From Xenophilus sp. AP218F (lineage in GTDB: Bacteria; Pseudomonadota; Gammaproteobacteria; Burkholderiales; Chromobacteriaceae), in NCBI GenBank assembly GCA_002213445.1, contig NJIE01000017.1:62001-126000 (forward strand): DNA of 64,000 nt, written 5' to 3'. The translations under genes and the position numbers were made by a program. The notes beneath the pieces are model-generated. The model was not told the DNA's origin, did no database searches, and was given only the letters and a program-made list of their open reading frames with translations. Positions 1 to 64,000 of this stretch are shown in pieces. Numbering within the stretch: the first letter of the stretch is position 1; each line of letters starts with the position of its first letter.

Positions 1-2
1 AC

Positions 3-482
3 GTCGACCTGCTGGACTGGCTGATCGGCCCGGTGGAAAGCGTGCAGGCCTACACCGCCACGCTGGCGCGCAATATCGAAGTGGAAGACACCGGCACGGT
101 GAGCGTCAAGTGGCGCTCCGGCGCCTTGGGCAGCATGAACGTGACCATGCTGACTTACCCCAAGAACCTGGAAGGCAGCATCACCATCCTGGGCGAAAAG
201 GGCTCGGTGCGGGTAGGCGGCGTGGCCGTCAACGAGATCCAGCACTGGGAATTCGCCGAGCCGCATCCGATGGACGAAGACATCAAGCAGGCCAGCTACG
301 CCACCACCAGTGTTTATGGTTTCGGTCATCCGATGTATTATGACAATGTTATTAATACGATGCGCGGCGAGGCCACGCCGGAAACCGACGGCCGCGAAGG
401 CCTGAAGTCACTGGAGCTGCTGATCGCCATGTACCTGTCGGCCCGCGACGGCCGCCGCGTCAGCCTGCCGCTGGATTACTGA
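3..482 (+). CDS. wbpB: Gfo/Idh/MocA sugar-nucleotide 3-dehydrogenase, C-terminal part (WbpB/WlbA-like)
   Basis: This is the last 159 codons of a gene that begins before the window; the frame is open from base 3, so the GTG at 33 is internal. The visible part is the C-terminal alpha/beta domain of the Gfo/Idh/MocA oxidoreductases; the NAD-binding Rossmann half lies outside. By family knowledge WbpB oxidises UDP-GlcNAcA at C3, giving the 3-keto sugar that WbpE aminates and WbpD acetylates. Those two genes follow directly, and this context is the main reason for the specific call. Another sugar 3-dehydrogenase of the same family cannot be excluded without the N-terminus. Confidence 0.8.
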   Translation, partial: VDLLDWLIGPVESVQAYTATLARNIEVEDTGTVSVKWRSGALGSMNVTMLTYPKNLEGSITILGEKGSVRVGGVAVNEIQHWEFAEPHPMDEDIKQASYATTSVYGFGHPMYYDNVINTMRGEATPETDGREGLKSLELLIAMYLSARDGRRVSLPLDY

Positions 483-554
483 TACACGCCGCCGCGTCGC
501 CGCCGTCCCGGGCGGCCTTGCATGCTGGCGGCGCGCGAACTGAAAGTTGCAAAC

Positions 555-1121
555 ATGAATTACACCGTACACCCCTCCGCCATCGTCGATGAAGGCGCGC
601 AGATCGGGGAAGGCACCCGGGTCTGGCACTGGGTGCACATCTGCGGCGGCGCCAGGATAGGCAAGGGCTGCTCCTTCGGGCAGAACGTGTTCGTCGGCAA
701 CGACGTGCTGATCGGCGACAACGTCAAGGTGCAGAACAACGTCTCGATCTACGACGCGGTGACGCTGGAGGACGACGTGTTCTGCGGCCCGTCCATGGTG
801 TTCACCAACGTCAACAACCCGCGCAGCCACGTCAACCGCAAGAACGAATATCGCCGCACCGTGGTGGAGAAGGGCGCCTCCATCGGCGCCAACGCCACCA
901 TCGTCTGCGGCCATAGCGTCGGCCGTTACGCCTTCATCGGCGCGGGCGCGGTGGTGACCCGCGACGTGCCTGCCTACGCGCTGATGGTGGGCGCGCCGGC
1001 CAAGCGCATCGGCTGGATGTGTTCCTGCGGCGAGCGCCTGTCCAACGACATCGGCACGCATGCCTGCCCGGCCTGCGGCATCCATTACGAAGTGGGCGGC
1101 AATCACTGCACCCCGATTTGA
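555..1121 (+). CDS. wbpD: UDP-2-acetamido-3-amino-2,3-dideoxy-glucuronate N-acetyltransferase (WbpD/WlbB)
   Basis: The 188-residue protein is a left-handed beta-helix acetyltransferase with repeated hexapeptides over about residues 10-150 (for example [30 protein letters not shown]). It should transfer acetyl from acetyl-CoA to the 3-amino group made by the WbpE aminotransferase. The C-terminus carries CSCG and CPACG cysteine pairs that look like a small metal-binding ribbon, seen in many WbpD homologues. ATG 555 ([14 protein letters not shown]) is preferred over the in-frame ATG at 522 because homologues begin there and a weak GAAAG lies just upstream. Confidence 0.9.
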
Positions 1122-1282
1122 TTGATAATTCGGCCACGGCGACACGCGGAACAACATGGAAGCGGGCAGGATGAACAGGCATGGTTCAAAACCATGGCAA
1201 GGGTTGTTGGCCTTTGGCCGTCTGCCGCGTTTCCCGCGCATTCCCGTGTGCTTTCGCGGCTATTGAAAAGGTTTTGACTTCC

Positions 1283-2380
1283 ATGACCATCCAGTTCATC
1301 GATCTGAAAGCGCAGTACCAGCATCTGAAGGCCGACATCGACGCCCGCATCCACGCGGTGCTGGACCACGGCCAGTACATCATGGGGCCGGAGGTGAGAG
1401 CGTTCGAGGAACAGCTGGAGGCCTATTGCGGCGCCAGGCACGCCATCGGCGTCAGCGACGGCACCAAGGCGCTGCTGATCGCCTTGATGGCGCTGGACGT
1501 GGGCGCGGGCGATGAAGTCATCACCTCGCCCTTCACCTTCATTTCCAACGCCGAAATGATCGCGCTCCTGGGCGCGACGCCGGTGTTCGTCGACATCGAC
1601 CCGGTCAGCTACAACCTGGACCCCAAGCGCCTGGAAGCGGCGATCACCCCGCGCACCCGGGCCATCATGCCGGTGAACCTGTACGGCCAGTGCGCCGATT
1701 ACGAGGCCATCAACGCCATCGCCGCCAAGCACGGCATCCCGGTGATCGAGGACGCGGCGCAAAGCTTCGGTGCCGGCCAGCGCGGAAAGAAGTCCTGCAA
1801 TCTGTCCACCATCGGCTGCACCAGCTTCTTCCCGAGCAAGCCGCTGGGTTGCTACGGCGACGGCGGCGCGGTGTTCACCAACGACGACGCGCTGGCCAAG
1901 AAGATGCGCGAAATCCGCGTGCACGGCCAGGACCGCCGCTACCACCACCCGCTGATCGGCGTGAACGGCCGTCTGGACACCATCCAGGCCGCGGTGATGC
2001 TGGCCAAGCTGCCGAGCTTCCCGGACGAAGTGGCCGCGCGCGAGCGCATCGGCGCGCGCTACAACGCCTTGCTGGGCGACGTGGCGCGCGTGCCGGTGAT
2101 CCTGCCGGGCAACCAGCACGTCTACGGCCAGTACACCATCGAAGTGGACAACCGGGAAGCGGTGCAGGCCAAGCTCAAGGAGCTGGGCGTGCCGACCGCG
2201 GTGCATTACCCGATCCCGCTGCACCTGCAGCCGGCCTTCGCCCATCTGGGCCTCGCCGCGGGCAGCTTCCCGCACGCCGAAGCCGCCGGCCGCCGCGTGA
2301 TGAGCTTGCCGATGCACCCCTTCCTTACCGAAGAGGCGCAGGACGCCATCGTCGCCGCCGTCAAGCAGGCCCTGGGTTGA
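1283..2380 (+). CDS. wbpE: UDP-3-keto-GlcNAcA aminotransferase, DegT/DnrJ family (WbpE/WlbC)
   Basis: A 365-residue PLP aminotransferase of the DegT/DnrJ/EryC1 fold. The Schiff-base lysine is probably K186 in TSFFPSKPLGC, and D157 in IEDAAQS should contact the PLP pyridine nitrogen. It aminates the 3-keto sugar produced by WbpB using glutamate, regenerating the 2-oxoglutarate that WbpB needs. ATG 1283 (MTIQFIDLK) is chosen over upstream 1181 because GAAAAGG sits at a good distance and homologues start here. The roughly 160-bp gap after wbpD has no other gene. Confidence 0.9.
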   Translation: MTIQFIDLKAQYQHLKADIDARIHAVLDHGQYIMGPEVRAFEEQLEAYCGARHAIGVSDGTKALLIALMALDVGAGDEVITSPFTFISNAEMIALLGATPVFVDIDPVSYNLDPKRLEAAITPRTRAIMPVNLYGQCADYEAINAIAAKHGIPVIEDAAQSFGAGQRGKKSCNLSTIGCTSFFPSKPLGCYGDGGAVFTNDDALAKKMREIRVHGQDRRYHHPLIGVNGRLDTIQAAVMLAKLPSFPDEVAARERIGARYNALLGDVARVPVILPGNQHVYGQYTIEVDNREAVQAKLKELGVPTAVHYPIPLHLQPAFAHLGLAAGSFPHAEAAGRRVMSLPMHPFLTEEAQDAIVAAVKQALG

Positions 2381-2393
2381 TCGCCCCCGCATC

Positions 2394-3665
2394 ATGGTGA
2401 GCCTGCCGTTTCCGCGCCTGCCCAAGAGCGGTTTCGTCCGCCACATCGTCACGCTGATCACCGGCGCGGCGGTGGCGCAGATCATTCCGCTGCTGGTCTC
2501 GCCGCTGATCACCCGGCTGTACACCCCGCACGACATGGGGATACAGGCGGTGTACATCTCGTGGATGTCGGCGCTGGCCGTGCTGGCCACCGCCCGCTAC
2601 GAGATGGCCATCGTCCTGCCGGCGGACGAGCGCCAGGGCGGCAACCTGATGGGCTTGTCGCTGCTGTGCGCCACCTTGCTGTCCCTGCTGGTGGCCATGG
2701 TAGTGGCCTTCGACGGCCACGCCAAAATCGCCGCCCGACTGGGCGCGCCGGAGCTGGAGCCCTGGTTGCTGCTGTTGCCGGTGTCGGTGTGGCTGGCCGG
2801 CCTGATGCAGGCGTGGACCAACTGGAACAACCGCCATCGCCGCTACCAGGCCAACGCCAACGGACGGATGACGCAATCGCTGGGCATGGCGGCGGCGCAA
2901 GTGGCCGGCGGTTTTCTGGGCGCCGGCGCAGGCGGCCTGATTCTGGGCCAGTTGGCGGGCCAGATCGGCTCCCTGTTGTCGCAGGGCTGGGCGGACATCA
3001 AGTCGCGCTTCGCCTGGCGGCGCGAGGTGAGCCGCGCCGGCATGCGCGAAATGGCCAGCGCCTATTCGGAGTTTCCAAAGGTCAACGCGCCGCACGCCTT
3101 AAGCACGGCGTTGCTGGATTCGGCGATCCTGGCCGCGCTGACGCTGTTGGCCGGCACCGCCGCGGTGGGCTTTTACGGCTTGATGATGCGGGTGCTGAAG
3201 CTGCCGGCGGCGCTGATCGGCCAGGCGGTGGCCCAGGTGGCGTACCGCGAGCTGGCCGAGGCGCGCAATCTGGGGCAGCCGCTGCGCCCCATCTTGCGCA
3301 AGATGATGCTGACGCTGGGGGGGATGGCCTTGTTCCCCTTCCTGGTGATTCAGCTGTTCGGCGAACCTTTGTTCGCTTTGGTGTTCGGAGATAACTGGGC
3401 CGAAGCCGGACGGTACGCGGAAGCAATGTCCTTGTACATCCTGTTCCATTTCGTGGCGTCGCCGCTGGGCATGGTGCCGCCGGTGATCAACCGCCAGCGC
3501 TTCGCCTTCCTGCTGTCGCTGGTGCAGGCGGGCCTGTTTCTCGGCACGCTGTGGCTGGGCTTCTCGGCGTGGAACGACGTGGTATCCACCTTCCAGTTGG
3601 TGTCGGCGGTGATGGCGGCCTATTTTCTCTGTTATTTCGCATGGCTTTACAAGGCAGCCCGATGA
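2394..3665 (+). CDS. Oligosaccharide flippase (Wzx-type polysaccharide transporter)
   Basis: A 423-residue integral membrane protein with many hydrophobic segments spread over its whole length (for example about residues 15-35, 45-60, 80-100 and 390-420), typical of the MVF/MATE-like O-antigen flippases. By family, it moves undecaprenyl-PP-linked repeat units across the inner membrane. It starts 14 bases after wbpE and its stop overlaps the next ATG, so it belongs to the polysaccharide operon. Wzx sequences diverge strongly, so the glycan it carries cannot be read from the sequence. No Wzy polymerase is recognised in the window. Confidence 0.85.
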   Translation: MVSLPFPRLPKSGFVRHIVTLITGAAVAQIIPLLVSPLITRLYTPHDMGIQAVYISWMSALAVLATARYEMAIVLPADERQGGNLMGLSLLCATLLSLLVAMVVAFDGHAKIAARLGAPELEPWLLLLPVSVWLAGLMQAWTNWNNRHRRYQANANGRMTQSLGMAAAQVAGGFLGAGAGGLILGQLAGQIGSLLSQGWADIKSRFAWRREVSRAGMREMASAYSEFPKVNAPHALSTALLDSAILAALTLLAGTAAVGFYGLMMRVLKLPAALIGQAVAQVAYRELAEARNLGQPLRPILRKMMLTLGGMALFPFLVIQLFGEPLFALVFGDNWAEAGRYAEAMSLYILFHFVASPLGMVPPVINRQRFAFLLSLVQAGLFLGTLWLGFSAWNDVVSTFQLVSAVMAAYFLCYFAWLYKAAR

Positions 3666-4243
3666 ACTGGAACCGATTCCTGAGCCGGATCCGCTTCCGT
3701 CTGTCCGCCCTGATCGGACCGCGGATGGTGTACGGCTTTCACCGTGGCGACGGTATGTATCTGAAACGCACCCGGGTCTCCAACATGACCCGGATCGAAC
3801 ATATCAACAAGTTGCAGGTGGAAGACAATGTCTACATCGGCCACTTCAACCTGATCGACGCTTCCGGCGGCCTGCATATCGGCGAGGGCTGTCAGATCAC
3901 CAACTACGTGTCGGTGCTGACCCACTCCAGCCACGTCGCCATCCGCCTGTACGGGCGCGAGTACCTGCAGCGCGACAATCACGCCGGCTATCTGAAGCGG
4001 CCAAGCTCGCTTGGCCGCTACAGCTTCGTCGGCCCGCACTCGGTGCTGATGCCGGGGGTCACGCTGGGCAAGGGCAGCATCGTGTCGGCGTATAGCTACG
4101 TGCCGGCCGGCGTTTATCCGGATTTCGCCATCCTGTCCGGCAACCCGGCGCGGGTGGTGGGCGATACCCGCGAGATGGACGCCAAATGGCTGGAGCAACA
4201 CCCCGATCTGCAAGCCTTGTACGAAGGATGGGCGGATGACTGA
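3662..4243 (+). CDS. Left-handed beta-helix acyltransferase (probable sugar O-acetyltransferase)
   Basis: A 193-residue hexapeptide-repeat acyltransferase. Beta-helix turns run through about residues 55-165 (VEDNVYIGHFN, IGEGCQITNYV, LGRYSFVGPHSVLMPGVTLGKG), ending with the usual SGNPARVVG element. It probably acetylates a sugar of the repeat unit. ATG 3662 forms an ATGA overlap with the flippase stop, arguing for translational coupling and against the longer in-frame start at 3551. The last 8 bases overlap the next glycosyltransferase. The substrate cannot be told. Confidence 0.8.
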   Translation: MNWNRFLSRIRFRLSALIGPRMVYGFHRGDGMYLKRTRVSNMTRIEHINKLQVEDNVYIGHFNLIDASGGLHIGEGCQITNYVSVLTHSSHVAIRLYGREYLQRDNHAGYLKRPSSLGRYSFVGPHSVLMPGVTLGKGSIVSAYSYVPAGVYPDFAILSGNPARVVGDTREMDAKWLEQHPDLQALYEGWADD

Positions 4244-5327
4244 GCGCGTCCGCCGGCTGGCCGTCGTCGGTTCGGCCTCGATTCATACCTGGCGTTTCCT
4301 GCAGGGCATCGCGCCGCATGCGGACGAGATTTTCCTCGCCTGCAACGGCGCGGTCCCCGCCGAGCGTCGCCCCGCCAATCTGGTTGGCGAGCTGCGCGTG
4401 GACTTCAGCCTGAAGGCGTTCTCCAGCGCCGGCCGCCTGCGCCGCTGGCTGGCCGAGACGCGGCCCGACCTCGTTCACGTCCACCAGGCCAACAGCGTCG
4501 CTTGGCACGCGCGCCGCGCGCTGCAGGGCTCCGGCCTGCCGATGCTGCTGACCGCGTGGGGCTCGGACGTGCTGCTGCTGCCGGAGCAGAACCCGCTGCT
4601 GCGCGCCATGGTGCGCGGCAATCTGCGAGCTGCGACGGCCGTCACCTCCGACTCGCTGTACATGGCGGCGAAAATCCGCGAGCTGGCGGGCGACTGCCGC
4701 ATCCGCCTCTTGGGTTATGGCGTGGACGCCCTGCCGCCGGCCGCCCCGCCGGCCGCCAAGAAAAAGCAGGTGCTGTCCTGCCGCCTGCACAAGCCCTTGT
4801 ACCGCATCGACGCCATCCTGCGCGGCTGGCAGGCGGTGGAGCAAAGCGGCGGCTGCGACGACTGGAACCTGGTGGTGGCCGCCAGCGGCGGCGAAACCGA
4901 AAACCTGAAGCAACTGGCTTCGGCGCTGGGCCTCAAGCGCGTCGAGTTCGCGGGCTTCGTCGACAGCGCCGCCTTGAACCGGCTCTACGCCGAGTCGCGC
5001 GTGTTCGTCAGCGTGCCGCGCTCGGACGCCACCAGCGTCAGCCTGCTGGAGGCGATGGGCCACGGCTGCCTGCCGCTGCTGTCCAATCTGCCCGCCAACT
5101 GCGAATGGGCGATAGACGGCCTCAACGGCGTCATCGCCGAGGACGTGGCCAGGCTGGGTCCGGAGCTGGCGCGGGCGATGGCGATGGCGGCCGACGACGA
5201 CGCGCTGCTGCGCGTGGCCGAGATGAACCGCGGCCTGGTGGCCGCCAAAGCGCTGCATCAAACCAATATGGCCGGCTTCGCCGAACTGTACCGCGAGCTG
5301 GCCCGCGACAAGCATTCCACAGCCTGA
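4236..5327 (+). CDS. Glycosyltransferase family 4
   Basis: A 363-residue GT-B retaining glycosyltransferase. The N-terminal part carries a VVGSASIHTWRF start, a DLVHVHQANS segment and LLTAWGSDVLLLP. The C-terminal half has the family signature SDATSVSLLEAMGHGCLP (around residue 265), whose glutamates contact the sugar-nucleotide donor. It likely adds one sugar to the lipid-linked repeat unit on the cytoplasmic face. It overlaps the preceding acyltransferase by 8 bases and precedes the next transferase by 2 bases. Donor and acceptor are unknown. Confidence 0.85.
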   Translation: MTERVRRLAVVGSASIHTWRFLQGIAPHADEIFLACNGAVPAERRPANLVGELRVDFSLKAFSSAGRLRRWLAETRPDLVHVHQANSVAWHARRALQGSGLPMLLTAWGSDVLLLPEQNPLLRAMVRGNLRAATAVTSDSLYMAAKIRELAGDCRIRLLGYGVDALPPAAPPAAKKKQVLSCRLHKPLYRIDAILRGWQAVEQSGGCDDWNLVVAASGGETENLKQLASALGLKRVEFAGFVDSAALNRLYAESRVFVSVPRSDATSVSLLEAMGHGCLPLLSNLPANCEWAIDGLNGVIAEDVARLGPELARAMAMAADDDALLRVAEMNRGLVAAKALHQTNMAGFAELYRELARDKHSTA

Positions 5328-5329
5328 CC

Positions 5330-6430
5330 ATGAAAATAGCCCATCTGACTTCCGCCCATCCGCGCCACGACATCCGCATCTTCGTCAAGGAGTGCCGTTC
5401 GCTGGCCGCGGCTGGCCACGAGGTGACGCTGATCGTCGCCGACGGCCAGGGCGAAGAAATCCGCGACGGCGTGCGCATCCACGACGTCGGCCCCAAGCGC
5501 GGCGGCCGCTTCTCGCGCATGACCGGCACGGTCAAGCGCGTCTACCAGGCGGCGCTGGCGCTGCGCCCGGACGTGGTTCACTTCCACGATCCGGAGCTGA
5601 TCCCCGCCGGGGTGCGGCTGAAGCAGGCCGGCATCAAGGTGGTGTACGACGTGCACGAGGACGTGCCGCGCCAGATTCTGGCCAAGCACTGGATACCCGG
5701 CGCGGTGCGGCCGCTGGTGTCCGGCGGCTTCGAGACGCTGGAAGACTGGGCCGCGCGCCGCTTCGACGCCATCGTCACCTCCACCCCGCATATCCGCAAG
5801 CGCTTCGAAAAGCTGGGCGCCAACGCGCTGGACGTGTGCAACTTCCCGATTCTGGAAGAACTGGTGCGCGATACGCCGTGGGAGGCGCGCCGCAACGAGG
5901 CCTGCTACATCGGCGGCATCAGCCGCATCCGCGGCATCGAACCCATCGTCGCCGCGCTGCCGGACACCGCCACCCGCCTGAACCTCGCCGGGCCATGGAG
6001 CGAGAGCGATCTGAAAGCCAGGGTGAGCGCCGAGCCGGGCTGGGCGCGGGTCAACGATCTGGGCGTGCTGGACCGCAAGGGCGTGGCCGAGGTGCTGGCC
6101 CGCAGCAAGATCGGCCTGGTGACGCTGTTTCCCACGCCCAACTACGTCGACGCGCTGCCGATCAAGCTGTTTGAATACATGGCGGCCGGCATGCCGGTGA
6201 TCGCCTCTGATTTTCCGGTGTGGCGCGAGATCGTCGACGACGCCGGCTGCGGCGTGCTGGTGGACCCGCAAGACCCGGCCGCCATCGCCGCCGCCATTAA
6301 CGAACTGCTGGGCGACGAAGAACGCATGCGCCGGCTTGGCGAATCCGGCAAGCGGGCGGTGCTCAATAAATACAGCTGGGCGGCCGAGGCGGAGAAGCTG
6401 GTGGCGCTGTACGCCTCTTTGAAAGACTAA
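5330..6430 (+). CDS. Glycosyltransferase family 4 (WbpH/WlbE-like)
   Basis: A 366-residue GT4 enzyme starting MKIAHLTSAHPRHDIRIF, the typical first strand and loop of this subgroup. The donor-site motif LFEYMAAGMPVIASDFP lies near residue 280, with its conserved glutamate. ATG 5330 follows the previous stop by only 2 bases, so the longer in-frame opening that begins inside the upstream gene is not used. Relatives with the same start are found in loci making 2,3-diacetamido-uronic-acid polymers, which fits wbpB/D/E upstream, but acceptor specificity is inference. Confidence 0.85.
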   Translation: MKIAHLTSAHPRHDIRIFVKECRSLAAAGHEVTLIVADGQGEEIRDGVRIHDVGPKRGGRFSRMTGTVKRVYQAALALRPDVVHFHDPELIPAGVRLKQAGIKVVYDVHEDVPRQILAKHWIPGAVRPLVSGGFETLEDWAARRFDAIVTSTPHIRKRFEKLGANALDVCNFPILEELVRDTPWEARRNEACYIGGISRIRGIEPIVAALPDTATRLNLAGPWSESDLKARVSAEPGWARVNDLGVLDRKGVAEVLARSKIGLVTLFPTPNYVDALPIKLFEYMAAGMPVIASDFPVWREIVDDAGCGVLVDPQDPAAIAAAINELLGDEERMRRLGESGKRAVLNKYSWAAEAEKLVALYASLKD

Positions 6431-6560
6431 AGGATGATTTGGCCGCGGAAGCGCGCAGAAAGGCGCGGAATCATGGCAGCTCAAGTTCCGGCGGCGGCGG
6501 GGCAGGCCGCGCCTGGCCTGAGCCCGTGTCATTCCGTCCGTTGCCGCGGCTAATTGCAAG

Positions 6561-7790
6561 ATGAAAATTCTCTATATCAACCACTACGCCGGCAGCCCGC
6601 GCCACGGCATGGAATTCCGCCCCTATTACCTGGCGCGGGAGTGGGTCAAGGCCGGCCACGAAGTGAACATGCTGGCGGCGGACGTGTCGCACCTGAGGCA
6701 GGTCCACCCGCAGGTGGCGGGCAAATGCCAGGACGAAGACATCGACGGCATCCGCTACACCTGGTGCAAGACCCGTCCCTACGAAGGCAACGGCGTCGGC
6801 CGGGTGCTGAACATCTTCAGCTTTCTTGCCCGGGTGATGGGCCTGTCCGGCCGCTATCTGAAGCAATGGAAGCCGGACGTGGTGATCGCCTCGTCCACCT
6901 ATCCGCTCGACACCATCCCGGCGGCGTGGATCGCCCGCAAAACCGGCGCGCGGCTGGTATACGAGGTGCACGACCTGTGGCCGCTGACGCCGGTGGAAGT
7001 GGGCGGCATGTCGCCCAAGCACCCTTTCATCCGTCTGCTGCAATGGGCCGAGGATTTTGGCTACAAGAAGGCCGATACCGTGGTGTCGATGCTGCCCTGC
7101 GCCCGCGACTACATGATGGCGCACGGCATGGCCCCGGAGAAATACGCGGTGATTCCCAACGGCGTGGACGTGGCCGAATGGCAGGGCGAGGCGCAGGCGC
7201 TGCCGGCCGAGCACCGGATGCGGCTGGCCGAACTCAAGGCGCAAGGCCGCTTCCTCATCGGTTACGCCGGCGGCCACGGCCTCGCCAACGCGCTGGATTT
7301 TCTGCTGGAAGCGGCCGCCTTGATGCGGGACGCGCCGGTGACGTTCGTCCTGGTGGGCGACGGCCCGGACAAGGCCGCGCTGGTGGCCCGCGCCGCCGAG
7401 CTGAAGCTGGACAACGCGATGTTCCTGCCGTCCATCGGCAAGCGCAGCGTGCCGGCCTTTCTCGCCGAGTGCGACGCGCTGTACATAGGCTGGCGCAAGC
7501 TGCCGATCTACCGTTTCGGCATCAACCCTAACAAGCTGTTCGACTACATGATGGCCGGCAAGCCGGTGATCCACTCGGTGGAAGCGGGCAACGACATGGT
7601 GAAAGACGCCTGCGCCGGCCTGAGCCTGGGCGTGGAAGACCCGGCGGCCATCGCCGCCGCCGCGCGCGCGATGGCGGCCCTGCCGCAGGCCGAGCGCGAA
7701 GCGATGGGCGCGGCGGGCAAGGCCTACGTGCTGGCCAACCATGATTACGCGGTGCTGGCGCGGCGCTTCCTGGCCGCGGTGAAGCTGTGA
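6561..7790 (+). CDS. Glycosyltransferase family 4 (WbuB-like)
   Basis: A 409-residue GT4 protein. The start (MKILYINHYAGSPRHGMEFR) and the VYEVHDLWPLTPVE segment are characteristic of WbuB-type transferases, often fucosamine or related N-acetyl-sugar transferases. The donor motif NPNKLFDYMMAGKPVIHSV lies around residue 315. A 130-bp spacer without a gene separates it from the previous transferase, so it may have its own translation signals; the Shine-Dalgarno is poor. Immediately after its stop a hairpin repeat element begins. Confidence 0.85.
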   Translation: MKILYINHYAGSPRHGMEFRPYYLAREWVKAGHEVNMLAADVSHLRQVHPQVAGKCQDEDIDGIRYTWCKTRPYEGNGVGRVLNIFSFLARVMGLSGRYLKQWKPDVVIASSTYPLDTIPAAWIARKTGARLVYEVHDLWPLTPVEVGGMSPKHPFIRLLQWAEDFGYKKADTVVSMLPCARDYMMAHGMAPEKYAVIPNGVDVAEWQGEAQALPAEHRMRLAELKAQGRFLIGYAGGHGLANALDFLLEAAALMRDAPVTFVLVGDGPDKAALVARAAELKLDNAMFLPSIGKRSVPAFLAECDALYIGWRKLPIYRFGINPNKLFDYMMAGKPVIHSVEAGNDMVKDACAGLSLGVEDPAAIAAAARAMAALPQAEREAMGAAGKAYVLANHDYAVLARRFLAAVKL

Positions 7791-7796
7791 TTTCGG

Positions 7797-7994
7797 CGTA
7801 GGGCGGAAGCCCCGAAGGGGCGTTCCGCCGGTGCCCGGCTCGCTTGATTGTCTGAGCGAGGGGTTGATGCCGCTGCGCGGCGACGTTTGAGGTGCCGGTT
7901 TCGCCCGGCGGACGAGGTGCTTTTTGCTGCGTTTCCAAAAGAAAGCGGGTAGTGGCGTAACTCCCCCAAAAAGCCGGGGGCTTCCGCCCTACGG
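7797..7994. repeat. Inverted-repeat intergenic element with GTAGGGCGGAAGCC hairpin
   Basis: Seven bases after the glycosyltransferase stop begins GTAGGGCGGAAGCCCC. Positions 7802-7829 fold into a nested hairpin: GGCGGAA pairs with TTCCGCC, and GCCCC pairs with GGGGC around a GAA loop. The element closes at 7974-7994 with GGGGGCTTCCGCCCTACGG, the reverse complement of its opening. A related hairpin lies at 8654-8697. The element could also act as a terminator for the upstream operon. The interior has no convincing gene. Confidence 0.75.
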
Positions 7995-8040
7995 CCTATC
8001 TGCCAAGTAGTGAAACTCCATCAAAATGGGAAGGGATGCA

Positions 8041-8190
8041 CAGCGATTCGACTTTGTTGCATAAATGAAATTTATTGCGCTTTTTGTCTGATAAGTTACT
8101 GAAAGTTGCCGAAATATAAACGCAACTTTTTACAAAAACATAGTGATTTCTTGGCATATTTTTGATTTATGCAACAAAGCCCAGCGATTC
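8041..8190. mobile_element. MITE of IS5 family, IS903-like ends (132 bp plus 9-bp target duplication)
   Basis: A 132-bp AT-rich element (8050-8181) bounded by 18-bp terminal inverted repeats. The left end is GACTTTGTTGCATAAATG, and the right end, reverse-complemented, is GGCTTTGTTGCATAAATC; 16 of 18 positions match. Both ends are flanked by the direct repeat CAGCGATTC (8041-8049 and 8182-8190). A 9-bp duplication with ends of the form GGCTTTGTTGAATAAATC is the hallmark of the IS903 subgroup of IS5. There is no transposase, so it must have been moved in trans. Confidence 0.85.
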
Positions 8191-8243
8191 CGAAGTGAGA
8201 GGTCTAAGTCGCAATTAGCGTAGCGCTTATCTAGGGGGGCTTC

Positions 8244-8642
8244 ATGGACAAAAACTACGGTAGCGTTTGTGCATTTAAAACAGAGAATTTTAGAGTTGAC
8301 CTGCAAAGCCAGTTTAAAGATTATTTTCTTACGCGGCTGGTTAAAATGACAAATTACTCGATGGTTTCTGGCCAGTTTGAATGTTTGGTCGATTTTGTTA
8401 ATAAGGTATTTGGTGCTTCTAGTGTTGAATCCACTGCATACATCCTAAAGTCTACATTTGGGTTCCCTTTTGGCTATGAGCGCGGACGGATGGTGGTATT
8501 AAACATTGATGGAGATTATGAGCTTGAGCTAAAAGATCGGCGAAAAATGTTTATGATCCTTACTCATCACGATAGGGTTACTAAGATCCGAGAAGTTATG
8601 ACGTCGGCTGTGGTTGTGCATCTCGCTCTTAGAGTGGAATAA
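8244..8642 (+). CDS. AT-rich orphan protein of unknown function
   Basis: A 132-residue cytoplasmic-looking protein (MDKNYGSVCAFKTENF at the start), with no signal peptide or membrane segment and no domain I recognise. It has a strong AGGGGGG about 5 bases before ATG 8244. Its base composition is clearly more AT-rich than the polysaccharide genes either side, and it sits between two copies of the GTAGGGCGGAAGCC repeat just after a MITE. This points to recent arrival. Size, composition and setting resemble orphan immunity genes, but nothing in the sequence proves that role. Confidence 0.6.
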   Translation: MDKNYGSVCAFKTENFRVDLQSQFKDYFLTRLVKMTNYSMVSGQFECLVDFVNKVFGASSVESTAYILKSTFGFPFGYERGRMVVLNIDGDYELELKDRRKMFMILTHHDRVTKIREVMTSAVVVHLALRVE

Positions 8643-8653
8643 GTGGGCAACAC

Positions 8654-8697
8654 GTAGGGCGGAAGCCGCAGCTTCACCGCGGCGTTCCGCCGGTGCA
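8654..8697. repeat. Second copy of the GTAGGGCGGAAGCC hairpin repeat
   Basis: GTAGGGCGGAAGCCGC opens the copy and GCGTTCCGCCGGTGC closes it. The outer stem GGCGGAA/TTCCGCC (8658-8664 and 8685-8691) is identical to the copy at 7802-7829. The inner stem is GCCGC/GCGGC rather than GCCCC/GGGGC, a compensated change that keeps pairing. It lies 11 bases after the orphan gene's stop. Confidence 0.7.
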
Positions 8698-8835
8698 TGG
8701 ATAGCCTGGGGACATGCCGCGGCGTCGGCGGAACGTCCCTAAAAAAACAGGGGTTTTCTCGCCCGGTGGCGACAATGGATTCTTTTGCGGTTGGCGGGTG
8801 CCGGCCGTGTGACCAAGTAAACGAAAGATAGAGAA

Positions 8836-9999
8836 ATGAGCGAACCAAAATTCCTGCCGTTCGCCTTGCCCGATATCGGCGAGGAAGAAATCAACGAAGT
8901 GGTCGACGCGCTGCGCTCCGGCTGGGTGACCACCGGTCCCAAGACCAAGCAGTTCGAGGCCGATTTCGCCGCCTTCCTCGGCGGGGATGTCGAGGCCATC
9001 GCCGTCAACTCGGCCACCGCCGGCCTGCACCTGGCGCTGGAAGCGATCGGCGTCGGCCCCGGCGACGAAGTGATCGTGCCGAGCTACACCTTCACCGCCA
9101 CCGCCGAAGTGGTGCGCTATCTGGGCGCCGACCCGGTATGCGTGGACGTGGACGCCGCCACCTTCAACATCAGCCCGGCCGCCATTCGCGCCGCCATCAC
9201 GCCGAAGACCCGCGCCATCATGCCGGTGCACTTCGCCGGCCTCGCCTGCGAGATGGACGAGATCATCGCCATCGCCCGCGAGCACGGCGTGAAGGTGGTG
9301 GAAGACGCCGCTCACTCCATGCCTACTTATTACAAGGGCAAGTTGGTGGGCACGCTGGACTCCGACGTCACCGTATTCAGCTTCTACGCCAACAAGACCA
9401 TGACCACCGGCGAAGGCGGCATGGTGGTGTCGCGCGACAAGGACATCATCGCCCGCTGCAAGATCATGCGTCTGCACGGCATCAGCCGCGACGCCTTCGA
9501 CCGTTACGTCTCCAAGACGCCGGCCTGGTTCTACGAGGTGGTCGCGCCGGGCTTCAAATACAATATGTCCGATATCGCCGCGGCCATCGGCATTCAGCAG
9601 CTGAAGAAAATCCGCCATTTCCACGAGCAGCGCGAGGCGATGGCCGAACGCTTCGACCGCGAACTGGCCGACCTGCCGCTGATCCTGCCGGCGCGCGCCA
9701 AGGACGCGGGCAGCAATCACGCCTGGCACTTGTATCCGGTGCGCCTCAAGCCGGAAGCCGGCATCAGCCGCGACGACTTCATCGTCCGCATGTCGGAGAA
9801 GGGCATCGGCTGCTCGGTGCACTTCATCCCGTTGCACCGCCAGCCGGTGTGGCGCGACGGTTACGGCCTCAAGCGCGAAGACTTCCCGGCGTCCGACGCG
9901 GCGTTTGAAGCCGAGGTGACGCTGCCGCTCTACACCAGGATGACCGAAGCGGATCAAACCCGCGTCATCGCCGCCGTGCGCGAGATTCTGTCCGCATGA
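8836..9999 (+). CDS. DegT/DnrJ-family UDP-4-keto-6-deoxy-sugar aminotransferase (PglE-like)
   Basis: A 387-residue PLP aminotransferase. The PLP lysine is probably K187 in [16 protein letters not shown], with D157 in VVEDAAHSM. The N-terminus ([25 protein letters not shown]) is that of the C4-aminotransferase branch (PglE, ArnB, PseC type), unlike the C3 enzyme at 1283. It should aminate the 4-keto sugar produced by the dehydratase at 11125. Its stop overlaps the next start (ATGA), opening a four-gene coupled unit. The exact product sugar (bacillosamine precursor versus another 4-amino-6-deoxy sugar) is inferred. Confidence 0.85.
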
Positions 10000-10664
10000 G
10001 TCAGCTGGGCAACGACAAGGGCGGCCCGTTGCTGCCGCCCTGCTGCCGGCCGCGCCGTCATGGTTCGCGGCTGGCCAAGCGCGCGTTCGACATCGTCGCG
10101 GCGGCGGCGGGCCTGGCCCTGCTTGGCCTGCCGCTGCTGGCGGTGGCGCTGTGGGTGAAGCTGGATTCGCCGGGGCCGGTGTTTTTCCGGCAGGTGCGGG
10201 TGGGGCGGGGCGGCACGCTGTTCCGCATCCACAAGTTCCGCACCATGCAGGTGGACGCCGAGCGCCAGGGCCAGTTGACGGTGGGCGCGGACGCCCGCGT
10301 CACCGGCGCCGGGCGCATCCTGCGCAAGACCAAGCTGGACGAGCTGCCGCAGCTGATCGACGTGCTGTTCGGCGACATGAGCCTGGTCGGCCCGCGGCCG
10401 GAAGTGCCGAAGTACGTGGCGCATTATCCCGACGACGTGCGCGAGCTGGTGCTGTCGGTGCGCCCCGGCATCACCGATTGGGCGTCGATCAAGATGATCG
10501 ACGAGAACGAGATACTGGGCCGCGCCGCCGATCCGGAGCGCGCCTACATCGAACAGATCCTGCCGGAGAAGCTGGGCTATTGCGTGCGCTACGCCGAGAC
10601 GCACAGCCTGTTCGAAGACATCCGCATCATCGTCGCCACCCTGATGAAGATCGTGACCCGATGA
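9996..10664 (+). CDS. Polyprenyl-phosphate phosphoglycosyl transferase (PglC/WcaJ-type initiating sugar transferase)
   Basis: The 222-residue protein has one N-terminal hydrophobic re-entrant segment (about 33-53, [20 protein letters not shown]) followed by the bacterial sugar transferase core: [13 protein letters not shown], the HKFRTM motif, KTKLDELPQ with the catalytic aspartate-glutamate pair, and [11 protein letters not shown]. By family it transfers a phospho-sugar from UDP-sugar to undecaprenyl phosphate, starting repeat-unit assembly. It is short, like the monotopic PglC class. ATGA overlaps on both sides link it to the aminotransferase and the GNAT. Confidence 0.9.
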
Positions 10665-11128
10665 CGCTGTCCATCCGCGAGGCCGGGCTTGCCGATGCGG
10701 ATGCGCTGGCCGACATCTACTTGGCCTGTCGCCGGGAAATGCCTTATGCGCCGCTGGCGCATGACGAGGCGTCGGTACGCCGCTGGTTCGCCGGCGCGCT
10801 GTTGCCGTCCGGCGGCGCGCCGCTGGCGGAGCGCGACGGCGAGATCGCCGGCTTCGCCGCCTGGGCGATGCGCGATGGGAGCGGCTGGCTGGATCAGTTG
10901 TACGTCGCCCGCCGCCATCGGCGCGCGGGCGTGGGCCGGGCCTTGCTGGCGCGGATGGCGGCGCGGCCGATGCCGGCCTGCCGCTTGTTTGTCTTTCAGG
11001 CCAACGCCGACGCGCGCCGCTTCTACGAGGCGCATGGCTGGAGGCTGTTGAGCCTTGGCGATGGCCAAAATAATGAGGAACGCTGTCCGGATGCCTTGTA
11101 TCAATGGCTGCCGGACGGGAAAGAATGA
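10661..11128 (+). CDS. GNAT-family N-acetyltransferase, probably acting on the 4-amino sugar
   Basis: A 155-residue GNAT protein. Motif A (VARRHRRAGVGRALLARM, around residues 85-102) is the acetyl-CoA pyrophosphate loop, and FYEAHGW near the end is the usual motif B. ATG 10661 overlaps the sugar-transferase stop and its own stop overlaps the dehydratase start, so it is translationally coupled to both. The position between aminotransferase/transferase and dehydratase suggests it N-acetylates the amino sugar, as the PglD domain does in fused PglB of Neisseria. GNATs are promiscuous, so this remains inference. Confidence 0.75.
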   Translation: MTLSIREAGLADADALADIYLACRREMPYAPLAHDEASVRRWFAGALLPSGGAPLAERDGEIAGFAAWAMRDGSGWLDQLYVARRHRRAGVGRALLARMAARPMPACRLFVFQANADARRFYEAHGWRLLSLGDGQNNEERCPDALYQWLPDGKE

Positions 11129-13011
11129 CCATGTTTGAAAAACTGCTAGCCTTTTCCCGACACAACAAGATGGCGCTCCTGGCCTTGATGGACGCCATCC
11201 TGCTGCCGCTGGCGCTGTGGAGCGCCGTGTACCTGCGTCTTGGCGGGCAGTGGGACCCCAAGCTCAACCATCATCTGTGGCTGTTCATCATTCCGCCGCT
11301 GTGGGCCATTCCCATCTTCATCAAGCTGGGGCTGTACCGCGCGGTGCTGAAGTACCTGGACGACAAGATCATCTTCACCGTGTTCAGCGGCGTAACGCTG
11401 TCGGTGCTGGTGTTGCAGGCGGTAATCGAAATGCTGGGCCTGTGGGCCACGCCGCGCGCCGCCATCATCATCTTCTGGGTGTTCGCCATGGCCTATATCG
11501 GCGGCAGCCGCTTCTTGCTGCGCGGCCTGGTGCGGCGCATCGACGCCACCGAAGCGCCGCGCGACCCGGTCATCATCTACGGCGCGGGCCAGGCAGGCCT
11601 GCAGCTGATGCTGGCCTTGCAGGCCGGGCGCGAGTACCGGCCGATGGCCTTCGTCGACGACAATCCGGAGCTGCGGCGTCGCACTTATCGCGGGGTGGCC
11701 GTGCATGCGCCGCAGGAACTGGCCGCCCTGATCAAGGATACCCAAGCCAAGTGCATCCTGCTGGCGATGCCTTCGGTCAGCCGCGGCCGCCAGCGCGAGA
11801 TCCTGGAATCGCTGGAAAAGCTGCGGGTGCCGATCAAGCGCTTGCCGGGCATGGCCGATCTGGTTTCGGGCGAAGCGCGGGTGGAGGAGCTGAAGGAAGT
11901 CGAGATCGAAGACCTGCTGGGCCGCGACCCGGTGCCGCCCAAGGCCGAGCTGCTGGCGCGCAATATCCGCGGCAAGGTGGTGATGGTCACCGGCGCGGGC
12001 GGTTCCATCGGCTCCGAGCTGGCGCGCCAGATCGTCAAGAACCAGCCGGCGCGCATCGTGCTGTTCGAGTTGTCGGAATTCGCGCTGTACAGCATAGACC
12101 AGGAGCTGGCGCAGCTGGCGCCGGCCATCCCGCGCACGCCGCTGCTGGGGTCGGTCACCGACTACGAGCGCCTGAGCCAGGTGATGCGCGCGTTCCGGGT
12201 GGAAACGGTTTACCACGCGGCGGCTTACAAGCACGTGCCGATGGTGGAGCACAATCCGGTGGCCGGCATCGTCAACAACGCCTTCGGCACCGACACCACC
12301 GCCCGCGCGGCGGAAGACTGCGGCGTCGACACCTTCGTGCTGATTTCCACCGACAAGGCCGTGCGCCCCACCAATGTGATGGGCGCCACCAAGCGGCTGG
12401 CCGAGCTGACGCTGCAAACCCGCCACGCGCGCGGCAGCAAGACCCGCTTCGTGATGGTGCGCTTCGGCAACGTGCTGGGCAGCTCCGGTTCGGTGGTGCC
12501 GCTGTTCCGCCGCCAGATCAAGGCCGGCGGCCCGATCACGCTGACTCACGCCGACATCACCCGCTACTTCATGACCATACCGGAGGCGGCGCAGCTGGTG
12601 ATCCAGGCCGGCGCGATGGGCGACGGCGGCGACGTGTTCGTGCTGGACATGGGCGAGCCGGTGAAGATCATCGATCTGGCGCGCAGAATGGTGCATCTGT
12701 CCGGTCTGGAGGTGAAGGACGAGGAGCACCCCAACGGCGACATCGAGATCCGCGTCACCGGCCTGCGCCCCGGCGAGAAGCTGTACGAGGAGCTGCTGAT
12801 CGGCGACAACGTGCTGGCCACCGACCACGCCCGCATCCTGCGCGCCCAGGAATACCATCTGAGCGCCGAGGAAATGGCCTCGCTGCTGCGACGTCTCGCC
12901 GACGCCTGCGCGCGGCTGGACGCGCCGCAGGCCTTCGCGCTGATGCAGGAGGCGGTGCATGAATTCCAGGCCGCCGCGGCCACGCAGGACTGGGTGACGC
13001 TGCAGGGCTGA
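11125..13011 (+). CDS. Membrane UDP-GlcNAc 4,6-dehydratase (WbpM/PglF/CapD family)
   Basis: The 628-residue protein has about four N-terminal membrane segments (about 17-35, 50-70, 85-102, 112-130). A first nucleotide-binding fold follows (IYGAGQAG near 152), then the catalytic extended SDR domain with TGAGGSIG at 289-296, STDKAV at 408-413 and MGATK at 419-423. The Met in place of the usual SDR Tyr (MxxxK) is typical of WbpM-type inverting dehydratases. It makes the UDP-4-keto-6-deoxy sugar used by the aminotransferase at 8836. ATG 11125 gives an ATGA overlap with the GNAT stop and is preferred over 11104 and 11131. Confidence 0.9.
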   Translation: MTMFEKLLAFSRHNKMALLALMDAILLPLALWSAVYLRLGGQWDPKLNHHLWLFIIPPLWAIPIFIKLGLYRAVLKYLDDKIIFTVFSGVTLSVLVLQAVIEMLGLWATPRAAIIIFWVFAMAYIGGSRFLLRGLVRRIDATEAPRDPVIIYGAGQAGLQLMLALQAGREYRPMAFVDDNPELRRRTYRGVAVHAPQELAALIKDTQAKCILLAMPSVSRGRQREILESLEKLRVPIKRLPGMADLVSGEARVEELKEVEIEDLLGRDPVPPKAELLARNIRGKVVMVTGAGGSIGSELARQIVKNQPARIVLFELSEFALYSIDQELAQLAPAIPRTPLLGSVTDYERLSQVMRAFRVETVYHAAAYKHVPMVEHNPVAGIVNNAFGTDTTARAAEDCGVDTFVLISTDKAVRPTNVMGATKRLAELTLQTRHARGSKTRFVMVRFGNVLGSSGSVVPLFRRQIKAGGPITLTHADITRYFMTIPEAAQLVIQAGAMGDGGDVFVLDMGEPVKIIDLARRMVHLSGLEVKDEEHPNGDIEIRVTGLRPGEKLYEELLIGDNVLATDHARILRAQEYHLSAEEMASLLRRLADACARLDAPQAFALMQEAVHEFQAAAATQDWVTLQG

Positions 13012-13036
13012 TCGCCGGACGTCGGCTGGAGTCGGA

Positions 13037-13065
13037 AACGGCTGCGATTGCGCAATCGCAGCCGT
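13037..13065. terminator. Stem-loop after the polysaccharide operon
   Basis: A 13-bp perfect stem: AACGGCTGCGATT pairs with AATCGCAGCCGTT around GCGC. It lies between the convergent dehydratase gene and the - strand TonB-like gene. No long T tract follows on either strand, so termination efficiency is uncertain. Confidence 0.55.
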
Positions 13066-13084
13066 TGTCGCGTTCGCGGCCGGC

Positions 13085-13624
13085 TTACCACTTGCAGCCG
13101 TTGTCTTGGTCCAGCGTGCCTTTGAGCAGGAAGGGAATGGCCAGCAGGCCCATATTGGCGTAGGCCTTGGCGCAGTCCGCTTTTTCGGCCTGGTCGATTT
13201 GCCTGGCCAGCTTGGCCTTGGCCGGATCGGCCGCCAGCGGCTTGGCCTCGGCCGCGGGGCTGTCCAGCGCGCGGGCCTGTTGGCGCAAGCCTTCCAGCGT
13301 CAGCCCCGGCTGCGCTGGAGGCGCGCTGGCGTCGCCGCCGGGGCGGCGCGCGCGGCGGGGAGCGGATTCGGGAGGGCGAACGTTGTGCGCGGCCGCGCGT
13401 GAGGCCGGCGCCGGCCGCTTGGGCGTGGCCTCGGCGGCCGGCGGACGCGCGGGGGGCGCGCCGGGGACGATGGGCTGAACCCGCACCGTCAGCGGCGGCG
13501 CGGCGCGGCCGGCTTGCGGCCAGTAGTGCTGCAATAGCCAGAGCGCCGCCAGGTGCAGCAAGGCGCTGACGGCGACGGCCGGGACCTGGCGGGACCGGCG
13601 CGGGAGAGGGAGGATGGCGGGCAT
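13085..13624 (-). CDS. TonB-like proline-rich envelope protein of unknown function
   Basis: A 179-residue protein. A basic N-terminus and a single hydrophobic anchor (AVSALLHLAALWLLQHYW, about 18-35) resemble the TonB start. A Pro/Ala/Arg-rich linker follows (about 40-110), then a short predicted helix and a conserved-looking C-terminus (ADCAKAYANMGLLAIPFLLK to NGCKW) with two cysteines. It lacks the folded TonB C-terminal domain and has no ExbB/ExbD neighbour, so it is not a working energy transducer. It may be a periplasm-spanning protein; function unknown. Confidence 0.65.
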   Translation of the reverse strand: MPAILPLPRRSRQVPAVAVSALLHLAALWLLQHYWPQAGRAAPPLTVRVQPIVPGAPPARPPAAEATPKRPAPASRAAAHNVRPPESAPRRARRPGGDASAPPAQPGLTLEGLRQQARALDSPAAEAKPLAADPAKAKLARQIDQAEKADCAKAYANMGLLAIPFLLKGTLDQDNGCKW

Positions 13625-13656
13625 GCCGCGACCTTAGCGGCCGCGCCGCGCCGCTG

Positions 13657-14811
13657 TCAAACCTGGGCGATGTCCTGGCAGATCATCTGGTCGCGGCCGG
13701 TTTGCTTGGCGCGGTACATGCGCAGGTCGGCCAGATTGACCAGCTGTTGCCAATCCTGGCAGTTGTCGCTGTGCCATTCGGCCAGGCCGATGCTGGCGGT
13801 CAGCGCGCCGCCGTCGGGGCGCTCGCCCAGGCCATGGCGGCGCAGGCGCTCGATCAGCTGGCAGGCTTGGGACAGCGTGGTGTCCGGCAGCAGGAGCAGA
13901 AACTCCTCTCCGCCCCAGCGCACCAGCACGTCGCTGCGCCGCAGCTGGCGGGCCAGGTTGTCGGTGAAGTGACGCAGCACCCGGTCGCCGGCCTGATGGC
14001 CGTGGGCGTCGTTGATGGCCTTGAAGTGATCGATGTCGAAAAACGCCAGACTCAGCGGCTGGCGGCTGCGGTTGGCCTGCAGCAAGGCCAGGACTTCTTC
14101 GCCGCTGCGGCGCGAGAACACGCCGGTCAGCGGGTCGCGTATCGCCTGGCGCACCAGTACGATGATGAAGGCCAGCTGGCTTGCGCCGGCGAGGCTGGCC
14201 ACGCCGGCCAGCAGCGACAGCAGCCACAGCTCGCCGCTGAGCGAGGGCCAGTTGATCAGCGTCAGGTCCAGCAGGTTGGACAGAGCGAAGCCCAGCAGGG
14301 TGGGGATGGAAAACAGCAGGCTCTCCAGCACGGTGAGCGGGAACACCGCCAGGCCGGCCAGCAGCACGAAGGGCAGGAAGGCGTAGCCCGCGCCGATGGC
14401 GGCGGACAGGCCCGCCAGCTGCACGTGCTGCAGCAGCCAGTGCGAGCCGATGTAGAACGCGGTGGGAATGGCGAACAGCCAGCCTATCGCCTGGTAGGCC
14501 GCGGTCAATTGCTTGTCGTCGGCGCGCCACTTGAGCAGCAGGTAGAAGGCCAGCGTCGCCGCCAGGCGCAGCAGCGCCAGCGGCTGCCACAGCTCCCGCG
14601 GCAGGGTCAGCATGTCCACGATGATCCAGAGCGGGGTGAGCACGGCGAACAGCGCGGCGAACAGGCGCACCCGGGTGAGCAGCATCTGGGCGCGGCGATG
14701 GCTGAGCAAGGGCAGATGCTGGCTGGGGCTGAGCAGCAGCAGGGTTTCTTCCGATTGCAGGCCTTCGGGCAGCAGGCCCAGCAGTTTGTGCCAGATGGAT
14801 GGCGTTTTCAT
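13657..14811 (-). CDS. Membrane diguanylate cyclase (GGDEF domain)
   Basis: The 384-residue protein has a hydrophobic N-terminal half with about six or seven membrane segments and a C-terminal GGDEF domain. The active-site loop is GGEEF in VRWGGEEFLLLLP, and RRSD five residues upstream is an intact inhibitory I-site, so it should make cyclic di-GMP from GTP with product feedback. DPLTGVFSRR marks the start of the domain. The start at 14811 (MKTPSIWHK) is chosen because GCAGGA lies just upstream; an opening at 14964 would add 51 unlike residues. It is divergent from the LysR gene. Confidence 0.9.
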   Translation of the reverse strand: MKTPSIWHKLLGLLPEGLQSEETLLLLSPSQHLPLLSHRRAQMLLTRVRLFAALFAVLTPLWIIVDMLTLPRELWQPLALLRLAATLAFYLLLKWRADDKQLTAAYQAIGWLFAIPTAFYIGSHWLLQHVQLAGLSAAIGAGYAFLPFVLLAGLAVFPLTVLESLLFSIPTLLGFALSNLLDLTLINWPSLSGELWLLSLLAGVASLAGASQLAFIIVLVRQAIRDPLTGVFSRRSGEEVLALLQANRSRQPLSLAFFDIDHFKAINDAHGHQAGDRVLRHFTDNLARQLRRSDVLVRWGGEEFLLLLPDTTLSQACQLIERLRRHGLGERPDGGALTASIGLAEWHSDNCQDWQQLVNLADLRMYRAKQTGRDQMICQDIAQV

Positions 14812-15038
14812 CCTGCGGTTTCCGGTGTGCTGATGGGCGGTTTGCCGCCAACTTTCCCTGTTTCGCGCCGACCACGCAAGCGGGAGCCGGGTGGTCGCTG
14901 GCCGCTCGCAGCAGGATATTAGCGCAGCGGCATGATATTTCGATTGTAGATCATCAATATCCATGCTTTTGGTTTCGCCTGCCGCTTGACCGGCAGCTGG
15001 TGTAGCATCGTGGCCGTCGCAAGGAGAATCGCCCGATT

Positions 15039-15947
15039 ATGGAAACCCGCTGGCTGGAAGATTTTCTGGTGCTGGCCGATACCGGCAGCTTTACCCGCTC
15101 CGCCGAGCTGAGGCATCTGACCCAGCCGGCGTTTTCGCGCCGCATCCGCGCGCTGGAGAGCTGGATGGGCGCGGACCTGATCGACCGCACCACCTATCCC
15201 ACCCGCCTCACCGCCGCCGGCAAGCTGCTGCAGGAGCAGGCGGTGCAGCTGCTTGGCCAGCTCAACACCACCCGCACCATGCTGCGCGGGCTGCAGCCGC
15301 TGCCGCAGGGCACGCTGGAATTCGCCGTGCCGCATACCTTGTCGTTTTCCTACTTTCCGCGCTGGCTGATGGCGGTGGAGCAGGATTTCGGCGACGTGTC
15401 CTGCCGGCTGCAGGCCAGCAACGTCCACGACGCGGTGCTGGCCTTCGTCGAAGGCGGCAGCGATTTCCTGATGTGCTACCACCATCCCAAGCAGCCGGTG
15501 GCGCTCAACGACGCCCGCTACGGCGGCTTGCTGCTGGGCATGGAGCGGCTGCGGCCGTATTCGGCGGCGGACGGCGGCGCGCCGCGCTTCGTGCTGCCCG
15601 GCGCGCCGGAGCGGCCCTTGCCCTTCCTGGGCTACGCCAGCAACGCCTATTTCCGGCTGATGAGCGATCTGATCCTGGTGGCCGCGCCGGAGCCGGCCTG
15701 TCTGAGCCTGCGCTACGAAACCGATATGGCCGAGGGACTGAAGCAGATGGCGCTGGCCGGCCACGGCGTCGCCTTCCTGCCGGAGAGCTCGGTCTTGGCC
15801 GAGTGCGAGGCCGGTTTGCTGACGCCCGCCGGCGGCGACGCCTGGAGCGTGGAGATGGAAATCCGGCTGTACTGCGATCTGCGCCGGGCGAGGCCGGCGC
15901 TGCAGGCCTTGTGGGCCTACCTGGCGCCGCGCTATCAGGCGGTTTAG
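15039..15947 (+). CDS. LysR-family transcriptional regulator, HypT-like
   Basis: A 302-residue LysR regulator with an N-terminal winged helix-turn-helix (residues 1-60, TGSFTRSAELRHLTQPAFSRRIRALE) and a substrate-binding domain. The start METRWLEDF and the C-terminal segment LKQMALAGHGVAFLPE are close to the HypT/YjiE hypochlorite-responsive group. It is divergent from the diguanylate cyclase and followed by aspA after 270 bp. Whether it controls aspA is not evident. HypT-like sensing is inference from sequence type only. Confidence 0.85.
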   Translation: METRWLEDFLVLADTGSFTRSAELRHLTQPAFSRRIRALESWMGADLIDRTTYPTRLTAAGKLLQEQAVQLLGQLNTTRTMLRGLQPLPQGTLEFAVPHTLSFSYFPRWLMAVEQDFGDVSCRLQASNVHDAVLAFVEGGSDFLMCYHHPKQPVALNDARYGGLLLGMERLRPYSAADGGAPRFVLPGAPERPLPFLGYASNAYFRLMSDLILVAAPEPACLSLRYETDMAEGLKQMALAGHGVAFLPESSVLAECEAGLLTPAGGDAWSVEMEIRLYCDLRRARPALQALWAYLAPRYQAV

Positions 15948-16217
15948 CGCGGCTGCAAGACCGCGGAAGCGGCGGCGCGTCGAGAGTCGTCCGATCGGCG
16001 CAGCCTGCGCTCGCGTGTCTTGCCGCAGCGGCTTTGCCTGGCGGTTCTCAAGCGTATCGTCCGCCTGTCGCGCCGCGCCGATGCGGGGCAAACAAAGTTA
16101 TGCATTATTTGCATGACCCCATCGCCATTCAGAATTGGCCAGCCCGCGGCGGCAGGCATACAGTGGCGCCCAAGAAGGCCAAGTCGGGCGACGCGGCCAA
16201 ACAGGGGGGATTGCAGC
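15948..16217. other. Intergenic region upstream of aspA
   Basis: 270 bp between the LysR gene and aspA with no credible gene. It contains a short AT-rich patch (AAAGTTATGCATTATTTGCA near 16095) that could be part of the aspA promoter, but no clear -35/-10 pair could be assigned. Confidence 0.4.
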
Positions 16218-17621
<1,404 letters not shown>

Positions 17622-17652
17622 ACCGTTTTTTCCTTGTTTGTCTCGTGTTTGT

Positions 17653-17679
17653 CCGGCGCCGTTGGCGCCGGTTTTTTTT
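17653..17679 (+). terminator. Rho-independent terminator of aspA
   Basis: CCGGCGCC pairs with GGCGCCGG around a GTT loop, followed directly by eight T. It is 32 bases after the aspA stop. Confidence 0.9.
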
Positions 17680-17743
17680 GGCGCTTGTTGTCGGCGCGGC
17701 GCCGGCGTATAAAAGCATTGTGCGGTGCACAATGGAGGACGTC

Positions 17744-18106
17744 ATGACGACTTGGCTATGGTGGGGACTGGCGTTTCCGCAGCAATCGTTGCTGTGTTGC
17801 CTGCGGCAATGGCGCAGCCAGCGGCAATTCTGGCGCAGCCAGCTGTTTTACGGCGGCCGGCTGTGGCTGGGGCCGGCGCCCTTGCCCGACAAGCTGCGGC
17901 GCTGGAGCCGGAGGCATTGCGCCGACAGCATCGCGTTGTGTTTCGATTGCGCGCCGCCGCGTCTCGAGCTGTTGCGCGAAGCTTGCCGCCACGCGGGGCA
18001 GCCCGAGGCGGTGGCGCAGGCTTGGGAGCTGTGGCTGTCCCGCAGCCAGCAAAGCCTGCAACAGGGTTTGCTGCGATTGGGACGGGAGTTGGCGGGCGCG
18101 GGTTAG
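17744..18106 (+). CDS. Small Trp/Arg/Gln-rich protein of unknown function
   Basis: A 120-residue reading frame beginning MTTWLWWGLAFPQQSL with GGAGG six bases before ATG 17744, the main support for it being real. It is rich in Trp, Arg and Gln, has a slightly hydrophobic N-terminus and no recognised domain. The AT-rich TATAAAA near 17708 could serve as a -10. A competing frame (17725-18492) lacks such a ribosome site. Treat as a probable hypothetical gene. Confidence 0.5.
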   Translation: MTTWLWWGLAFPQQSLLCCLRQWRSQRQFWRSQLFYGGRLWLGPAPLPDKLRRWSRRHCADSIALCFDCAPPRLELLREACRHAGQPEAVAQAWELWLSRSQQSLQQGLLRLGRELAGAG

Positions 18107-18172
18107 CCGCCGGCTGGCGCTGGGCCCGGCGCTCAAGCGATAATGCCGGTTTTCCCGCCATGTGGAGCCGCG

Positions 18173-18412
18173 ATGGCCGCCCAAGCCCTGCTCAGCCAGC
18201 AACAGCTGCAATCCCTGACCCCCGCCTTGCAAACCTATCTGCGCGACCAGCTTGGCGTGGAGGTGGGCGGCTTCGACGCCCAGTTCCTGCTGGAATTCGT
18301 CGCCGGCCAGCTGGGCCGGGAAATCTACAACCGCGCGCTGGCCGATGCCCAGGCGGCGCTGTCGGTGCGGATGGAAGCCTTGCAGGCGGCGATCTGGGAG
18401 CTGGAAAAATAG
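18173..18412 (+). CDS. DUF2164 family small protein
   Basis: A 79-residue acidic, helical protein. The central pattern LQTYLRDQLGVEVGGFDAQFLLEFVAGQLGREIYNRAL matches DUF2164, where a YNRA(I/L)xDA segment is conserved (here YNRALADA). The family has no known function. ATG 18173 is preferred over 18143 because GGAG precedes it. It lies in a run of short + strand genes but is not clearly in an operon. Confidence 0.75.
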   Translation: MAAQALLSQQQLQSLTPALQTYLRDQLGVEVGGFDAQFLLEFVAGQLGREIYNRALADAQAALSVRMEALQAAIWELEK

Positions 18413-18488
18413 GCGCGCGCCCGGCGTCGCGCCAGTTCGGCGGCAAATATGGGTACAATCGGATTTCCTTCCTTTTGTTGCCGTGCCG

Positions 18489-19088
18489 ATGATCTACCTG
18501 CGTTTGATGTTGAGAGGCTTCCTGCTGGCGATGCTGGTGGTGCTGCTGGGGCTGGCCTACGTTGCGTGGTCCATCGTCGACTACGGCAGCGACGTGGACG
18601 AGCCCGCCGCGGACGCCGCGCTGGTGCTGGGCGCGGCGGCGTGGGGCAACAAGCCCTCGCCGGTGTTCCGCGAGCGCATCAACCACGCGGTCAAACTCTA
18701 CAAGAGCGGCAAGGTGCAGTGGATCGTGTTCACCGGCGGCACGCCGGAGCCGGGCTATCCGTCAGAGGCGGACGTCGGCCGCGCCTTCGCCGCCAAGCAG
18801 GGCGTGCCGATGCGGGTGATGCTGGCGGAGACCGAGTCGCGCACCACCTGGGAAAACCTGTCCAACGCCCGCGATCTGGGCAACCAGTTCGGCATTCGCA
18901 CCTTCTTGCTGGTCAGCGACCCGCTGCACATGCGCCGCGCGGTGCTGATGGCTTCCGACCTGGGCCTGCGCGCCTATCCCGCCCCCACTCAATCCAGCCG
19001 TTTTCGCACCTGGTCCAGCTGGTCGCGCTTTCTGGCGCGCGAGACCTGGCTGTATCTGGGCTACCGGGTTTTCCGCCACCTGTCCTGA
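18489..19088 (+). CDS. YdcF/SanA-like DUF218 membrane protein
   Basis: A 199-residue protein with one N-terminal membrane segment (about 8-28, LRGFLLAMLVVLLGLAYVAW) followed by a DUF218 domain. Recognisable elements are ALVLGAAAW, VFTGGTPEPGYPSEA, ESRTTWENLSNA and LLVSDPLHMRRA. Such proteins act near the envelope; SanA affects vancomycin tolerance in enterics, and ElyC affects lipid-carrier metabolism. The precise role here is unknown. ATG 18489 begins the conserved part; ribosome site is weak. Confidence 0.8.
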   Translation: MIYLRLMLRGFLLAMLVVLLGLAYVAWSIVDYGSDVDEPAADAALVLGAAAWGNKPSPVFRERINHAVKLYKSGKVQWIVFTGGTPEPGYPSEADVGRAFAAKQGVPMRVMLAETESRTTWENLSNARDLGNQFGIRTFLLVSDPLHMRRAVLMASDLGLRAYPAPTQSSRFRTWSSWSRFLARETWLYLGYRVFRHLS

Positions 19089-19162
19089 TGGCGGCGAGCT
19101 TGTGGACAACTTCCGATCATCGCGAGGCCTGTGGATAAGCGGGCCGCCGGAGGCCGGATGCA

Positions 19163-19192
19163 AAAAAAGCCGACGCGACGCGTCGGCTTTTT
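19163..19192. terminator. Bidirectional terminator between the DUF218 gene and yggL
   Basis: AAAGCCGACG and CGTCGGCTTT form a stem flanked by A tract and T tract, so it can stop the convergent + strand DUF218 gene and the - strand yggL gene. Confidence 0.85.
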
Positions 19193-19211
19193 GCTGGGCG
19201 CGATGCGGCGC

Positions 19212-19571
19212 TCAGGCGTTGTGCCACAGGTCGATCAGTTCGCCGGCTTCCACCGACTTCACCTCGGCGCGGGCTTGCAGCCAGGCCACCAGTTCGCCGC
19301 GCAGCGTTTCGCTGATCTTGGTTTCGGCCACCGGGAAAGCCACGCCTTCCAGCTTGTCCTTGCCGTCGAAGTGGCCGCCGAAGCTGATGCCGGCGTCGTC
19401 GACGCGGGTCAGCCAGCTATCCAGCAGGGCGTCGGCGTCGATGCCGGCGTTCAGGTCCACCACCAGGTGGAAGCCCAGTTCGCGGAACTCGCCCACGCGC
19501 ATTTTCTTGCGCTGACGGGCGTTCAGGCGCTTGAGGCGGCTGGGGGAATTGGGGTTATGCATGCAAGCCAT
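19212..19571 (-). CDS. yggL: YggL family 50S ribosome-binding protein (DUF469)
   Basis: A 119-residue protein with the YggL pattern: basic start (LKRLNARQRKKMRVGEFRELGF), then an alpha/beta domain ending VEAGELIDLWHNA. In E. coli YggL binds the large ribosomal subunit. Length is slightly above the enteric protein because of an N-terminal extension MACMHNPNSPS, which could mean the true start is internal, though no other Met lies before the basic stretch. Monocistronic, with a shared terminator. Confidence 0.85.
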   Translation of the reverse strand: MACMHNPNSPSRLKRLNARQRKKMRVGEFRELGFHLVVDLNAGIDADALLDSWLTRVDDAGISFGGHFDGKDKLEGVAFPVAETKISETLRGELVAWLQARAEVKSVEAGELIDLWHNA

Positions 19572-19706
19572 GGTCGATCCTCATTCGGTAACGGCTGGGA
19601 TGATAGCAGATCGGCTTCGGGCGCGCTGCGGGGCGGGTTGGTTGACGCGGCGCGCGGAAAATTCGTTGTGAATAATTCCGATTGATAAAAATGACAATAA
19701 TGTTCA

Positions 19707-19744
19707 CTATCAAATCGCTGTAGTTATTTTAAATAATTTGATAG
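19707..19744 (+). promoter_or_regulatory. 9-bp inverted repeat upstream of the zincin lipoprotein
   Basis: CTATCAAAT (19707-19715) and ATTTGATAG (19736-19744) form a perfect inverted repeat in a very AT-rich leader, ending 8 bases before ATG 19753. The right arm abuts the ribosome site (TAGGGATAG). It could be an operator or an RNA hairpin that masks the start. Confidence 0.4.
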
Positions 19745-19752
19745 GGATAGAG

Positions 19753-21489
19753 ATGGAACCAAAATACCAGCGGACCTTGGCGCCGATTGCCCTTGCCGCC
19801 GCGCTCAGCGCGTGTGGAGGAGGAGGCGGGACGGATGCCGGGAATGGCGCGACGGCTGCGGGCGCGCCCGGGAGCTTTGTCGGCCGAGGCGGGAATGTGG
19901 TGGAAGTCGCCGACCTGGTTTGCCGCGGGGCCAGCTGCCAGCTGCCTGCCAGCGCCAAAACCGCGCAATCGGGTTCGGTGTATCAATACACCAATGCCGG
20001 TGGCGCGGCGAGCGCGGTGCAGGTGAGCGGTTTGAGCGGAAATGGCTGGCAGGCGGTGGTGTCGCGGATCAGCGCGGGCGATACCTCAAGCCAGGCGCGC
20101 CTGGGCGGCGGCGCGCGCAGCGGAGACGCCAAGACCCAGGCGCGGCTGGAGGCGGAAAGCCGGCTGGTGCTGCAAGCCGCCGAGCGCAACCGGCGCAGCG
20201 GCGCGTTGTCCAGCTTGCTGTTGCGGCAGTCGGCCAGGCTCAGCAACGCCCAAGCCGCGCTGCGGGCGCAAAACTTCGCGCTGGGCGACGCGCGGGTCTG
20301 GCATGACATGGACGGCGACAGCCAAACCGTATTGCGCGCCATGCGCGATCTGCCCAACGGCGGCGGCAAGGTCTACGTCTGGGCGCAAACCGGGCTGGAT
20401 GTCGGCGCCAATGAGGCGCAGGCCGAAGCCTTGGCCGAGCGCTTCGCCAACAGCGTCTATCCGCTGGAATCCAGCGTGGTGAGCGAGCCGTGGGGCAGCG
20501 ATGTCCATGCCGACTGGCGGGCGCTGACCCTGCCGGGCGATACCAGGGATGTGCATCTGGTGCTCAGCCGGCTGAACGATCCGGCCTCCGCTTCCGGCTC
20601 GCGCACGCTGGGCTACGTGCGCTGGACCAACGCGCTCCTGAAGAGCGCGGGGCCGGCGGTATGCGGCGGCGACGTGGATTGCTTGCGGGTAGTCGGCGAC
20701 AGCAACGAGGCGTTGGCGACCTTCGTCGATCTGGATACTTTCGCCAAGGCCGACGCGCCGGGCAACTGGTCGATGAAGGACAATGGCCCGAGCCTGGCCC
20801 TGTCCACGCTGGCGCACGAATACCTGCATGTGCTGTATGCCTACAACAAGATCTTGCGCCAGCCGATCAGCGCTTCCGGGCCGACGGTATGGGAAAACGA
20901 ACTGGCGGCGCAGACCATGGGCTATCTGGTGGCGGCGGACACCTTCACCGGCGGCCGCGGAGGCGATGCCAACTCGCACCCGGACTTGCGCCCGCGCGGC
21001 GACTTTGAAACCTTCCTGGCGCGGCCGGCTTGCAATCTGAAAGCCTGGAGCGTGGCCAGCGGCGACTACACCTGCTATCCGAAAGCGCTGGCGCTGGGGA
21101 TGCTGATGCTGCACCAATTCGGTCCGGGGGTGATGAAACCCTGGGTAACCGGCAGCCATACCGGCGAGCGGGCATTGAATGCCGGCTTGCAGGCGGTGGG
21201 CGGGGGCGATTACAGCCGCTTGCTGAAACAGCTGACCGCCACGCTGGCTTTGGCCGGCGCGGGCCCCCTGAACTATGGTTTCCCGGCCAAGACCGTGCAG
21301 TTGCCGGCCAGCCAGTATTTCCCGCAAGGCAAGACGCTGCGCTTGCCGGCCGTCAACTTCGCCGCGAATGAGGTGCGCTGGTCCGCCGATAGCAGCCATG
21401 AAACCTACCGGACGCCGTTGGTCTTGAGTCGCGGCGCGGCCAGGATCAGCGTGCCGGCGGGCAGCCACCTGTTGCTGGTGAAGCCATGA
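19753..21489 (+). CDS. Secreted lipoprotein zinc metallopeptidase (HExxH, possibly M30 hyicolysin-like)
   Basis: The 578-residue protein has a lipoprotein signal peptide (MEPKYQRTLAPIALAAALSAC, lipobox LSAC with C21) followed by a Gly-rich linker. The zincin motif HEYLH is at 355-359, and WENE at 380-383 lies about 24 residues on, the arrangement seen in M30 hyicolysin-like peptidases (third ligand probably E383). It should be exported and anchored in the outer membrane. ATG 19753 is preceded by GGGATAG. It overlaps the next small gene by four bases. The substrate is unknown. Confidence 0.7.
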   Translation: MEPKYQRTLAPIALAAALSACGGGGGTDAGNGATAAGAPGSFVGRGGNVVEVADLVCRGASCQLPASAKTAQSGSVYQYTNAGGAASAVQVSGLSGNGWQAVVSRISAGDTSSQARLGGGARSGDAKTQARLEAESRLVLQAAERNRRSGALSSLLLRQSARLSNAQAALRAQNFALGDARVWHDMDGDSQTVLRAMRDLPNGGGKVYVWAQTGLDVGANEAQAEALAERFANSVYPLESSVVSEPWGSDVHADWRALTLPGDTRDVHLVLSRLNDPASASGSRTLGYVRWTNALLKSAGPAVCGGDVDCLRVVGDSNEALATFVDLDTFAKADAPGNWSMKDNGPSLALSTLAHEYLHVLYAYNKILRQPISASGPTVWENELAAQTMGYLVAADTFTGGRGGDANSHPDLRPRGDFETFLARPACNLKAWSVASGDYTCYPKALALGMLMLHQFGPGVMKPWVTGSHTGERALNAGLQAVGGGDYSRLLKQLTATLALAGAGPLNYGFPAKTVQLPASQYFPQGKTLRLPAVNFAANEVRWSADSSHETYRTPLVLSRGAARISVPAGSHLLLVKP

Positions 21490-21791
21490 TCCGAAAAGCC
21501 TGGCTCGCTTTGGCGCTGCCCTTGCTGCTGGCCATGGCCAGCCCGCCCTGGGAGCAGGGCACGCTGGTCGCGGTTGGCGCGAGTCCGCTGATCCGCTTGG
21601 GAGTGGAGCGCAGCGACGGCGTCGTGCTGACCTTGCGGCCGGCGGAAGCGGGGCAGGGGGTAGATCAGGCGCAATTGCGGGCCTTGCAGGGGCAAACCGG
21701 ACGCAAGGTGCGTTACCGGGTCGCCCGCTACGACAACGCGCCCGCTTTCGGCAAAGCGGTGATCCTGCGGCAAGTGGAAGTGATGCCCTGA
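21486..21791 (+). CDS. Small secreted protein coupled to the zincin lipoprotein
   Basis: A 101-residue protein with a clear signal peptide (MIRKAWLALALPLLLAMASP, cleavage probably near residue 18-20) and a short beta-rich mature part. ATG 21486 overlaps the peptidase stop (ATGA), so the two are likely co-translated. No family is recognised. Size and coupling would fit an inhibitor or chaperone of the peptidase, but that is inference. Confidence 0.6.
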   Translation: MIRKAWLALALPLLLAMASPPWEQGTLVAVGASPLIRLGVERSDGVVLTLRPAEAGQGVDQAQLRALQGQTGRKVRYRVARYDNAPAFGKAVILRQVEVMP

Positions 21792-21815
21792 GTCCAGGCG
21801 GAGCTGGCCCTCGGC

Positions 21816-21850
21816 AGACCCATCCGGCATCATGCGGATGGGTCTTGTTT
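21816..21850 (+). terminator. Terminator after the zincin operon
   Basis: AGACCCATCCG pairs with CGGATGGGTCT around an 8-base loop, followed by TGTTTT. It lies just before the ribosome site of the HutD gene. Confidence 0.75.
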
Positions 21851-21862
21851 TGGGAGGCAAGC

Positions 21863-22432
21863 ATGCAACGCATCTCGGCGGCGGATTTCCGCCGCATGCC
21901 GTGGGCCAACGGCGGCGGCGTCACTCTGGAACTGCTGCGCTGGCCGCATCCGTCGCGGCCCGACACGTTCGCCCTGCGCCTGTCCGTCGCCGACGTCGAG
22001 CACGGCGGGCCGTTTTCGCAGTTTCCCGGCGTGGATCGCTGGCTGGGTTTGCTGGACGGCGTCGGCATGGCGCTGCGGCGCGAGACCGGCCAGGAGGCGC
22101 ATTTGGCCGAACCCGGCCAGACGCTGGCCTTCTGCGGCGAGGAGGGGATAACGTGCCGGCTGCTGGGCGGAGCGGTGCGCGACTTCAACCTGATGCTGGC
22201 GCGCGATTGGGCGGAAGGCGGTTTGCAACGTCTCGTCTGCCCGGCGGGGAGCGCGCTGATCGAGCCGGCCGCGGACTTGACCTTGCTGTATCTGCAAACC
22301 GGGCGCTGGCTGCTGGGCGAAGAGACGCTGGCCGAACCCTGCCTGTTGCTGCTGGAGAGCGAAGCGGCAAGTTTGCTGGCGCAGGACGACGGCGTCGCCT
22401 GGCTATGCCGGGTGCGGCGTCTGCAGGCATGA
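21863..22432 (+). CDS. HutD/Ves family protein (bicupin, DUF886)
   Basis: A 189-residue protein whose first third is diagnostic: MQRISAADFRRMPWANGGGVTLELLRW, then FALRLSVADVEHGGPFSQFPGVDRWLGLLDG. HutD proteins are small bicupins tied in some bacteria to histidine use, and Ves in E. coli is a cold-induced homologue. No hut genes are nearby, so a histidine role is not supported here. ATG 21863 is chosen over 21845 because GGAGG sits 7 bases upstream. Confidence 0.85.
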   Translation: MQRISAADFRRMPWANGGGVTLELLRWPHPSRPDTFALRLSVADVEHGGPFSQFPGVDRWLGLLDGVGMALRRETGQEAHLAEPGQTLAFCGEEGITCRLLGGAVRDFNLMLARDWAEGGLQRLVCPAGSALIEPAADLTLLYLQTGRWLLGEETLAEPCLLLLESEAASLLAQDDGVAWLCRVRRLQA

Positions 22433-22434
22433 AA

Positions 22435-22460
22435 AAGGCTGACGCCTGGGCGTCAGCCTT
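22435..22460. terminator. Bidirectional terminator between the HutD gene and ubiD
   Basis: AAGGCTGACG pairs with CGTCAGCCTT around CCTGGG, with A tract before and TT after. It serves the two convergent genes. Confidence 0.8.
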
Positions 22461-22483
22461 CGCTTTGCGGACGACGCTCGGGC

Positions 22484-23959
22484 CTACAGGCCCAGCTCGC
22501 TCCAGATAGCGTCGACGCGCTGTTTGACCGCGCTGTCCATCACGATGGGCGTGCCCCATTCGCGGCTGGTTTCGCCGGGCAGCTTGTTGGTGGCGTCCAG
22601 CCCCATCTTGCCGCCCAGGCCCGAGATCGGGCTGGCGAAGTCCAGATAGTCGATGGGCGTATTCTCGATCAGCGTGGTGTCGCGCACCGGGTCCATGCGG
22701 GTGGTGATCGCCCAGATCACCTCCTTCCAGTCGCGGGTGTTCACGTCGTCGTCCACCACCACGATGAACTTGGTGTACATGAACTGGCGCAGGAAACTCC
22801 AGCAGCCCATCATCACCCGCTTGGCGTGGCCGGGGTACTGCTTCTTGATGCTGATCACCGCCATCCGGTAGCTGCAGCCTTCCGGCGGCAGGTAGAAGTC
22901 GACGATTTCCGGAAACTGTTTCTGCAGAATCGGCACGAACACCTCGTTGAGCGCCACGCCGAGGATGGCCGGCTCGTCCGGCGGCTTGCCGGTGTAGGTG
23001 CTGTGGTAGATCGCGTTCTCGCGCATGGTGATGCGGTCGATGGTGAATACCGGGAAGTTGTCCTGCTCGTTGTAATAGCCGGTGTGGTCGCCGTAAGGGC
23101 CTTCCAGCGCGGTATCGTCGGGATGGATGTGGCCTTCCAGCACGATTTCCGCCCGCGCCGGCACCTGCAGGTCGGAGCCGATGCACTTGACCAGCTCGGT
23201 GCGGCTGCCGCGCAGCAAGCCGGCGAACTGGTACTCGGACAGCGTGTCCGGCACCGGCGTCACCGCGCCGAGTATCGTCGCCGGGTCGCAGCCCAGCACC
23301 ACGGCCACCGGATACGGCGCATCCGGGTTTTGCTGGCGGAATTCGCGATAGTCCAGCGCGCCGCCGCGATGCGCCAGCCAGCGCATGATCACGCGGTTCT
23401 TGCCTATCACCTGCTGGCGGTAAATGCCGAGGTTCTGCCGTTTTTTATTCGGCCCGCGCGTGACGGTGAGGCCCCAGGTGATCAGCGGCGCGACGTCGCC
23501 GGGCCAGCAATGCTGGATGGGCAATTTTTCCAGATCGACTTCATCGCCTTCCCACACGATCTGCTGGCACGGGGCTTTGCCGACCTCTTTGGGGGCCATC
23601 GACAGCACCTGTTTTAACAAAGGCAGCTTTTCCCAGGCGTCTTTAATTCCCTTGGGCGGTTCCGGTTCTTTCAGGTAGGCCAGCGTCTTGCCGATTTCCC
23701 TGAGTTGCATCACGTCGGCTGCGCCCATGCCCATGGCCACGCGCTCCGGGGTGCCGAACAGATTGGCCAGCACCGGAAAGCCGAATTTCTTCATGGAATG
23801 AACAGGTTGCTCGAACAGCAGGGCGGGCCCGCCGGCCTTGAGCACGCGGTCGCCGATTTCGGTCATTTCCAGATAGGTGGATACCGGAACCGGGATGCGT
23901 TTGAGCAATCGCTGTTGTTCCAGTTGAGCGGTGAATTCCCGCAGGTCGGCATATTTCAT
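22484..23959 (-). CDS. ubiD: 4-hydroxy-3-polyprenylbenzoate decarboxylase
   Basis: A 491-residue UbiD decarboxylase, of typical length. It removes the ring carboxyl of polyprenyl-4-hydroxybenzoate in ubiquinone synthesis, using prenylated FMN supplied by UbiX (not in the window). The N-terminus [15 protein letters not shown], the central [19 protein letters not shown] and the [12 protein letters not shown] segment are hallmark UbiD sequences. It is monocistronic and divergent from ompW. Ubiquinone supply links it functionally to the quinol oxidase and formate dehydrogenase in this window. Confidence 0.95.
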
Positions 23960-24103
23960 GACTTTTTCATGATCTGGCGCAAAGATTGAAAGGGAGGGCT
24001 TGGATAATCTTCTTTCGGACGTCGCACGCTACTGCCGGCATCGATGAAAGTCAACGCCCAAGCGTCAGCCAGTATTTGATCAATACTCATTGGAGAACAC
24101 AAC

Positions 24104-24715
24104 ATGAAGAAGCTCGCTTTAGCCGCCATGATCGGCATGATTTCCGCCAGCGCCTTTGCCGCCCAGGGCGACATCCTGGCCCGTTTCCGCGTGATCAATG
24201 TGGATCCGTCCGCCAGTTGGAGCAACTCCGGTGCCGTGGCCGGCCTGAACGTGGATGCCAAAGCTGCGACTGTTCCGGAGCTGGACTTTACCTACATGAT
24301 CACCAACAACATCGGCGCCGAGCTGATTCTGGGCACTTCACGTCATAAGATCACGGCCAATGGCGCAGATATCGGCAAGGTATCGGTGCTGCCGCCGACC
24401 CTGACCCTGCAATACCACTTCGCGCCGGAAGCGACCTTCCGTCCGTACGTGGGCGCGGGCATCAACTACACCCGTTTTTACGACACAGGCCTGAATGCGC
24501 TGGGCACCAATATCAGCGTCAAGCAGAATAGCTGGGGCGGCGCGCTGCAAGTGGGCGCCGACGTGGCGATCAACAAGGACTGGTTCGTCAACTTCGACGT
24601 CAAGAAGCTGTGGATCAGCACCGATGTAACCGCAGACCAGCTGGGCGGCGCTAAGCTCGGCACCCTGGACGTGAATCCCTGGGTCTTTGGTCTGGGTATC
24701 GGCACCAAGTTCTGA
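24104..24715 (+). CDS. ompW: OmpW family outer membrane protein
   Basis: A 203-residue protein with a signal peptide (MKKLALAAMIGMISASAFA) and an eight-stranded beta-barrel pattern. The family pieces GDILARFRVINVDPS, TLTLQYHFAPEATFRPYVGAGINYTRF and the terminal PWVFGLGIGTKF with C-terminal aromatic are all present. OmpW forms a small hydrophobic channel in the outer membrane. It has GGAGAA upstream and a strong terminator. Confidence 0.93.
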   Translation: MKKLALAAMIGMISASAFAAQGDILARFRVINVDPSASWSNSGAVAGLNVDAKAATVPELDFTYMITNNIGAELILGTSRHKITANGADIGKVSVLPPTLTLQYHFAPEATFRPYVGAGINYTRFYDTGLNALGTNISVKQNSWGGALQVGADVAINKDWFVNFDVKKLWISTDVTADQLGGAKLGTLDVNPWVFGLGIGTKF

Positions 24716-24748
24716 TCCCGGCGCGGGCGCGGCCCGTCGTCGAATGCC

Positions 24749-24775
24749 AAAAGACGCCTGCGGGCGTCTTTTTTC
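24749..24775 (+). terminator. Rho-independent terminator of ompW
   Basis: AAAAGACGCC pairs with GGCGTCTTTT around TGCG, followed by more T. Confidence 0.9.
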
Positions 24776-25201
24776 TTGTGCGCCGCGTCAGCTTTTTGGC
24801 ATAAGATGGGCGCATTATTACGGTTTTGCGCCGCTTGCGCGCCGCGTGGGGAACCGGGCGGTTTGCCGCGGGTCTGTGCAGGGATGGCAAACCGGGCTGG
24901 CGAGGGGGGATTGGGGAAAGGGAAGAATTTTGCCGATAAAGCGCCTTCTATTTCTCATTTGGCGACATTTGCCATGTTTTGTTGTCAAAAAACGTCAGTT
25001 CGACTGGAAACTGTTCGCGTTCGAATGCCTGGGCGAGACCGTTTTTTTTCATTGAAAAGAGCAACTTATCCGGCGGGGGGGCGCACCCGGAATGGATGAG
25101 GGGAAGGATGTGCTGAGGTCTTGAATTTATTGGGGATTTTCAAGGCCTTTTGACGGTTTTTTTTGCTAAAATGTCGCCCTTTTTCGTGGCAGGGAAGATA
25201 C
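24776..25201. other. Long gene-free leader upstream of the polyamine operon
   Basis: 426 bp with no credible gene. It is AT-richer than its surroundings and has several T runs, including GACCGTTTTTTTTC near 25040 and GACGGTTTTTTTTGC near 25155. A TTGACG near 25152 is followed by TAAAAT only 11 bases later, too close for a sigma-70 promoter. No riboswitch class was recognised. Confidence 0.5.
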
Positions 25202-26287
25202 ATGGCTCTCCTTGAAATCAAAAACGTCGTCAAGCGCTTTGGCGACTATACGGCGGTAAACAACGTCAGTCTGTCGGTGGAGGCGGGCGAGTTCTTTACC
25301 CTGTTGGGGCCCTCCGGTTGCGGCAAGACCACCTTGCTACGGATGCTGGCCGGCTTCGAACAGCCCGATTCCGGCCAGATCTTGCTGGATGGCAAGGACA
25401 TGTCGCTGGTGGCGCCGGAAAAACGCCCGGTGCATACGGTGTTCCAGAGCTACGCGTTGTTCCCGCACATGACGGTGCGCGAGAACATCGCCTTCCCGCT
25501 GAAAATGGCCAAATGGGACAAGAGCAAGATCGACGCCCAGGTCGACGAACTGCTGGAAGACGTGCGTCTGACCCAGTTCGGCAACCGCTACCCGCACGAA
25601 ATGTCCGGCGGCCAGCGCCAGCGCGTAGCCATCGCCCGCGCGCTGGTGGATCGCCCGCGCCTGCTGCTGCTGGATGAGCCGCTGTCCGCGCTGGACGCCA
25701 AGCTGCGCGAAGAAATGCAGCTGGAGCTGATCAACCTGCAAAAGGAAGTGGGCATCACCTTCGTCTACGTCACCCACGACCAGGGCGAGGCGCTGGCGCT
25801 GAGCCACCGCATCGCGGTGATGAGCCATGGCCAGGTGGAACAGCTGGACGTGCCGGAAAAGCTGTACAGCAACCCGAAGAACCGTTTCGTCGCCGACTTC
25901 CTCGGCCAGTGCAACGTGCTGGAAGGCGTGGTCAAGACGGTGAACGGCGACACCATGACCGTGGACATCAAGGGCTGCGGCGAGGTGAAGTGCCTGACCG
26001 CGGCCGGCGTGCGCGAGGGGCAGAAGGGCTGGCTGGCGCTGCGTCCGGAAAAGGTGAAGCTGGACAAGGAATTGCCGGACCTGCCGGACGAGGCTTACTT
26101 CAAGGGCCGCGTGCACGACTGTCTCTACCTGGGCGACGTCACCATCTACGTGGTGGAAGTGGCCGACGGCGTGCTGGTGGAGGCGATGCAGGCCAATAGC
26201 ATCCCGGGCGTCGCCAAGTTCTTTGACGACAATGACGAAGTCGAAATCGCCTGGCGTTTCGACGCCGGCAGCTTCCTGACGGAGTAA
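25202..26287 (+). CDS. potA: Polyamine ABC transporter ATP-binding protein
   Basis: The 361-residue ATPase energises import of spermidine/putrescine. Walker A GPSGCGKT (about 35-42), Q-loop FQSYALFPHMTV, signature MSGGQRQRVAIARA, Walker B LLLLDEPLSALD and the switch histidine in VTHDQGEAL are all present, plus a C-terminal TOBE regulatory region (about 240-355). ATG 25202 starts MALLEIKNV, consistent with homologues; the in-frame opening at 25163 has no better signal. The first gene of a four-gene operon; it could equally be named potG. Confidence 0.92.
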   Translation: MALLEIKNVVKRFGDYTAVNNVSLSVEAGEFFTLLGPSGCGKTTLLRMLAGFEQPDSGQILLDGKDMSLVAPEKRPVHTVFQSYALFPHMTVRENIAFPLKMAKWDKSKIDAQVDELLEDVRLTQFGNRYPHEMSGGQRQRVAIARALVDRPRLLLLDEPLSALDAKLREEMQLELINLQKEVGITFVYVTHDQGEALALSHRIAVMSHGQVEQLDVPEKLYSNPKNRFVADFLGQCNVLEGVVKTVNGDTMTVDIKGCGEVKCLTAAGVREGQKGWLALRPEKVKLDKELPDLPDEAYFKGRVHDCLYLGDVTIYVVEVADGVLVEAMQANSIPGVAKFFDDNDEVEIAWRFDAGSFLTE

Positions 26288-26290
26288 GCG

Positions 26291-27184
26291 ATGGCTGTGC
26301 GCAACCGTTTCGGCAAGTGGGCGCTGTCCTGGCCCCCCTTGCTGTACCTGGTATTGTTCTTCCTGATTCCGTCGCTGATCATGGTGGTGGCGGCGTTCCG
26401 CCAGCCTGGCGATTACGGCGGCCTCGCGCCGATGTACTACCTCGAAGAGGGCAAGGTGGTCTGGGATCTGACCCTGGACAACTTCCGCCGCCTGGTGGAC
26501 GAGCCCTTGTACATCGAGCTGTTCATCAAGTCGGCCGGTTACGCCGGCATCACCACGCTGGCGTGCCTGTTGATGGCCTATCCGCTGGCCTGGCTGATCG
26601 CGCGCTCCGGCAAGAAGTACCGCGACCTGATGCTGCTGCTGGTGATCCTGCCGTTCTGGTCCAACTTCCTGATCCGCATCTACGCCTGGATGATCATTCT
26701 CGGCCCGCAGTCGGCGTTCACCAAGGCTCTGAACCTGGTGGTCACCTCGCTCGGTTTCGAGCCGGTGAGGCTGCTGTTCACGCCGTTCGCGGTGATCGTC
26801 GGCCTGGTGTACGTGCACCTGCCCTTCATGGTGCTGCCCTTGTACGCCAATCTGGAAAAGCACGACATGTCGCTTCTGGACGCGGCGCAGGATCTGGGCG
26901 CCAGCGCCTGGCAGCGCTTCTGGCGCATCACCTGGCCTTTGAGCCTGCCTGGCGTGTTCGCCGGCTCTGCGCTGGTGTTCATTCCGGCGCTGGGCATGTT
27001 CGCCATTCCGGACATCCTGGGCGGCACCGATTCCATCATGATCGGCAACCTGATCAAGCAGCAGATTCTGGACACCCGCGACTGGCCGTTCGGTTCGGTG
27101 CTGTCCATCATGCTGACCGGCGGCGTGTTGGCCATCGCCGCGCTGGGCGCGTTCGTCGCCAGAAAGGGGAAGGCGCGTGGCTAA
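26291..27184 (+). CDS. potB: Polyamine ABC transporter permease, PotB/PotH type
   Basis: The 297-residue permease has six membrane segments and the EAA loop LLDAAQDLGASAWQRFWRIT (around 195-215), which docks on the ATPase. It starts 3 bases after potA and overlaps the next gene by 8 bases. It forms the translocation channel as a heterodimer with the following permease. Confidence 0.92.
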   Translation: MAVRNRFGKWALSWPPLLYLVLFFLIPSLIMVVAAFRQPGDYGGLAPMYYLEEGKVVWDLTLDNFRRLVDEPLYIELFIKSAGYAGITTLACLLMAYPLAWLIARSGKKYRDLMLLLVILPFWSNFLIRIYAWMIILGPQSAFTKALNLVVTSLGFEPVRLLFTPFAVIVGLVYVHLPFMVLPLYANLEKHDMSLLDAAQDLGASAWQRFWRITWPLSLPGVFAGSALVFIPALGMFAIPDILGGTDSIMIGNLIKQQILDTRDWPFGSVLSIMLTGGVLAIAALGAFVARKGKARG

Positions 27185-27971
27185 GAAACAATCCAAATGG
27201 CTGTGGGCTTCCGCCGCCGTCACTTACCTGTTCCTGTACCTGCCGCTGGTGATCGTGGTGCTGTATTCGTTCAACGATTCGCGCCTGAACGCCGAGTGGG
27301 TGGGCTTCACCCTCAAGTGGTACCAGAAGCTGTTCCACAACGAGAAGATGCTGACCGCGGCGGGCAACTCGCTGATGATAGGCATCGTCGCCAGCTTCTT
27401 TTCCACCATTCTGGGCACGCTGGCCGGCATCGCGCTGCACAAGTACAAGCTGCGGCTGCTGCCCTTCCTGGTGCTGACGCCGATCGCCATTCCGGAACTG
27501 CTGATGGGCGTGAGCCTGGTGATCTTCTTCGTCATCGTCAACCAGCTGATCGGCATCCTGGAGCTGGGCCTGTTCACCATCCTGCTGTCGCATATCGCCT
27601 TCTGCATCGGCTTTGTCGCCATCGTGGTGCGGGCGCGGATGCAGGGCATGGACGACAGCCTGGTGGAGGCCGCGCGGGATCTGGGCGCGACGCCGTTCCA
27701 GGCCTTCCGCCTGATCACGCTGCCGGTGATCAAGCCCGGCATCATCGCCGGCGCCTTGATGGCGTTCACGCTGTCCATCGACGACTTCGTGATCACCTTC
27801 TTCACCGCCGGCGCCGGCGCCAGCATGCTGCCGCTGGAAATCTATTCGATGATCAAGATCGCCGTCACGCCGGAGGTGAACGCGGTATCGTCCCTGCTGA
27901 TGCTGCTGACGCTGGTGCTGATCGTGATCGCAAGCAAGGTTTCGCCGAGCGCGCTGCGCGCCAACGGTTAA
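27177..27971 (+). CDS. potC: Polyamine ABC transporter permease, PotC/PotI type
   Basis: The 264-residue second permease has six membrane segments and an EAA motif, LVEAARDLGATPFQAFRLIT. It starts with GTG 27177 inside the end of potB, so it is translationally coupled. The first segment begins near residue 12 (AAVTYLFLYLPLVIVVLYSF). Confidence 0.92.
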   Translation: MAKKQSKWLWASAAVTYLFLYLPLVIVVLYSFNDSRLNAEWVGFTLKWYQKLFHNEKMLTAAGNSLMIGIVASFFSTILGTLAGIALHKYKLRLLPFLVLTPIAIPELLMGVSLVIFFVIVNQLIGILELGLFTILLSHIAFCIGFVAIVVRARMQGMDDSLVEAARDLGATPFQAFRLITLPVIKPGIIAGALMAFTLSIDDFVITFFTAGAGASMLPLEIYSMIKIAVTPEVNAVSSLLMLLTLVLIVIASKVSPSALRANG

Positions 27972-28004
27972 GCCCGTTTTGTTTCGGTAGCCCGTGCCGG
28001 CCGG

Positions 28005-28032
28005 CTCCTGGGGAGGGGCCGCCGGCTTTTCA
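28005..28032 (+). terminator. Stem-loop between the permease and binding-protein genes
   Basis: GCCGGC arms enclose GGCTCC/GGAGGGGCC pairing and are followed by TTTT. It may be an attenuator or mRNA stabiliser, since the binding protein downstream is normally needed in excess. Confidence 0.55.
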
Positions 28033-28071
28033 TGTCGTATCACTCTTGCTGTGACATACAAAGGAAAGACA

Positions 28072-29136
28072 ATGAAGAGAGTTCTCGTGATGCTTGCGTT
28101 GGCGGCTTCTTCCCAGGCATTCGCGGCGGAAGAGCTGCACCTGTACAACTGGAACAACTACTTGTCCGAAGCGACGGCCAAGAGCTTCGAGGCCTACTGC
28201 AAGTGCAAGCTGGTGCAGGATTACTACGGCGACAATGAAGAAATGCTGGCCAAGCTGGCCGCCGGCGCCAAGGGCTACGACCTGGTGGTGCCCACCGGTT
28301 TCGCCGTCGAGGCGCTGATCAAGCAAGGCAAGGCGCAGCCGCTGGACAAGAAGCAGCTGGGCAACTTCAAGAACCTGAATCCGGGTTACCTGAACGGCTT
28401 CTTCGACAAGGGCAACCAGTACTCGGTGCCTTACTCCTTCACCACCACGCTGCTGGGCTACAACGAAACCAAGCTCAAGCAGCTGGGCCTGGGCGACAAG
28501 GTCAACAGCTGGGCGCTGATTTTCGATCCGGCGGTGCTCGCCAAGATCAAGGGCAAGGTCACCGTGCTGGATTCGCAGCGCGAGCTGGTAGCCGCCGCGC
28601 TGATGTATCTGGGCAAGCCGGCCAACTCCACCAACCCGGCCGACTGGAAAGCCGCGCGCGACGTGATCCTGAAGGCCAAGCCGTACTGGGCCGCCTTCAA
28701 CAACCAGTCCTACATCAAGGAACTGACCGTGGGCAACATCTACGTCGCCCTCGGCTACTCCAACGATATGTATCAGGCCCAGCAGGACGCCAAGAAGGCC
28801 AAACGCGCCTTCGCCGTCAACTTCGGCCTGCAGAAGGAAGGCAACACGCTGTCGCTGGACAACTTCGTGATGCTGAAAGACGCGCCGCGCAAGGACCTGG
28901 CTTACAAGTTCATCAACTTCATGCTGGACGGCAAGAACGCTTCCGGGCTGACCAACGAAATGGGCTCGGGCAACCCCAACGCCGCGGCCGGCAAGTTCGT
29001 CAAGCCGGAGCTGACCAAGGTCAACGCCATCTTCCCGACGGCCACCGATCTGCCGCGCCTGCAGCAGTTGAAGGATCTGAACGCCAAGGATCGCCGCGAA
29101 CTGAACAAGGTGTGGTCCGAGATCAAGCTGCGCTGA
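28072..29136 (+). CDS. potD: Periplasmic polyamine-binding protein (PotD/PotF type)
   Basis: A 354-residue solute-binding protein with a signal peptide (MKRVLVMLALAASSQAFA). The mature start AEELHLYNWNNYLSEAT and GYDLVVPTGFAVEALIKQGKAQPLDK are typical of PotF/PotD. It delivers polyamine to the permease pair encoded just upstream. ATG 28072 follows AAGGAAAG. A related orphan copy lies at 50061. Polyamine preference (putrescine versus spermidine) cannot be decided by eye. Confidence 0.92.
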   Translation: MKRVLVMLALAASSQAFAAEELHLYNWNNYLSEATAKSFEAYCKCKLVQDYYGDNEEMLAKLAAGAKGYDLVVPTGFAVEALIKQGKAQPLDKKQLGNFKNLNPGYLNGFFDKGNQYSVPYSFTTTLLGYNETKLKQLGLGDKVNSWALIFDPAVLAKIKGKVTVLDSQRELVAAALMYLGKPANSTNPADWKAARDVILKAKPYWAAFNNQSYIKELTVGNIYVALGYSNDMYQAQQDAKKAKRAFAVNFGLQKEGNTLSLDNFVMLKDAPRKDLAYKFINFMLDGKNASGLTNEMGSGNPNAAAGKFVKPELTKVNAIFPTATDLPRLQQLKDLNAKDRRELNKVWSEIKLR

Positions 29137-29183
29137 TGGGCCTGGACGGGTTTCCCGTCCCGCCGGCCAGGCTTGAGCACCGC

Positions 29184-29218
29184 AACGGGGGCGCACTGTG
29201 CGCCCCCGTTGTCGTTTT
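29184..29218 (+). terminator. Terminator of the polyamine operon
   Basis: AACGGGGGCGCA pairs with TGCGCCCCCGTT, followed by GTCGTTTT. It lies between the convergent polyamine operon and fdhE. Confidence 0.85.
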
Positions 29219-29254
29219 CACGTTCATGGCGAGCGCGTCCGGCGCGCGCGTCGC

Positions 29255-30133
29255 TCACAGGAACAGCGGGTTGAAACCCAGCCGGGCGTAGCCGGCCTCT
29301 CCGGCCAGCATGTCCAGCGTCAGGCTGGCCAGGTCGTCGGCGGCGGGCTCCACGGCCGGGTCTTGCAGGCGCGATACCTGCTTGAGCGCCGCGCGGCATG
29401 CGTCGCAGGCCTCCACCTCCTGCGCGCCGCGGCGGGCGTGGGGCGTCTGGCGGGTGGCCGTTTCCGGCGTTTCGTCCAGGGCGGCGGCGCGGTAGTAGCG
29501 CAGATCGCGGCTGTTGCCGCAGCCAAGGCAGCGCACGCGGCCGACTGGCCAGGCGCTGGCGCAGAGCGAGCATACCGCGTAGCGGCTGGCGTGGCCGCTG
29601 TCGCCGCGCACCAGCAGCGAGGCCAGAGGCAGGCCGCCGCAGCACGGGCAGCGTTCGCCTTGCGCGGCGGGGGCGGGCGGCGTGCGGCCGAGCTGACGGG
29701 CGACGGCCCGCACCTGCAGCGCCGCGCCGAGTAGCGGCAGCGCGGCGAAGATCGGCGAGCCGGCGTCGAACGCGCCTTCGGCCAGTTGTCCGGCGTGTCG
29801 CTCGAACGCGGCGTCGTCCAGAGCGGTCAACTGGCGCAAAGCATCGCCGGCGGCGGCGGGCAGATCGTCGAGGCCCGCCGCCAGCTGGACGAGCAAGGCC
29901 CGCAGCGGCGGCGTTTCGCCGTCGCATCGCTCGAGCAGAGCCTGCTGGCGACGGCAGATGGCGGCGCACAGCCGCAGGTAGGCTTCCATGCCGTGTCCGG
30001 GCGCCAGTTGCGCCAGCCGCGCGGCGCGGCGGGCGAACACGTCCGGTTCGGGGCCGAGCACCGGCAGGGACAGGGACGGGGCTGCGCCGGCGGCGATGGC
30101 TTCGGCCGGCAGAATGGCTTGGGAATGGCTCAT
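29255..30133 (-). CDS. fdhE: Formate dehydrogenase accessory protein FdhE
   Basis: A 292-residue rubredoxin-like accessory protein needed for formate dehydrogenase maturation and quality control. Four CxxC pairs (CPCC, CSLC, CLGC, CDAC), between about residues 180 and 260, form the iron-binding region. ATG at 30133 overlaps the fdhD stop, so the longer in-frame opening running back through fdhD is not used. Last gene of the fdn operon. Confidence 0.9.
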   Translation of the reverse strand: MSHSQAILPAEAIAAGAAPSLSLPVLGPEPDVFARRAARLAQLAPGHGMEAYLRLCAAICRRQQALLERCDGETPPLRALLVQLAAGLDDLPAAAGDALRQLTALDDAAFERHAGQLAEGAFDAGSPIFAALPLLGAALQVRAVARQLGRTPPAPAAQGERCPCCGGLPLASLLVRGDSGHASRYAVCSLCASAWPVGRVRCLGCGNSRDLRYYRAAALDETPETATRQTPHARRGAQEVEACDACRAALKQVSRLQDPAVEPAADDLASLTLDMLAGEAGYARLGFNPLFL

Positions 30134-31011
30134 GCGGGGTTCCTGGGGCCAGCGTTTGGGCTGGCCGATGTCTGAATGCGTTCGCGGCCGCTGTAGACCA
30201 CCAGCCGGCCGGGACGGGCGAAACCGGCCAGCGTCATGCCGCAGGCGGCGGCGAGTTCGGCCGCGTAGGCGGTGGCGGCGGACATCGCCACCAGCGCGCC
30301 GATGCCGGCGCTGGCGGCTTTCTGCACCATTTCGTAGCTGGCGCGGCTCGAAACCAGCGCGAAACCTGTCGTCGGGTCGAAGCCGTCGCGGGCCAGCGCG
30401 CCGATCAGCTTGTCCAGCGCGTTGTGGCGGCCGACGTCCTCGCGCACCAGCAGGATGTCGCCGGCGGCGTCCACCCAGGCGGCGGCGTGGGCCGCGCCGG
30501 TGGCCTCGCGCAGCGGCTGGCGCAGCGCGAAGCCGGCCAGCGCCCGCTCCACCGCTCGGGGCGAGAGCGCGGCGATGCCGGCCACCCGGCCCAGCGGCAG
30601 GGCGACCGCGGCCAGGCTGTCCACGCCGCACAGGCCGCAGCCGGTGCGGCCGGTCATGCTGCGCCGCCGCTCCTTGAGCCTGGCGAAGCGCGCGCCGGCG
30701 ATCTCCAGCCGCAATTCCACGCCTTGCGGATAGGCGCGGACTTCGCAGTCGAACAGCTCCGACGGCCGGGCGAGGATGCCTTCGCTCAGGCTGAAGCCGA
30801 GCGCGAAGTCGCTCAGATGCTCGGGCGTCGCCATCAGCACCGCGTGCGAGACGCCGTTGTAGACCAGCGCCACCGGCGTTTCGGCGATCAGCTGGTCGCG
30901 CGCCTCGTTAGCCTCGCCGTCGGCCAGGCGCAGCACCGGCAGCTGGCAGGCGCTGGCCGGCTCGTCGGCGTGCGGCTGCGGCAAGGCGCAGTCGGCGGAA
31001 GCGGCTTCCAT
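30130..31011 (-). CDS. fdhD: Formate dehydrogenase sulfurtransferase FdhD
   Basis: The 293-residue protein transfers sulfur from the cysteine desulfurase to the molybdenum (bis-MGD) cofactor before insertion in formate dehydrogenase. The essential two-cysteine loop is GCGLCGVDS (around residue 125). DVGRHNALDKLIG and SSRASYEMVQKAA are the other family signatures. It starts one base after fdnI ends and overlaps fdhE by four bases, a tightly packed operon. Confidence 0.93.
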   Translation of the reverse strand: MEAASADCALPQPHADEPASACQLPVLRLADGEANEARDQLIAETPVALVYNGVSHAVLMATPEHLSDFALGFSLSEGILARPSELFDCEVRAYPQGVELRLEIAGARFARLKERRRSMTGRTGCGLCGVDSLAAVALPLGRVAGIAALSPRAVERALAGFALRQPLREATGAAHAAAWVDAAGDILLVREDVGRHNALDKLIGALARDGFDPTTGFALVSSRASYEMVQKAASAGIGALVAMSAATAYAAELAAACGMTLAGFARPGRLVVYSGRERIQTSASPNAGPRNPA

Positions 31012-31629
31012 TTACTTCTTGCCCGTCATTTCGCGGTACCAGCGCGGGTGGTGTTTCCTGGCCCAGCCGTGCGACACCACGCCTTCCACCATCGCGCGGA
31101 TGGTGCCCTTGACCCAGAAGGCCGCGTAGACGTGGATGATGATGCAGGCGATCAGCGCGGTGGCCGACCAGGCGTGGAACAGCAGCGCCAGACGAACCAC
31201 CTCGATCGGGAAATAGCCCGCGAAATAGGCGCGCCAGCCGATCAGGCCGGTGACCAGCATGGTCAGCATGCACAGGCACATCACCCAGAACATGCCTTTC
31301 TGTCCGCCGTTGTACTTGCCGATGTCGCCCACCTCGCGGCCCTTGAGCACGGTGGTCACCGACATCATCCATTTCACGTCTTCCTTGTCCAGCAGGTTGT
31401 GATGCCAGTAGCGGAAGAACTGCCGCAGGAAGGCGAGGAACATGATCACCCCGACGAAGGGGTGGATGATGCGCGCCAGCTGCGGGGTGCCGAACACGCC
31501 GGTCAGCCAGAAGAAGGCCGGGTAGAAGAATGCCAGGCCGGAAATGGCCAGCACGACGAAGCAGACGGCGACGACCCAGTGGTTGATGCGCTCGGGCGCG
31601 CTGTAGCGCTGAATCAGTTGCTCTTTCAT
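31012..31629 (-). CDS. fdnI: Formate dehydrogenase cytochrome b556 (gamma) subunit
   Basis: A 205-residue membrane subunit with four hydrophobic segments. Haem-ligand candidates include the histidines in [28 protein letters not shown] and [11 protein letters not shown]. It passes electrons from the iron-sulfur subunit to the quinone pool. Its start overlaps the fdnH stop by four bases. The E. coli equivalents are FdnI/FdoI. Confidence 0.92.
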
Positions 31630-32510
31630 GCCTTGTCCTCCTCGTGTTTCGTTTCTTCTTCATCGTCCGGCCGGTTGGGGCCGACGGTGATGTAGTGGAA
31701 GAAGCCGAACAGGCCGGCGGCGGCGATGCCTATGGTGGCCAGCGGCTTGAGCCAGCCCTTCCACAGCTGCACGGTGGGGCTGATGGCCGGGTCTTTGGGC
31801 AGCCTGGAGTACTGTTCGGGCTTGTCGGCGTGGTGCAGCACGTACATTACGTGGGTGCCGCCTACGCCCTGCGGATCGTACAGGCCGGCGTGGTCGTAGC
31901 CGCGCGACTTGAGGTCGGCCACCCGCTCCGCGGCCACGTCCTTCATGTCCTCCTTGGAGCCGAACTGGATGGCGCCGGTGGGACAGGTCTTGACGCAGGC
32001 GGGCTCCAGGCCGACGGCGACGCGGTCGGAGCACAGCGTGCACTTGTAGGCCTTGTTGTCTTCCTTGCTGATGCGCGGAATGTTGAACGGACAGCCGGCG
32101 ATGCAGTAGCCGCAGCCTATGCAGTTTTCCTGGTGGAAATCGACGATGCCGTTGCTGTACTGGATGATGGCGCCCGGCGAGGGGCAGGCTTTCAGGCAGC
32201 CGGGGTCGGCGCAGTGCATGCAGCCGTCCTTGCGGATCAGCCATTCCAGCTTGCCGTTGCTTTCCTCCTCGGCGAAGCGCATCACCGTCCAGGCCTTGGC
32301 GGACAGGTCGGTGGGGTTATCGTAAACGCCGATGTTGTGGCCCACTTCCTCGCGGATGTCGTTCCACTCGGAGCAGGCCACCTGACAGGCCTTGCAGCCT
32401 ATGCAGGTGGAGACGTCGATCAGCTTGGCCACTTCCAGCGTCTTGCGGACCTTGGGGCTTTCGGTGGGGCTGGCGGAGCGGCGGTTGATGTCCAGGGATT
32501 GTAATGGCAT
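31626..32510 (-). CDS. fdnH: Formate dehydrogenase iron-sulfur (beta) subunit
   Basis: A 294-residue four-cluster ferredoxin subunit. Cysteine groups [35 protein letters not shown] and [20 protein letters not shown] carry four [4Fe-4S] clusters. A C-terminal membrane anchor (about 257-278, [21 protein letters not shown]) fixes it to the membrane. It links the catalytic subunit to cytochrome b556. It starts 12 bases after fdnG ends. Confidence 0.93.
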
Positions 32511-32522
32511 GAACGGGGCTCC

Positions 32523-35500
32523 TTATGCTTTTTCCAGATTGACCAGAAAGGCTTTGTACTCGGGCGTCTGGGTGTTGCAGTCGCCCACCGCCGGCGACAG
32601 CGCGTTGGTCAGGTAGCCCTTTTGCGCCACGCCTTCCCAGCCCCAGTGCAGCGGGATGCCGATCTGGTGCACGGTCTGGCCGTTGATCTTCAGGGCCATC
32701 AGCCGCTTGGTGACCACCGCCTTGGCCTTGACGAAGCCGCGCTTGGAGCTGACTTTGACCGTGTCGCCCTGGACGATGCCCTTCTCCTTGGCCAGCGCCT
32801 CGCCGATTTCGACGAACTGCTCCGGCTGGGCGATGGCGTTGAGCAATACCGACTTGGTCCAGAACTGGAAGTGCTCGGTCAGGCGGTAAGTGGTGCCGAC
32901 GTAGGGGAATTCCTTGTGCGTGCCCAGGCGTTCGCGGTCGGTCTTGAAGATGCGCACCGCCGGGCTAGACACCACCTTGGGGTGCAGCGGGTTGGTGCCG
33001 ATCGGGCTTTCCATCGGTTCGTAGTGCTCGGGGAAGGGGCCGTCCACCAGCTTGTCCACGCAGAACAGCCGGCCTACGCCTTCCGGGTTCATGATGAAGG
33101 GGTTCATGCCCGAATCGGGCGCGGCGTCGGCCTTGAAGTCCGGCACGTCGCCGCCTGCCCATTTTTCCCCGTTCCAGCTGATCAGCTTGCGCTTCGGGTC
33201 CCACGGTTTGCCGGCCGGGTCGCAGGAGGCGCGGTTGTAGAGGATGCGGCGGTTGGCCGGCCACGCCCACGACCAGCCCGGCGTGTTGCCGAGGCCGGTG
33301 TCGGTGTTGTCGCGGCGGGCCATCTGGTTGCCAGCCTGGGTCCAGCAGCCGGCGAAAATCCAGCAGGCGCTCATAGTGCTGCCGTCGTCCTGCAGCACGG
33401 CGAAGCCCGGAATCTGCTCGCCCTTCTTCACCAGCGTCTTGGTCGGGTCGGCCGGGTCGGGCAGGTCCGCCAGCGCGCGGCCGTTCATTTCGCGGGCCAG
33501 TTCCTCGGCCGAGGGCGCGTTCGGGTCGCGGTAGTTCCAGGCGGCGTTGAGGATGGGCTCGGCCAGCTTGCCGCCGTGTTCCTGGTACAGCTTGCGCAGG
33601 GTGGTGAACAGTTCGCCGATGATCTCGTTGTCGCCGCGCGCTTCGCCCGGCGCGTCGGCGCCCTTCCAGTGCCACTGCAGCCAGCGCGCGGAGTTGACGA
33701 TGGAGCCGTCTTCCTCGGCGAAACAGGTGGAGGGCAGGCGGAACACCTCGGTCTGGATCTTGGCCGGGTCCACGTCGTGGGATTCGCCCTGGTTTTGCCA
33801 GAAGGTGGAGGTTTCGGTGGCGATCGGGTCGATGATCACCATGTACTTGAGCTTGGAGAAGGCCTCGGTCACCTTGCCGGCGTCCGGGAAGCTGGCCAGC
33901 GGGTTGAAACCCTGCACGATGAAGCCGTTGATCTTGCCCTGGTGCATCAGTTCGACGATGTGCAGCACGTCGTACATCTTGTCCCACTTGGGCAGCCAGT
34001 CGTAGCCCCAGTTGTTGTCTTTTGTCGCCTTGTCGCCCCAGAACCACTTCATCAGGCTGACGAAGAACTTGGGCGTGTTGCCCCAGTAATTGAGCTGGCC
34101 CGGTTGCAGCGCCTTGGGCGTGGTCTTGGCGAGGTAGCTGGCGAGATCGGGGTGGTCTTTCTCGTTGGGCAGCGTCAGGTAGCCCGGCAGGCTGGTGGAC
34201 AAAAGGCCTAGATCGGACAGGCCCTGGATATTGGAGTGGCCGCGCAGCGCGTTGACGCCGCCGCCGGGCATGCCCATATTGCCCAGCAGCAGCTGGATCA
34301 TGGCCATGGTGCGGATGTTCTGCGCGCCGGTGGTGTGCTGGGTCCAGCCCAGCGCGTACAGGATGGTGCCTACCTTGTCGGGACGAGCGGTGTCGCCCAG
34401 CTGCTTGCACACTTCCAGGAAGCCGGCTTCGGGCGTGCCGCAGATATTGTTGACCACGTCCGGGGTGTAGCGGTTGTAGTGCTGCTTCATCAGCTGCCAG
34501 ACGCAGCGCGGGTGTTGCAGCGTCGGGTCGGTCTTGGCGTTGCCTGCGGCGTCCAGCTCGTAGCTCCAGCTGGCTTTGTCGTACTTGCCCTTGGCTTCGT
34601 CGTAGCCGGAGAACAGGCCGTCTTCGAAGCTGAAGCCCTCGCCGACGATGAAGCTGGCGTTGGTGTAGGCCTTGACGTAGTCCCAGTGGATCTTGTCGTT
34701 CTTGATCAGCCAGTTGATCACGCCGCCCAGAAAGGCGATGTCGGAGCCGGCGCGGATCGGCAGGTAGAGATCGGATACCGCCGCGGTGCGGTTGTAGCGG
34801 GGATCGACCACGATCAGCTTGGCGCCGCGGGTTTTCTTGGCCTCGATCGCCCATTTGAAGCCCACCGGGTGCGCTTCGGCTGCGTTGCCGCCCATCACCA
34901 GGATGAAGTCGGCGTTCTTGATGTCCACCCAGCTGTTGGTCATCGCGCCGCGGCCGAAGGTGGAGGCCAGCGCCGATACCGTCGGTCCGTGGCAGACGCG
35001 GGCTTGGGCATCGGTGGCGACGATGCCGAGACTGCGCAGGAATTTCTGGGTGAGGATCCCGGTTTCGTTGGAGCCGGCCGAGGCGGTGAGCATCGCGGTG
35101 CTGAGCCAGCGGTTGACCGGCACGCCGTCGGCGTTCTTTTCCACGATATTGGCGTCGCGGTCGGCCTTCATGTGGCGGGCGATGCGCTCCATCGCCTCAT
35201 GCCATTCGATGCGTTTCCACTCCTTGCTGCCTGGCTCGCGCACTTCCGGATGCCGCAGCCGTTTGGGGCTGTGGATGAAGTCCAGCAGGCCGGCGCCCTT
35301 GGGACAGAGCGAGCCGCGGCTCACCGGGTGATCCGGGTCGCCTTCGATATGGTAGATCTCGCCCTTGGCGTTCTTGGCGCCGTCGCCCAAACCGTACAGG
35401 ATCAGGCCGCAGCCGACCGAACAGTAGGTACAGGTGTTGCGGGTTTCCTTCGCGCCCAGAAGCTTGAACTGGCGGACCTCCGCCATCGCCTGCTCCGGGG

Positions 35501-35579
35501 TGAAGCCCATGGCGACCAGGCTGGTGGCGCCCAGTTGCGCCGCAGTCAACTTGAATAGTTGCCGGCGGGTGACTTCCAT
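32523..35579 (-). CDS. fdnG: Formate dehydrogenase catalytic (alpha) subunit, cysteine form
   Basis: A 1018-residue molybdopterin oxidoreductase oxidising formate to CO2. It has a twin-arginine signal (TRRQLFK, residues 4-10), so the complex is periplasm-facing. [4Fe-4S] ligands are C50, C53, C57 and C92. The metal-ligand position, selenocysteine in E. coli FdnG, is cysteine here: C196 in ARVCHGPTV. The gene is one unbroken frame of normal length. AGGAGAAGG lies just before the ATG. First gene of fdnGHI-fdhDE. Confidence 0.95.
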   Translation of the reverse strand: MEVTRRQLFKLTAAQLGATSLVAMGFTPEQAMAEVRQFKLLGAKETRNTCTYCSVGCGLILYGLGDGAKNAKGEIYHIEGDPDHPVSRGSLCPKGAGLLDFIHSPKRLRHPEVREPGSKEWKRIEWHEAMERIARHMKADRDANIVEKNADGVPVNRWLSTAMLTASAGSNETGILTQKFLRSLGIVATDAQARVCHGPTVSALASTFGRGAMTNSWVDIKNADFILVMGGNAAEAHPVGFKWAIEAKKTRGAKLIVVDPRYNRTAAVSDLYLPIRAGSDIAFLGGVINWLIKNDKIHWDYVKAYTNASFIVGEGFSFEDGLFSGYDEAKGKYDKASWSYELDAAGNAKTDPTLQHPRCVWQLMKQHYNRYTPDVVNNICGTPEAGFLEVCKQLGDTARPDKVGTILYALGWTQHTTGAQNIRTMAMIQLLLGNMGMPGGGVNALRGHSNIQGLSDLGLLSTSLPGYLTLPNEKDHPDLASYLAKTTPKALQPGQLNYWGNTPKFFVSLMKWFWGDKATKDNNWGYDWLPKWDKMYDVLHIVELMHQGKINGFIVQGFNPLASFPDAGKVTEAFSKLKYMVIIDPIATETSTFWQNQGESHDVDPAKIQTEVFRLPSTCFAEEDGSIVNSARWLQWHWKGADAPGEARGDNEIIGELFTTLRKLYQEHGGKLAEPILNAAWNYRDPNAPSAEELAREMNGRALADLPDPADPTKTLVKKGEQIPGFAVLQDDGSTMSACWIFAGCWTQAGNQMARRDNTDTGLGNTPGWSWAWPANRRILYNRASCDPAGKPWDPKRKLISWNGEKWAGGDVPDFKADAAPDSGMNPFIMNPEGVGRLFCVDKLVDGPFPEHYEPMESPIGTNPLHPKVVSSPAVRIFKTDRERLGTHKEFPYVGTTYRLTEHFQFWTKSVLLNAIAQPEQFVEIGEALAKEKGIVQGDTVKVSSKRGFVKAKAVVTKRLMALKINGQTVHQIGIPLHWGWEGVAQKGYLTNALSPAVGDCNTQTPEYKAFLVNLEKA

Positions 35580-35622
35580 ATGCCTTCTCCTTGTTGGGCG
35601 AGCGCAAGCGGCCGCGTTCTTG

Positions 35623-35727
35623 AGAGCCAGTTCACGATCTTTTTCGCGGCGCGGGCGGCGGAAAACAAGCGGAGCGGTTTTCTGCGCCGGGCAAGCGGCG
35701 GCCGGAAAAAGATCGCGAACAGGCTCT
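35623..35727. repeat. 105-bp nested inverted repeat in the fdnG leader
   Basis: The arms 35623-35645 and 35705-35727 are 23 bp each and match at 21 positions (AGAGCC then GTTC then CGATCTTTTTC in each arm). Inside, GAAAAC and GTTTTC near 35658-35683 form a second hairpin. No target-site duplication was found beside it. It may be a miniature mobile repeat or a regulatory structure. Confidence 0.7.
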
Positions 35728-36042
35728 GGGAGCGAGGCTAGCTGCGACTGTCGCCTGTTTACCTTTTTATACTACCTGCTGGACCGGGGGTATGGCCATT
35801 GTCATGGCATGGTTTTTAAATAAAGTTTTGAAAACAGAAGAAAAATAAATCGATGAAACGGCGGCCCGCGCGGGGCGCGTCCAAAGCGTTTCTAGCCTAC
35901 TGTGTTGTAGCAGTTGTCCGGCTCGCTGCGCGAACTTTGACTTGCGCCTTGAGCCCGGCCGGCCAGACCGGGCAGATCGTCCGGCAGCGGTCGCGGCCGC
36001 AGCCGGCTTGGCGCGGCGCATGCCGCGGGCTTGAAATGAAAA

Positions 36043-36066
36043 CGCCCCCGGCAGGAACCGGGGGCG
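36043..36066 (-). terminator. Terminator of the tubulin-like gene
   Basis: CGCCCCCGG pairs with CCGGGGGCG around CAGGAA; read on the - strand it is followed by TTTTCATTTC. It lies about 20 bases after the tubulin-like stop codon. Confidence 0.85.
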
Positions 36067-36086
36067 CGGCGGGCGTCGCGTCCATT

Positions 36087-38273
36087 TCAGGAGCGCAGCC
36101 CGGCCTTGTGGTCGGCGTAGGTGTTGAGCGATACCACGCGGGTCTTGCCGATGCGGTGGCGGTAGATTTCGCGCAGGTAGCAGATCGCTTTCTGGACGTG
36201 TTCCCGATTCAGGCGGATGTCGTTGATCGAGACGAACTTCTGGTTGTCGCGGATCAGCTCGCGGTATTTCTTTTCGTACATCGGTTTGATCGCGAACCAG
36301 TTGGTGTCGAGGATCTTGGCCGGGTTCTCGAATTCGTCGAGCAGGGTTTCCAGCGACTTGGGGTCGAAGCTGTCGGCGGTGATCAGCTCCAGCAGCGCGT
36401 TGTCCAGGCTGTCTTCGTAGCGATAGCTGCCGCGGGCGAAGCAGCGCTTGATGTAGGACACGATCAGCGTCAGGAAGTCGTCGCTCAGGCAGGGGCTCTT
36501 GGCTACCAGCGTGGTCAGCGACAGGTTGGCCGACGCGCCGATCACCAGCGCGTAGCGTTTCAGCGTGGTGCCGGGGAACAGGCCGTTCAGGTGTCGCTTG
36601 AGGCGGTTCAGGTCCATGTAGGACAGCTTGTAGCCCTTGGGCAGCGACAGGATGGCCACCACCGACGAGCAGTTCTTGAAGAAGAACAGTTCGTTGAGCT
36701 TTTCCGGGGCGTAGCCGGACTGCTTGAACTCGGCCAGCGCCGCGCGGTAGCGGGTGGATTCGATAGGCAGCAGGCTGATGCCTTCGATGGCCTGCGTCTG
36801 CTGGTTGAAGTGCGGCAGGTCGATGGAGCGGAAGAACAGGTCGTCGATGTCCAGCTTGTTGCTGAAGCCGCTGGCGCCCAAGGGGTCGGTGACCACCGAT
36901 TCGGCGTAGGCGATGGCCACCGGGCCGGCCAGGCTCATGAACAGGTCGTTGGCGTCCAGGCGTATGGTTTCGCCCATGTCGATGCCGGCGCGCAGGAAGT
37001 AGTTTTCGTCGTAGTCGGTGGTGACGGCCTGCGCGGTCAGGATGTTGAAGATCTGCTGCGAGATGTACTGGTTGGCGTGGCGCTCCATGGCGTTGACGTC
37101 CAGGTCTTCGATGCTGCCGGCGTCGTTTTCCTCGGCGTAGCGCATGATGTCGTTGGAGATCAGCATCATCGCGTTCCACGGGCGGATGCGGCGCATCACG
37201 CTTTCCACGCCGGTTTCCTCGCTCTCGAAGTTGTAGGAGAAGTCCCACTCTTCGGACAGGTATTTGCACAGCAGGCGGCCGGCGTTGATGTGCAGCGCTT
37301 CGGAGCCCTCGGCGTGCTGGCCGGTGATGTTGGGCAGAATGCAGATGCCGCTGGTGAAGATGGGCTCGAACACGAAACCGTAGTCGTCGGCTTCGCCGTT
37401 GCCGTCGCCGCGGGTTTCGAAGGTCTTGCTCATGTAGGCGTACTGCTGGGCGAGGCCGAATTCCGAAGCCATGCCCGAGCCGGTGCCGCCGCCGGCGCTG
37501 AAGATGTAGAAGTACAGACGCGACTGGTTGGCCTTGATGCCGCAGGAATCGATCAGATAGGAGTGGATCATCTTCCAGTCGCTGTCGGAGAAGCTGACCG
37601 TATCCTTGTTGAGGATGATCTTGGCCAGGTACTGCCCGAGGATGGGGGCGTTGCCGGCGCCGCCGGCGTGCACCTCGGACAGGTCCATGATCTTCATCTT
37701 GTTGTATTCGTGCATGAAGTCGCTTTGCTCGCCGCGGCGCGAGAAGCGGATGCGGCCCCTGATGTCCTTGTCGAGGTCGCCCAGCATGACCATGGGCTCG
37801 ATCAGGAAGGCCGGCTTGGTTTCCTTGTGCGGCAGCAGCAGGTTGCGCTTGATCCAGCGGCCCGGACGGAACTCCTGCTCGGACGCGCTCTTTTCCTCGT
37901 TGCTGAATTCGTTGAGGTAGAACTTGCGGGCGTTGTAGACCAGCATCGCCACGTCCAGCGCGATATTGGAGCCGCAGCGGCCGAGGCCGATCAGGCATAC
38001 CGAGGGGAAGGGGCGTTCGTTGACGGTGACGTTGTCGTCGCCGCCGCGGGCGAAGGCGTTTTTCCGCAGGGTTTCCAGCTGCTGCAGGATGCGGTTGGTA
38101 TCGCGCTCGATGAAGTACTGGTAGCGGTTGAGACTGGCTGCGCCGCGCGGCTCGGCGACGGCGTTGCCGCGCAGCGTTGCGGGAGCGGCAGGCGTCGCCG
38201 GAGGGTCGAGATCGACGTGCTCTTCGGAGGACGGCTCGGGGGCGGACTGGTCGTACATAGATTGCATGATCAT
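36087..38273 (-). CDS. Tubulin/FtsZ-superfamily GTPase-like protein (Tubulin_2-like), 728 residues
   Basis: This is not FtsZ, but the tubulin nucleotide-binding order is readable. T1-like LIGLGRCGSNIALDVA is at 94-109, the tubulin signature AGGGTGSG at 260-267, and a T6-like LISNDIM at 371-377. A T7-like IRLDANDLF at 437-445 keeps the DxxD spacing (D440, D443) of the catalytic loop, with Arg where FtsZ has Asn. The 90-residue N-terminal tail is low-complexity, and a roughly 280-residue C-terminal region follows the GTPase core. No signal peptide or membrane segment. Monocistronic, GC-typical, with its own terminator. Function unknown: a cytoskeletal, membrane-remodelling or defence role are all open. 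Confidence 0.75.
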   Translation of the reverse strand: MIMQSMYDQSAPEPSSEEHVDLDPPATPAAPATLRGNAVAEPRGAASLNRYQYFIERDTNRILQQLETLRKNAFARGGDDNVTVNERPFPSVCLIGLGRCGSNIALDVAMLVYNARKFYLNEFSNEEKSASEQEFRPGRWIKRNLLLPHKETKPAFLIEPMVMLGDLDKDIRGRIRFSRRGEQSDFMHEYNKMKIMDLSEVHAGGAGNAPILGQYLAKIILNKDTVSFSDSDWKMIHSYLIDSCGIKANQSRLYFYIFSAGGGTGSGMASEFGLAQQYAYMSKTFETRGDGNGEADDYGFVFEPIFTSGICILPNITGQHAEGSEALHINAGRLLCKYLSEEWDFSYNFESEETGVESVMRRIRPWNAMMLISNDIMRYAEENDAGSIEDLDVNAMERHANQYISQQIFNILTAQAVTTDYDENYFLRAGIDMGETIRLDANDLFMSLAGPVAIAYAESVVTDPLGASGFSNKLDIDDLFFRSIDLPHFNQQTQAIEGISLLPIESTRYRAALAEFKQSGYAPEKLNELFFFKNCSSVVAILSLPKGYKLSYMDLNRLKRHLNGLFPGTTLKRYALVIGASANLSLTTLVAKSPCLSDDFLTLIVSYIKRCFARGSYRYEDSLDNALLELITADSFDPKSLETLLDEFENPAKILDTNWFAIKPMYEKKYRELIRDNQKFVSINDIRLNREHVQKAICYLREIYRHRIGKTRVVSLNTYADHKAGLRS

Positions 38274-39224
38274 CCATTCATGAGGCTGAGGGGTTGACCC
38301 AAAACCGGGCGTAGAGGCCGGTGAACCGGCGCCATCGATGCGCGATTCGCCGACGAGCCGGCGCCGTGATTATTCACATGTATTGTCCGGCCCATTGCAG
38401 CTTTTTTCCACTAAATTCTTGCGCGGTCCGTCCGGGGATGGCTTGTTTTTTCGATTCTCCCGCCTTCGCGCGCGCTTTTCCCGGCCATACAAATTGAATA
38501 TAGGAGACGGCCGCGGCGGCTTGTAGTACGGAACGCGGCCGGCCGGGCTGCCGGCTTCCTTTGAGCGGCGTGTTCCTCCGTCTGTTTTCCAGCGCGGCGG
38601 AAGTCCCTGATTCCGTTCCGGCTTGCCGGCGGCGGGGCAGGGAGCCACGACAGGCTGTTAGTCCTTAACGCAGCGCGGCTTTTCGTGATGACAGGCGGGC
38701 GGCATTGGACCGCGGCCTTGCTCCGCCGGCGCGGCGGCAGGCCTGAGATGCGCGGGAGGGCTGGCGACGAGGAGGGCGCGACGTGTTGCGGCGCGGGAGC
38801 GGCGCTTCGGCCAAGGGTAAAGATATGTAACAAATTGTAACCAGCATCGACATGCAAAAAGAATAATGACAATGTCCTAAGTGGTTGATTGCCTACCGGT
38901 TTCTTTGCGATTTGGTGTTGATTTGCCGCAAGGCGATTTTCCGTTTTGGCGAAAGAGAGACAGATTTTTGCGACGGCGGACTTGAAAAAAGGCGGCAAAG
39001 CCTTTTAAATGGCCCGCCATTACCGGGCGGGGCGGCGATGATACCTCAGAACCGTATGCGCGTGTTCGCGCGCACGCGCCTCGCGCCGCAGGACTTCGCA
39101 CGATGACGCGGCGGCCGCACCCGGCCGCGCGCTTCCATTTTGCTGCAAACGACATCTGCTTCGCAGGCGCTTCCGGGGGGAAGGCCTGCGAAACTCCGGA
39201 ATTACCAACCTGTAAAGTCGCAAG
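38274..39224. other. 951-bp gene-free divergent region between the tubulin-like gene and cyoA
   Basis: No credible coding frame; the 195-residue - strand opening at 38411-38998 is low-complexity Arg/Pro/Ser and lacks a ribosome site. AT-rich patches occur at about 38380-38420 and 38815-38890, where promoters of the two divergent units could lie. Much of the rest is GC-rich and irregular. An untranslated RNA is possible but no conserved family was recognised. Confidence 0.5.
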
Positions 39225-40166
39225 ATGAAGAACCATAGACCCTCCCGCTGGATGTGGGGGCTCGCTCCGGTGGTGCTCGGCCTGCTTTCGGGATGCCAAG
39301 GCGGCATTCTCGATCCGAAGGGCCATATCGCCGCCGAGCAGAAGTCCCTGATCATCACGGCCACCGCGCTGATGCTGTTGGTGGTGATCCCCGTTATCGT
39401 GATGACCCTGGTGTTCGCCTGGAAGTACCGCGCCAGCAACACCAAGTCCACCTACCTGCCCAAATGGGCCCACTCGACCAAGATCGAGCTGGTGGTGTGG
39501 CTGATTCCCTGCGTCATCATCGCCTTCCTCGCCACCATTACCTGGAAGACCACCCACGAGCTGGACCCGTATCGTCCGCTGGAGTCGGACAAGAAGCCGA
39601 TCCAGGTGCAGGTGGTGGCGCTGGACTGGAAGTGGCTGTTCATCTATCCGGAGCTGAATATCGCCAGCGTCAACGAACTGGCGTTCCCGACCAATGTGCC
39701 GGTGAACTTCAAGATCACTTCCGACGCGGCGATGAACTCCTTCTTCATCCCGCAACTGGGCGGCCAGATCTATGCGATGGCCGGCATGCAGACGCAATTG
39801 CACCTGATCGCCAACGAGCCGGGCACTTACAAGGGTTTCTCCGCCAACTACAGCGGCGCGGGTTTCTCCGGCATGAAGTTCAACGCCATCGCCGCCAAGA
39901 CCCCGGCCGAGTTCGACGCCTGGGTGGCCAAGGTGCGCGCCAGCGGCCAGACCCTGTCGCCGGAAGCGTACCTGCAACTGCTCAAGCGCAGCGAAAAGCA
40001 CCCGGTCACGTACTACGCGTCCAGCACGCCGTACCTGTTCCAGGCTGTTCTGCACAAATACATGGCCAGCCGTCCGTCGCTGGCTGATAGCGACGACGCC
40101 ATCAAGCTGGCCAAGATGACGCAAGAGCTGTGCGCGGCCATCACCCCGCCGGTTGTCAAGGAGTAA
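39225..40166 (+). CDS. cyoA: Cytochrome bo3 ubiquinol oxidase subunit II
   Basis: The 313-residue protein has a lipoprotein-type signal (LGLLSGC, C25) and two membrane segments (about 42-65 and 85-105), then a periplasmic cupredoxin domain. It keeps the WLFIYPELNIASVNELAFPTNVPV and FFIPQLGGQIYAMAGMQ parts but lacks CuA ligands, as expected for a quinol oxidase. The first gene of cyoABCDE. Confidence 0.95.
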   Translation: MKNHRPSRWMWGLAPVVLGLLSGCQGGILDPKGHIAAEQKSLIITATALMLLVVIPVIVMTLVFAWKYRASNTKSTYLPKWAHSTKIELVVWLIPCVIIAFLATITWKTTHELDPYRPLESDKKPIQVQVVALDWKWLFIYPELNIASVNELAFPTNVPVNFKITSDAAMNSFFIPQLGGQIYAMAGMQTQLHLIANEPGTYKGFSANYSGAGFSGMKFNAIAAKTPAEFDAWVAKVRASGQTLSPEAYLQLLKRSEKHPVTYYASSTPYLFQAVLHKYMASRPSLADSDDAIKLAKMTQELCAAITPPVVKE

Positions 40167-40172
40167 CGATAG

Positions 40173-42212
40173 ATGTTAGGCAAACTCACTCTGGACGCCA
40201 TCCCGTTCCATGAGCCCATCGTAATGGGGGCGCTGGGCGGCGCCGGCCTGGTTGGGCTGATGCTGATGGCGTTGATCACCAAGTTCGGCAAGTGGGGCTA
40301 TCTCTGGAAGGAGTGGCTCACTTCGGTCGATCACAAGAAGATCGGCGTGATGTACATCATCGTCGCCATGATCATGCTGCTGCGCGGCTTCGCCGACGCG
40401 CTGATGATGCGCGCGCAGCTGGCCATCGCCACCGGCGGCAGCCACGGCGTGCTGCCGCCCGATCACTACGATCAGATCTTCACCGCCCACGGCGTGATCA
40501 TGATCATCTTCATGGCCATGCCGTTCATGACCGGCCTGATGAACATCGTGGTGCCGCTGCAGATCGGCGCGCGCGACGTGGCCTTCCCCTTCCTGAACTC
40601 CCTCAGCCTGTGGCTGCTGGTGGCCGCGGCCATTCTGGTCAACCTGTCTCTGGGCGTGGGCAATTTCGCCCGCACCGGCTGGGTGGCCTATCCGCCATTG
40701 TCGGAGCTGGGGTTCAGTCCTGACGTGGGGGTGGATTACTACATCTGGGCCTTGCAGCTGTCAGGCTTAGGGACGACGCTGACGGCCATCAACTTCCTGG
40801 TGACCGTGATCAAGATGCGCGCCCCCGGCATGAAGCTGATGGACATGCCGATCTTCACCTGGACCTGCACCTGGGCCAACGTGCTGATCGCCACCTCTTT
40901 CCCGATCCTGACCGGCGCGCTGGCGATGCTGACGCTGGACCGCTACCTGGACTTCCACTTCTTCACGGCGGAAGCGGGCGGCAACGCCATGATGTACCTG
41001 AACCTGTTCTGGGCCTGGGGCCACCCCGAGGTGTACATCCTGGTGCTGCCGGCGTTCGGCATCTTCTCCGAAGTGGTATCCACTTTCACCGGCAAGCGCC
41101 TGTTCGGCCACAAGTCCATGATCTACGCCAGCGGCGCGATCTCCATTCTGGGCTTCATGGTCTGGCTGCACCACTTCTTCACCATGGGTTCGGGCGCCAG
41201 CGTCAACGCCTTCTTCGGCATCGCGACCATGATCATCTCGATCCCGACCGGCGTGAAGCTGTTCAACTGGCTGTTCACCATCTACCGCGGCCGTCTGCGC
41301 TTTGAAAACCCCATCCTGTGGACGCTGGGTTTCATGGTGACCTTCTCCATCGGCGGCATGACCGGCGTGCTGCTGGCGGTGCCGGGCGCGGACTTCGTGC
41401 TGCACAACAGCCTGTTCCTGATCGCCCACTTCCACAACACCATCATCGGCGGCGCGGTGTTCGGCTACCTGGCGGGTTTCGCCTTCTGGTTCCCGAAAGT
41501 GTTCGGCTTCAAGCTGGAGCCCAAGCTGGGCAAGGCCGCGTTCTGGTTCTGGCAGATCGGCTTCATGTTCGCCTTCATCCCGCTGTACGTGCTGGGCTTC
41601 ATGGGCATGACCCGTCGCCTGAACTACACCACCAACCCGGAATTCGAGCCGTGGCTGAACCTGGCGCTGTTCGGCGCGCTGCTGATCGCCTGCGGCATCG
41701 CCTGCCAGCTGGCGCAGATCGCGGTGAGCGTGATGAAGCGCCACGAGCTGAAGGACGAAACCGGCGATCCGTGGAACGGCCACACTCTGGAGTGGTCCAC
41801 CTCGTCTCCGGCGCCGTTCTACAACTTCGCCAAGCTGCCGCAAGTGCATGACATCGACGCCTTCACCGACATGAAGGAAAAGGGCGTGGCCTACGCGGTG
41901 CCGAAGTCTTACGAGCCCATCCACATGCCGAAGAACACCGCCCACGGCGTCTACATCGGCGGCTTCTCCACCTTGCTGGGCTTCGCGATGATCTGGCACA
42001 TCTGGTGGCTGGCGCTGCTGAGCCTGGTCGGCATCTTCGCCTGCATGCTGGCCCGCGCCTACGACGGCGACAAGGACTACTACGTGCAGCCGGAAGAAGT
42101 GGCCGCCATCGAGCGCGCGCGTTTCGCCAAGATGGGCGTCCGCGCCGACGACGCCGCCGCTGAGAACGCCGCCCCGTCCGGCCGCGCCCCTCGCCCGGCT
42201 ACTACCGCCTAA
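40173..42212 (+). CDS. cyoB: Cytochrome bo3 ubiquinol oxidase subunit I
   Basis: A 679-residue haem-copper oxidase catalytic subunit with 14-15 membrane segments. The low-spin haem ligand is in TAHGVIM, the CuB His-Tyr pair in [12 protein letters not shown], two CuB histidines in [10 protein letters not shown], and the haem o3 and b ligands in [12 protein letters not shown]. It reduces O2 to water and pumps protons. It starts 7 bases after cyoA. Confidence 0.96.
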
Positions 42213-42226
42213 AGGTTGGAATACTG

Positions 42227-42838
42227 ATGAGTACTTATGTAAATCAAGCGCACGGCGCGCACGACGACCATGAGCACCACGACGGCGACTCGCAGACCGT
42301 CCTGGGCTTCTGGTTCTACCTGATGACCGACTGCATCCTGTTCGCCACGGCGTTCGCCACCTACGCGGTGCTGTTCCGCAACGTGGCCGCCGGGGTGTCG
42401 GGCAAGGAAATCTTCGATCTGCAATACGTGCTGCTGGAAACCGGCGCGCTGCTGCTGTCGTCGATCACCTACGGCTTCGCGATGATCGCCGGCCACAAGG
42501 GCAACAAGTCGGCGGCGCTGGGCTGGCTGGGCATGACCTTCCTGTTCGGCCTCGCCTTCATGGCGATGGAAATCAACGAATTCCATCACCTGATCGCCGA
42601 AGGCCACGGCCCCAACGTCAGCGCCTTCCTGTCGGCCTTCTTCGGCCTGGTGGGCCTGCACGGCCTGCACGTGACCGCCGGCCTGGTGTGGATGGCGGTG
42701 ATGATGATCGAAGTGGCCCGCCGCGGCCTCGGCAAGCAGACCATGACGCGCCTGACCTGCCTGTCGCTGTTCTGGCACTTCCTCGACATCGTCTGGATTT
42801 GCGTGTTCACCGTCGTTTACCTGAAAGGAGCCATGTGA
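42227..42838 (+). CDS. cyoC: Cytochrome bo3 ubiquinol oxidase subunit III
   Basis: A 203-residue membrane protein with five hydrophobic segments. [26 protein letters not shown] near the start and [12 protein letters not shown] are typical of CyoC. It stabilises the oxidase core. Its stop overlaps the cyoD start by one base. Confidence 0.95.
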
Positions 42839-43158
42839 TGAGCCATGCGCATGAGCAAGCCAATCACGGCAGCGTCAAGAGCTATCTCGTCGGCTTCGCG
42901 CTGTCGGTGATCCTCACCGCCATTCCGTTCTGGATGGTGATGAGCGGGGCGCTGACCAAGCAGGCCACCTTCTTCGGCATCTTCGCCTTCGCCGTCGCTC
43001 AGATCCTGGTGCACCTGAAGTATTTCCTGCACCTGGACTTCAGCAAGGAAGGCAAGCTCAACAGCCTGTCCTTCCTGTTCACCGGCCTGGTGATCGTGCT
43101 GCTGGTCGGCCTGTCGGTGTGGATCATCTACAGCGCCGACGCGCTGATGATGCGCTAA
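42838..43158 (+). CDS. cyoD: Cytochrome bo3 ubiquinol oxidase subunit IV
   Basis: A 106-residue protein with three membrane segments. The family segment [16 protein letters not shown] is present. It assists assembly of the copper centre region of subunit I. ATG 42838 shares its first base with the cyoC stop. Confidence 0.94.
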
Positions 43159-43169
43159 GAGAGGCCGCC

Positions 43170-44057
43170 TTGAAGCTCAAGCGCTATTTGCTGGTCACCA
43201 AGCCCGGCATCATTTTCGGCAACCTGATCTCGGCCATCGGCGGTTTTCTGCTGGCGGCGCAGGGCAGGGTGGACTGGGCGTTGTTGCTGGCGACGGTGAC
43301 GGGCCTGTCGCTGGTGGTGGCCTCCGGCTGCGCGATCAACAACTGCATCGACCAGGACATCGACGCCAAGATGGCCCGCACCCGCAAACGGGTGCTGGTC
43401 ACCGGCGCGATGACCACCAAGGCCGCGCTGGCGCACGGCGTGGTGCTGGGCGTGGCCGGCTTCTCGCTGCTGTGGTTCTGCACCAATCCGCTGGCGACCG
43501 CCTGCGTGCTGGCCGGCTTCGTGATTTATGTCGGCGTCTACAGCCTGCACATGAAGCGCAACTCGGTTTACGGCACGCTGGTGGGCAGCCTGTCCGGCGC
43601 GGTGCCGCCGGTGGCCGGCTATTGCGCCGTCACTGGCAGCTTCGACATGGGCGCGGCCATCCTGCTCCTGATGTTCAGCCTGTGGCAGATGCCGCATTCC
43701 TTCGCCATCGCCATCTTCCGCCTGCAGGATTACCAGGCGGCCGGCATCCCGGTGTTGCCGGCGGTGAAGGGCATCTCCAAGGCCAAGCAGCAGATCGTGC
43801 TCTACATCCTGGCCTTCGCCGCGGCGACGGTGATGCTGGCGCTCGGCGGTTACGTCGGCTACGGCTATCTGGCGGTGGCCTGCGCCACCAGCCTGTGGTG
43901 GCTGAAGATGGCGCTGTCCGGCTACAAGCAGGACGTGGACGATCGCGTTTGGGCGCGGCAGATGTTCGTGTTCTCCATCGTCACCATCACCGCCTTGAGC
44001 GTGATGATGGCGGTGGACTTCCAGACGCCCGCCAGCGTCGCGGCGCTGACGGTCTGA
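43170..44057 (+). CDS. cyoE: Protohaem IX farnesyltransferase (haem O synthase)
   Basis: The 295-residue UbiA-family prenyltransferase has seven to nine membrane segments. It converts haem b to haem o for the oxidase. The prenyl-diphosphate/Mg motif [12 protein letters not shown] (around residue 65) and [24 protein letters not shown] are characteristic. The start is assigned to TTG 43170, after AGAGAGG and matching the homologue start [13 protein letters not shown]; an ATG-like opening at 43119 would overlap cyoD. Confidence 0.93.
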
Positions 44058-44077
44058 CCGCTTTCGCCTCTCATCAA

Positions 44078-44104
44078 CCCCGGCCTCGCGCCGGGGTTTT
44101 TTGC
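44078..44104 (+). terminator. Terminator of the cyo operon
   Basis: CCCCGGC pairs with GCCGGGG around CTCGC, followed by six T. It stands between convergent cyoE and the - strand deacylase. Confidence 0.92.
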
Positions 44105-44127
44105 GTCGGGCGAACGATGCCGACAGG

Positions 44128-45120
44128 CTATGCGAGCGCGCCGCCCATCGCTTGCAAGCGGTCCGATGGCCGGGCGAGGTAGAACCACTCCTGTCCGGCC
44201 TGGGCCTTGGGGTTGGGGAACACGATGCGGGCATCGGCGGGCGCGCATACCGCCGCGCCGTCGGCGCGCTGGCCGATCCGCTCGCCCTTGGCCACCGCGT
44301 CGAAGCTGACCCAGTCGCGGGCGAAACGGTCGGCGTCGTCTTGCTTGTCCACCACCTCGTACAGGCTCCACAGCGTCAGCGGCCGCGGGGCGGGATCGGG
44401 GGCGGCGATCATGCCCAGATGAGCCAGCGTGTTGACGATGGCGCGATAGGCCACGTCCGGCGCGGCCGGGTCGGCGTGCTGGCCGCACTCCAGCGTCAAG
44501 GCCCAGCCGCCCTGGCTGCGCATGTATTCGGTGGTGCCCACGCCGTAGCGGGCGTCGGCGTTCAGCGCCTGTTGGCGCGCGCCGCCCACCGGCGCTTGCC
44601 GGCGGCGCGCCACGCCCAGCGCGTAAGTGGCCAGCCAGCCGTCCACCGCGCGCGCCACGCCCAGCCTTCGCGCCAGCGCCTCTTCGCGCGCGGCGTGGGC
44701 GAAGGGCTCCAGCGCGCCGTCGTTGTCGCGCGGGCCGAGAAAGACGAAGGGTTGGCCCGGCGACTGGAAGGAGTGCAGGTCGAGCAGGACCTCGTGTTCG
44801 GCCAATAGCGGGCACAGCCAGTTGGCGACATGGTCTTCGTAGTCTTGCGGCGAATCGGTCGGCGCGAGGTTGCGGTTCAGATTGCGCTCGGCGCCGCGCT
44901 GGCCCAGCTGGTAGGCAAGCGGGTTGACCACCGGCGCCAGCGTCAGGCGGCCGGCGACAAGCCGCAGCGCGCCTTGTTCCAGCTGCGCCATGACCCGGCG
45001 GATGGCGACCGCGCCGCAGGTTTCGTTGCCGTGCACCGCGCCGGTGACGATCAAGCGCGGACCGTCCGTCAGCGCCTGGTAGCGATGGCTGCTGAAGCTG
45101 GCGGGCCAGGCGGGATTCAT
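44128..45120 (-). CDS. Succinylglutamate desuccinylase/aspartoacylase-family (M14-like) zinc hydrolase
   Basis: A 330-residue zinc enzyme. Predicted ligands are H30 and E33 in GAVHGNET and H116 in LLDLHSFQS; ERNLNRN is a further AstE/ASPA signature. It probably cleaves an N-acyl or peptide-like bond. No other ast genes are nearby, so arginine catabolism is not supported; the linked peptide-binding protein and divergent D-Ala-D-Ala dipeptidase suggest work on peptides or cell-wall fragments. ATG 45120 overlaps the preceding stop; ATG 45129 is an alternative. Confidence 0.8.
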   Translation of the reverse strand: MNPAWPASFSSHRYQALTDGPRLIVTGAVHGNETCGAVAIRRVMAQLEQGALRLVAGRLTLAPVVNPLAYQLGQRGAERNLNRNLAPTDSPQDYEDHVANWLCPLLAEHEVLLDLHSFQSPGQPFVFLGPRDNDGALEPFAHAAREEALARRLGVARAVDGWLATYALGVARRRQAPVGGARQQALNADARYGVGTTEYMRSQGGWALTLECGQHADPAAPDVAYRAIVNTLAHLGMIAAPDPAPRPLTLWSLYEVVDKQDDADRFARDWVSFDAVAKGERIGQRADGAAVCAPADARIVFPNPKAQAGQEWFYLARPSDRLQAMGGALA

Positions 45121-46709
45121 TTCAGCCATACGTCCTCGAAATCGAAAGAACCGTTGGGGTTCATGATGAAGCCCTGCACGTTGGCGCGCAGCGGGATGTA
45201 GATGCGCGAGTGGGCGATGGTGATCCACGGCCGCTCGCGCTTGAAGATGTCCTGCGCCTTCAGGTAATACTGCGTCCGTTTTTTCTGGTCGGTGGTCTGG
45301 CGGCCCAGTTGCAGCAGGCGGTCGAACTCGGCGTCGCAGAAGCGCTGGCCGTCCTTGCTGACGCTGCAGGACAGCGCGTTCCACAGGAAATCGTCCGGGT
45401 CGCCGGAGTTGCTGGTCAGGCCGGACATGTAGACGTCGTGCTCGCCGGCTGCGGCGCGTTTCAGGTACTCGCCCCACTCGTAGCTCTGGATATTGGCCTT
45501 GACGCCTATTTTGGCCCAGTCTTGCTGGATCATCTGCGCCATCAGCTTGCCGTTGGGGTTGGTCGGCCGCTGCACCGGCAAAGCCCACAGGTTCACCGTG
45601 AAGCCGTTGGGGTAGCCGGCCTGGGCCAGCAGCGCGCGCGCCTTGGCCGGGTTGTACTCGTTGCGCGTTTTCGGGTTCCAGCTCCAGGTGCTGGGCGGGA
45701 AGGGGTTGATCGCCTGGGTGGCGCCGCCCTTGGGGAACATGGCCTTGAACAGCGCGTCGCGATTGATGGCGATATCCAGCGCCACCCTCACTTCGCGCTT
45801 GGCGAACTGCGGCCGCTTCAGGTTGTAGGCGAGGTAGGAGATGTTGCTGGCGCCGGTGGAGGCGATCTTGATGCGCTTGTCGGCCGCCAGCGTGTCGAGG
45901 TCGGCTTCGCGCACCGCGGCGGCGGCCTGGCACTCGTTGGCCTTCAGTTTCTGGATGCGCACCTGCGGGTCGGCGACAATGGCGAAAATCAGGCTTTGGG
46001 TTTTCTGCGGCTTGCCCCAGTACTGCGGATGGGCCTGGTAGCGGATCGCCGAATCCTTGGCGTAGCTCTGGAAGCGGTACGGGCCGGTGCCGATGGGCAG
46101 CAGGTTGATCTGCTGCGGCTTGCCGGCCTTGAGCAGCTGTTCGGCGTATTCCGCCGACTGCATGCCGGCGAAGCCCATGGCGAAGAAGGTGAGAAAGGTA
46201 GCGTTGCGTTCATTCAGCCGGATGCGCACGGTATGCGCGTCCACCTTGTCCACCGCGGCGATCAGTTTGGCGAGGCCATAGCCGTCCGGGCCGGTCAGCG
46301 GCGTCTTGAACGCCTGATTGAAGGGCAGTTGCGGCTGTATCCAGCGGCGGATGGTGAACACCGCGTCGTCGGCGTTGAAGTCGCGCGTCGGCTTGAAGTA
46401 ATCGGTGCTGTGAAAACGCGCCCCGCGGCGCAGCTTGAAGGTGTAGGTCAGCCCGTCCGGCGACACGGTCCAGCTTTCCGCCAGGCTGGGGCGGATGGCG
46501 ACGCCGCCGCGCTGGAAGGCCGTGAGGCCCTGGAAAATCGGCTTGGTGACGTTGTAGGTGGAGGCGGTATCCCACATGGCGGGATCGAAGCCTTCCGGCG
46601 CGGCTTCGGCGCAGAAGATCAGCGGTTTGGCGGCCTGGGCCGCGGCGGGCAGCGCGCCGGCGAACAGCGCGGCGAGCAAAAGGGCGTTGCGAGAGCGAAG
46701 GCGTGTCAT
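45117..46709 (-). CDS. Periplasmic peptide-binding protein (DppA/OppA type, SBP family 5)
   Basis: A 530-residue extracytoplasmic binding protein with signal peptide MTRLRSRNALLLAALFAGAL...AQA. The family features are FCAEAAPEGFDPAMW at the mature start, NVTKPIFQGLTAF, and the GTGPYRFQSY signature. No permease or ATPase lies next to it, so it must share a transporter encoded elsewhere. It overlaps the deacylase gene and is divergent from the D-Ala-D-Ala dipeptidase. Confidence 0.9.
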   Translation of the reverse strand: MTRLRSRNALLLAALFAGALPAAAQAAKPLIFCAEAAPEGFDPAMWDTASTYNVTKPIFQGLTAFQRGGVAIRPSLAESWTVSPDGLTYTFKLRRGARFHSTDYFKPTRDFNADDAVFTIRRWIQPQLPFNQAFKTPLTGPDGYGLAKLIAAVDKVDAHTVRIRLNERNATFLTFFAMGFAGMQSAEYAEQLLKAGKPQQINLLPIGTGPYRFQSYAKDSAIRYQAHPQYWGKPQKTQSLIFAIVADPQVRIQKLKANECQAAAAVREADLDTLAADKRIKIASTGASNISYLAYNLKRPQFAKREVRVALDIAINRDALFKAMFPKGGATQAINPFPPSTWSWNPKTRNEYNPAKARALLAQAGYPNGFTVNLWALPVQRPTNPNGKLMAQMIQQDWAKIGVKANIQSYEWGEYLKRAAAGEHDVYMSGLTSNSGDPDDFLWNALSCSVSKDGQRFCDAEFDRLLQLGRQTTDQKKRTQYYLKAQDIFKRERPWITIAHSRIYIPLRANVQGFIMNPNGSFDFEDVWLK

Positions 46710-46805
46710 GTCGGCGTTTTCTTAATCTATCCAGCATGCGAGTATCGCATATTCCCGCCCCCGATCTGCCTTGCGGCGGCGCAAACCATTCTCTGCGAGA
46801 CCGAC

Positions 46806-47414
46806 ATGAATGCGATCAGCCTGGAGCAAGTAGCCAGCCATCCCGAGTACGTTTCCATCGCCGGGCTGGCCGGCATCCGCCTGGACCTGCGTTACGCCTC
46901 GGCCGACAACTTCGTCGGCCGCGACCTGTACGGCGCGGCGGCGCCGGCCCTGCTGCACCGGCAGGCGGCCGAGCAATTGGCGCGCGCGGCGCAATGGCTG
47001 GGCCGGCAGCGGCCCGGCTATCGCTTGCGGGTATTCGACGCGCTGCGTCCCGGCCGGGTGCAGCGCGTGCTGTGGGACATAGTCAAGGACACGCCGCAAC
47101 GCATCTACGTGGCTGACCCGGCGCGCGGCTCCATCCACAGCTTCGGCATGGCGGTGGACCTCTCCGTGGAGGATGACGCCGGGCGCGAGCTGGACATGGG
47201 CGCCGGCTTTGACGATTTCACCGAACTGGCGCAGCCGCAACGGGAGGAGGCGATGCTGGCGGCCGGCCGCCTGAGCGCGGCGCAACTGGCTAATCGCCGC
47301 TTGTTGCGCGAAGCGATGGAAGGCGCGGGCTTTCGCGGCATTCCCACCGAATGGTGGCACTTCGAAGCCGCCGACAAGGCCTGGATACGCGAGACCATGC
47401 GCTTGGTCGAGTAA
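46806..47414 (+). CDS. ddpX: D-alanyl-D-alanine dipeptidase (DdpX/VanX family)
   Basis: The 202-residue zinc dipeptidase hydrolyses D-Ala-D-Ala. Ligands are H111 and D118 in SIHSFGMAVDLS and H185 in EWWHFE; E182 is the catalytic base and R81 in DALRPG the transition-state arginine. These align with H116, D123, E181, H184 and R71 of VanX. There is no signal peptide, so it is probably cytoplasmic. In the absence of vanHA or a sensor pair, a recycling role is likelier than resistance. Confidence 0.92.
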   Translation: MNAISLEQVASHPEYVSIAGLAGIRLDLRYASADNFVGRDLYGAAAPALLHRQAAEQLARAAQWLGRQRPGYRLRVFDALRPGRVQRVLWDIVKDTPQRIYVADPARGSIHSFGMAVDLSVEDDAGRELDMGAGFDDFTELAQPQREEAMLAAGRLSAAQLANRRLLREAMEGAGFRGIPTEWWHFEAADKAWIRETMRLVE

Positions 47415-47435
47415 GGGCGGCATGGTGCGCCAGCA

Positions 47436-47548
47436 GGGCGCGACACCGTGCAGGACTGCTCGTTATTCTCAGCCGTGGCAGCCGGGAATCGCCCCGCAAA
47501 CGGCAGGATAAATAACCGGCATGCCATGAATGCATGCTTTTTAAAAAC
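47436..47548 (+). repeat. Left copy of an approx. 110-bp direct repeat flanking the toxin island
   Basis: The copy begins GCGCGACACCGTGCAGGACT and ends CATGAATGCATGCTTTTT. It matches 48557-48670 at roughly four positions in five by eye. It begins about 20 bases after the ddpX stop. Confidence 0.75.
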
Positions 47549-47710
47549 GTCAAGATTCCGCCCTGCTGATAGATAGCAGGGTAGCAAGGCGCGATATCTG
47601 GCTTTGGCTGAAGCAAGGCGGCTTGCGTAATGGTTGGACATCGCGCCGATCTGGGCATGGCTTTGGCGCGGCGCGACGCCCGGCAGAGAATGCTGTTCGG
47701 AGGGGAGTAA
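47549..47710. other. Non-coding interior of the left repeat element
   Basis: GC-rich sequence with short internal inverted pieces (GGCGCGAT and ATCGCGCC among others) between the direct repeat and the inverted arm. No gene is evident. Confidence 0.5.
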
Positions 47711-47757
47711 TAGGCCGGGTGTCGCACCCTACGAGTGCGCCGTACGGCCGTTTTAGG
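47711..47757 (-). repeat. Inverted arm of the island repeat (left)
   Basis: GGGTGTCGCACCCTACGAGT followed by GCGCCGTACGGCCG is the inverted form of the right arm at 48532-48572 (CGGCCGTACGG, then CTCGTAGGGTGCGACACC). Together they bracket the AT-rich toxin/immunity pair. Confidence 0.75.
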
Positions 47758-48034
47758 AGCAGATGGCACTGCAACCGCTAGTAAGACAATTTGGAAAGGT
47801 GTGGGGAAAGAAAGAATTGATGTGGAAAATCATAATCCTGGGAAACGAGCCGGCCAATTGCATTATCAAGATAATGATGGAAATAAATATATTTTTGATC
47901 CAAATTCATGGCAGTTTTTTGATCCGAAACGTGGTGGAATGGCTCCGAAGGCCATTCAGAATTTATTGAAGGATAATAGATTTGAAAAGGCTATGTATAA
48001 AGGGTTGGAGCAATATTTGGGAGTTAAGAAATGA
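47735..48034 (+). CDS. Orphan C-terminal toxin tip of a polymorphic (Rhs/CdiA-type) toxin, fragment
   Basis: The frame opens inside the repeat arm; its only possible start is GTG 47735 and there is no ribosome site. From about residue 9 the 99-residue product reads GADGTATASKTIWKG, then KERIDVENHNPGKRAG, LHYQDNDGNKYIFDP and APKAIQNLL. This is a composition and pattern I associate with small nuclease-type tips at the ends of Rhs and contact-dependent toxins. The AT-rich sequence, missing delivery region and overlapping downstream gene indicate a displaced toxin module. Activity is uncertain. Confidence 0.6.
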   Translation: MRRTAVLGADGTATASKTIWKGVGKERIDVENHNPGKRAGQLHYQDNDGNKYIFDPNSWQFFDPKRGGMAPKAIQNLLKDNRFEKAMYKGLEQYLGVKK

Positions 48035-48489
48035 GATTTTTTAATTCGAAGATGGCTAAGATGTTGAGCTCTTTTTCTGAGGGGAGTCTTGGGGGCGGTT
48101 TAAGTGGCATTTTAAATGATGGATTTGTTTTTGATGAGGGGTGTATTTTTTTCTCAAAGTTTTGGGATGGTGGTGATGTTGTTGGTGGTAGTGAGTTGTG
48201 TGGGGGGAGGAGTGGATTGGAGGCTGTTATAAATAAATTTCATGTAGAGGATTTTGTTGATGACTCGTCTGATGTTTTTGGTCAGGCAATGGCATTTCTT
48301 GAGTCGTTTTGTAAGAAATGGAAGTCGTGCACTTTGGAGAAGGGAGTTGTATTTATTAGTTATGATGAATCAGAACTGGGTGAGGTGTGCGTTTTTAGAT
48401 TTCATGCGCTTAGAGATAAAAATCTTTGGATGGATGTAAATAATATTGATAAACTTGAGGAGGCAATGCTTGTTAACATAATAGAGTGA
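48031..48489 (+). CDS. Probable immunity protein for the adjacent toxin tip
   Basis: A 152-residue, acidic, AT-rich gene starting in an ATGA overlap with the toxin-tip stop, the usual toxin-immunity arrangement. No signal peptide or recognised domain. Codon use is strikingly T/G-rich at third positions (many GAT, GTT, TTT), unlike the host genes. The immunity role is inferred from position, size and composition. Confidence 0.55.
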   Translation: MRFFNSKMAKMLSSFSEGSLGGGLSGILNDGFVFDEGCIFFSKFWDGGDVVGGSELCGGRSGLEAVINKFHVEDFVDDSSDVFGQAMAFLESFCKKWKSCTLEKGVVFISYDESELGEVCVFRFHALRDKNLWMDVNNIDKLEEAMLVNIIE

Positions 48490-48531
48490 GTGGGAAGGTA
48501 TGAGTTAAGCCTAGGTTTGCAAATCTCAGGC

Positions 48532-48670
48532 TTTACGGCCGTACGGTGCGCTCGTAGGGTGCGACACCGTGCGGGATTGCTCGTCAATCTCGATCGTGGC
48601 AACCGGGCGTCGCGCCGAAAACGGCAAGGATGAAAAGCCGGCATCTCATGAATGGATGCTGGTTTTTTAT
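48532..48670 (+). repeat. Right copy of the island repeat (inverted arm plus direct repeat)
   Basis: CGGCCGTACGGTGCGCTCG mirrors the left inverted arm at 47711-47757. The following sequence, from GGTGCGACACCGTGCGGG to ATGGATGCTGG, repeats 47436-47548 in direct orientation. Confidence 0.75.
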
Positions 48671-48833
48671 TATGGCGACAGGCCGGGCGCCGCGCTCCGC
48701 GATGCGCCATCCGGCCGCGCGCGTTTGAAACCCGCTGCGGCATCGCGGCGCGCGGGTTTTCCACAGGCTGGCTAGGCGGCCCAGCGGCGCGGGGTTTCGC
48801 GCCACCTTGCTCGCCGGCGGCGGGCATCATTCC

Positions 48834-48863
48834 TTGACCCTGCGCGGCAGGTGATAGGATAAT
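48834..48863 (+). promoter_or_regulatory. Candidate sigma-70 promoter of dusA
   Basis: TTGACC (48834-48839), an 18-base spacer and GATAAT (48858-48863), about 77 bases before the dusA ATG. Confidence 0.55.
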
Positions 48864-48939
48864 TTCCCGTTTGATCAAACGCTTGCCTTGCAGCCGGGTT
48901 TTCACGCCGGCGAAGCGGGCGAGCCCACCGGTTTTCCGC

Positions 48940-49941
48940 ATGAATCACGCCCCCGCCCTGCCGCCGCGCCGCCTGTCCATTGCCCCGATGCTGGACTGGA
49001 CCGACCGGCATTACCGCTATTTCGCCCGCCTGATCACCAGGCACACGTGGCTCTATACCGAAATGGTGACTACCGGCGCGTTGCTGCACGGCGATCTGGA
49101 GCGCCATCTGCGTTTTGACGAGGCCGAGCATCCGCTGGCGCTGCAACTGGGCGGGTCGGAGCCGGCGGAGCTGGCGCGTTGCGCGAAGCTTGCCCAGGAG
49201 TGGGGTTACGACGAGGTGAACCTCAACGTCGGCTGCCCGTCCGAGCGCGTGCAGAAGGGCGCTTTCGGCGCTTGCCTGATGGCGGAGCCGCAACTGGTGT
49301 CCGATTGCGTCAAGGCGATGCGTGACGCGGTCGCCATCGAGATCACCGTCAAGCACCGCATCGGCATCGATCAGATCGACAGCTACGATTACGTGCGCGA
49401 ATTCGTCGACCAGGTGGCGGAGGCCGGCTGCCGCACTTTCATCGTTCACGCCCGCAACGCCATCCTCAAGGGCTTGAGCCCGAAGGAAAACCGCGAAATT
49501 CCGCCGTTGAAGTACGATTACGTCTACCGGCTCAAGCGCGAGCGTCCCGATCTGGAAATCCTGATCAACGGCGGCGTCAAAACCAACGACGAGATCGCCC
49601 GGCATCTGCAGCACGTGGACGGCGTGATGGTGGGGCGCGAGGCGTATCACAACCCCTGGCTGATGGCGGAGTGGGACGCGCTGTTTTACGGCGACCCCGC
49701 CGCCGCGGCCACGCGCGAGGAGGTGGTGCGGGCGATGTTGCCTTACGTCGCCGCTCGCCTCGCCGAAGGCAATAATGTGCGTCACGTGGCGCGCCACATC
49801 CTGGGCCTGTTCCAGGGCGTGCCCGGCGCGCGCAACTGGCGGCGCATGCTGTCCGACGCCAAGCTGCTGGACGGCGCCGACGAGCGCTTGCTGACGGCGG
49901 CGATGGAGGCGACGCTGCGCACCCGCGACGCGCGCGATTGA
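48940..49941 (+). CDS. dusA: tRNA-dihydrouridine(20/20a) synthase
   Basis: A 333-residue FMN-dependent TIM-barrel enzyme reducing uridine 20/20a in the tRNA D-loop. SIAPMLDWTDRHYRYFARLI, the catalytic-cysteine segment EVNLNVGCPSERV (C around residue 99), FIVHARNA and NGGVKT are DusA signatures. ATG 48940 (MNHAPALPPRRLSIAPM) is preferred over 48871 on homology, though its ribosome site is weak. Confidence 0.93.
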   Translation: MNHAPALPPRRLSIAPMLDWTDRHYRYFARLITRHTWLYTEMVTTGALLHGDLERHLRFDEAEHPLALQLGGSEPAELARCAKLAQEWGYDEVNLNVGCPSERVQKGAFGACLMAEPQLVSDCVKAMRDAVAIEITVKHRIGIDQIDSYDYVREFVDQVAEAGCRTFIVHARNAILKGLSPKENREIPPLKYDYVYRLKRERPDLEILINGGVKTNDEIARHLQHVDGVMVGREAYHNPWLMAEWDALFYGDPAAAATREEVVRAMLPYVAARLAEGNNVRHVARHILGLFQGVPGARNWRRMLSDAKLLDGADERLLTAAMEATLRTRDARD

Positions 49942-50060
49942 AGGCCGCACCCGATAGGCCCGCCCGGCATGAAGCGGGGCGGGCGATGCGCTCTGGCGGC
50001 TGGTCCGCCATTTTTCTTATGTTGTCATGCTGGTCATGACTGTCTGGAGGTGAACCCGAA

Positions 50061-51131
50061 TTGAAAAAACTGACGCAGGCGCTGCTATTTTCCGCGTTGT
50101 CGCTGTCGGCTCAGGCCGGCGGCAACGATGTGTTGCATATCTATAACTGGAGCGGTTCGTTATCCGACGCCATCGTTCGCCAGTTCGAGAAAAGCTGCGA
50201 TTGTCGCGTGGTGCAGGATTACTACGGCGACAATGAGGAAATGCTGGCCAAACTGGCTGCGGGAGCCAAGGGCTACGACATGGTGTTTCCGTCCAGTTTC
50301 GTCATACAGGCGATGAGCAAGCAGAAGCTGTTGCGGCCGCTGGATCACCACCAGCTGCCCAATCTGAAGAATGTGGCTCCCGCCTACCTGTCGCAGTCTT
50401 ACGATCCGGGCAATCGCTATACGGTGCCCACCGTGCTGACGCTGACTTCGGTGGGTTACAACGCCGACAAGCTCAAGCAGCTGGGCGTCGATCCGACCAG
50501 CTGGTCGGTGATCTTCGACCCCAAGGTGCTGCAGAAGATCAAGGGCAAGGTGACGGTGCTGGACAGCTCGCGCGAGGTGTTCTCCGCCGCGTTGTTCTAT
50601 CTGGGCAAGGACCCCAACAAGGCCACCGAAGCCGACATGCGCGCGGCGCGCGACGTGATCAAGCGCGCCAAGCCCTACTGGGCCGCCTTCTCCAACGCCA
50701 GTTATCTCAAGCAGCTGGCGATAGGCAATATCTGGGTGGCGCTGGGCTACTCCACCGAGTTCTTCCAGGCCAGCGAAGACGCGCGGCTGGCCAAGCGCAA
50801 GTTCCGCATCGCCAACGTCGCCCAGCGCGAGGGCAACGAGCTGGGCGTGGACACCATGGCGATCACCGCCAGCGCCAAGCGCCCGGATCTGGCGCATCAA
50901 TTCATCAACTTCATGCTGGACGGCAAGAACGCCGCCCAGCTGACCAATCTCAACGGCGCCACCAATCCGGTATCCACCGCCGCGCCTTTCTTCCGCGCCG
51001 ATCTCAAGGCCAACCCGGTGATCAATCCCAGCCCGGAAGCGGCCGGAAAATGGACGGTGCTGCGCGAGCTGACTCCCGCGGAACGCCGCCAGCTGGCGCG
51101 GATGTGGACCGAGGTCAAGGTCAGCCATTAA
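50061..51131 (+). CDS. Orphan polyamine-binding protein (PotF type), paralogue of the 28072 gene
   Basis: The 356-residue periplasmic binding protein has a signal peptide MKKLTQALLFSALSLSAQA. It shares long blocks with the operon copy, including QDYYGDNEEMLAKLAAGAKG and the FINFMLDGKNA region. The start is TTG 50061, preceded by TGGAGGTG. No ABC genes are adjacent, so it either feeds the pot system or has a sensory role. Ligand-site differences suggest a different polyamine preference, which is inference. Confidence 0.88.
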   Translation: MKKLTQALLFSALSLSAQAGGNDVLHIYNWSGSLSDAIVRQFEKSCDCRVVQDYYGDNEEMLAKLAAGAKGYDMVFPSSFVIQAMSKQKLLRPLDHHQLPNLKNVAPAYLSQSYDPGNRYTVPTVLTLTSVGYNADKLKQLGVDPTSWSVIFDPKVLQKIKGKVTVLDSSREVFSAALFYLGKDPNKATEADMRAARDVIKRAKPYWAAFSNASYLKQLAIGNIWVALGYSTEFFQASEDARLAKRKFRIANVAQREGNELGVDTMAITASAKRPDLAHQFINFMLDGKNAAQLTNLNGATNPVSTAAPFFRADLKANPVINPSPEAAGKWTVLRELTPAERRQLARMWTEVKVSH

Positions 51132-51193
51132 CCCACGCCGCCGCGGCCGGCGCGCCGCGGCGAGCGCAAACGATCAACACGGAAGGCGCAAAC

Positions 51194-51787
51194 ATGTTCG
51201 AGCAACTGGTCCTGGCCAGCAACAACGCCGGCAAGCTGAAGGAATTCAACGCGCTGCTGGCCGATCTGGGCATCACGGTGCGTCCGCAGCGCGATTTCGA
51301 TGTGCCGGAGTGCCCGGAGCCGCATCACACCTTTCTGGAAAACGCGCTGGAAAAAGCGCGCCACGCCAGCCGCGCCACCGGCCTGCCGGCGCTGGCCGAC
51401 GATTCCGGCATCTGCGTCGAGGCCTTGGGCGGCGCGCCGGGGGTGTATTCCGCCCGCTTCGCCGGCGAACCCAAATCCGACGCGCGCAACAACGCGTTGC
51501 TGGTGGAAAAGCTGCAGGGCCAGGCCAACCGCCGGGCTTGGTATTACTGCGTGCTGGTGCTGGTGCGCCACGCCGACGATCCGCAACCGCTGGTGGCGGA
51601 CGGACTGTGGCTGGGCGAAGTGCGCGACGAGGCCGCCGGCAGCGGCGGCTTCGGCTACGATCCGCACTTCTACCTGCCAGGCTACGGCCTGAGCGTGGCC
51701 GAGCTGGACGCCGCCGAGAAGAACCGCGTCAGCCATCGCGGCCAGGCCATCCAGGCCTTGCTGGCCAAGCTCAAGGCGCTGGCATGA
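51194..51787 (+). CDS. rdgB: XTP/dITP pyrophosphatase (RdgB/HAM1)
   Basis: The 197-residue house-cleaning nucleotidase hydrolyses dITP, XTP and related deaminated triphosphates. SNNAGKLKEF binds substrate; LADDSGICVEALGGAPGVYS and GSGGFGYDPHF are the catalytic and base-recognition motifs, with SHRGQA near the end. Length is standard. Its stop overlaps the hemW start (ATGA), a pairing common in proteobacteria. Confidence 0.95.
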   Translation: MFEQLVLASNNAGKLKEFNALLADLGITVRPQRDFDVPECPEPHHTFLENALEKARHASRATGLPALADDSGICVEALGGAPGVYSARFAGEPKSDARNNALLVEKLQGQANRRAWYYCVLVLVRHADDPQPLVADGLWLGEVRDEAAGSGGFGYDPHFYLPGYGLSVAELDAAEKNRVSHRGQAIQALLAKLKALA

Positions 51788-52974
51788 GCGTGGTCGACCT
51801 CTCCGCGCTCAAGGGCGGCTTGAAGGAGCTGCCGCCCCTGTCGCTGTACGCGCATTTCCCGTGGTGCGTGCGCAAGTGCCCTTACTGCGATTTCAACTCG
51901 CACGAGCCGAAAAACGGCTTCGACGAAATGGCCTATGTGGAGGCGATGCTGCGCGATCTGGAGTGTTCGCTGCCCGACGTCTGGGGCCGGCCGCTGACCA
52001 GCATCTTCATGGGCGGCGGCACCCCCAGCCTGTTCAGCCCGCAGGCGATGGACGCTTTCCTCGCCGGCGTGCGCGCGCGGATGAAGCTGCACCCGGACGC
52101 CGAGATCACCATGGAGGCCAATCCCGGCACTTTCGAGATCGAACGCTTCCGCGGCTATCGCGAGGCCGGCATCAACCGCCTGTCCATCGGCATCCAGAGC
52201 TTCAACCCGCGGCACTTGCAGTCGCTGGGCCGGATTCACGACGGCGAGGAGGCGCGGCGCGCGGTGGACATCGCGCTGACGCATTTCGACAACGTCAATC
52301 TGGATCTGATGTACGCCTTGCCGGGACAGACGCTGGACGAGGCGCTGTCCGACCTGGAGACGGCGCTGTCCTGCGGAATCACCCATCTGTCCGCCTACCA
52401 CCTGACCATCGAGCCCAACACCCTGTTCGCCGCGCAGACGCCGCGCAACCTGCCGGATGACGAAGCGTCGGCGGACATGCAGGAGGCGATCGAGGCGCGG
52501 CTGGCCGCCGCCGGTTTCGAGCACTATGAAACCTCGGCCTTCGCCAGGCCAGGCCGCCGCAGCCGCCATAATCTCAACTACTGGCAGTTCGGCGACTACG
52601 TCGGCATCGGCGCCGGCGCGCACGGCAAGATCAGCAGCCATCAGGGCGCGACGCGCGAGATGCGCTACAAGCAGCCGGCCGCCTACCTCAAGGCGGTGCG
52701 GGACGGCGAGCCGCGCCAGAGCCGTCAGGCCATCGCCCGCGAGGACTTGCCCTTCGAGTTCATGATGAACCTGCTGCGCCTGACCGGCGGCTTCGAAACC
52801 CGACTGTTCCAGGAGCGCACCGGCCTGCCGCTGTCCGCTATCCAGCAGCCGCTGGCAGAGGCTGAGGCGCAGGGCCTGATCGAGCGCGATCTGCGCGCCA
52901 TCGCGCCGACGCTGAAAGGGCAGCGCTTCCTCAACGATTTGCTGACGCTGTTCCTGCCGTCCGCGCGCGATTAG
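51784..52974 (+). CDS. hemW: Radical-SAM haem chaperone HemW
   Basis: A 396-residue radical-SAM protein. The cluster motif is CVRKCPYCDF (CxxxCxxC, around residues 29-36), followed by MGGGTPSLF and SIGIQSF. HemW proteins bind haem and insert it into respiratory proteins; older annotations call them oxygen-independent coproporphyrinogen oxidase. Coupled to rdgB by the ATGA overlap at 51784. Confidence 0.93.
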   Translation: MSVVDLSALKGGLKELPPLSLYAHFPWCVRKCPYCDFNSHEPKNGFDEMAYVEAMLRDLECSLPDVWGRPLTSIFMGGGTPSLFSPQAMDAFLAGVRARMKLHPDAEITMEANPGTFEIERFRGYREAGINRLSIGIQSFNPRHLQSLGRIHDGEEARRAVDIALTHFDNVNLDLMYALPGQTLDEALSDLETALSCGITHLSAYHLTIEPNTLFAAQTPRNLPDDEASADMQEAIEARLAAAGFEHYETSAFARPGRRSRHNLNYWQFGDYVGIGAGAHGKISSHQGATREMRYKQPAAYLKAVRDGEPRQSRQAIAREDLPFEFMMNLLRLTGGFETRLFQERTGLPLSAIQQPLAEAEAQGLIERDLRAIAPTLKGQRFLNDLLTLFLPSARD

Positions 52975-53009
52975 CGCATCGACGCCGTCTTGCCGTTGCC
53001 GCCTTTTCG

Positions 53010-53030
53010 CCCCGCCGCCGCGGGGTTTTT
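53010..53030 (+). terminator. Terminator of rdgB-hemW
   Basis: CCCCGC pairs with GCGGGG around CGCC, followed by five T. Confidence 0.85.
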
Positions 53031-53107
53031 CCTGTCTGGGCTGCCAGTGTCCAAGCCCGCCGTCGGCTGCCATGGTGAAAGCACCACATGCCCGGAGGAG
53101 AGACGGA

Positions 53108-53578
53108 ATGCGCAAGGGTTTGGCCATCATCGCGCTGGCCTTGGCGGCGAGCGCCCAGGCGGAAGTCTACAAATGCCGCGACGCGCAAGGCGCGATCAGC
53201 TATCGCGGCCAACCGTGCCCGCCCGATGCGACGCCGCTGCCGCGCGGCGGCGGCGGGCTGAGCGTGGTGCAGCGCGAGGCGCATCAACTCCGGCAGGAAG
53301 AGGCGGCGCGGCAGGCGGCGCAGGCGGAGCGGCAGGCCGCGCGCCAGCGCGAAGCCGCGCGCGAACGGGAAGGGGAGCGGCGGCGGGCCGAAGACGCGCG
53401 TCGCTACGCCCGCGAACGCGAGCGGTGCCTGCGCCTGTTCGCCAAGCGCGGCGAAATTCATGCCCAGCTTGGCGCGGGTTTGCCGGCGCGTGAGTTCGAG
53501 CGCCACAAGAACCGCCTTGTCAAAGTGGACGACCAGCTGCAGGATGGCGCATGCCATCGTTTCAAAGAAGAGTCATGA
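53108..53578 (+). CDS. DUF4124-domain periplasmic protein
   Basis: The 156-residue protein has a signal peptide (MRKGLAIIALALAASAQA) and a short DUF4124 module (EVYKCRDAQGAISYRGQPCP), then a long Arg/Glu/Ala-rich helical segment (about 60-115), probably coiled coil. A C-terminal cysteine region follows (RERCLRLF to DGACHRF). Such proteins are common and uncharacterised in betaproteobacteria. GGAGGAGAG lies upstream of ATG 53108. It overlaps the next gene by four bases. Confidence 0.8.
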   Translation: MRKGLAIIALALAASAQAEVYKCRDAQGAISYRGQPCPPDATPLPRGGGGLSVVQREAHQLRQEEAARQAAQAERQAARQREAAREREGERRRAEDARRYARERERCLRLFAKRGEIHAQLGAGLPAREFERHKNRLVKVDDQLQDGACHRFKEES

Positions 53579-54414
53579 GCCGCTACGAGTTCGAAATCGT
53601 CAATGTTTTCGCCGAGCAAGCCTTCGGCGGCAATCCGCTGGCGGTGTTTCCGCGCGCGGACGGGCTGGGTGAGCGCGAAATGCAGCTGATCGCCCGCCAG
53701 TTCAACCTGTCCGAAACCGTATTCATTTTCCCGGGTGACGCCGAAGCCAGCGCCTCGCTGCGCATCTTCACCCCCGGCGGCGAGCTGCCGTTCGCCGGCC
53801 ACCCGACCTTGGGCGCGGCGGCGGTATGGCAGCGCCTGCGCGGCCTGGGCGAGGCGTTCGCGCTGCGCACGCCGGCCGGCTTGATTCCCATCCGCCTGAG
53901 CGACGGCATCTGCCGGCTGAGCGCTCCGCCGGCGAGCCAGCGGCTGGCCGATCTTGACCCGTCCGACGCCGCCGCGATGCTGGGGCTGTCGTTTGACGAC
54001 ATCGCCGCGCCGCCGGCATGGGTGAGCGCCGGCAACGAGCAGCTGCTGATCCGTCTCGCCAGCCGCGAGGCGGTGCTGGCGGCGCGCCCGGACCCGCAGC
54101 GCTTCATCCGCCACGCCCAGGGGCGGCCGGGACGCAGCGTCGCCTACCTGTGGCACGAGCAGGCCGGCGTGGCCACGGTGCGCTTCTTTTTCGAACAGCA
54201 AGGCGCGATCGTCGAAGATCCCGGCACCGGCAGCGCCTGCGCCAATCTGGGCGGCTGGTGCGCCTTGAACGGCCTGGGGCCCCTGCGGTGGCGGGTGGAG
54301 CAGGGCGAGGCCATCGACCGCCCCAACGTGCTGTACCTGCAAGTGGACGAGGAGGGGCGGGTCAGCGTCGGCGGCCGGGTGCGCGCCGTGGCCGAGGGGC
54401 GGTTTTACGGCTGA
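53575..54414 (+). CDS. PhzF family isomerase/epimerase-like protein
   Basis: A 279-residue protein with the diaminopimelate-epimerase-like double fold. VNVFAEQAFGGNPLAVF at the start, LSETVFIFP (catalytic glutamate), RIFTPGGELPFAGHPTLGAA and DPGTGSACANL are PhzF signatures. The reaction in non-phenazine members is unknown, and no phenazine genes are near. ATG 53575 overlaps the DUF4124 stop. Confidence 0.9.
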   Translation: MSRYEFEIVNVFAEQAFGGNPLAVFPRADGLGEREMQLIARQFNLSETVFIFPGDAEASASLRIFTPGGELPFAGHPTLGAAAVWQRLRGLGEAFALRTPAGLIPIRLSDGICRLSAPPASQRLADLDPSDAAAMLGLSFDDIAAPPAWVSAGNEQLLIRLASREAVLAARPDPQRFIRHAQGRPGRSVAYLWHEQAGVATVRFFFEQQGAIVEDPGTGSACANLGGWCALNGLGPLRWRVEQGEAIDRPNVLYLQVDEEGRVSVGGRVRAVAEGRFYG

Positions 54415-54514
54415 CGCGCCGCTTTCGGCTTGACTGCGCCAGACGGGATTGGCATCCTAGAGCCGCTACTCCAAACTGATGTTTCATACATATACACGAC
54501 GAGGAAAAAACATC

Positions 54515-54943
54515 ATGATCCGATTTGCCAAAGCCGCCGGTTTGGCCACGGTCCTGGGCCTGATCAGTCAGCTGGCGCTGGCGCAGGGCGTCGCCGGAAC
54601 CTGGAAAACCATCGACGACGAAACCAAGCAGCCCAAGGCCTTGGTGCAGATCACCGAAAGCGCCGGCGGCGAACTGACCGGCCGCGTGATCAAGCTGTTC
54701 GTTGATCCGAATACCGTTTGCGACAAATGCGACGGCGCCAACAAAGGCAAGCCGGTCAACGGCATGCAGATTCTGTGGGGCCTGAAGAAGGAAGGCGACG
54801 AGTGGGCCGACGGCAAGATCCTCGACCCGAAAACCGGCAAGATCTACACCTCCGGCGCCAAACTGATCGAAGACGGCAAGAAGCTGCGCGTGCGCGGCTA
54901 TATCGGCCCCTTCTTCCGCTCCCAGGTGTGGGAACGCCAGTAA
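54515..54943 (+). CDS. DUF2147 family secreted protein
   Basis: The 142-residue protein has a signal peptide (MIRFAKAAGLATVLGLISQLALA). It starts its mature part GVAGTWKTIDDETKQPKALV and ends RGYIGPFFRSQVWER, the DUF2147 pattern, with a CDKC pair in the middle. It probably forms a small lipocalin-like beta-barrel in the periplasm; role unknown. GAGGAAAAAA precedes ATG 54515. Confidence 0.88.
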   Translation: MIRFAKAAGLATVLGLISQLALAQGVAGTWKTIDDETKQPKALVQITESAGGELTGRVIKLFVDPNTVCDKCDGANKGKPVNGMQILWGLKKEGDEWADGKILDPKTGKIYTSGAKLIEDGKKLRVRGYIGPFFRSQVWERQ

Positions 54944-55037
54944 GCGGCGGATCGTGCCGGCCTGATGGCCGTCCGAACAGGCGGGAGCGCGCGCAGGCGG
55001 CTTCCGCCTGCTGCTTTATTGGGTACAATCAGCGCTG

Positions 55038-57086
55038 ATGAGCCCACGCCAAGACCTTGCCAACCAGCCGCCCAGCGTGCCTCCCGCCCTGGCCAAGAAG
55101 CTGGAAAAACTCGGCATCCGCCGCCGTTTCGACCTCGTCCTGCACCTGCCGCTGCGCTACGAGGACGAGACCCATCTGTTCCCCATCGCCGATGCGCCTT
55201 ACGGCCAGCCCGTGCTGGTGGAGGGCACCGTCGTCGCCCACGAAGTCAGCTACAAGCCGCGCAAGCAGCTGCGCGTCCGGATCGAGGACGGCGGCGGAAC
55301 CTTGCTGCTGCGCTTCATCCATTTTTACCCTAGCCAGTTGCAGCAATACGCCGAAGGCCGCCGCATCCGGGCGCTGGGCGAAATCCGCCGCGGTTTCCAG
55401 GGCGACGAAATGGTGCATCCCAAGACCCGCGAGGTGAAGCCGGGCGCGCCCTTGGCGGACAGCCTGACGCCGGTCTATCCCACGGTCAACGGCCTGACCC
55501 AGCCTATGCTGCGCAAGCTGGTGGCGACGGAATTGAAGGCGCAGTCGCTGGACGAGATCCTGCCCCCCGAGCTGGCCGCGGGCCTTGGGCTGACGCCGTT
55601 CGCCGACGCTATCCGCCAGCTGCATCAGCCGCCGCCCGAGCTGTCCGCCTGCCAGTTGGCCGATCCGCAGCTGCCGGCCTGGCAAAGGCTGAAGTTTGAC
55701 GAACTGCTGGCGCAACAACTGTCGATGCGGCTGGCCTATCGCGCCAGAAGGCTGGGCGCCGCGCCGCGCATCGTCGGCGACAACCGGCTGGCGACGGCGC
55801 TGTCCGGCCAGCTGCCGTTCCAGCTCACCGGCGCGCAGCGCCGGGTGCTGGAGGAGATTCGCGCCGACCTGGCGCAGCCGCACCCGATGCACCGCCTGCT
55901 GCAGGGCGACGTCGGCAGCGGCAAGACCATCGTCGCCGCCTTCGCCGCGCTGGCGGCGATAGAGGCGGGTTACCAGGTGGCGCTGATGGCGCCGACCGAA
56001 ATCCTGGCCGAGCAGCACTACCTCAAGCTGTCCGCCTGGCTGCAACCGCTGGGCGTGGCGGTGAGCTGGCTGACCGGCAGCCTGAAGAAGAAGCAAAAGC
56101 AGATGGCGCTGGAAGAGATCGCCAGCGGCCAGGCGCGGCTGGCGGTGGGCACCCACGCGCTGTTTCAGGACGACGTGGCCTTCCAGCGGCTGGGTCTCGC
56201 CATCGTCGACGAGCAGCATCGTTTCGGCGTCGGCCAACGGCTGGCCTTGCAGCACAAGGGGGTGGAGCCGCACCAGCTGATGATGTCGGCGACGCCGATT
56301 CCGCGCACGCTGGCGATGAGCTTCTACGCCGATCTCGACGTGTCGGTGATCGACGAATTGCCGCCGGGACGCACGCCCATCGTCACCAAGCTGATCGGCA
56401 GCCCGCGCCGCGGCGAGGTGATCGACTTCGTGTCGCGCACTTGCGCCGAAGGGCGGCAGGTGTACTGGGTGTGCCCGCTGATCGAGGAGTCGGAGACGCT
56501 GCAGCTGCAGACGGCGGTGGATTGCCACGCCCAGCTGACGCTGGAGCTGGCGCGGCTGCGGGTAGGCCTGGTGCACGGCAGGATGAAGCCGGGCGAGAAG
56601 GCGGCGGTGATGGCGGCGTTTTCCGCCGGCGAACTGGACGTGCTGGTGGCCACCACGGTGATAGAAGTGGGCGTGGACGTGCCCAACGCCTGCCTGATGG
56701 TGATCGAACACGCCGAGCGCATGGGGCTCGCCCAGTTGCACCAGCTGCGCGGGCGGGTAGGGCGCGGCAGCGCCAGGAGCGTGTGCGTGCTGTTGTTCGA
56801 GACCCCCTTGTCCGACCTGGCCAAGGCGCGCTTGAAGGTGATCTACGAGAACGTCGACGGTTTCGAAATCGCGCGGCAGGACTTGCAGATCCGCGGTCCC
56901 GGCGAATTTCTGGGCGCGCGCCAGAGCGGCTTGCCCATGTTGCGCTTCGCGGATCTGGAGCAGGACGCGCAGCTGCTGGAGGCGGCGCGCGATCTGGCGC
57001 CGCGATTGCTGGAGCGTTACCCGCAGGCGGCCGAGGCGCATCTGGAGCGCTGGCTGGCGGGGCGGGAGCATTTTCTCAAGGCGTGA
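55038..57086 (+). CDS. recG: ATP-dependent DNA helicase RecG
   Basis: The 682-residue helicase remodels stalled forks and Holliday junctions. It has an N-terminal wedge OB domain (about 1-150). The superfamily 2 core contains Walker A GDVGSGKT, DEQH box VDEQHRFGV, motif III SATPIPRTL, and motifs V-VI EVGVDVPNA and HQLRGRVGRG. Length is typical. Monocistronic. Confidence 0.96.
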   Translation: MSPRQDLANQPPSVPPALAKKLEKLGIRRRFDLVLHLPLRYEDETHLFPIADAPYGQPVLVEGTVVAHEVSYKPRKQLRVRIEDGGGTLLLRFIHFYPSQLQQYAEGRRIRALGEIRRGFQGDEMVHPKTREVKPGAPLADSLTPVYPTVNGLTQPMLRKLVATELKAQSLDEILPPELAAGLGLTPFADAIRQLHQPPPELSACQLADPQLPAWQRLKFDELLAQQLSMRLAYRARRLGAAPRIVGDNRLATALSGQLPFQLTGAQRRVLEEIRADLAQPHPMHRLLQGDVGSGKTIVAAFAALAAIEAGYQVALMAPTEILAEQHYLKLSAWLQPLGVAVSWLTGSLKKKQKQMALEEIASGQARLAVGTHALFQDDVAFQRLGLAIVDEQHRFGVGQRLALQHKGVEPHQLMMSATPIPRTLAMSFYADLDVSVIDELPPGRTPIVTKLIGSPRRGEVIDFVSRTCAEGRQVYWVCPLIEESETLQLQTAVDCHAQLTLELARLRVGLVHGRMKPGEKAAVMAAFSAGELDVLVATTVIEVGVDVPNACLMVIEHAERMGLAQLHQLRGRVGRGSARSVCVLLFETPLSDLAKARLKVIYENVDGFEIARQDLQIRGPGEFLGARQSGLPMLRFADLEQDAQLLEAARDLAPRLLERYPQAAEAHLERWLAGREHFLKA

Positions 57087-57333
57087 ACGCGGGGCAAAAA
57101 AAATCCGCCGCGGCTGGGGGGAGCCGGGCGGTGAGGGAGGATTGCTGCAAACAAAAGAAACCATTAATGAAGCAGGCAAATATTAGCAATTTATTAATTA
57201 ATGGTTCAAGCGTGTCCAGCGGCTTGTTTGATGCAGATCAATCGCTTAGCCGCGCGCATTTCGCGGCAGAGTTATTTCAATTGGGTATTTTGGCCGCTGC
57301 GCCGCCGTTGTCATGAGGTTGGCATGAAAAGAA
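57087..57333. other. Gene-free region between recG and pitA
   Basis: About 250 bp, AT-rich around 57170-57215 (TTAGCAATTTATTAATTAATGG). No gene is evident. Confidence 0.4.
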
Positions 57334-57360
57334 ACAGCCCGGGCGAGGCGCGCGGGCTGT
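57334..57360 (-). terminator. Terminator of pitA (convergent with recG)
   Basis: ACAGCCCG pairs with CGGGCTGT; on the - strand it is followed by TTCTTTT. Confidence 0.8.
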
Positions 57361-57381
57361 CTGTGCGAAGCGGCGAAGCGG

Positions 57382-58830
57382 TTAAACGAACAGCTTCACG
57401 CCCAGATAGTAGATGCTGATCGCCAGGCCCATGCTCACCGGCAGGGTCAGCACCCAGGTGATGAAGATGGTCTTGATCGTGCTCATCTGGATGCCGGAGC
57501 GGTTCACCACCATGGTCCCCGCCACCGCGCTGGATAGAATCTGGGTGGTGGATACCGGCGCGCCTATCATGCTGGCGAGGCCGATCGAGGCGGCGGCCAT
57601 GGTTTGCGCCGACATGCCCTGGGCGTAGGTCATTTCCTGCTTGCCGATGCCTTCGCCCACGGTTTTCACCACGCGCTTCCAGCCCACCATCGTGCCCATG
57701 CCGATGGCCAGCGCCACGGCGGCGATCACCCAGGTGGGCGCGTATTCAACCGTGGTGGACAAGTCCTTCTGGATGCCCTTGAGTTGCTTCTGATCCACTT
57801 CGGACAGGCCGGAAACCTTGCTGATCTTCTTGGCGGCGTCGTTCAGGCAGATCAGCTGGGTGCGGGCGTCGATGCGCTTGGCGTCCGGCAGGTCCTGGAA
57901 GGACTTGGCCTCGCCGATGTCGCTGAGCAGCGAGCCGGCTTCGACGCCGACCTTGGACACTTCGCAGGTGTGCAGGCCGGTGGACGGGTATTGCGCGTCG
58001 ATCAGGCTCTGGTTGCGCTGATACATTTCCTTCAGCTGCAGCGCCGCGGTCTTGGTGTGCTCGATCTGGATAGGCTCGGCGTCGAGGTTGACCACGAAGT
58101 GGGTCGGCGCCAGGGCGATCAGCACCAGCATCACCAGGCCCACGCCCTTCTGGCCGTCGTTGGAACCGTGCGAGAAGCTCATGCCCATCGACGAGGTGAT
58201 CAGCATGAAGCGCGCCCAGAACGGCGGATGCTTGCGGCCCTCGATCTGCTGGCGCTGGAACGGCGACTTGTGGATATTGCTCTTGGGGCGCAGTTTCAGC
58301 AGCAGGAACAGCATCACGCCGGCCAGCCCCGCGCCGAACAGCGGCGACAGGAACAGCGACAGGAACACGTCGATGGCCTTGGACCAGTTGATGCCGGTGG
58401 ACAGGCTCTCGCCGGTGATCAGCGCGTTGCCGACGCCGATGCCGAGAATGGCGCCGATCATCGTGTGCGAGCTGGAGGCCGGAATGCCCAGATACCAAGT
58501 GCCGAGGTTCCAGGCGATCGCGGAGAACAGCAGCGCGAACACCATGATCATGCCCTGGGTGGATTGGACGTTGAGCAGCAGGTCGGTGGGCAGCAGGTTG
58601 ACGATGGCGTAGGCGACCGCCAGGCCGCCGGCCAGCACGCCGAAAAAGTTGAAGACGCCGGAAGCGAAAACCGCCAGGCGGGGCTTCATCGACTGAGTGT
58701 AGATAACAGTGGCTACAGCGTTGGCGGTGTCGTGAAAACCGTTGATGAACTCAAAGGCGAGCACGAAGCCCAAGGACAGTACCAGAGTAATGGCAACATG
58801 GGTTTCTAGCCCGGAAAACAGGTCCAGCAT
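57382..58830 (-). CDS. pitA: Low-affinity inorganic phosphate transporter, PiT family
   Basis: The 482-residue transporter has 10 or so membrane segments. The two duplicated PiT signatures are FEFINGFHDTANAVATVIYT (about 26-45) and FSHGSNDGQKGVGLVMLV. Both carry the Asn/Asp residues for metal-phosphate and proton coupling. A hydrophilic cytoplasmic or periplasmic insert lies between about 270 and 370. Monocistronic, next to the pst operon. Confidence 0.93.
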   Translation of the reverse strand: MLDLFSGLETHVAITLVLSLGFVLAFEFINGFHDTANAVATVIYTQSMKPRLAVFASGVFNFFGVLAGGLAVAYAIVNLLPTDLLLNVQSTQGMIMVFALLFSAIAWNLGTWYLGIPASSSHTMIGAILGIGVGNALITGESLSTGINWSKAIDVFLSLFLSPLFGAGLAGVMLFLLLKLRPKSNIHKSPFQRQQIEGRKHPPFWARFMLITSSMGMSFSHGSNDGQKGVGLVMLVLIALAPTHFVVNLDAEPIQIEHTKTAALQLKEMYQRNQSLIDAQYPSTGLHTCEVSKVGVEAGSLLSDIGEAKSFQDLPDAKRIDARTQLICLNDAAKKISKVSGLSEVDQKQLKGIQKDLSTTVEYAPTWVIAAVALAIGMGTMVGWKRVVKTVGEGIGKQEMTYAQGMSAQTMAAASIGLASMIGAPVSTTQILSSAVAGTMVVNRSGIQMSTIKTIFITWVLTLPVSMGLAISIYYLGVKLFV

Positions 58831-58859
58831 GATTTGTGAGCGGAGGTAGTAAAGGCGGG

Positions 58860-58888
58860 ATTGTTGTGTCCCGTGACAGCGACGTCAA
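58860..58888 (-). promoter_or_regulatory. Candidate promoter of pitA
   Basis: Read on the - strand: TTGACG (58888-58883), 17-base spacer, AACAAT (58865-58860), about 30 bases before the ATG at 58830. The ribosome site itself is weak. Confidence 0.45.
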
Positions 58889-59029
58889 GTGTTTATAAAA
58901 AAAAAGCAAAGCTTGTGGTTTTGACTGCAAAAACCGCAAATTCTCCCTTGACAGCACAGGGGCGAAAACCGTGTAAGCCTCTGATTTTTGGCATGCCAGG
59001 TTGATTTTTATTGAGCTGAGCCAAGACGA

Positions 59030-59054
59030 AATGACCGGCGGAGCCGGTCATTTT
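59030..59054 (-). terminator. Terminator of the pst operon
   Basis: AATGACCGGC pairs with GCCGGTCATT and is followed on the - strand by TTCG; it starts about 25 bases after the pstB stop. Confidence 0.75.
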
Positions 59055-59079
59055 CACGTCTGCCGCGACCGCGCGGATG

Positions 59080-59853
59080 TCAGCCGAATTTGCCGGTGAT
59101 GTAGTCTTCCGTGGCTTTCTTCTGCGGGGTGGTGAAGATGTTGTCGGTTCTGCCGAATTCGATCAGTTCGCCCAGGTACATGTAGGCGGTGTAGTCGGAT
59201 ACCCGCGCCGCTTGCTGCATGTTGTGGGTGACGATGGCGATGGTGTAGTCCTCTTTCAGTTCGTGTATCAATTCTTCGATGTGGGCGGTGGAGATCGGGT
59301 CCAGCGCCGAGGTCGGTTCGTCCAGCAGCAGCACTTCCGGGCGGGAGGCCACGGCCCGGGCGATGCACAGGCGCTGTTGCTGGCCGCCGGACAGCGAGTT
59401 GCCGGACTGCTTGAGCTTGTCCTTCACCTCATCCCACAGCGCCGCCTTGCGCAGCGCCCATTCCACCCGGTCTTCCATCTCCGCCCGCGACAGCTTTTCG
59501 TACAGCTTGACGCCGAAGGTGATGTTGTCGTGGATCGACATCGGGAACGGCGTCGGCTTCTGGAACACCATGCCCACCTTGGCGCGCAGCAGGTTGACGT
59601 CCACGTCGCGGCCCAGGATGTTCTGGCCGTCCAGGAGGATGTCGCCCTCGGCGCGCAGGCCGGGGTAGAGCTCGTACATGCGGTTGAAGGTGCGCAGCAG
59701 CGTGGACTTGCCGCAGCCGGACGGGCCGATGAAGGCGGTTACCTTGCGGTGGGCGATGTCCAGGTCGATGTTCTTCAGCGCGTGGAAGTTGCCGTAGTAG
59801 AAGTTCAGATTGCGGACCTGAAGCTTGGTTTGCGTGTCAGCCATTCTCGTCAA
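59080..59853 (-). CDS. pstB: Phosphate ABC transporter ATP-binding protein
   Basis: A 257-residue ATPase. Walker [10 protein letters not shown], signature [14 protein letters not shown], Walker [14 protein letters not shown] and [14 protein letters not shown] are all present. It powers high-affinity phosphate uptake. It follows pstA by 3 bases. No phoU follows, unlike the enteric operon. Confidence 0.96.
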
Positions 59854-59856
59854 GCC

Positions 59857-60783
59857 TTAATGCGATTGGGTTTTCTGGCTGCCCATCCAGCGGGCAACGA
59901 TGTTCAGCGTCAGGACGCTGAGGGTGATCAGCAGCGAGCCGGCCCAGGCCAGCGTGTGCCAGTCCTCGTACGGACTCATCGCGAACTGGAAGATCACGAT
60001 GGGCAAGTTGGCCATCGGCTGATTCATATTGGTATTGAAGAACTGGTTGTTCAGCGCGGTGAACAGCAGCGGCGCGGTTTCGCCGGAGATGCGCGCCACG
60101 GCCAGCAGGATGCCGGTGAGCACGCCGGCCTTGGCCGAGCGCAGCGTCACCATCAGGATGATCTTCCACTGCGGCGCGCCCAGCGCGGCGGCGGCTTCGC
60201 GCAGGCTGTTGGGCACCAGCCGCAGCATGTTCTCGGTGGTGCGCACCACCACCGGAATCACCAGGATGGCTAGCGCGAAGGAACCGGCCCAGCCGGAGAA
60301 GTGGCCGACCGACACCACGTAGATCTCGTAGACGAACAGGCCGATCACGATGGACGGCGCCGACAGCAGGATGTCGTTGATGAAGCGGGTGGCCGGCGCC
60401 AGCCAGCCGCGCTGGCCGAACTCCGCCAGATACACGCCGGCGAGAATGCCGATCGGCGTGCCCAGGCTGATGCCGGCGGCGGTCATCACCAGGCTGCCGT
60501 AAATGGCGTTGGCGAGGCCGCCGGTGCTGCCCGGCGGCGGCGTGCTCTGGGTGAACACCTGCCAGTTGATGCCGGACAGGCCATGCTGCAGCAGGGTGAA
60601 CAGAATCCAGAACAACCAGAACAGGCCGAAGGCCATGGTCAGCGTCGAGGCGACCATATTGATGCGGTTGATCAGGCGGCGGCGGCGATAAACGGCGCTG
60701 TTGCTGCTCAGGGCGCTGTTGCCGCCGGAGGTGGCGATGGATTGCGTCATGGAGGCTTGGCTCATGCTATCGGCGTCTTTCAT
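59857..60783 (-). CDS. pstA: Phosphate ABC transporter permease PstA
   Basis: A 308-residue permease with six membrane segments and the EAA loop [21 protein letters not shown]. The N-terminal 30 residues are Ser/Thr-rich and hydrophilic. ATG at 60783 lies two bases after the pstC stop; the ribosome site is weak, consistent with coupling. Later Met codons at 60765 and 60750 have no better signal. Confidence 0.94.
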
Positions 60784-60785
60784 GC

Positions 60786-61748
60786 TCAGGACGACTTGCC
60801 TTCCTGCTTCTTCAGGCGCAACAGCAACAGCTTGGAGCACGCCAGCACCACGAAGGTGATGAAGAACAGGATCAGGCCCAATTCGATCAGGGAGGACAGG
60901 TACAGCTCGCCGTTGGCCTCCGCGAACTCGTTGGCCAGCGACGAGGCGATGGAGTTGCCCGGCGCGAACAGGCCGCTGGCGAATTGCGAGGAATTGCCGA
61001 TGACGAAGGTCACCGCCATGGTTTCGCCCAACGCGCGGCCCAGGCCCAGCATGATGCCGCCGACCACGCCGGTCTTGGTGTAGGGCAGCACCACGTAGCG
61101 CACCACCTCCCAGGTGGTGGAGCCGAGGCCGTAAGCCGATTCCTTCAGCATCACCGGCACCACCTCGAACACGTCGCGCATCACCGAGGCGATGAAGGGG
61201 ATGATCATGATGGCCAGAATCAGGCCGGCGGTGAAAATGCCGATGCCCAGCGGCGCGCCCTGGAACAGGAAGCCGACGCCGGGGGCGTCGCCCAGATGCT
61301 CGATCAGCCAGGGCTGGACGTGTTCGGAGAACAGCGGGGCGAATACGAACAGGCCCCAGATGCCGTAAATGATGGACGGGATGCCGGCCAGCAGCTCGAT
61401 GGCGATGCCCAGCGGGCGCTTGAGCCAGGTGGGGCACAGTTCGGTGAGAAACAGCGCGATGCCGAAGCTGACCGGGACGCCGATGGCCAGGGCGATGGCG
61501 GAAGTGACCAGCGTGCCGTAGATCGGCACGGCCGCGCCGAATTTTTCCTGCACCGGGTCCCAGTCGCTGCTGGTGAGGAAGTCCAGGCCGAAATGCTTGA
61601 TGCTCGGCATGGCGCCGATCAGCAGGGAAATGAGGATGCCCACCAGCAAGGCCAGCACCAGGAAGGCGAAGCTGCGGGTGGTGACGCGGAACAGTTGATC
61701 CAGCAGCATCTGCCGCTTCATCTGTTGCGAATTGCTCAACTTTTGCAT
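60786..61748 (-). CDS. pstC: Phosphate ABC transporter permease PstC
   Basis: The 320-residue permease has six membrane segments. The family segment [25 protein letters not shown] and EAA-like [21 protein letters not shown] are clear. With PstA it forms the channel of the phosphate importer. Confidence 0.95.
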
Positions 61749-61774
61749 GGGCGATTTCTTGTGATTCAGACAAC

Positions 61775-61798
61775 AGGCCGGGGAGGGTGCCCCGGCCT
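61775..61798 (-). terminator. Stem-loop between pstS and pstC
   Basis: AGGCCGGGG pairs with CCCCGGCCT around six bases, without a good T tract. Placement suggests partial termination or RNA stabilisation, giving more PstS than channel protein. Confidence 0.65.
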
Positions 61799-61829
61799 GG
61801 ATTCAGTCTGATGTCTCAGGCGAAGTCAA

Positions 61830-62864
61830 TCAGTTCCAGATGGCCTTGCCGCCGTTGTCGGTCACCTGCTTCCAGCTGGCGCGGATCACCGACTTCACAT
61901 TGTCCGGCATCGGAATATAGTCCAGCTCCAGCGCGGTCTTGTCGCCGCTCTTGTACGCCCAGTCGAAGAACTTCATCACTTCCGCGCCTTGCGCCGGCTT
62001 GTCCTGTTTCTTGTGCATCAGGATGAAGGTGGCGCCGGCGATCGGCCAGCTGTCCTTGCCCGGCTGGTTGGTCAGCAACAGGTAGAAACCCGGCGCCTTG
62101 GCCCAGTCGGCGTTGGCGGCGGCGGCCTTGAAGGTGGCCTCGTCCGGCTTCACGAAGCTGCCGGCCTGGTTCTGCAACTGGCCGTAGGACAGCTTGTTCT
62201 GCTTGGCGTAGGCGTATTCCACGTAGCCGATGGCGCCCTTGATGCGGGTGACGTAGTTGGCCACGCCTTCATTGCCCTTGCCGCCCACCGAATTGCCCTT
62301 CCAGCTGACCGCGGTGTTGGCGCCCACGTCCTTGGCCCATTCCGGGGAAACCTTGGACAGATAGTTGGTGAAGATGAAGGTGGTGCCCGAGCCGTCGGAG
62401 CGACGCACCGCCGAAATCGTCAGATCCGGCAGCTTGGCGCTGGGGTTGAGCTTGACGATGGCCGGATCGTTCCACTTCTTGATCTTGCCCATGTAGATGT
62501 CGGCCAGGAGCGGGCCGGTGAACTTCAGTTGTCCCGGCGCGATGCCAGGCACGTTGACCACCGGCACCACGCCGCCGATCACGGTCGGGAACTGGGTCAG
62601 GCCGGACTTTTGCAGTTCTTCGGGCTTGAGCGGCATGTCGGACGCGCCGAAATCCACGGTCTTGGACTGGATCTGCTTGATGCCGCCGCCGGAACCGATG
62701 GACTGGTAGTTCATGTTGTTGCCGCTGGCGCTCTTGTAGCTGGCGGCCCATTTGGCGTACAGCGGATAGGGGAAGGTGGCGCCGGCGCCGGTAATGTCGG
62801 CGGCGAAGGCGGAACTGGCAAGCAGGACGCTGCAGGCGGTAACGATCTGCACGGTCTTTTTCAT
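61830..62864 (-). CDS. pstS: Periplasmic phosphate-binding protein
   Basis: The 344-residue binding protein has a signal peptide ([21 protein letters not shown]). The mature start [17 protein letters not shown] and the phosphate-site segments [21 protein letters not shown] and [15 protein letters not shown] are diagnostic. ATG at 62864 follows GGGAG. First gene of pstSCAB, with a candidate Pho box upstream. Confidence 0.96.
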
Positions 62865-62932
62865 CACGAACTCCCGAAGGGTTGGGTTGCGAGGCGCAAG
62901 ATATCCAATGGGCACCATGCTAACCGGCAATT

Positions 62933-62950
62933 CTTTCAGCAATATTACAA
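62933..62950 (-). promoter_or_regulatory. Candidate Pho box upstream of pstS
   Basis: Read on the - strand: TTGTAAT, four bases ATTG, then CTGAAAG, resembling the two CTGTCAT-type half-sites of the PhoB box at the right spacing. Each half matches about five of seven. It lies roughly 70-86 bases before the pstS start. Confidence 0.35.
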
Positions 62951-62975
62951 GTCTTGGAATGCGACTGGCTTGCCA

Positions 62976-63004
62976 TTGGTATTGTCCGGCGCGGGGCGTA
63001 TAAT
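62976..63004 (+). promoter_or_regulatory. Candidate sigma-70 promoter of tpiA
   Basis: TTGGTA (62976-62981), 17-base spacer, perfect TATAAT (62999-63004), 34 bases before the tpiA ATG. Confidence 0.7.
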
Positions 63005-63038
63005 CGCCGGCATTCACGCAAAACCGCAGGAGAGTTTC

Positions 63039-63785
63039 ATGTCTGGCAAGCTGGTGATTGGCAACTGGAAGATGAATACCCGCAGCGAAAGCGCGCAGGC
63101 GCTGGTGGCGGCCTTGCTGGCCGACCCGGCGACCAACCGCGACGGCGTGGGGGTGGCGGCTCCCGCGGTTTATCTGGCGCAAGTCGCCCGGCAGCTGGAA
63201 GGCGGCCGCATCGCCCTGGCGTCGCAGGACGTCAGCCGCTACGACGCCGACGGCGCGTTCACCGGCGAAACCAGCGCCGCGATGCTGGCCGATGTCGGCT
63301 GCCGCTACGCTTTGGTCGGGCATTCCGAGCGCCGCCAGTATTTCGCGGAAAGCAACGAGGCGCTGCTCAGGAAGATGCGCAACGCGCTGGCCGCCGGCGT
63401 GACGCCGGTGCTGTGCGTGGGCGAAACGCTGGAGCAGCGCGAAGGCGGCCAGTATCTCGAGGTGATCCGCCAGCAGCTTGCCATTCTGGCGGAAATCGCC
63501 GATGGTGAATACGTTGTGGCTTACGAGCCGGTATGGGCCATCGGCACCGGCAAGGTAGCCTCGCTTGAGCAAATCGCCGAAATGCATGCATTCATCAAAA
63601 ACTGGTGCTTGCAAAACGCAGGCAGCTCGGCTAATATTCGCGTCCTCTACGGCGGCAGTGTCAAAGCAGAGAACGCCGAAGCCATTTTGGCGACAAAAAA
63701 CGTCGATGGTGCTCTGGTCGGCGGCGCTTCTCTGAGCGCCGATTCATTCAGGGTGATTTGCCAAGCCGCAGGAAAATTGATATAG
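63039..63785 (+). CDS. tpiA: Triosephosphate isomerase
   Basis: The 248-residue TIM barrel interconverts dihydroxyacetone phosphate and glyceraldehyde 3-phosphate. It has GNWKMN (catalytic Lys), LVGHSERR (catalytic His), the [11 protein letters not shown] loop (catalytic Glu and flexible lid) and [10 protein letters not shown] (phosphate). ATG 63039 follows AGGAG. It is followed by secG after 1 base, a classic arrangement. Confidence 0.97.
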
Positions 63786-63786
63786 T

Positions 63787-64000
63787 ATGGAACTTCTCAA
63801 GACGCTTATTTGGATTGTAAACCTCCTGTCCGCAGTGAGTATCATCGTCCTTGTTCTGATGCAGCACGGCAAGGGCGCTGATATGGGTGCGGCTTTTGGT
63901 AGCGGTGCTTCCGGCAGTCTGTTTGGAGCGTCTGGTTCCGCGAATTTCCTGAGCAGAACCACAGCAATCGCCGCTGTCGTGTTCTTCTCCACTTCGCTGG
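63787..64000 (+). CDS. secG: Protein translocase subunit SecG, 5' part
   Basis: The first 71 codons are visible and the gene runs off the window. One membrane segment (about 5-25, [21 protein letters not shown]) is followed by [32 protein letters not shown], the conserved SecG loop, and the start of a second segment. SecG aids SecYEG export. Confidence 0.95.

Follow-up and report, generated by a model that had tools for sequence, protein, structure and literature searches.

A probable FtsZl2 protein of the tubulin superfamily in a Chromobacterium genome and the recurrence of c-di-GMP-related neighbours in other lineages

The FtsZl2 family and the gene in the window

The FtsZl2 family was named in 2010 by Makarova and Koonin, who discovered it through a search for the motif GGGTG(S/T)G and typified it by PFL_1302 of Pseudomonas fluorescens Pf-5 (PMC2875224). 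In the accessible text of that study the family is described as having all motifs followed by a C-terminal region of about 300 residues in which similarity was not detected, the figure legend includes Chromobacterium violaceum and Marinomonas, PFL_1302 is matched to PF00091 by HHpred with an E value of 0.0033, filaments are predicted in the authors' response, and no genes are listed as associated with FtsZl2, the gene context giving 'no functional clues' (PMC2875224). A functional study of FtsZl2 was not found in the open-access literature, subscription journals being mostly outside this coverage. The family has stayed an orphan since then. It represents a second, strongly conserved relative of tubulin that is found in many Pseudomonas (in one genus, 130 of 199 genomes) and in scattered beta- and gammaproteobacteria.

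The window (the whole stretch of DNA analysed, 64,000 nucleotides) contains on the minus strand, at 36087..38273, an ORF for 728 residues whose product very probably belongs to FtsZl2, judged by the published description of the PFL_1302 family. A sequence-only reading had placed the ORF at exactly these coordinates, with no mention of the strand, and had offered it as a solitary member of a non-canonical tubulin family; the novelty implied there is withdrawn, the family having been described in 2010 (PMC2875224). What is added here is a clue to c-di-GMP signalling and an assignment for part of the C-terminal region. Much agrees with the 2010 account, including restriction to Proteobacteria in what was searched (Chromobacterium and Pseudomonas among them), GGGTG(S/T)G with T1, T4, T6, and T7 kept and insertions between T1 and T4, a mixed alpha/beta C-terminal region of about 300 residues lacking a coiled coil (here according to an AlphaFold2 model), and FtsZ in the same genome. 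The differences are the GGDEF neighbours seen in several lineages, of which the accessible text of the 2010 paper reports none, a predicted FtsZ-like C-terminal domain where no similarity had been detected, and an arginine in T7 that is invariant over 148 alignment rows.

We regard it as probable, with some reserve, that FtsZl2 is a chromosomal, GTP-dependent filament or scaffold protein that does not serve division and has, in some lineages, a connection with c-di-GMP signalling; its GTP binding, assembly and role are what we infer. The recurring GGDEF neighbours are the first testable clue to the role of the family, and the gene may be present in pseudomonads commonly used in the laboratory.

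The ORF is not a chance reading frame, since homologues alignable over nearly the full length occur across genomes (13 of the 61 searched, own included); in a search of genome contigs 558 of 590 candidate stretches encode a relative. Purifying selection is clear from dN/dS values of about 0.06–0.36 (13 pairs with finite dS, of 18 computed). The composition is that of the host, as had been proposed, with a GC3 of 0.91 against 0.88–0.92 in the neighbours. The terminator attributed to the gene was also found, as a terminator-like stem of 11 pairs past the stop codon (36042..36067, minus strand); the window holds 8 such sites against 4.9 expected from shuffles, a count that is not significant by itself. 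Upstream, an 8-row Chromobacterium alignment has 29 of its 47 invariant columns within a stretch of 50 bases (38370..38419, minus strand) with the layout TGGAAA-17 bases-GACAAT, probably the gene's own promoter, which was read by eye and not listed by the consensus scan. Boxes for sigma-54, FliA, RpoS (-10), LexA, Fur, PhoB and RpoH did not exceed shuffles in 81 upstream regions. The genus of the window is inferred to be Chromobacterium, as same-genus genomes carry copies that match those of named Chromobacterium species exactly.

Several other candidates were set aside. An overlapping plus-strand ORF of 814 residues has no Pfam match and is interpreted as an artefact of high GC3, because the antisense frame is closed in low-GC homologues (16–45 stops in four homologues with GC3 below 0.6); an overlapping ORF of 836 residues likewise has no Pfam match. 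PADLOC gave no match to a defence gene, and the single PHROG match (E 0.098) was treated as chance. Two literature leads also failed: the pair PP_4404/PP_4405 of P. putida, considered as a candidate for this gene pair, includes a gene of the BKD complex (PP_4404) in the accessible text of PMC12005932, and the string 'FtsZl2' in that of PMC7327170 stands for FtsZ(L272E).

In the own genome (G000) the motif GGGTG[S/T]G, searched as a DNA pattern, has two sites, FtsZ and the FtsZl2-type gene, in agreement with the motif search by which FtsZl2 was found in 2010. Two sites were also seen in G428 (again FtsZ and the FtsZl2-type gene) and two in G529. The pattern is weak when used alone, since its reversed form matched more often in three GC-rich genomes. 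One Chromobacterium genome (G009) has a third site, at C1:82119-82138, besides the FtsZl2-type gene and the presumed FtsZ.

Gene neighbourhoods and c-di-GMP enzymes

In the window the gene is flanked downstream by a formate dehydrogenase operon on its own strand (31626-35579, minus) and upstream by a cyo-type oxidase operon on the opposite strand (39225-42838, plus). The respiratory operons described beside it are really present, but this context is not kept across lineages: other Chromobacterium have purB and RND efflux genes beside it, Alkalimonas and its relatives ETF-QO, and Pseudomonas MFS and c-di-GMP genes. A respiratory link was therefore rejected, and these neighbours look incidental. 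In other Chromobacterium loci (L129 and others) purB lies upstream and mostly RND efflux genes downstream, and in 8 loci, some of them repeats of one genome, sequence that matches the formate dehydrogenase region follows beyond the RND genes. The stretch 31626-38273 is thus taken as a rearranged version of one Chromobacterium locus, the RND genes being missing between the two.

Among 30 loci from many lineages the commonest neighbour family, shadow ORFs aside, occurs in at most six, which agrees with the 2010 account. The lack of an operon partner noted in the sequence-only reading is borne out within the window, and its view of the gene as free-standing suits Chromobacterium, where GGDEF genes were absent within about 8 kb in the window and in 13 other loci, but not those lineages in which a GGDEF gene is adjacent.

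To survey such genes, a profile for GGDEF made from two neighbour proteins was run over 128 loci. A GGDEF gene was found within 1.2 kb of the FtsZl2 gene in 49 of them. These loci represent 8 of the 29 lineages defined at 90% identity, or 5 of 21 clusters when the threshold is 85%; the five distal bins of 1.2 kb yield 2, 0, 0, 1, and 1 lineages. When all neighbouring ORFs were screened, GGDEF was the top family (8 lineages; next best, 4), and Pfam confirmed the domain in each of 15 neighbours checked. The background density was taken from 20 stretches of two genomes, in which 400 kb contain 2 GGDEF ORFs; with it, binomial probabilities are 1e-9 for 8/29 and 4e-6 for 5/21, or 3e-7 and 1e-4 at double density, figures that ignore both the post hoc choice of the family and the kinship of the lineages.

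The gene-order evidence is independent of these figures. At least five different GGDEF architectures adjoin FtsZl2 genes, and three families, matched as such, lie upstream of the gene in some loci and downstream in others, while remaining adjacent and co-directional: MHYT-GGDEF-EAL (36 Pseudomonas loci, 26 with it upstream and 10 downstream), NMT1-GGDEF (5 loci, 2 with it upstream and 3 downstream) and Amt-PAS-GGDEF-EAL (upstream in L206, downstream in four related loci and absent from two others of the group). The last protein shows 73% identity over 1016 residues when L206 is compared with L137. In L042 the FtsZl2-type gene and its GGDEF neighbour are 59 bases apart. Other single cases are L069 (opposite strand) and L176, with L140 and L182 further away.

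The adjacency might yet reflect coincidence and shared ancestry with no functional link, the GGDEF gene being an old neighbour in Pseudomonas, another in the group of about 675 residues, and a chance neighbour in a few further cases. We give this explanation considerable weight while holding it to be the less probable one: 42 of the 49 adjacent loci fall in a single Pseudomonas cluster at 85% identity, Chromobacterium has no such link, the accessible text of the 2010 study records no associated genes (PMC2875224), and GGDEF was picked after looking. It is opposed by the spread over 5 of 21 clusters and 8 of 29 lineages against so sparse a background, by the number of architectures and by the fact that in three families the order switches while adjacency stays.

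Returning to the favoured reading, in several lineages, not including Chromobacterium, an FtsZl2 filament may serve or report to a behaviour controlled by c-di-GMP, because GGDEF/EAL enzymes of membrane-sensor type are encoded beside the gene; candidate behaviours would be attachment and switching between motility and a sessile state. This is the least certain part of the explanation. A stronger form of it, which we put forward tentatively and think rather improbable as it stands, is that filament and membrane-sensor GGDEF/EAL enzymes make up one c-di-GMP-linked unit for surface or sessile life, kept by selection through changes of order, with different sensors recruited in each lineage.

A phosphofructokinase gene lies downstream of the FtsZl2-type gene in L177, L178, L191, and L194-L199 (four lineages at 90% identity); this adjacency is taken as shared ancestry.

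Motifs, predicted fold and the question of filaments

Loop names T1–T7 are assigned here by analogy with FtsZ. The protein begins with the low-complexity tail that had been noted (residues 1-47; 38133..38273, all coordinates in this paragraph on the minus strand), which is variable in two alignments and largely missing from members of about 675 residues. It is followed by a T1-like loop, GLGRCGSN (residues 96-103; 37965..37988), of which G96, G98, R99, C100, G101, S102, and N103 are present in 148 of 148 rows; a T3-like loop, AGGAGNAPILG (residues 203-213; 37635..37667; cf. GLGAGANPEVG of FtsZ proteins); the T4 signature AGGGTGSG (residues 260-267; 37473..37496), present in every row and matched by the DNA pattern at the site; a T6-like ISNDI (residues 372-376, with SND at 373-375; 37146..37160); and a T7-like RLDAND (residues 438-443; 36945..36962), in which Arg replaces Asn, both again in all 148 rows. 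The five motifs keep the order found in FtsZ, their residues invariant or nearly so, and long insertions separate them relative to FtsZ. The 148 rows contain repeats of the same genomes, 58 being left by a 93% identity filter, and omit pieces of broken copies. The motif positions and order given in the sequence-only reading, D440 and D443 of T7 included, stand; the T3-like loop was missing from that reading. R438, remarked on there as a possible influence on hydrolysis, stands as well; being invariant, it is a trait of the family rather than peculiar to this protein.

On the filament reading, FtsZl2 would bind GTP in a T1–T6 pocket. In a head-to-tail stack of subunits, the GTP site of each would be completed by T7 (D440, D443, and Arg 438) of its neighbour, and GTP turnover would drive a filament or scaffold to assemble and come apart.

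Alternatively, the protein may be a GTPase of tubulin fold that works as a monomer or dimer switch without filaments, the Arg in T7 having removed head-to-tail activation. The universal replacement of the T7 Asn and the long insertions between motifs would fit such a switch, which nevertheless appears somewhat unlikely: T3, T4, T6 and both T7 aspartates are invariant, which suggests that the inter-subunit active site is kept, and filaments were predicted for FtsZl2 by Makarova and Koonin in the accessible text of their paper (PMC2875224). An FtsZ-like C-terminal domain together with an invariant T7 Arg poses the question of how FtsZl2 would hydrolyse GTP.

Membership of the tubulin superfamily is supported by the ordered motifs, which carry the case, and by a partial match of predicted fold. 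Profile comparison, a check set beforehand, gave neither a clear pass nor a failure. The window protein matches Tubulin_2 (PF13809) with an E value of 0.0057 (16.4 bits; cut-off 27) and Tubulin (PF00091) with 0.012 (16.3 bits; cut-off 33); both models are named in each of 57 diverse members scanned (at E values up to 1, the best being 0.00022 for Tubulin and 0.00048 for Tubulin_2), always under the curated cut-off, and a competing match to DUF6562, seen in 19 of the 57, reaches 0.00041. A NCBIfam scan of the window protein gave no match, as did a PDB sequence search with the family, in which the best hit of the tail, ribosomal L23-like, was at chance level (E 0.26) and was discarded. Hhalign against FtsZ of the same genomes aligned the glycine loop only (23 columns, probability about 2%).

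An AlphaFold2 model of residues 48-728 is of low confidence and leaves the GTPase half without a confident fold; after T7, strands and helices alternate. In a VIA-align structural comparison FtsZ-superfamily chains make up 47 of 50 rows, with model residues starting at or near T7, and one TubZ and two CetZ chains occur among the 50. Part of the C-terminal region is thereby predicted to match the C-terminal domain of FtsZ, TubZ, and CetZ, at about residues 452-598 (36480..36920, minus strand; about 438-598 in the model match). The region had been called unassignable, a description that no longer suits residues 438-598 or so.

A Rossmann-like family unrelated to tubulins, with a convergent glycine loop, is a very unlikely source of this pattern. 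The sub-threshold profile scores, the weak hhalign result, the lack of a confident model for the GTPase domain and the empty PDB sequence search would be expected of it, whereas five motifs in order, the structural match of the C-terminal domain and the match to PF00091 that HHpred gave for PFL_1302 in the 2010 study (PMC2875224, accessible text) argue for kinship.

Distribution and relation to FtsZ and other tubulins

The FtsZl2-type gene occurs in 13 of 19 genomes of the own genus, and all 13 positives among the 61 genomes searched belong to that genus. In samples that overlap, it was found in 2 of 369 genomes of the class and 9 of 398 of the phylum (every one in the same class). The order to which P. 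batumici belongs yielded 12 positives among 194 genomes and the genus of that species 130 among 199; for the order that includes Alkalimonas the figure, broken copies counted, is 32 among 394. A separate FtsZ is present in each of nine genomes checked; this, with the many related genomes that have no FtsZl2-type gene, indicates that the protein is not the division protein. It shares with FtsZ the motif order and the predicted C-terminal domain, and differs from it in being twice as long and in the Arg of T7.

Among other relatives, FtsZl1/Tubulin_2 (PF13809) shows the weak profile similarity given above; however, PF13809 matched none of 81 own and related genomes, and FtsZl1-type neighbours (vWA, kinase) were not seen near the FtsZl2-type gene. 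TubZ, PhuZ, and CetZ are represented by the TubZ and CetZ chains among the structural rows, but identity is low (10–12%).

Identity between the window protein and that of Pseudomonas is 77%, against 56% for FtsZ of the same pair, whereas within the bacterial family, for Vogesella, the values are 86 and 88% (comparison of 8 genomes). The excess between beta- and gammaproteobacteria hints at horizontal transfer or uneven rates, either of which would explain it. This excess, suggestive of transfer, and the patchy distribution would suit a segregation tubulin of plasmid or phage origin (TubZ- or PhuZ-like) fixed in the chromosome, the least probable explanation of all, given that relatives were absent from viral contigs (two peptide patterns) and from the plasmids and phages searched, that the gene is single copy in chromosomes and that its neighbours include no conserved partner of a segregation system.

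Six of the 19 own-genus genomes (G001, G002, G005, the latter a single contig, G011, G013, and G018) have no copy, which suggests loss within the genus. Broken copies occur elsewhere: in G986 and G1220 (L142), apparently one genome, the gene is in pieces at C1:2486898-2489628, with stops and some 1 kb of additional DNA separating residues ~345 and ~370; G1363:C55 retains gene fragments only.
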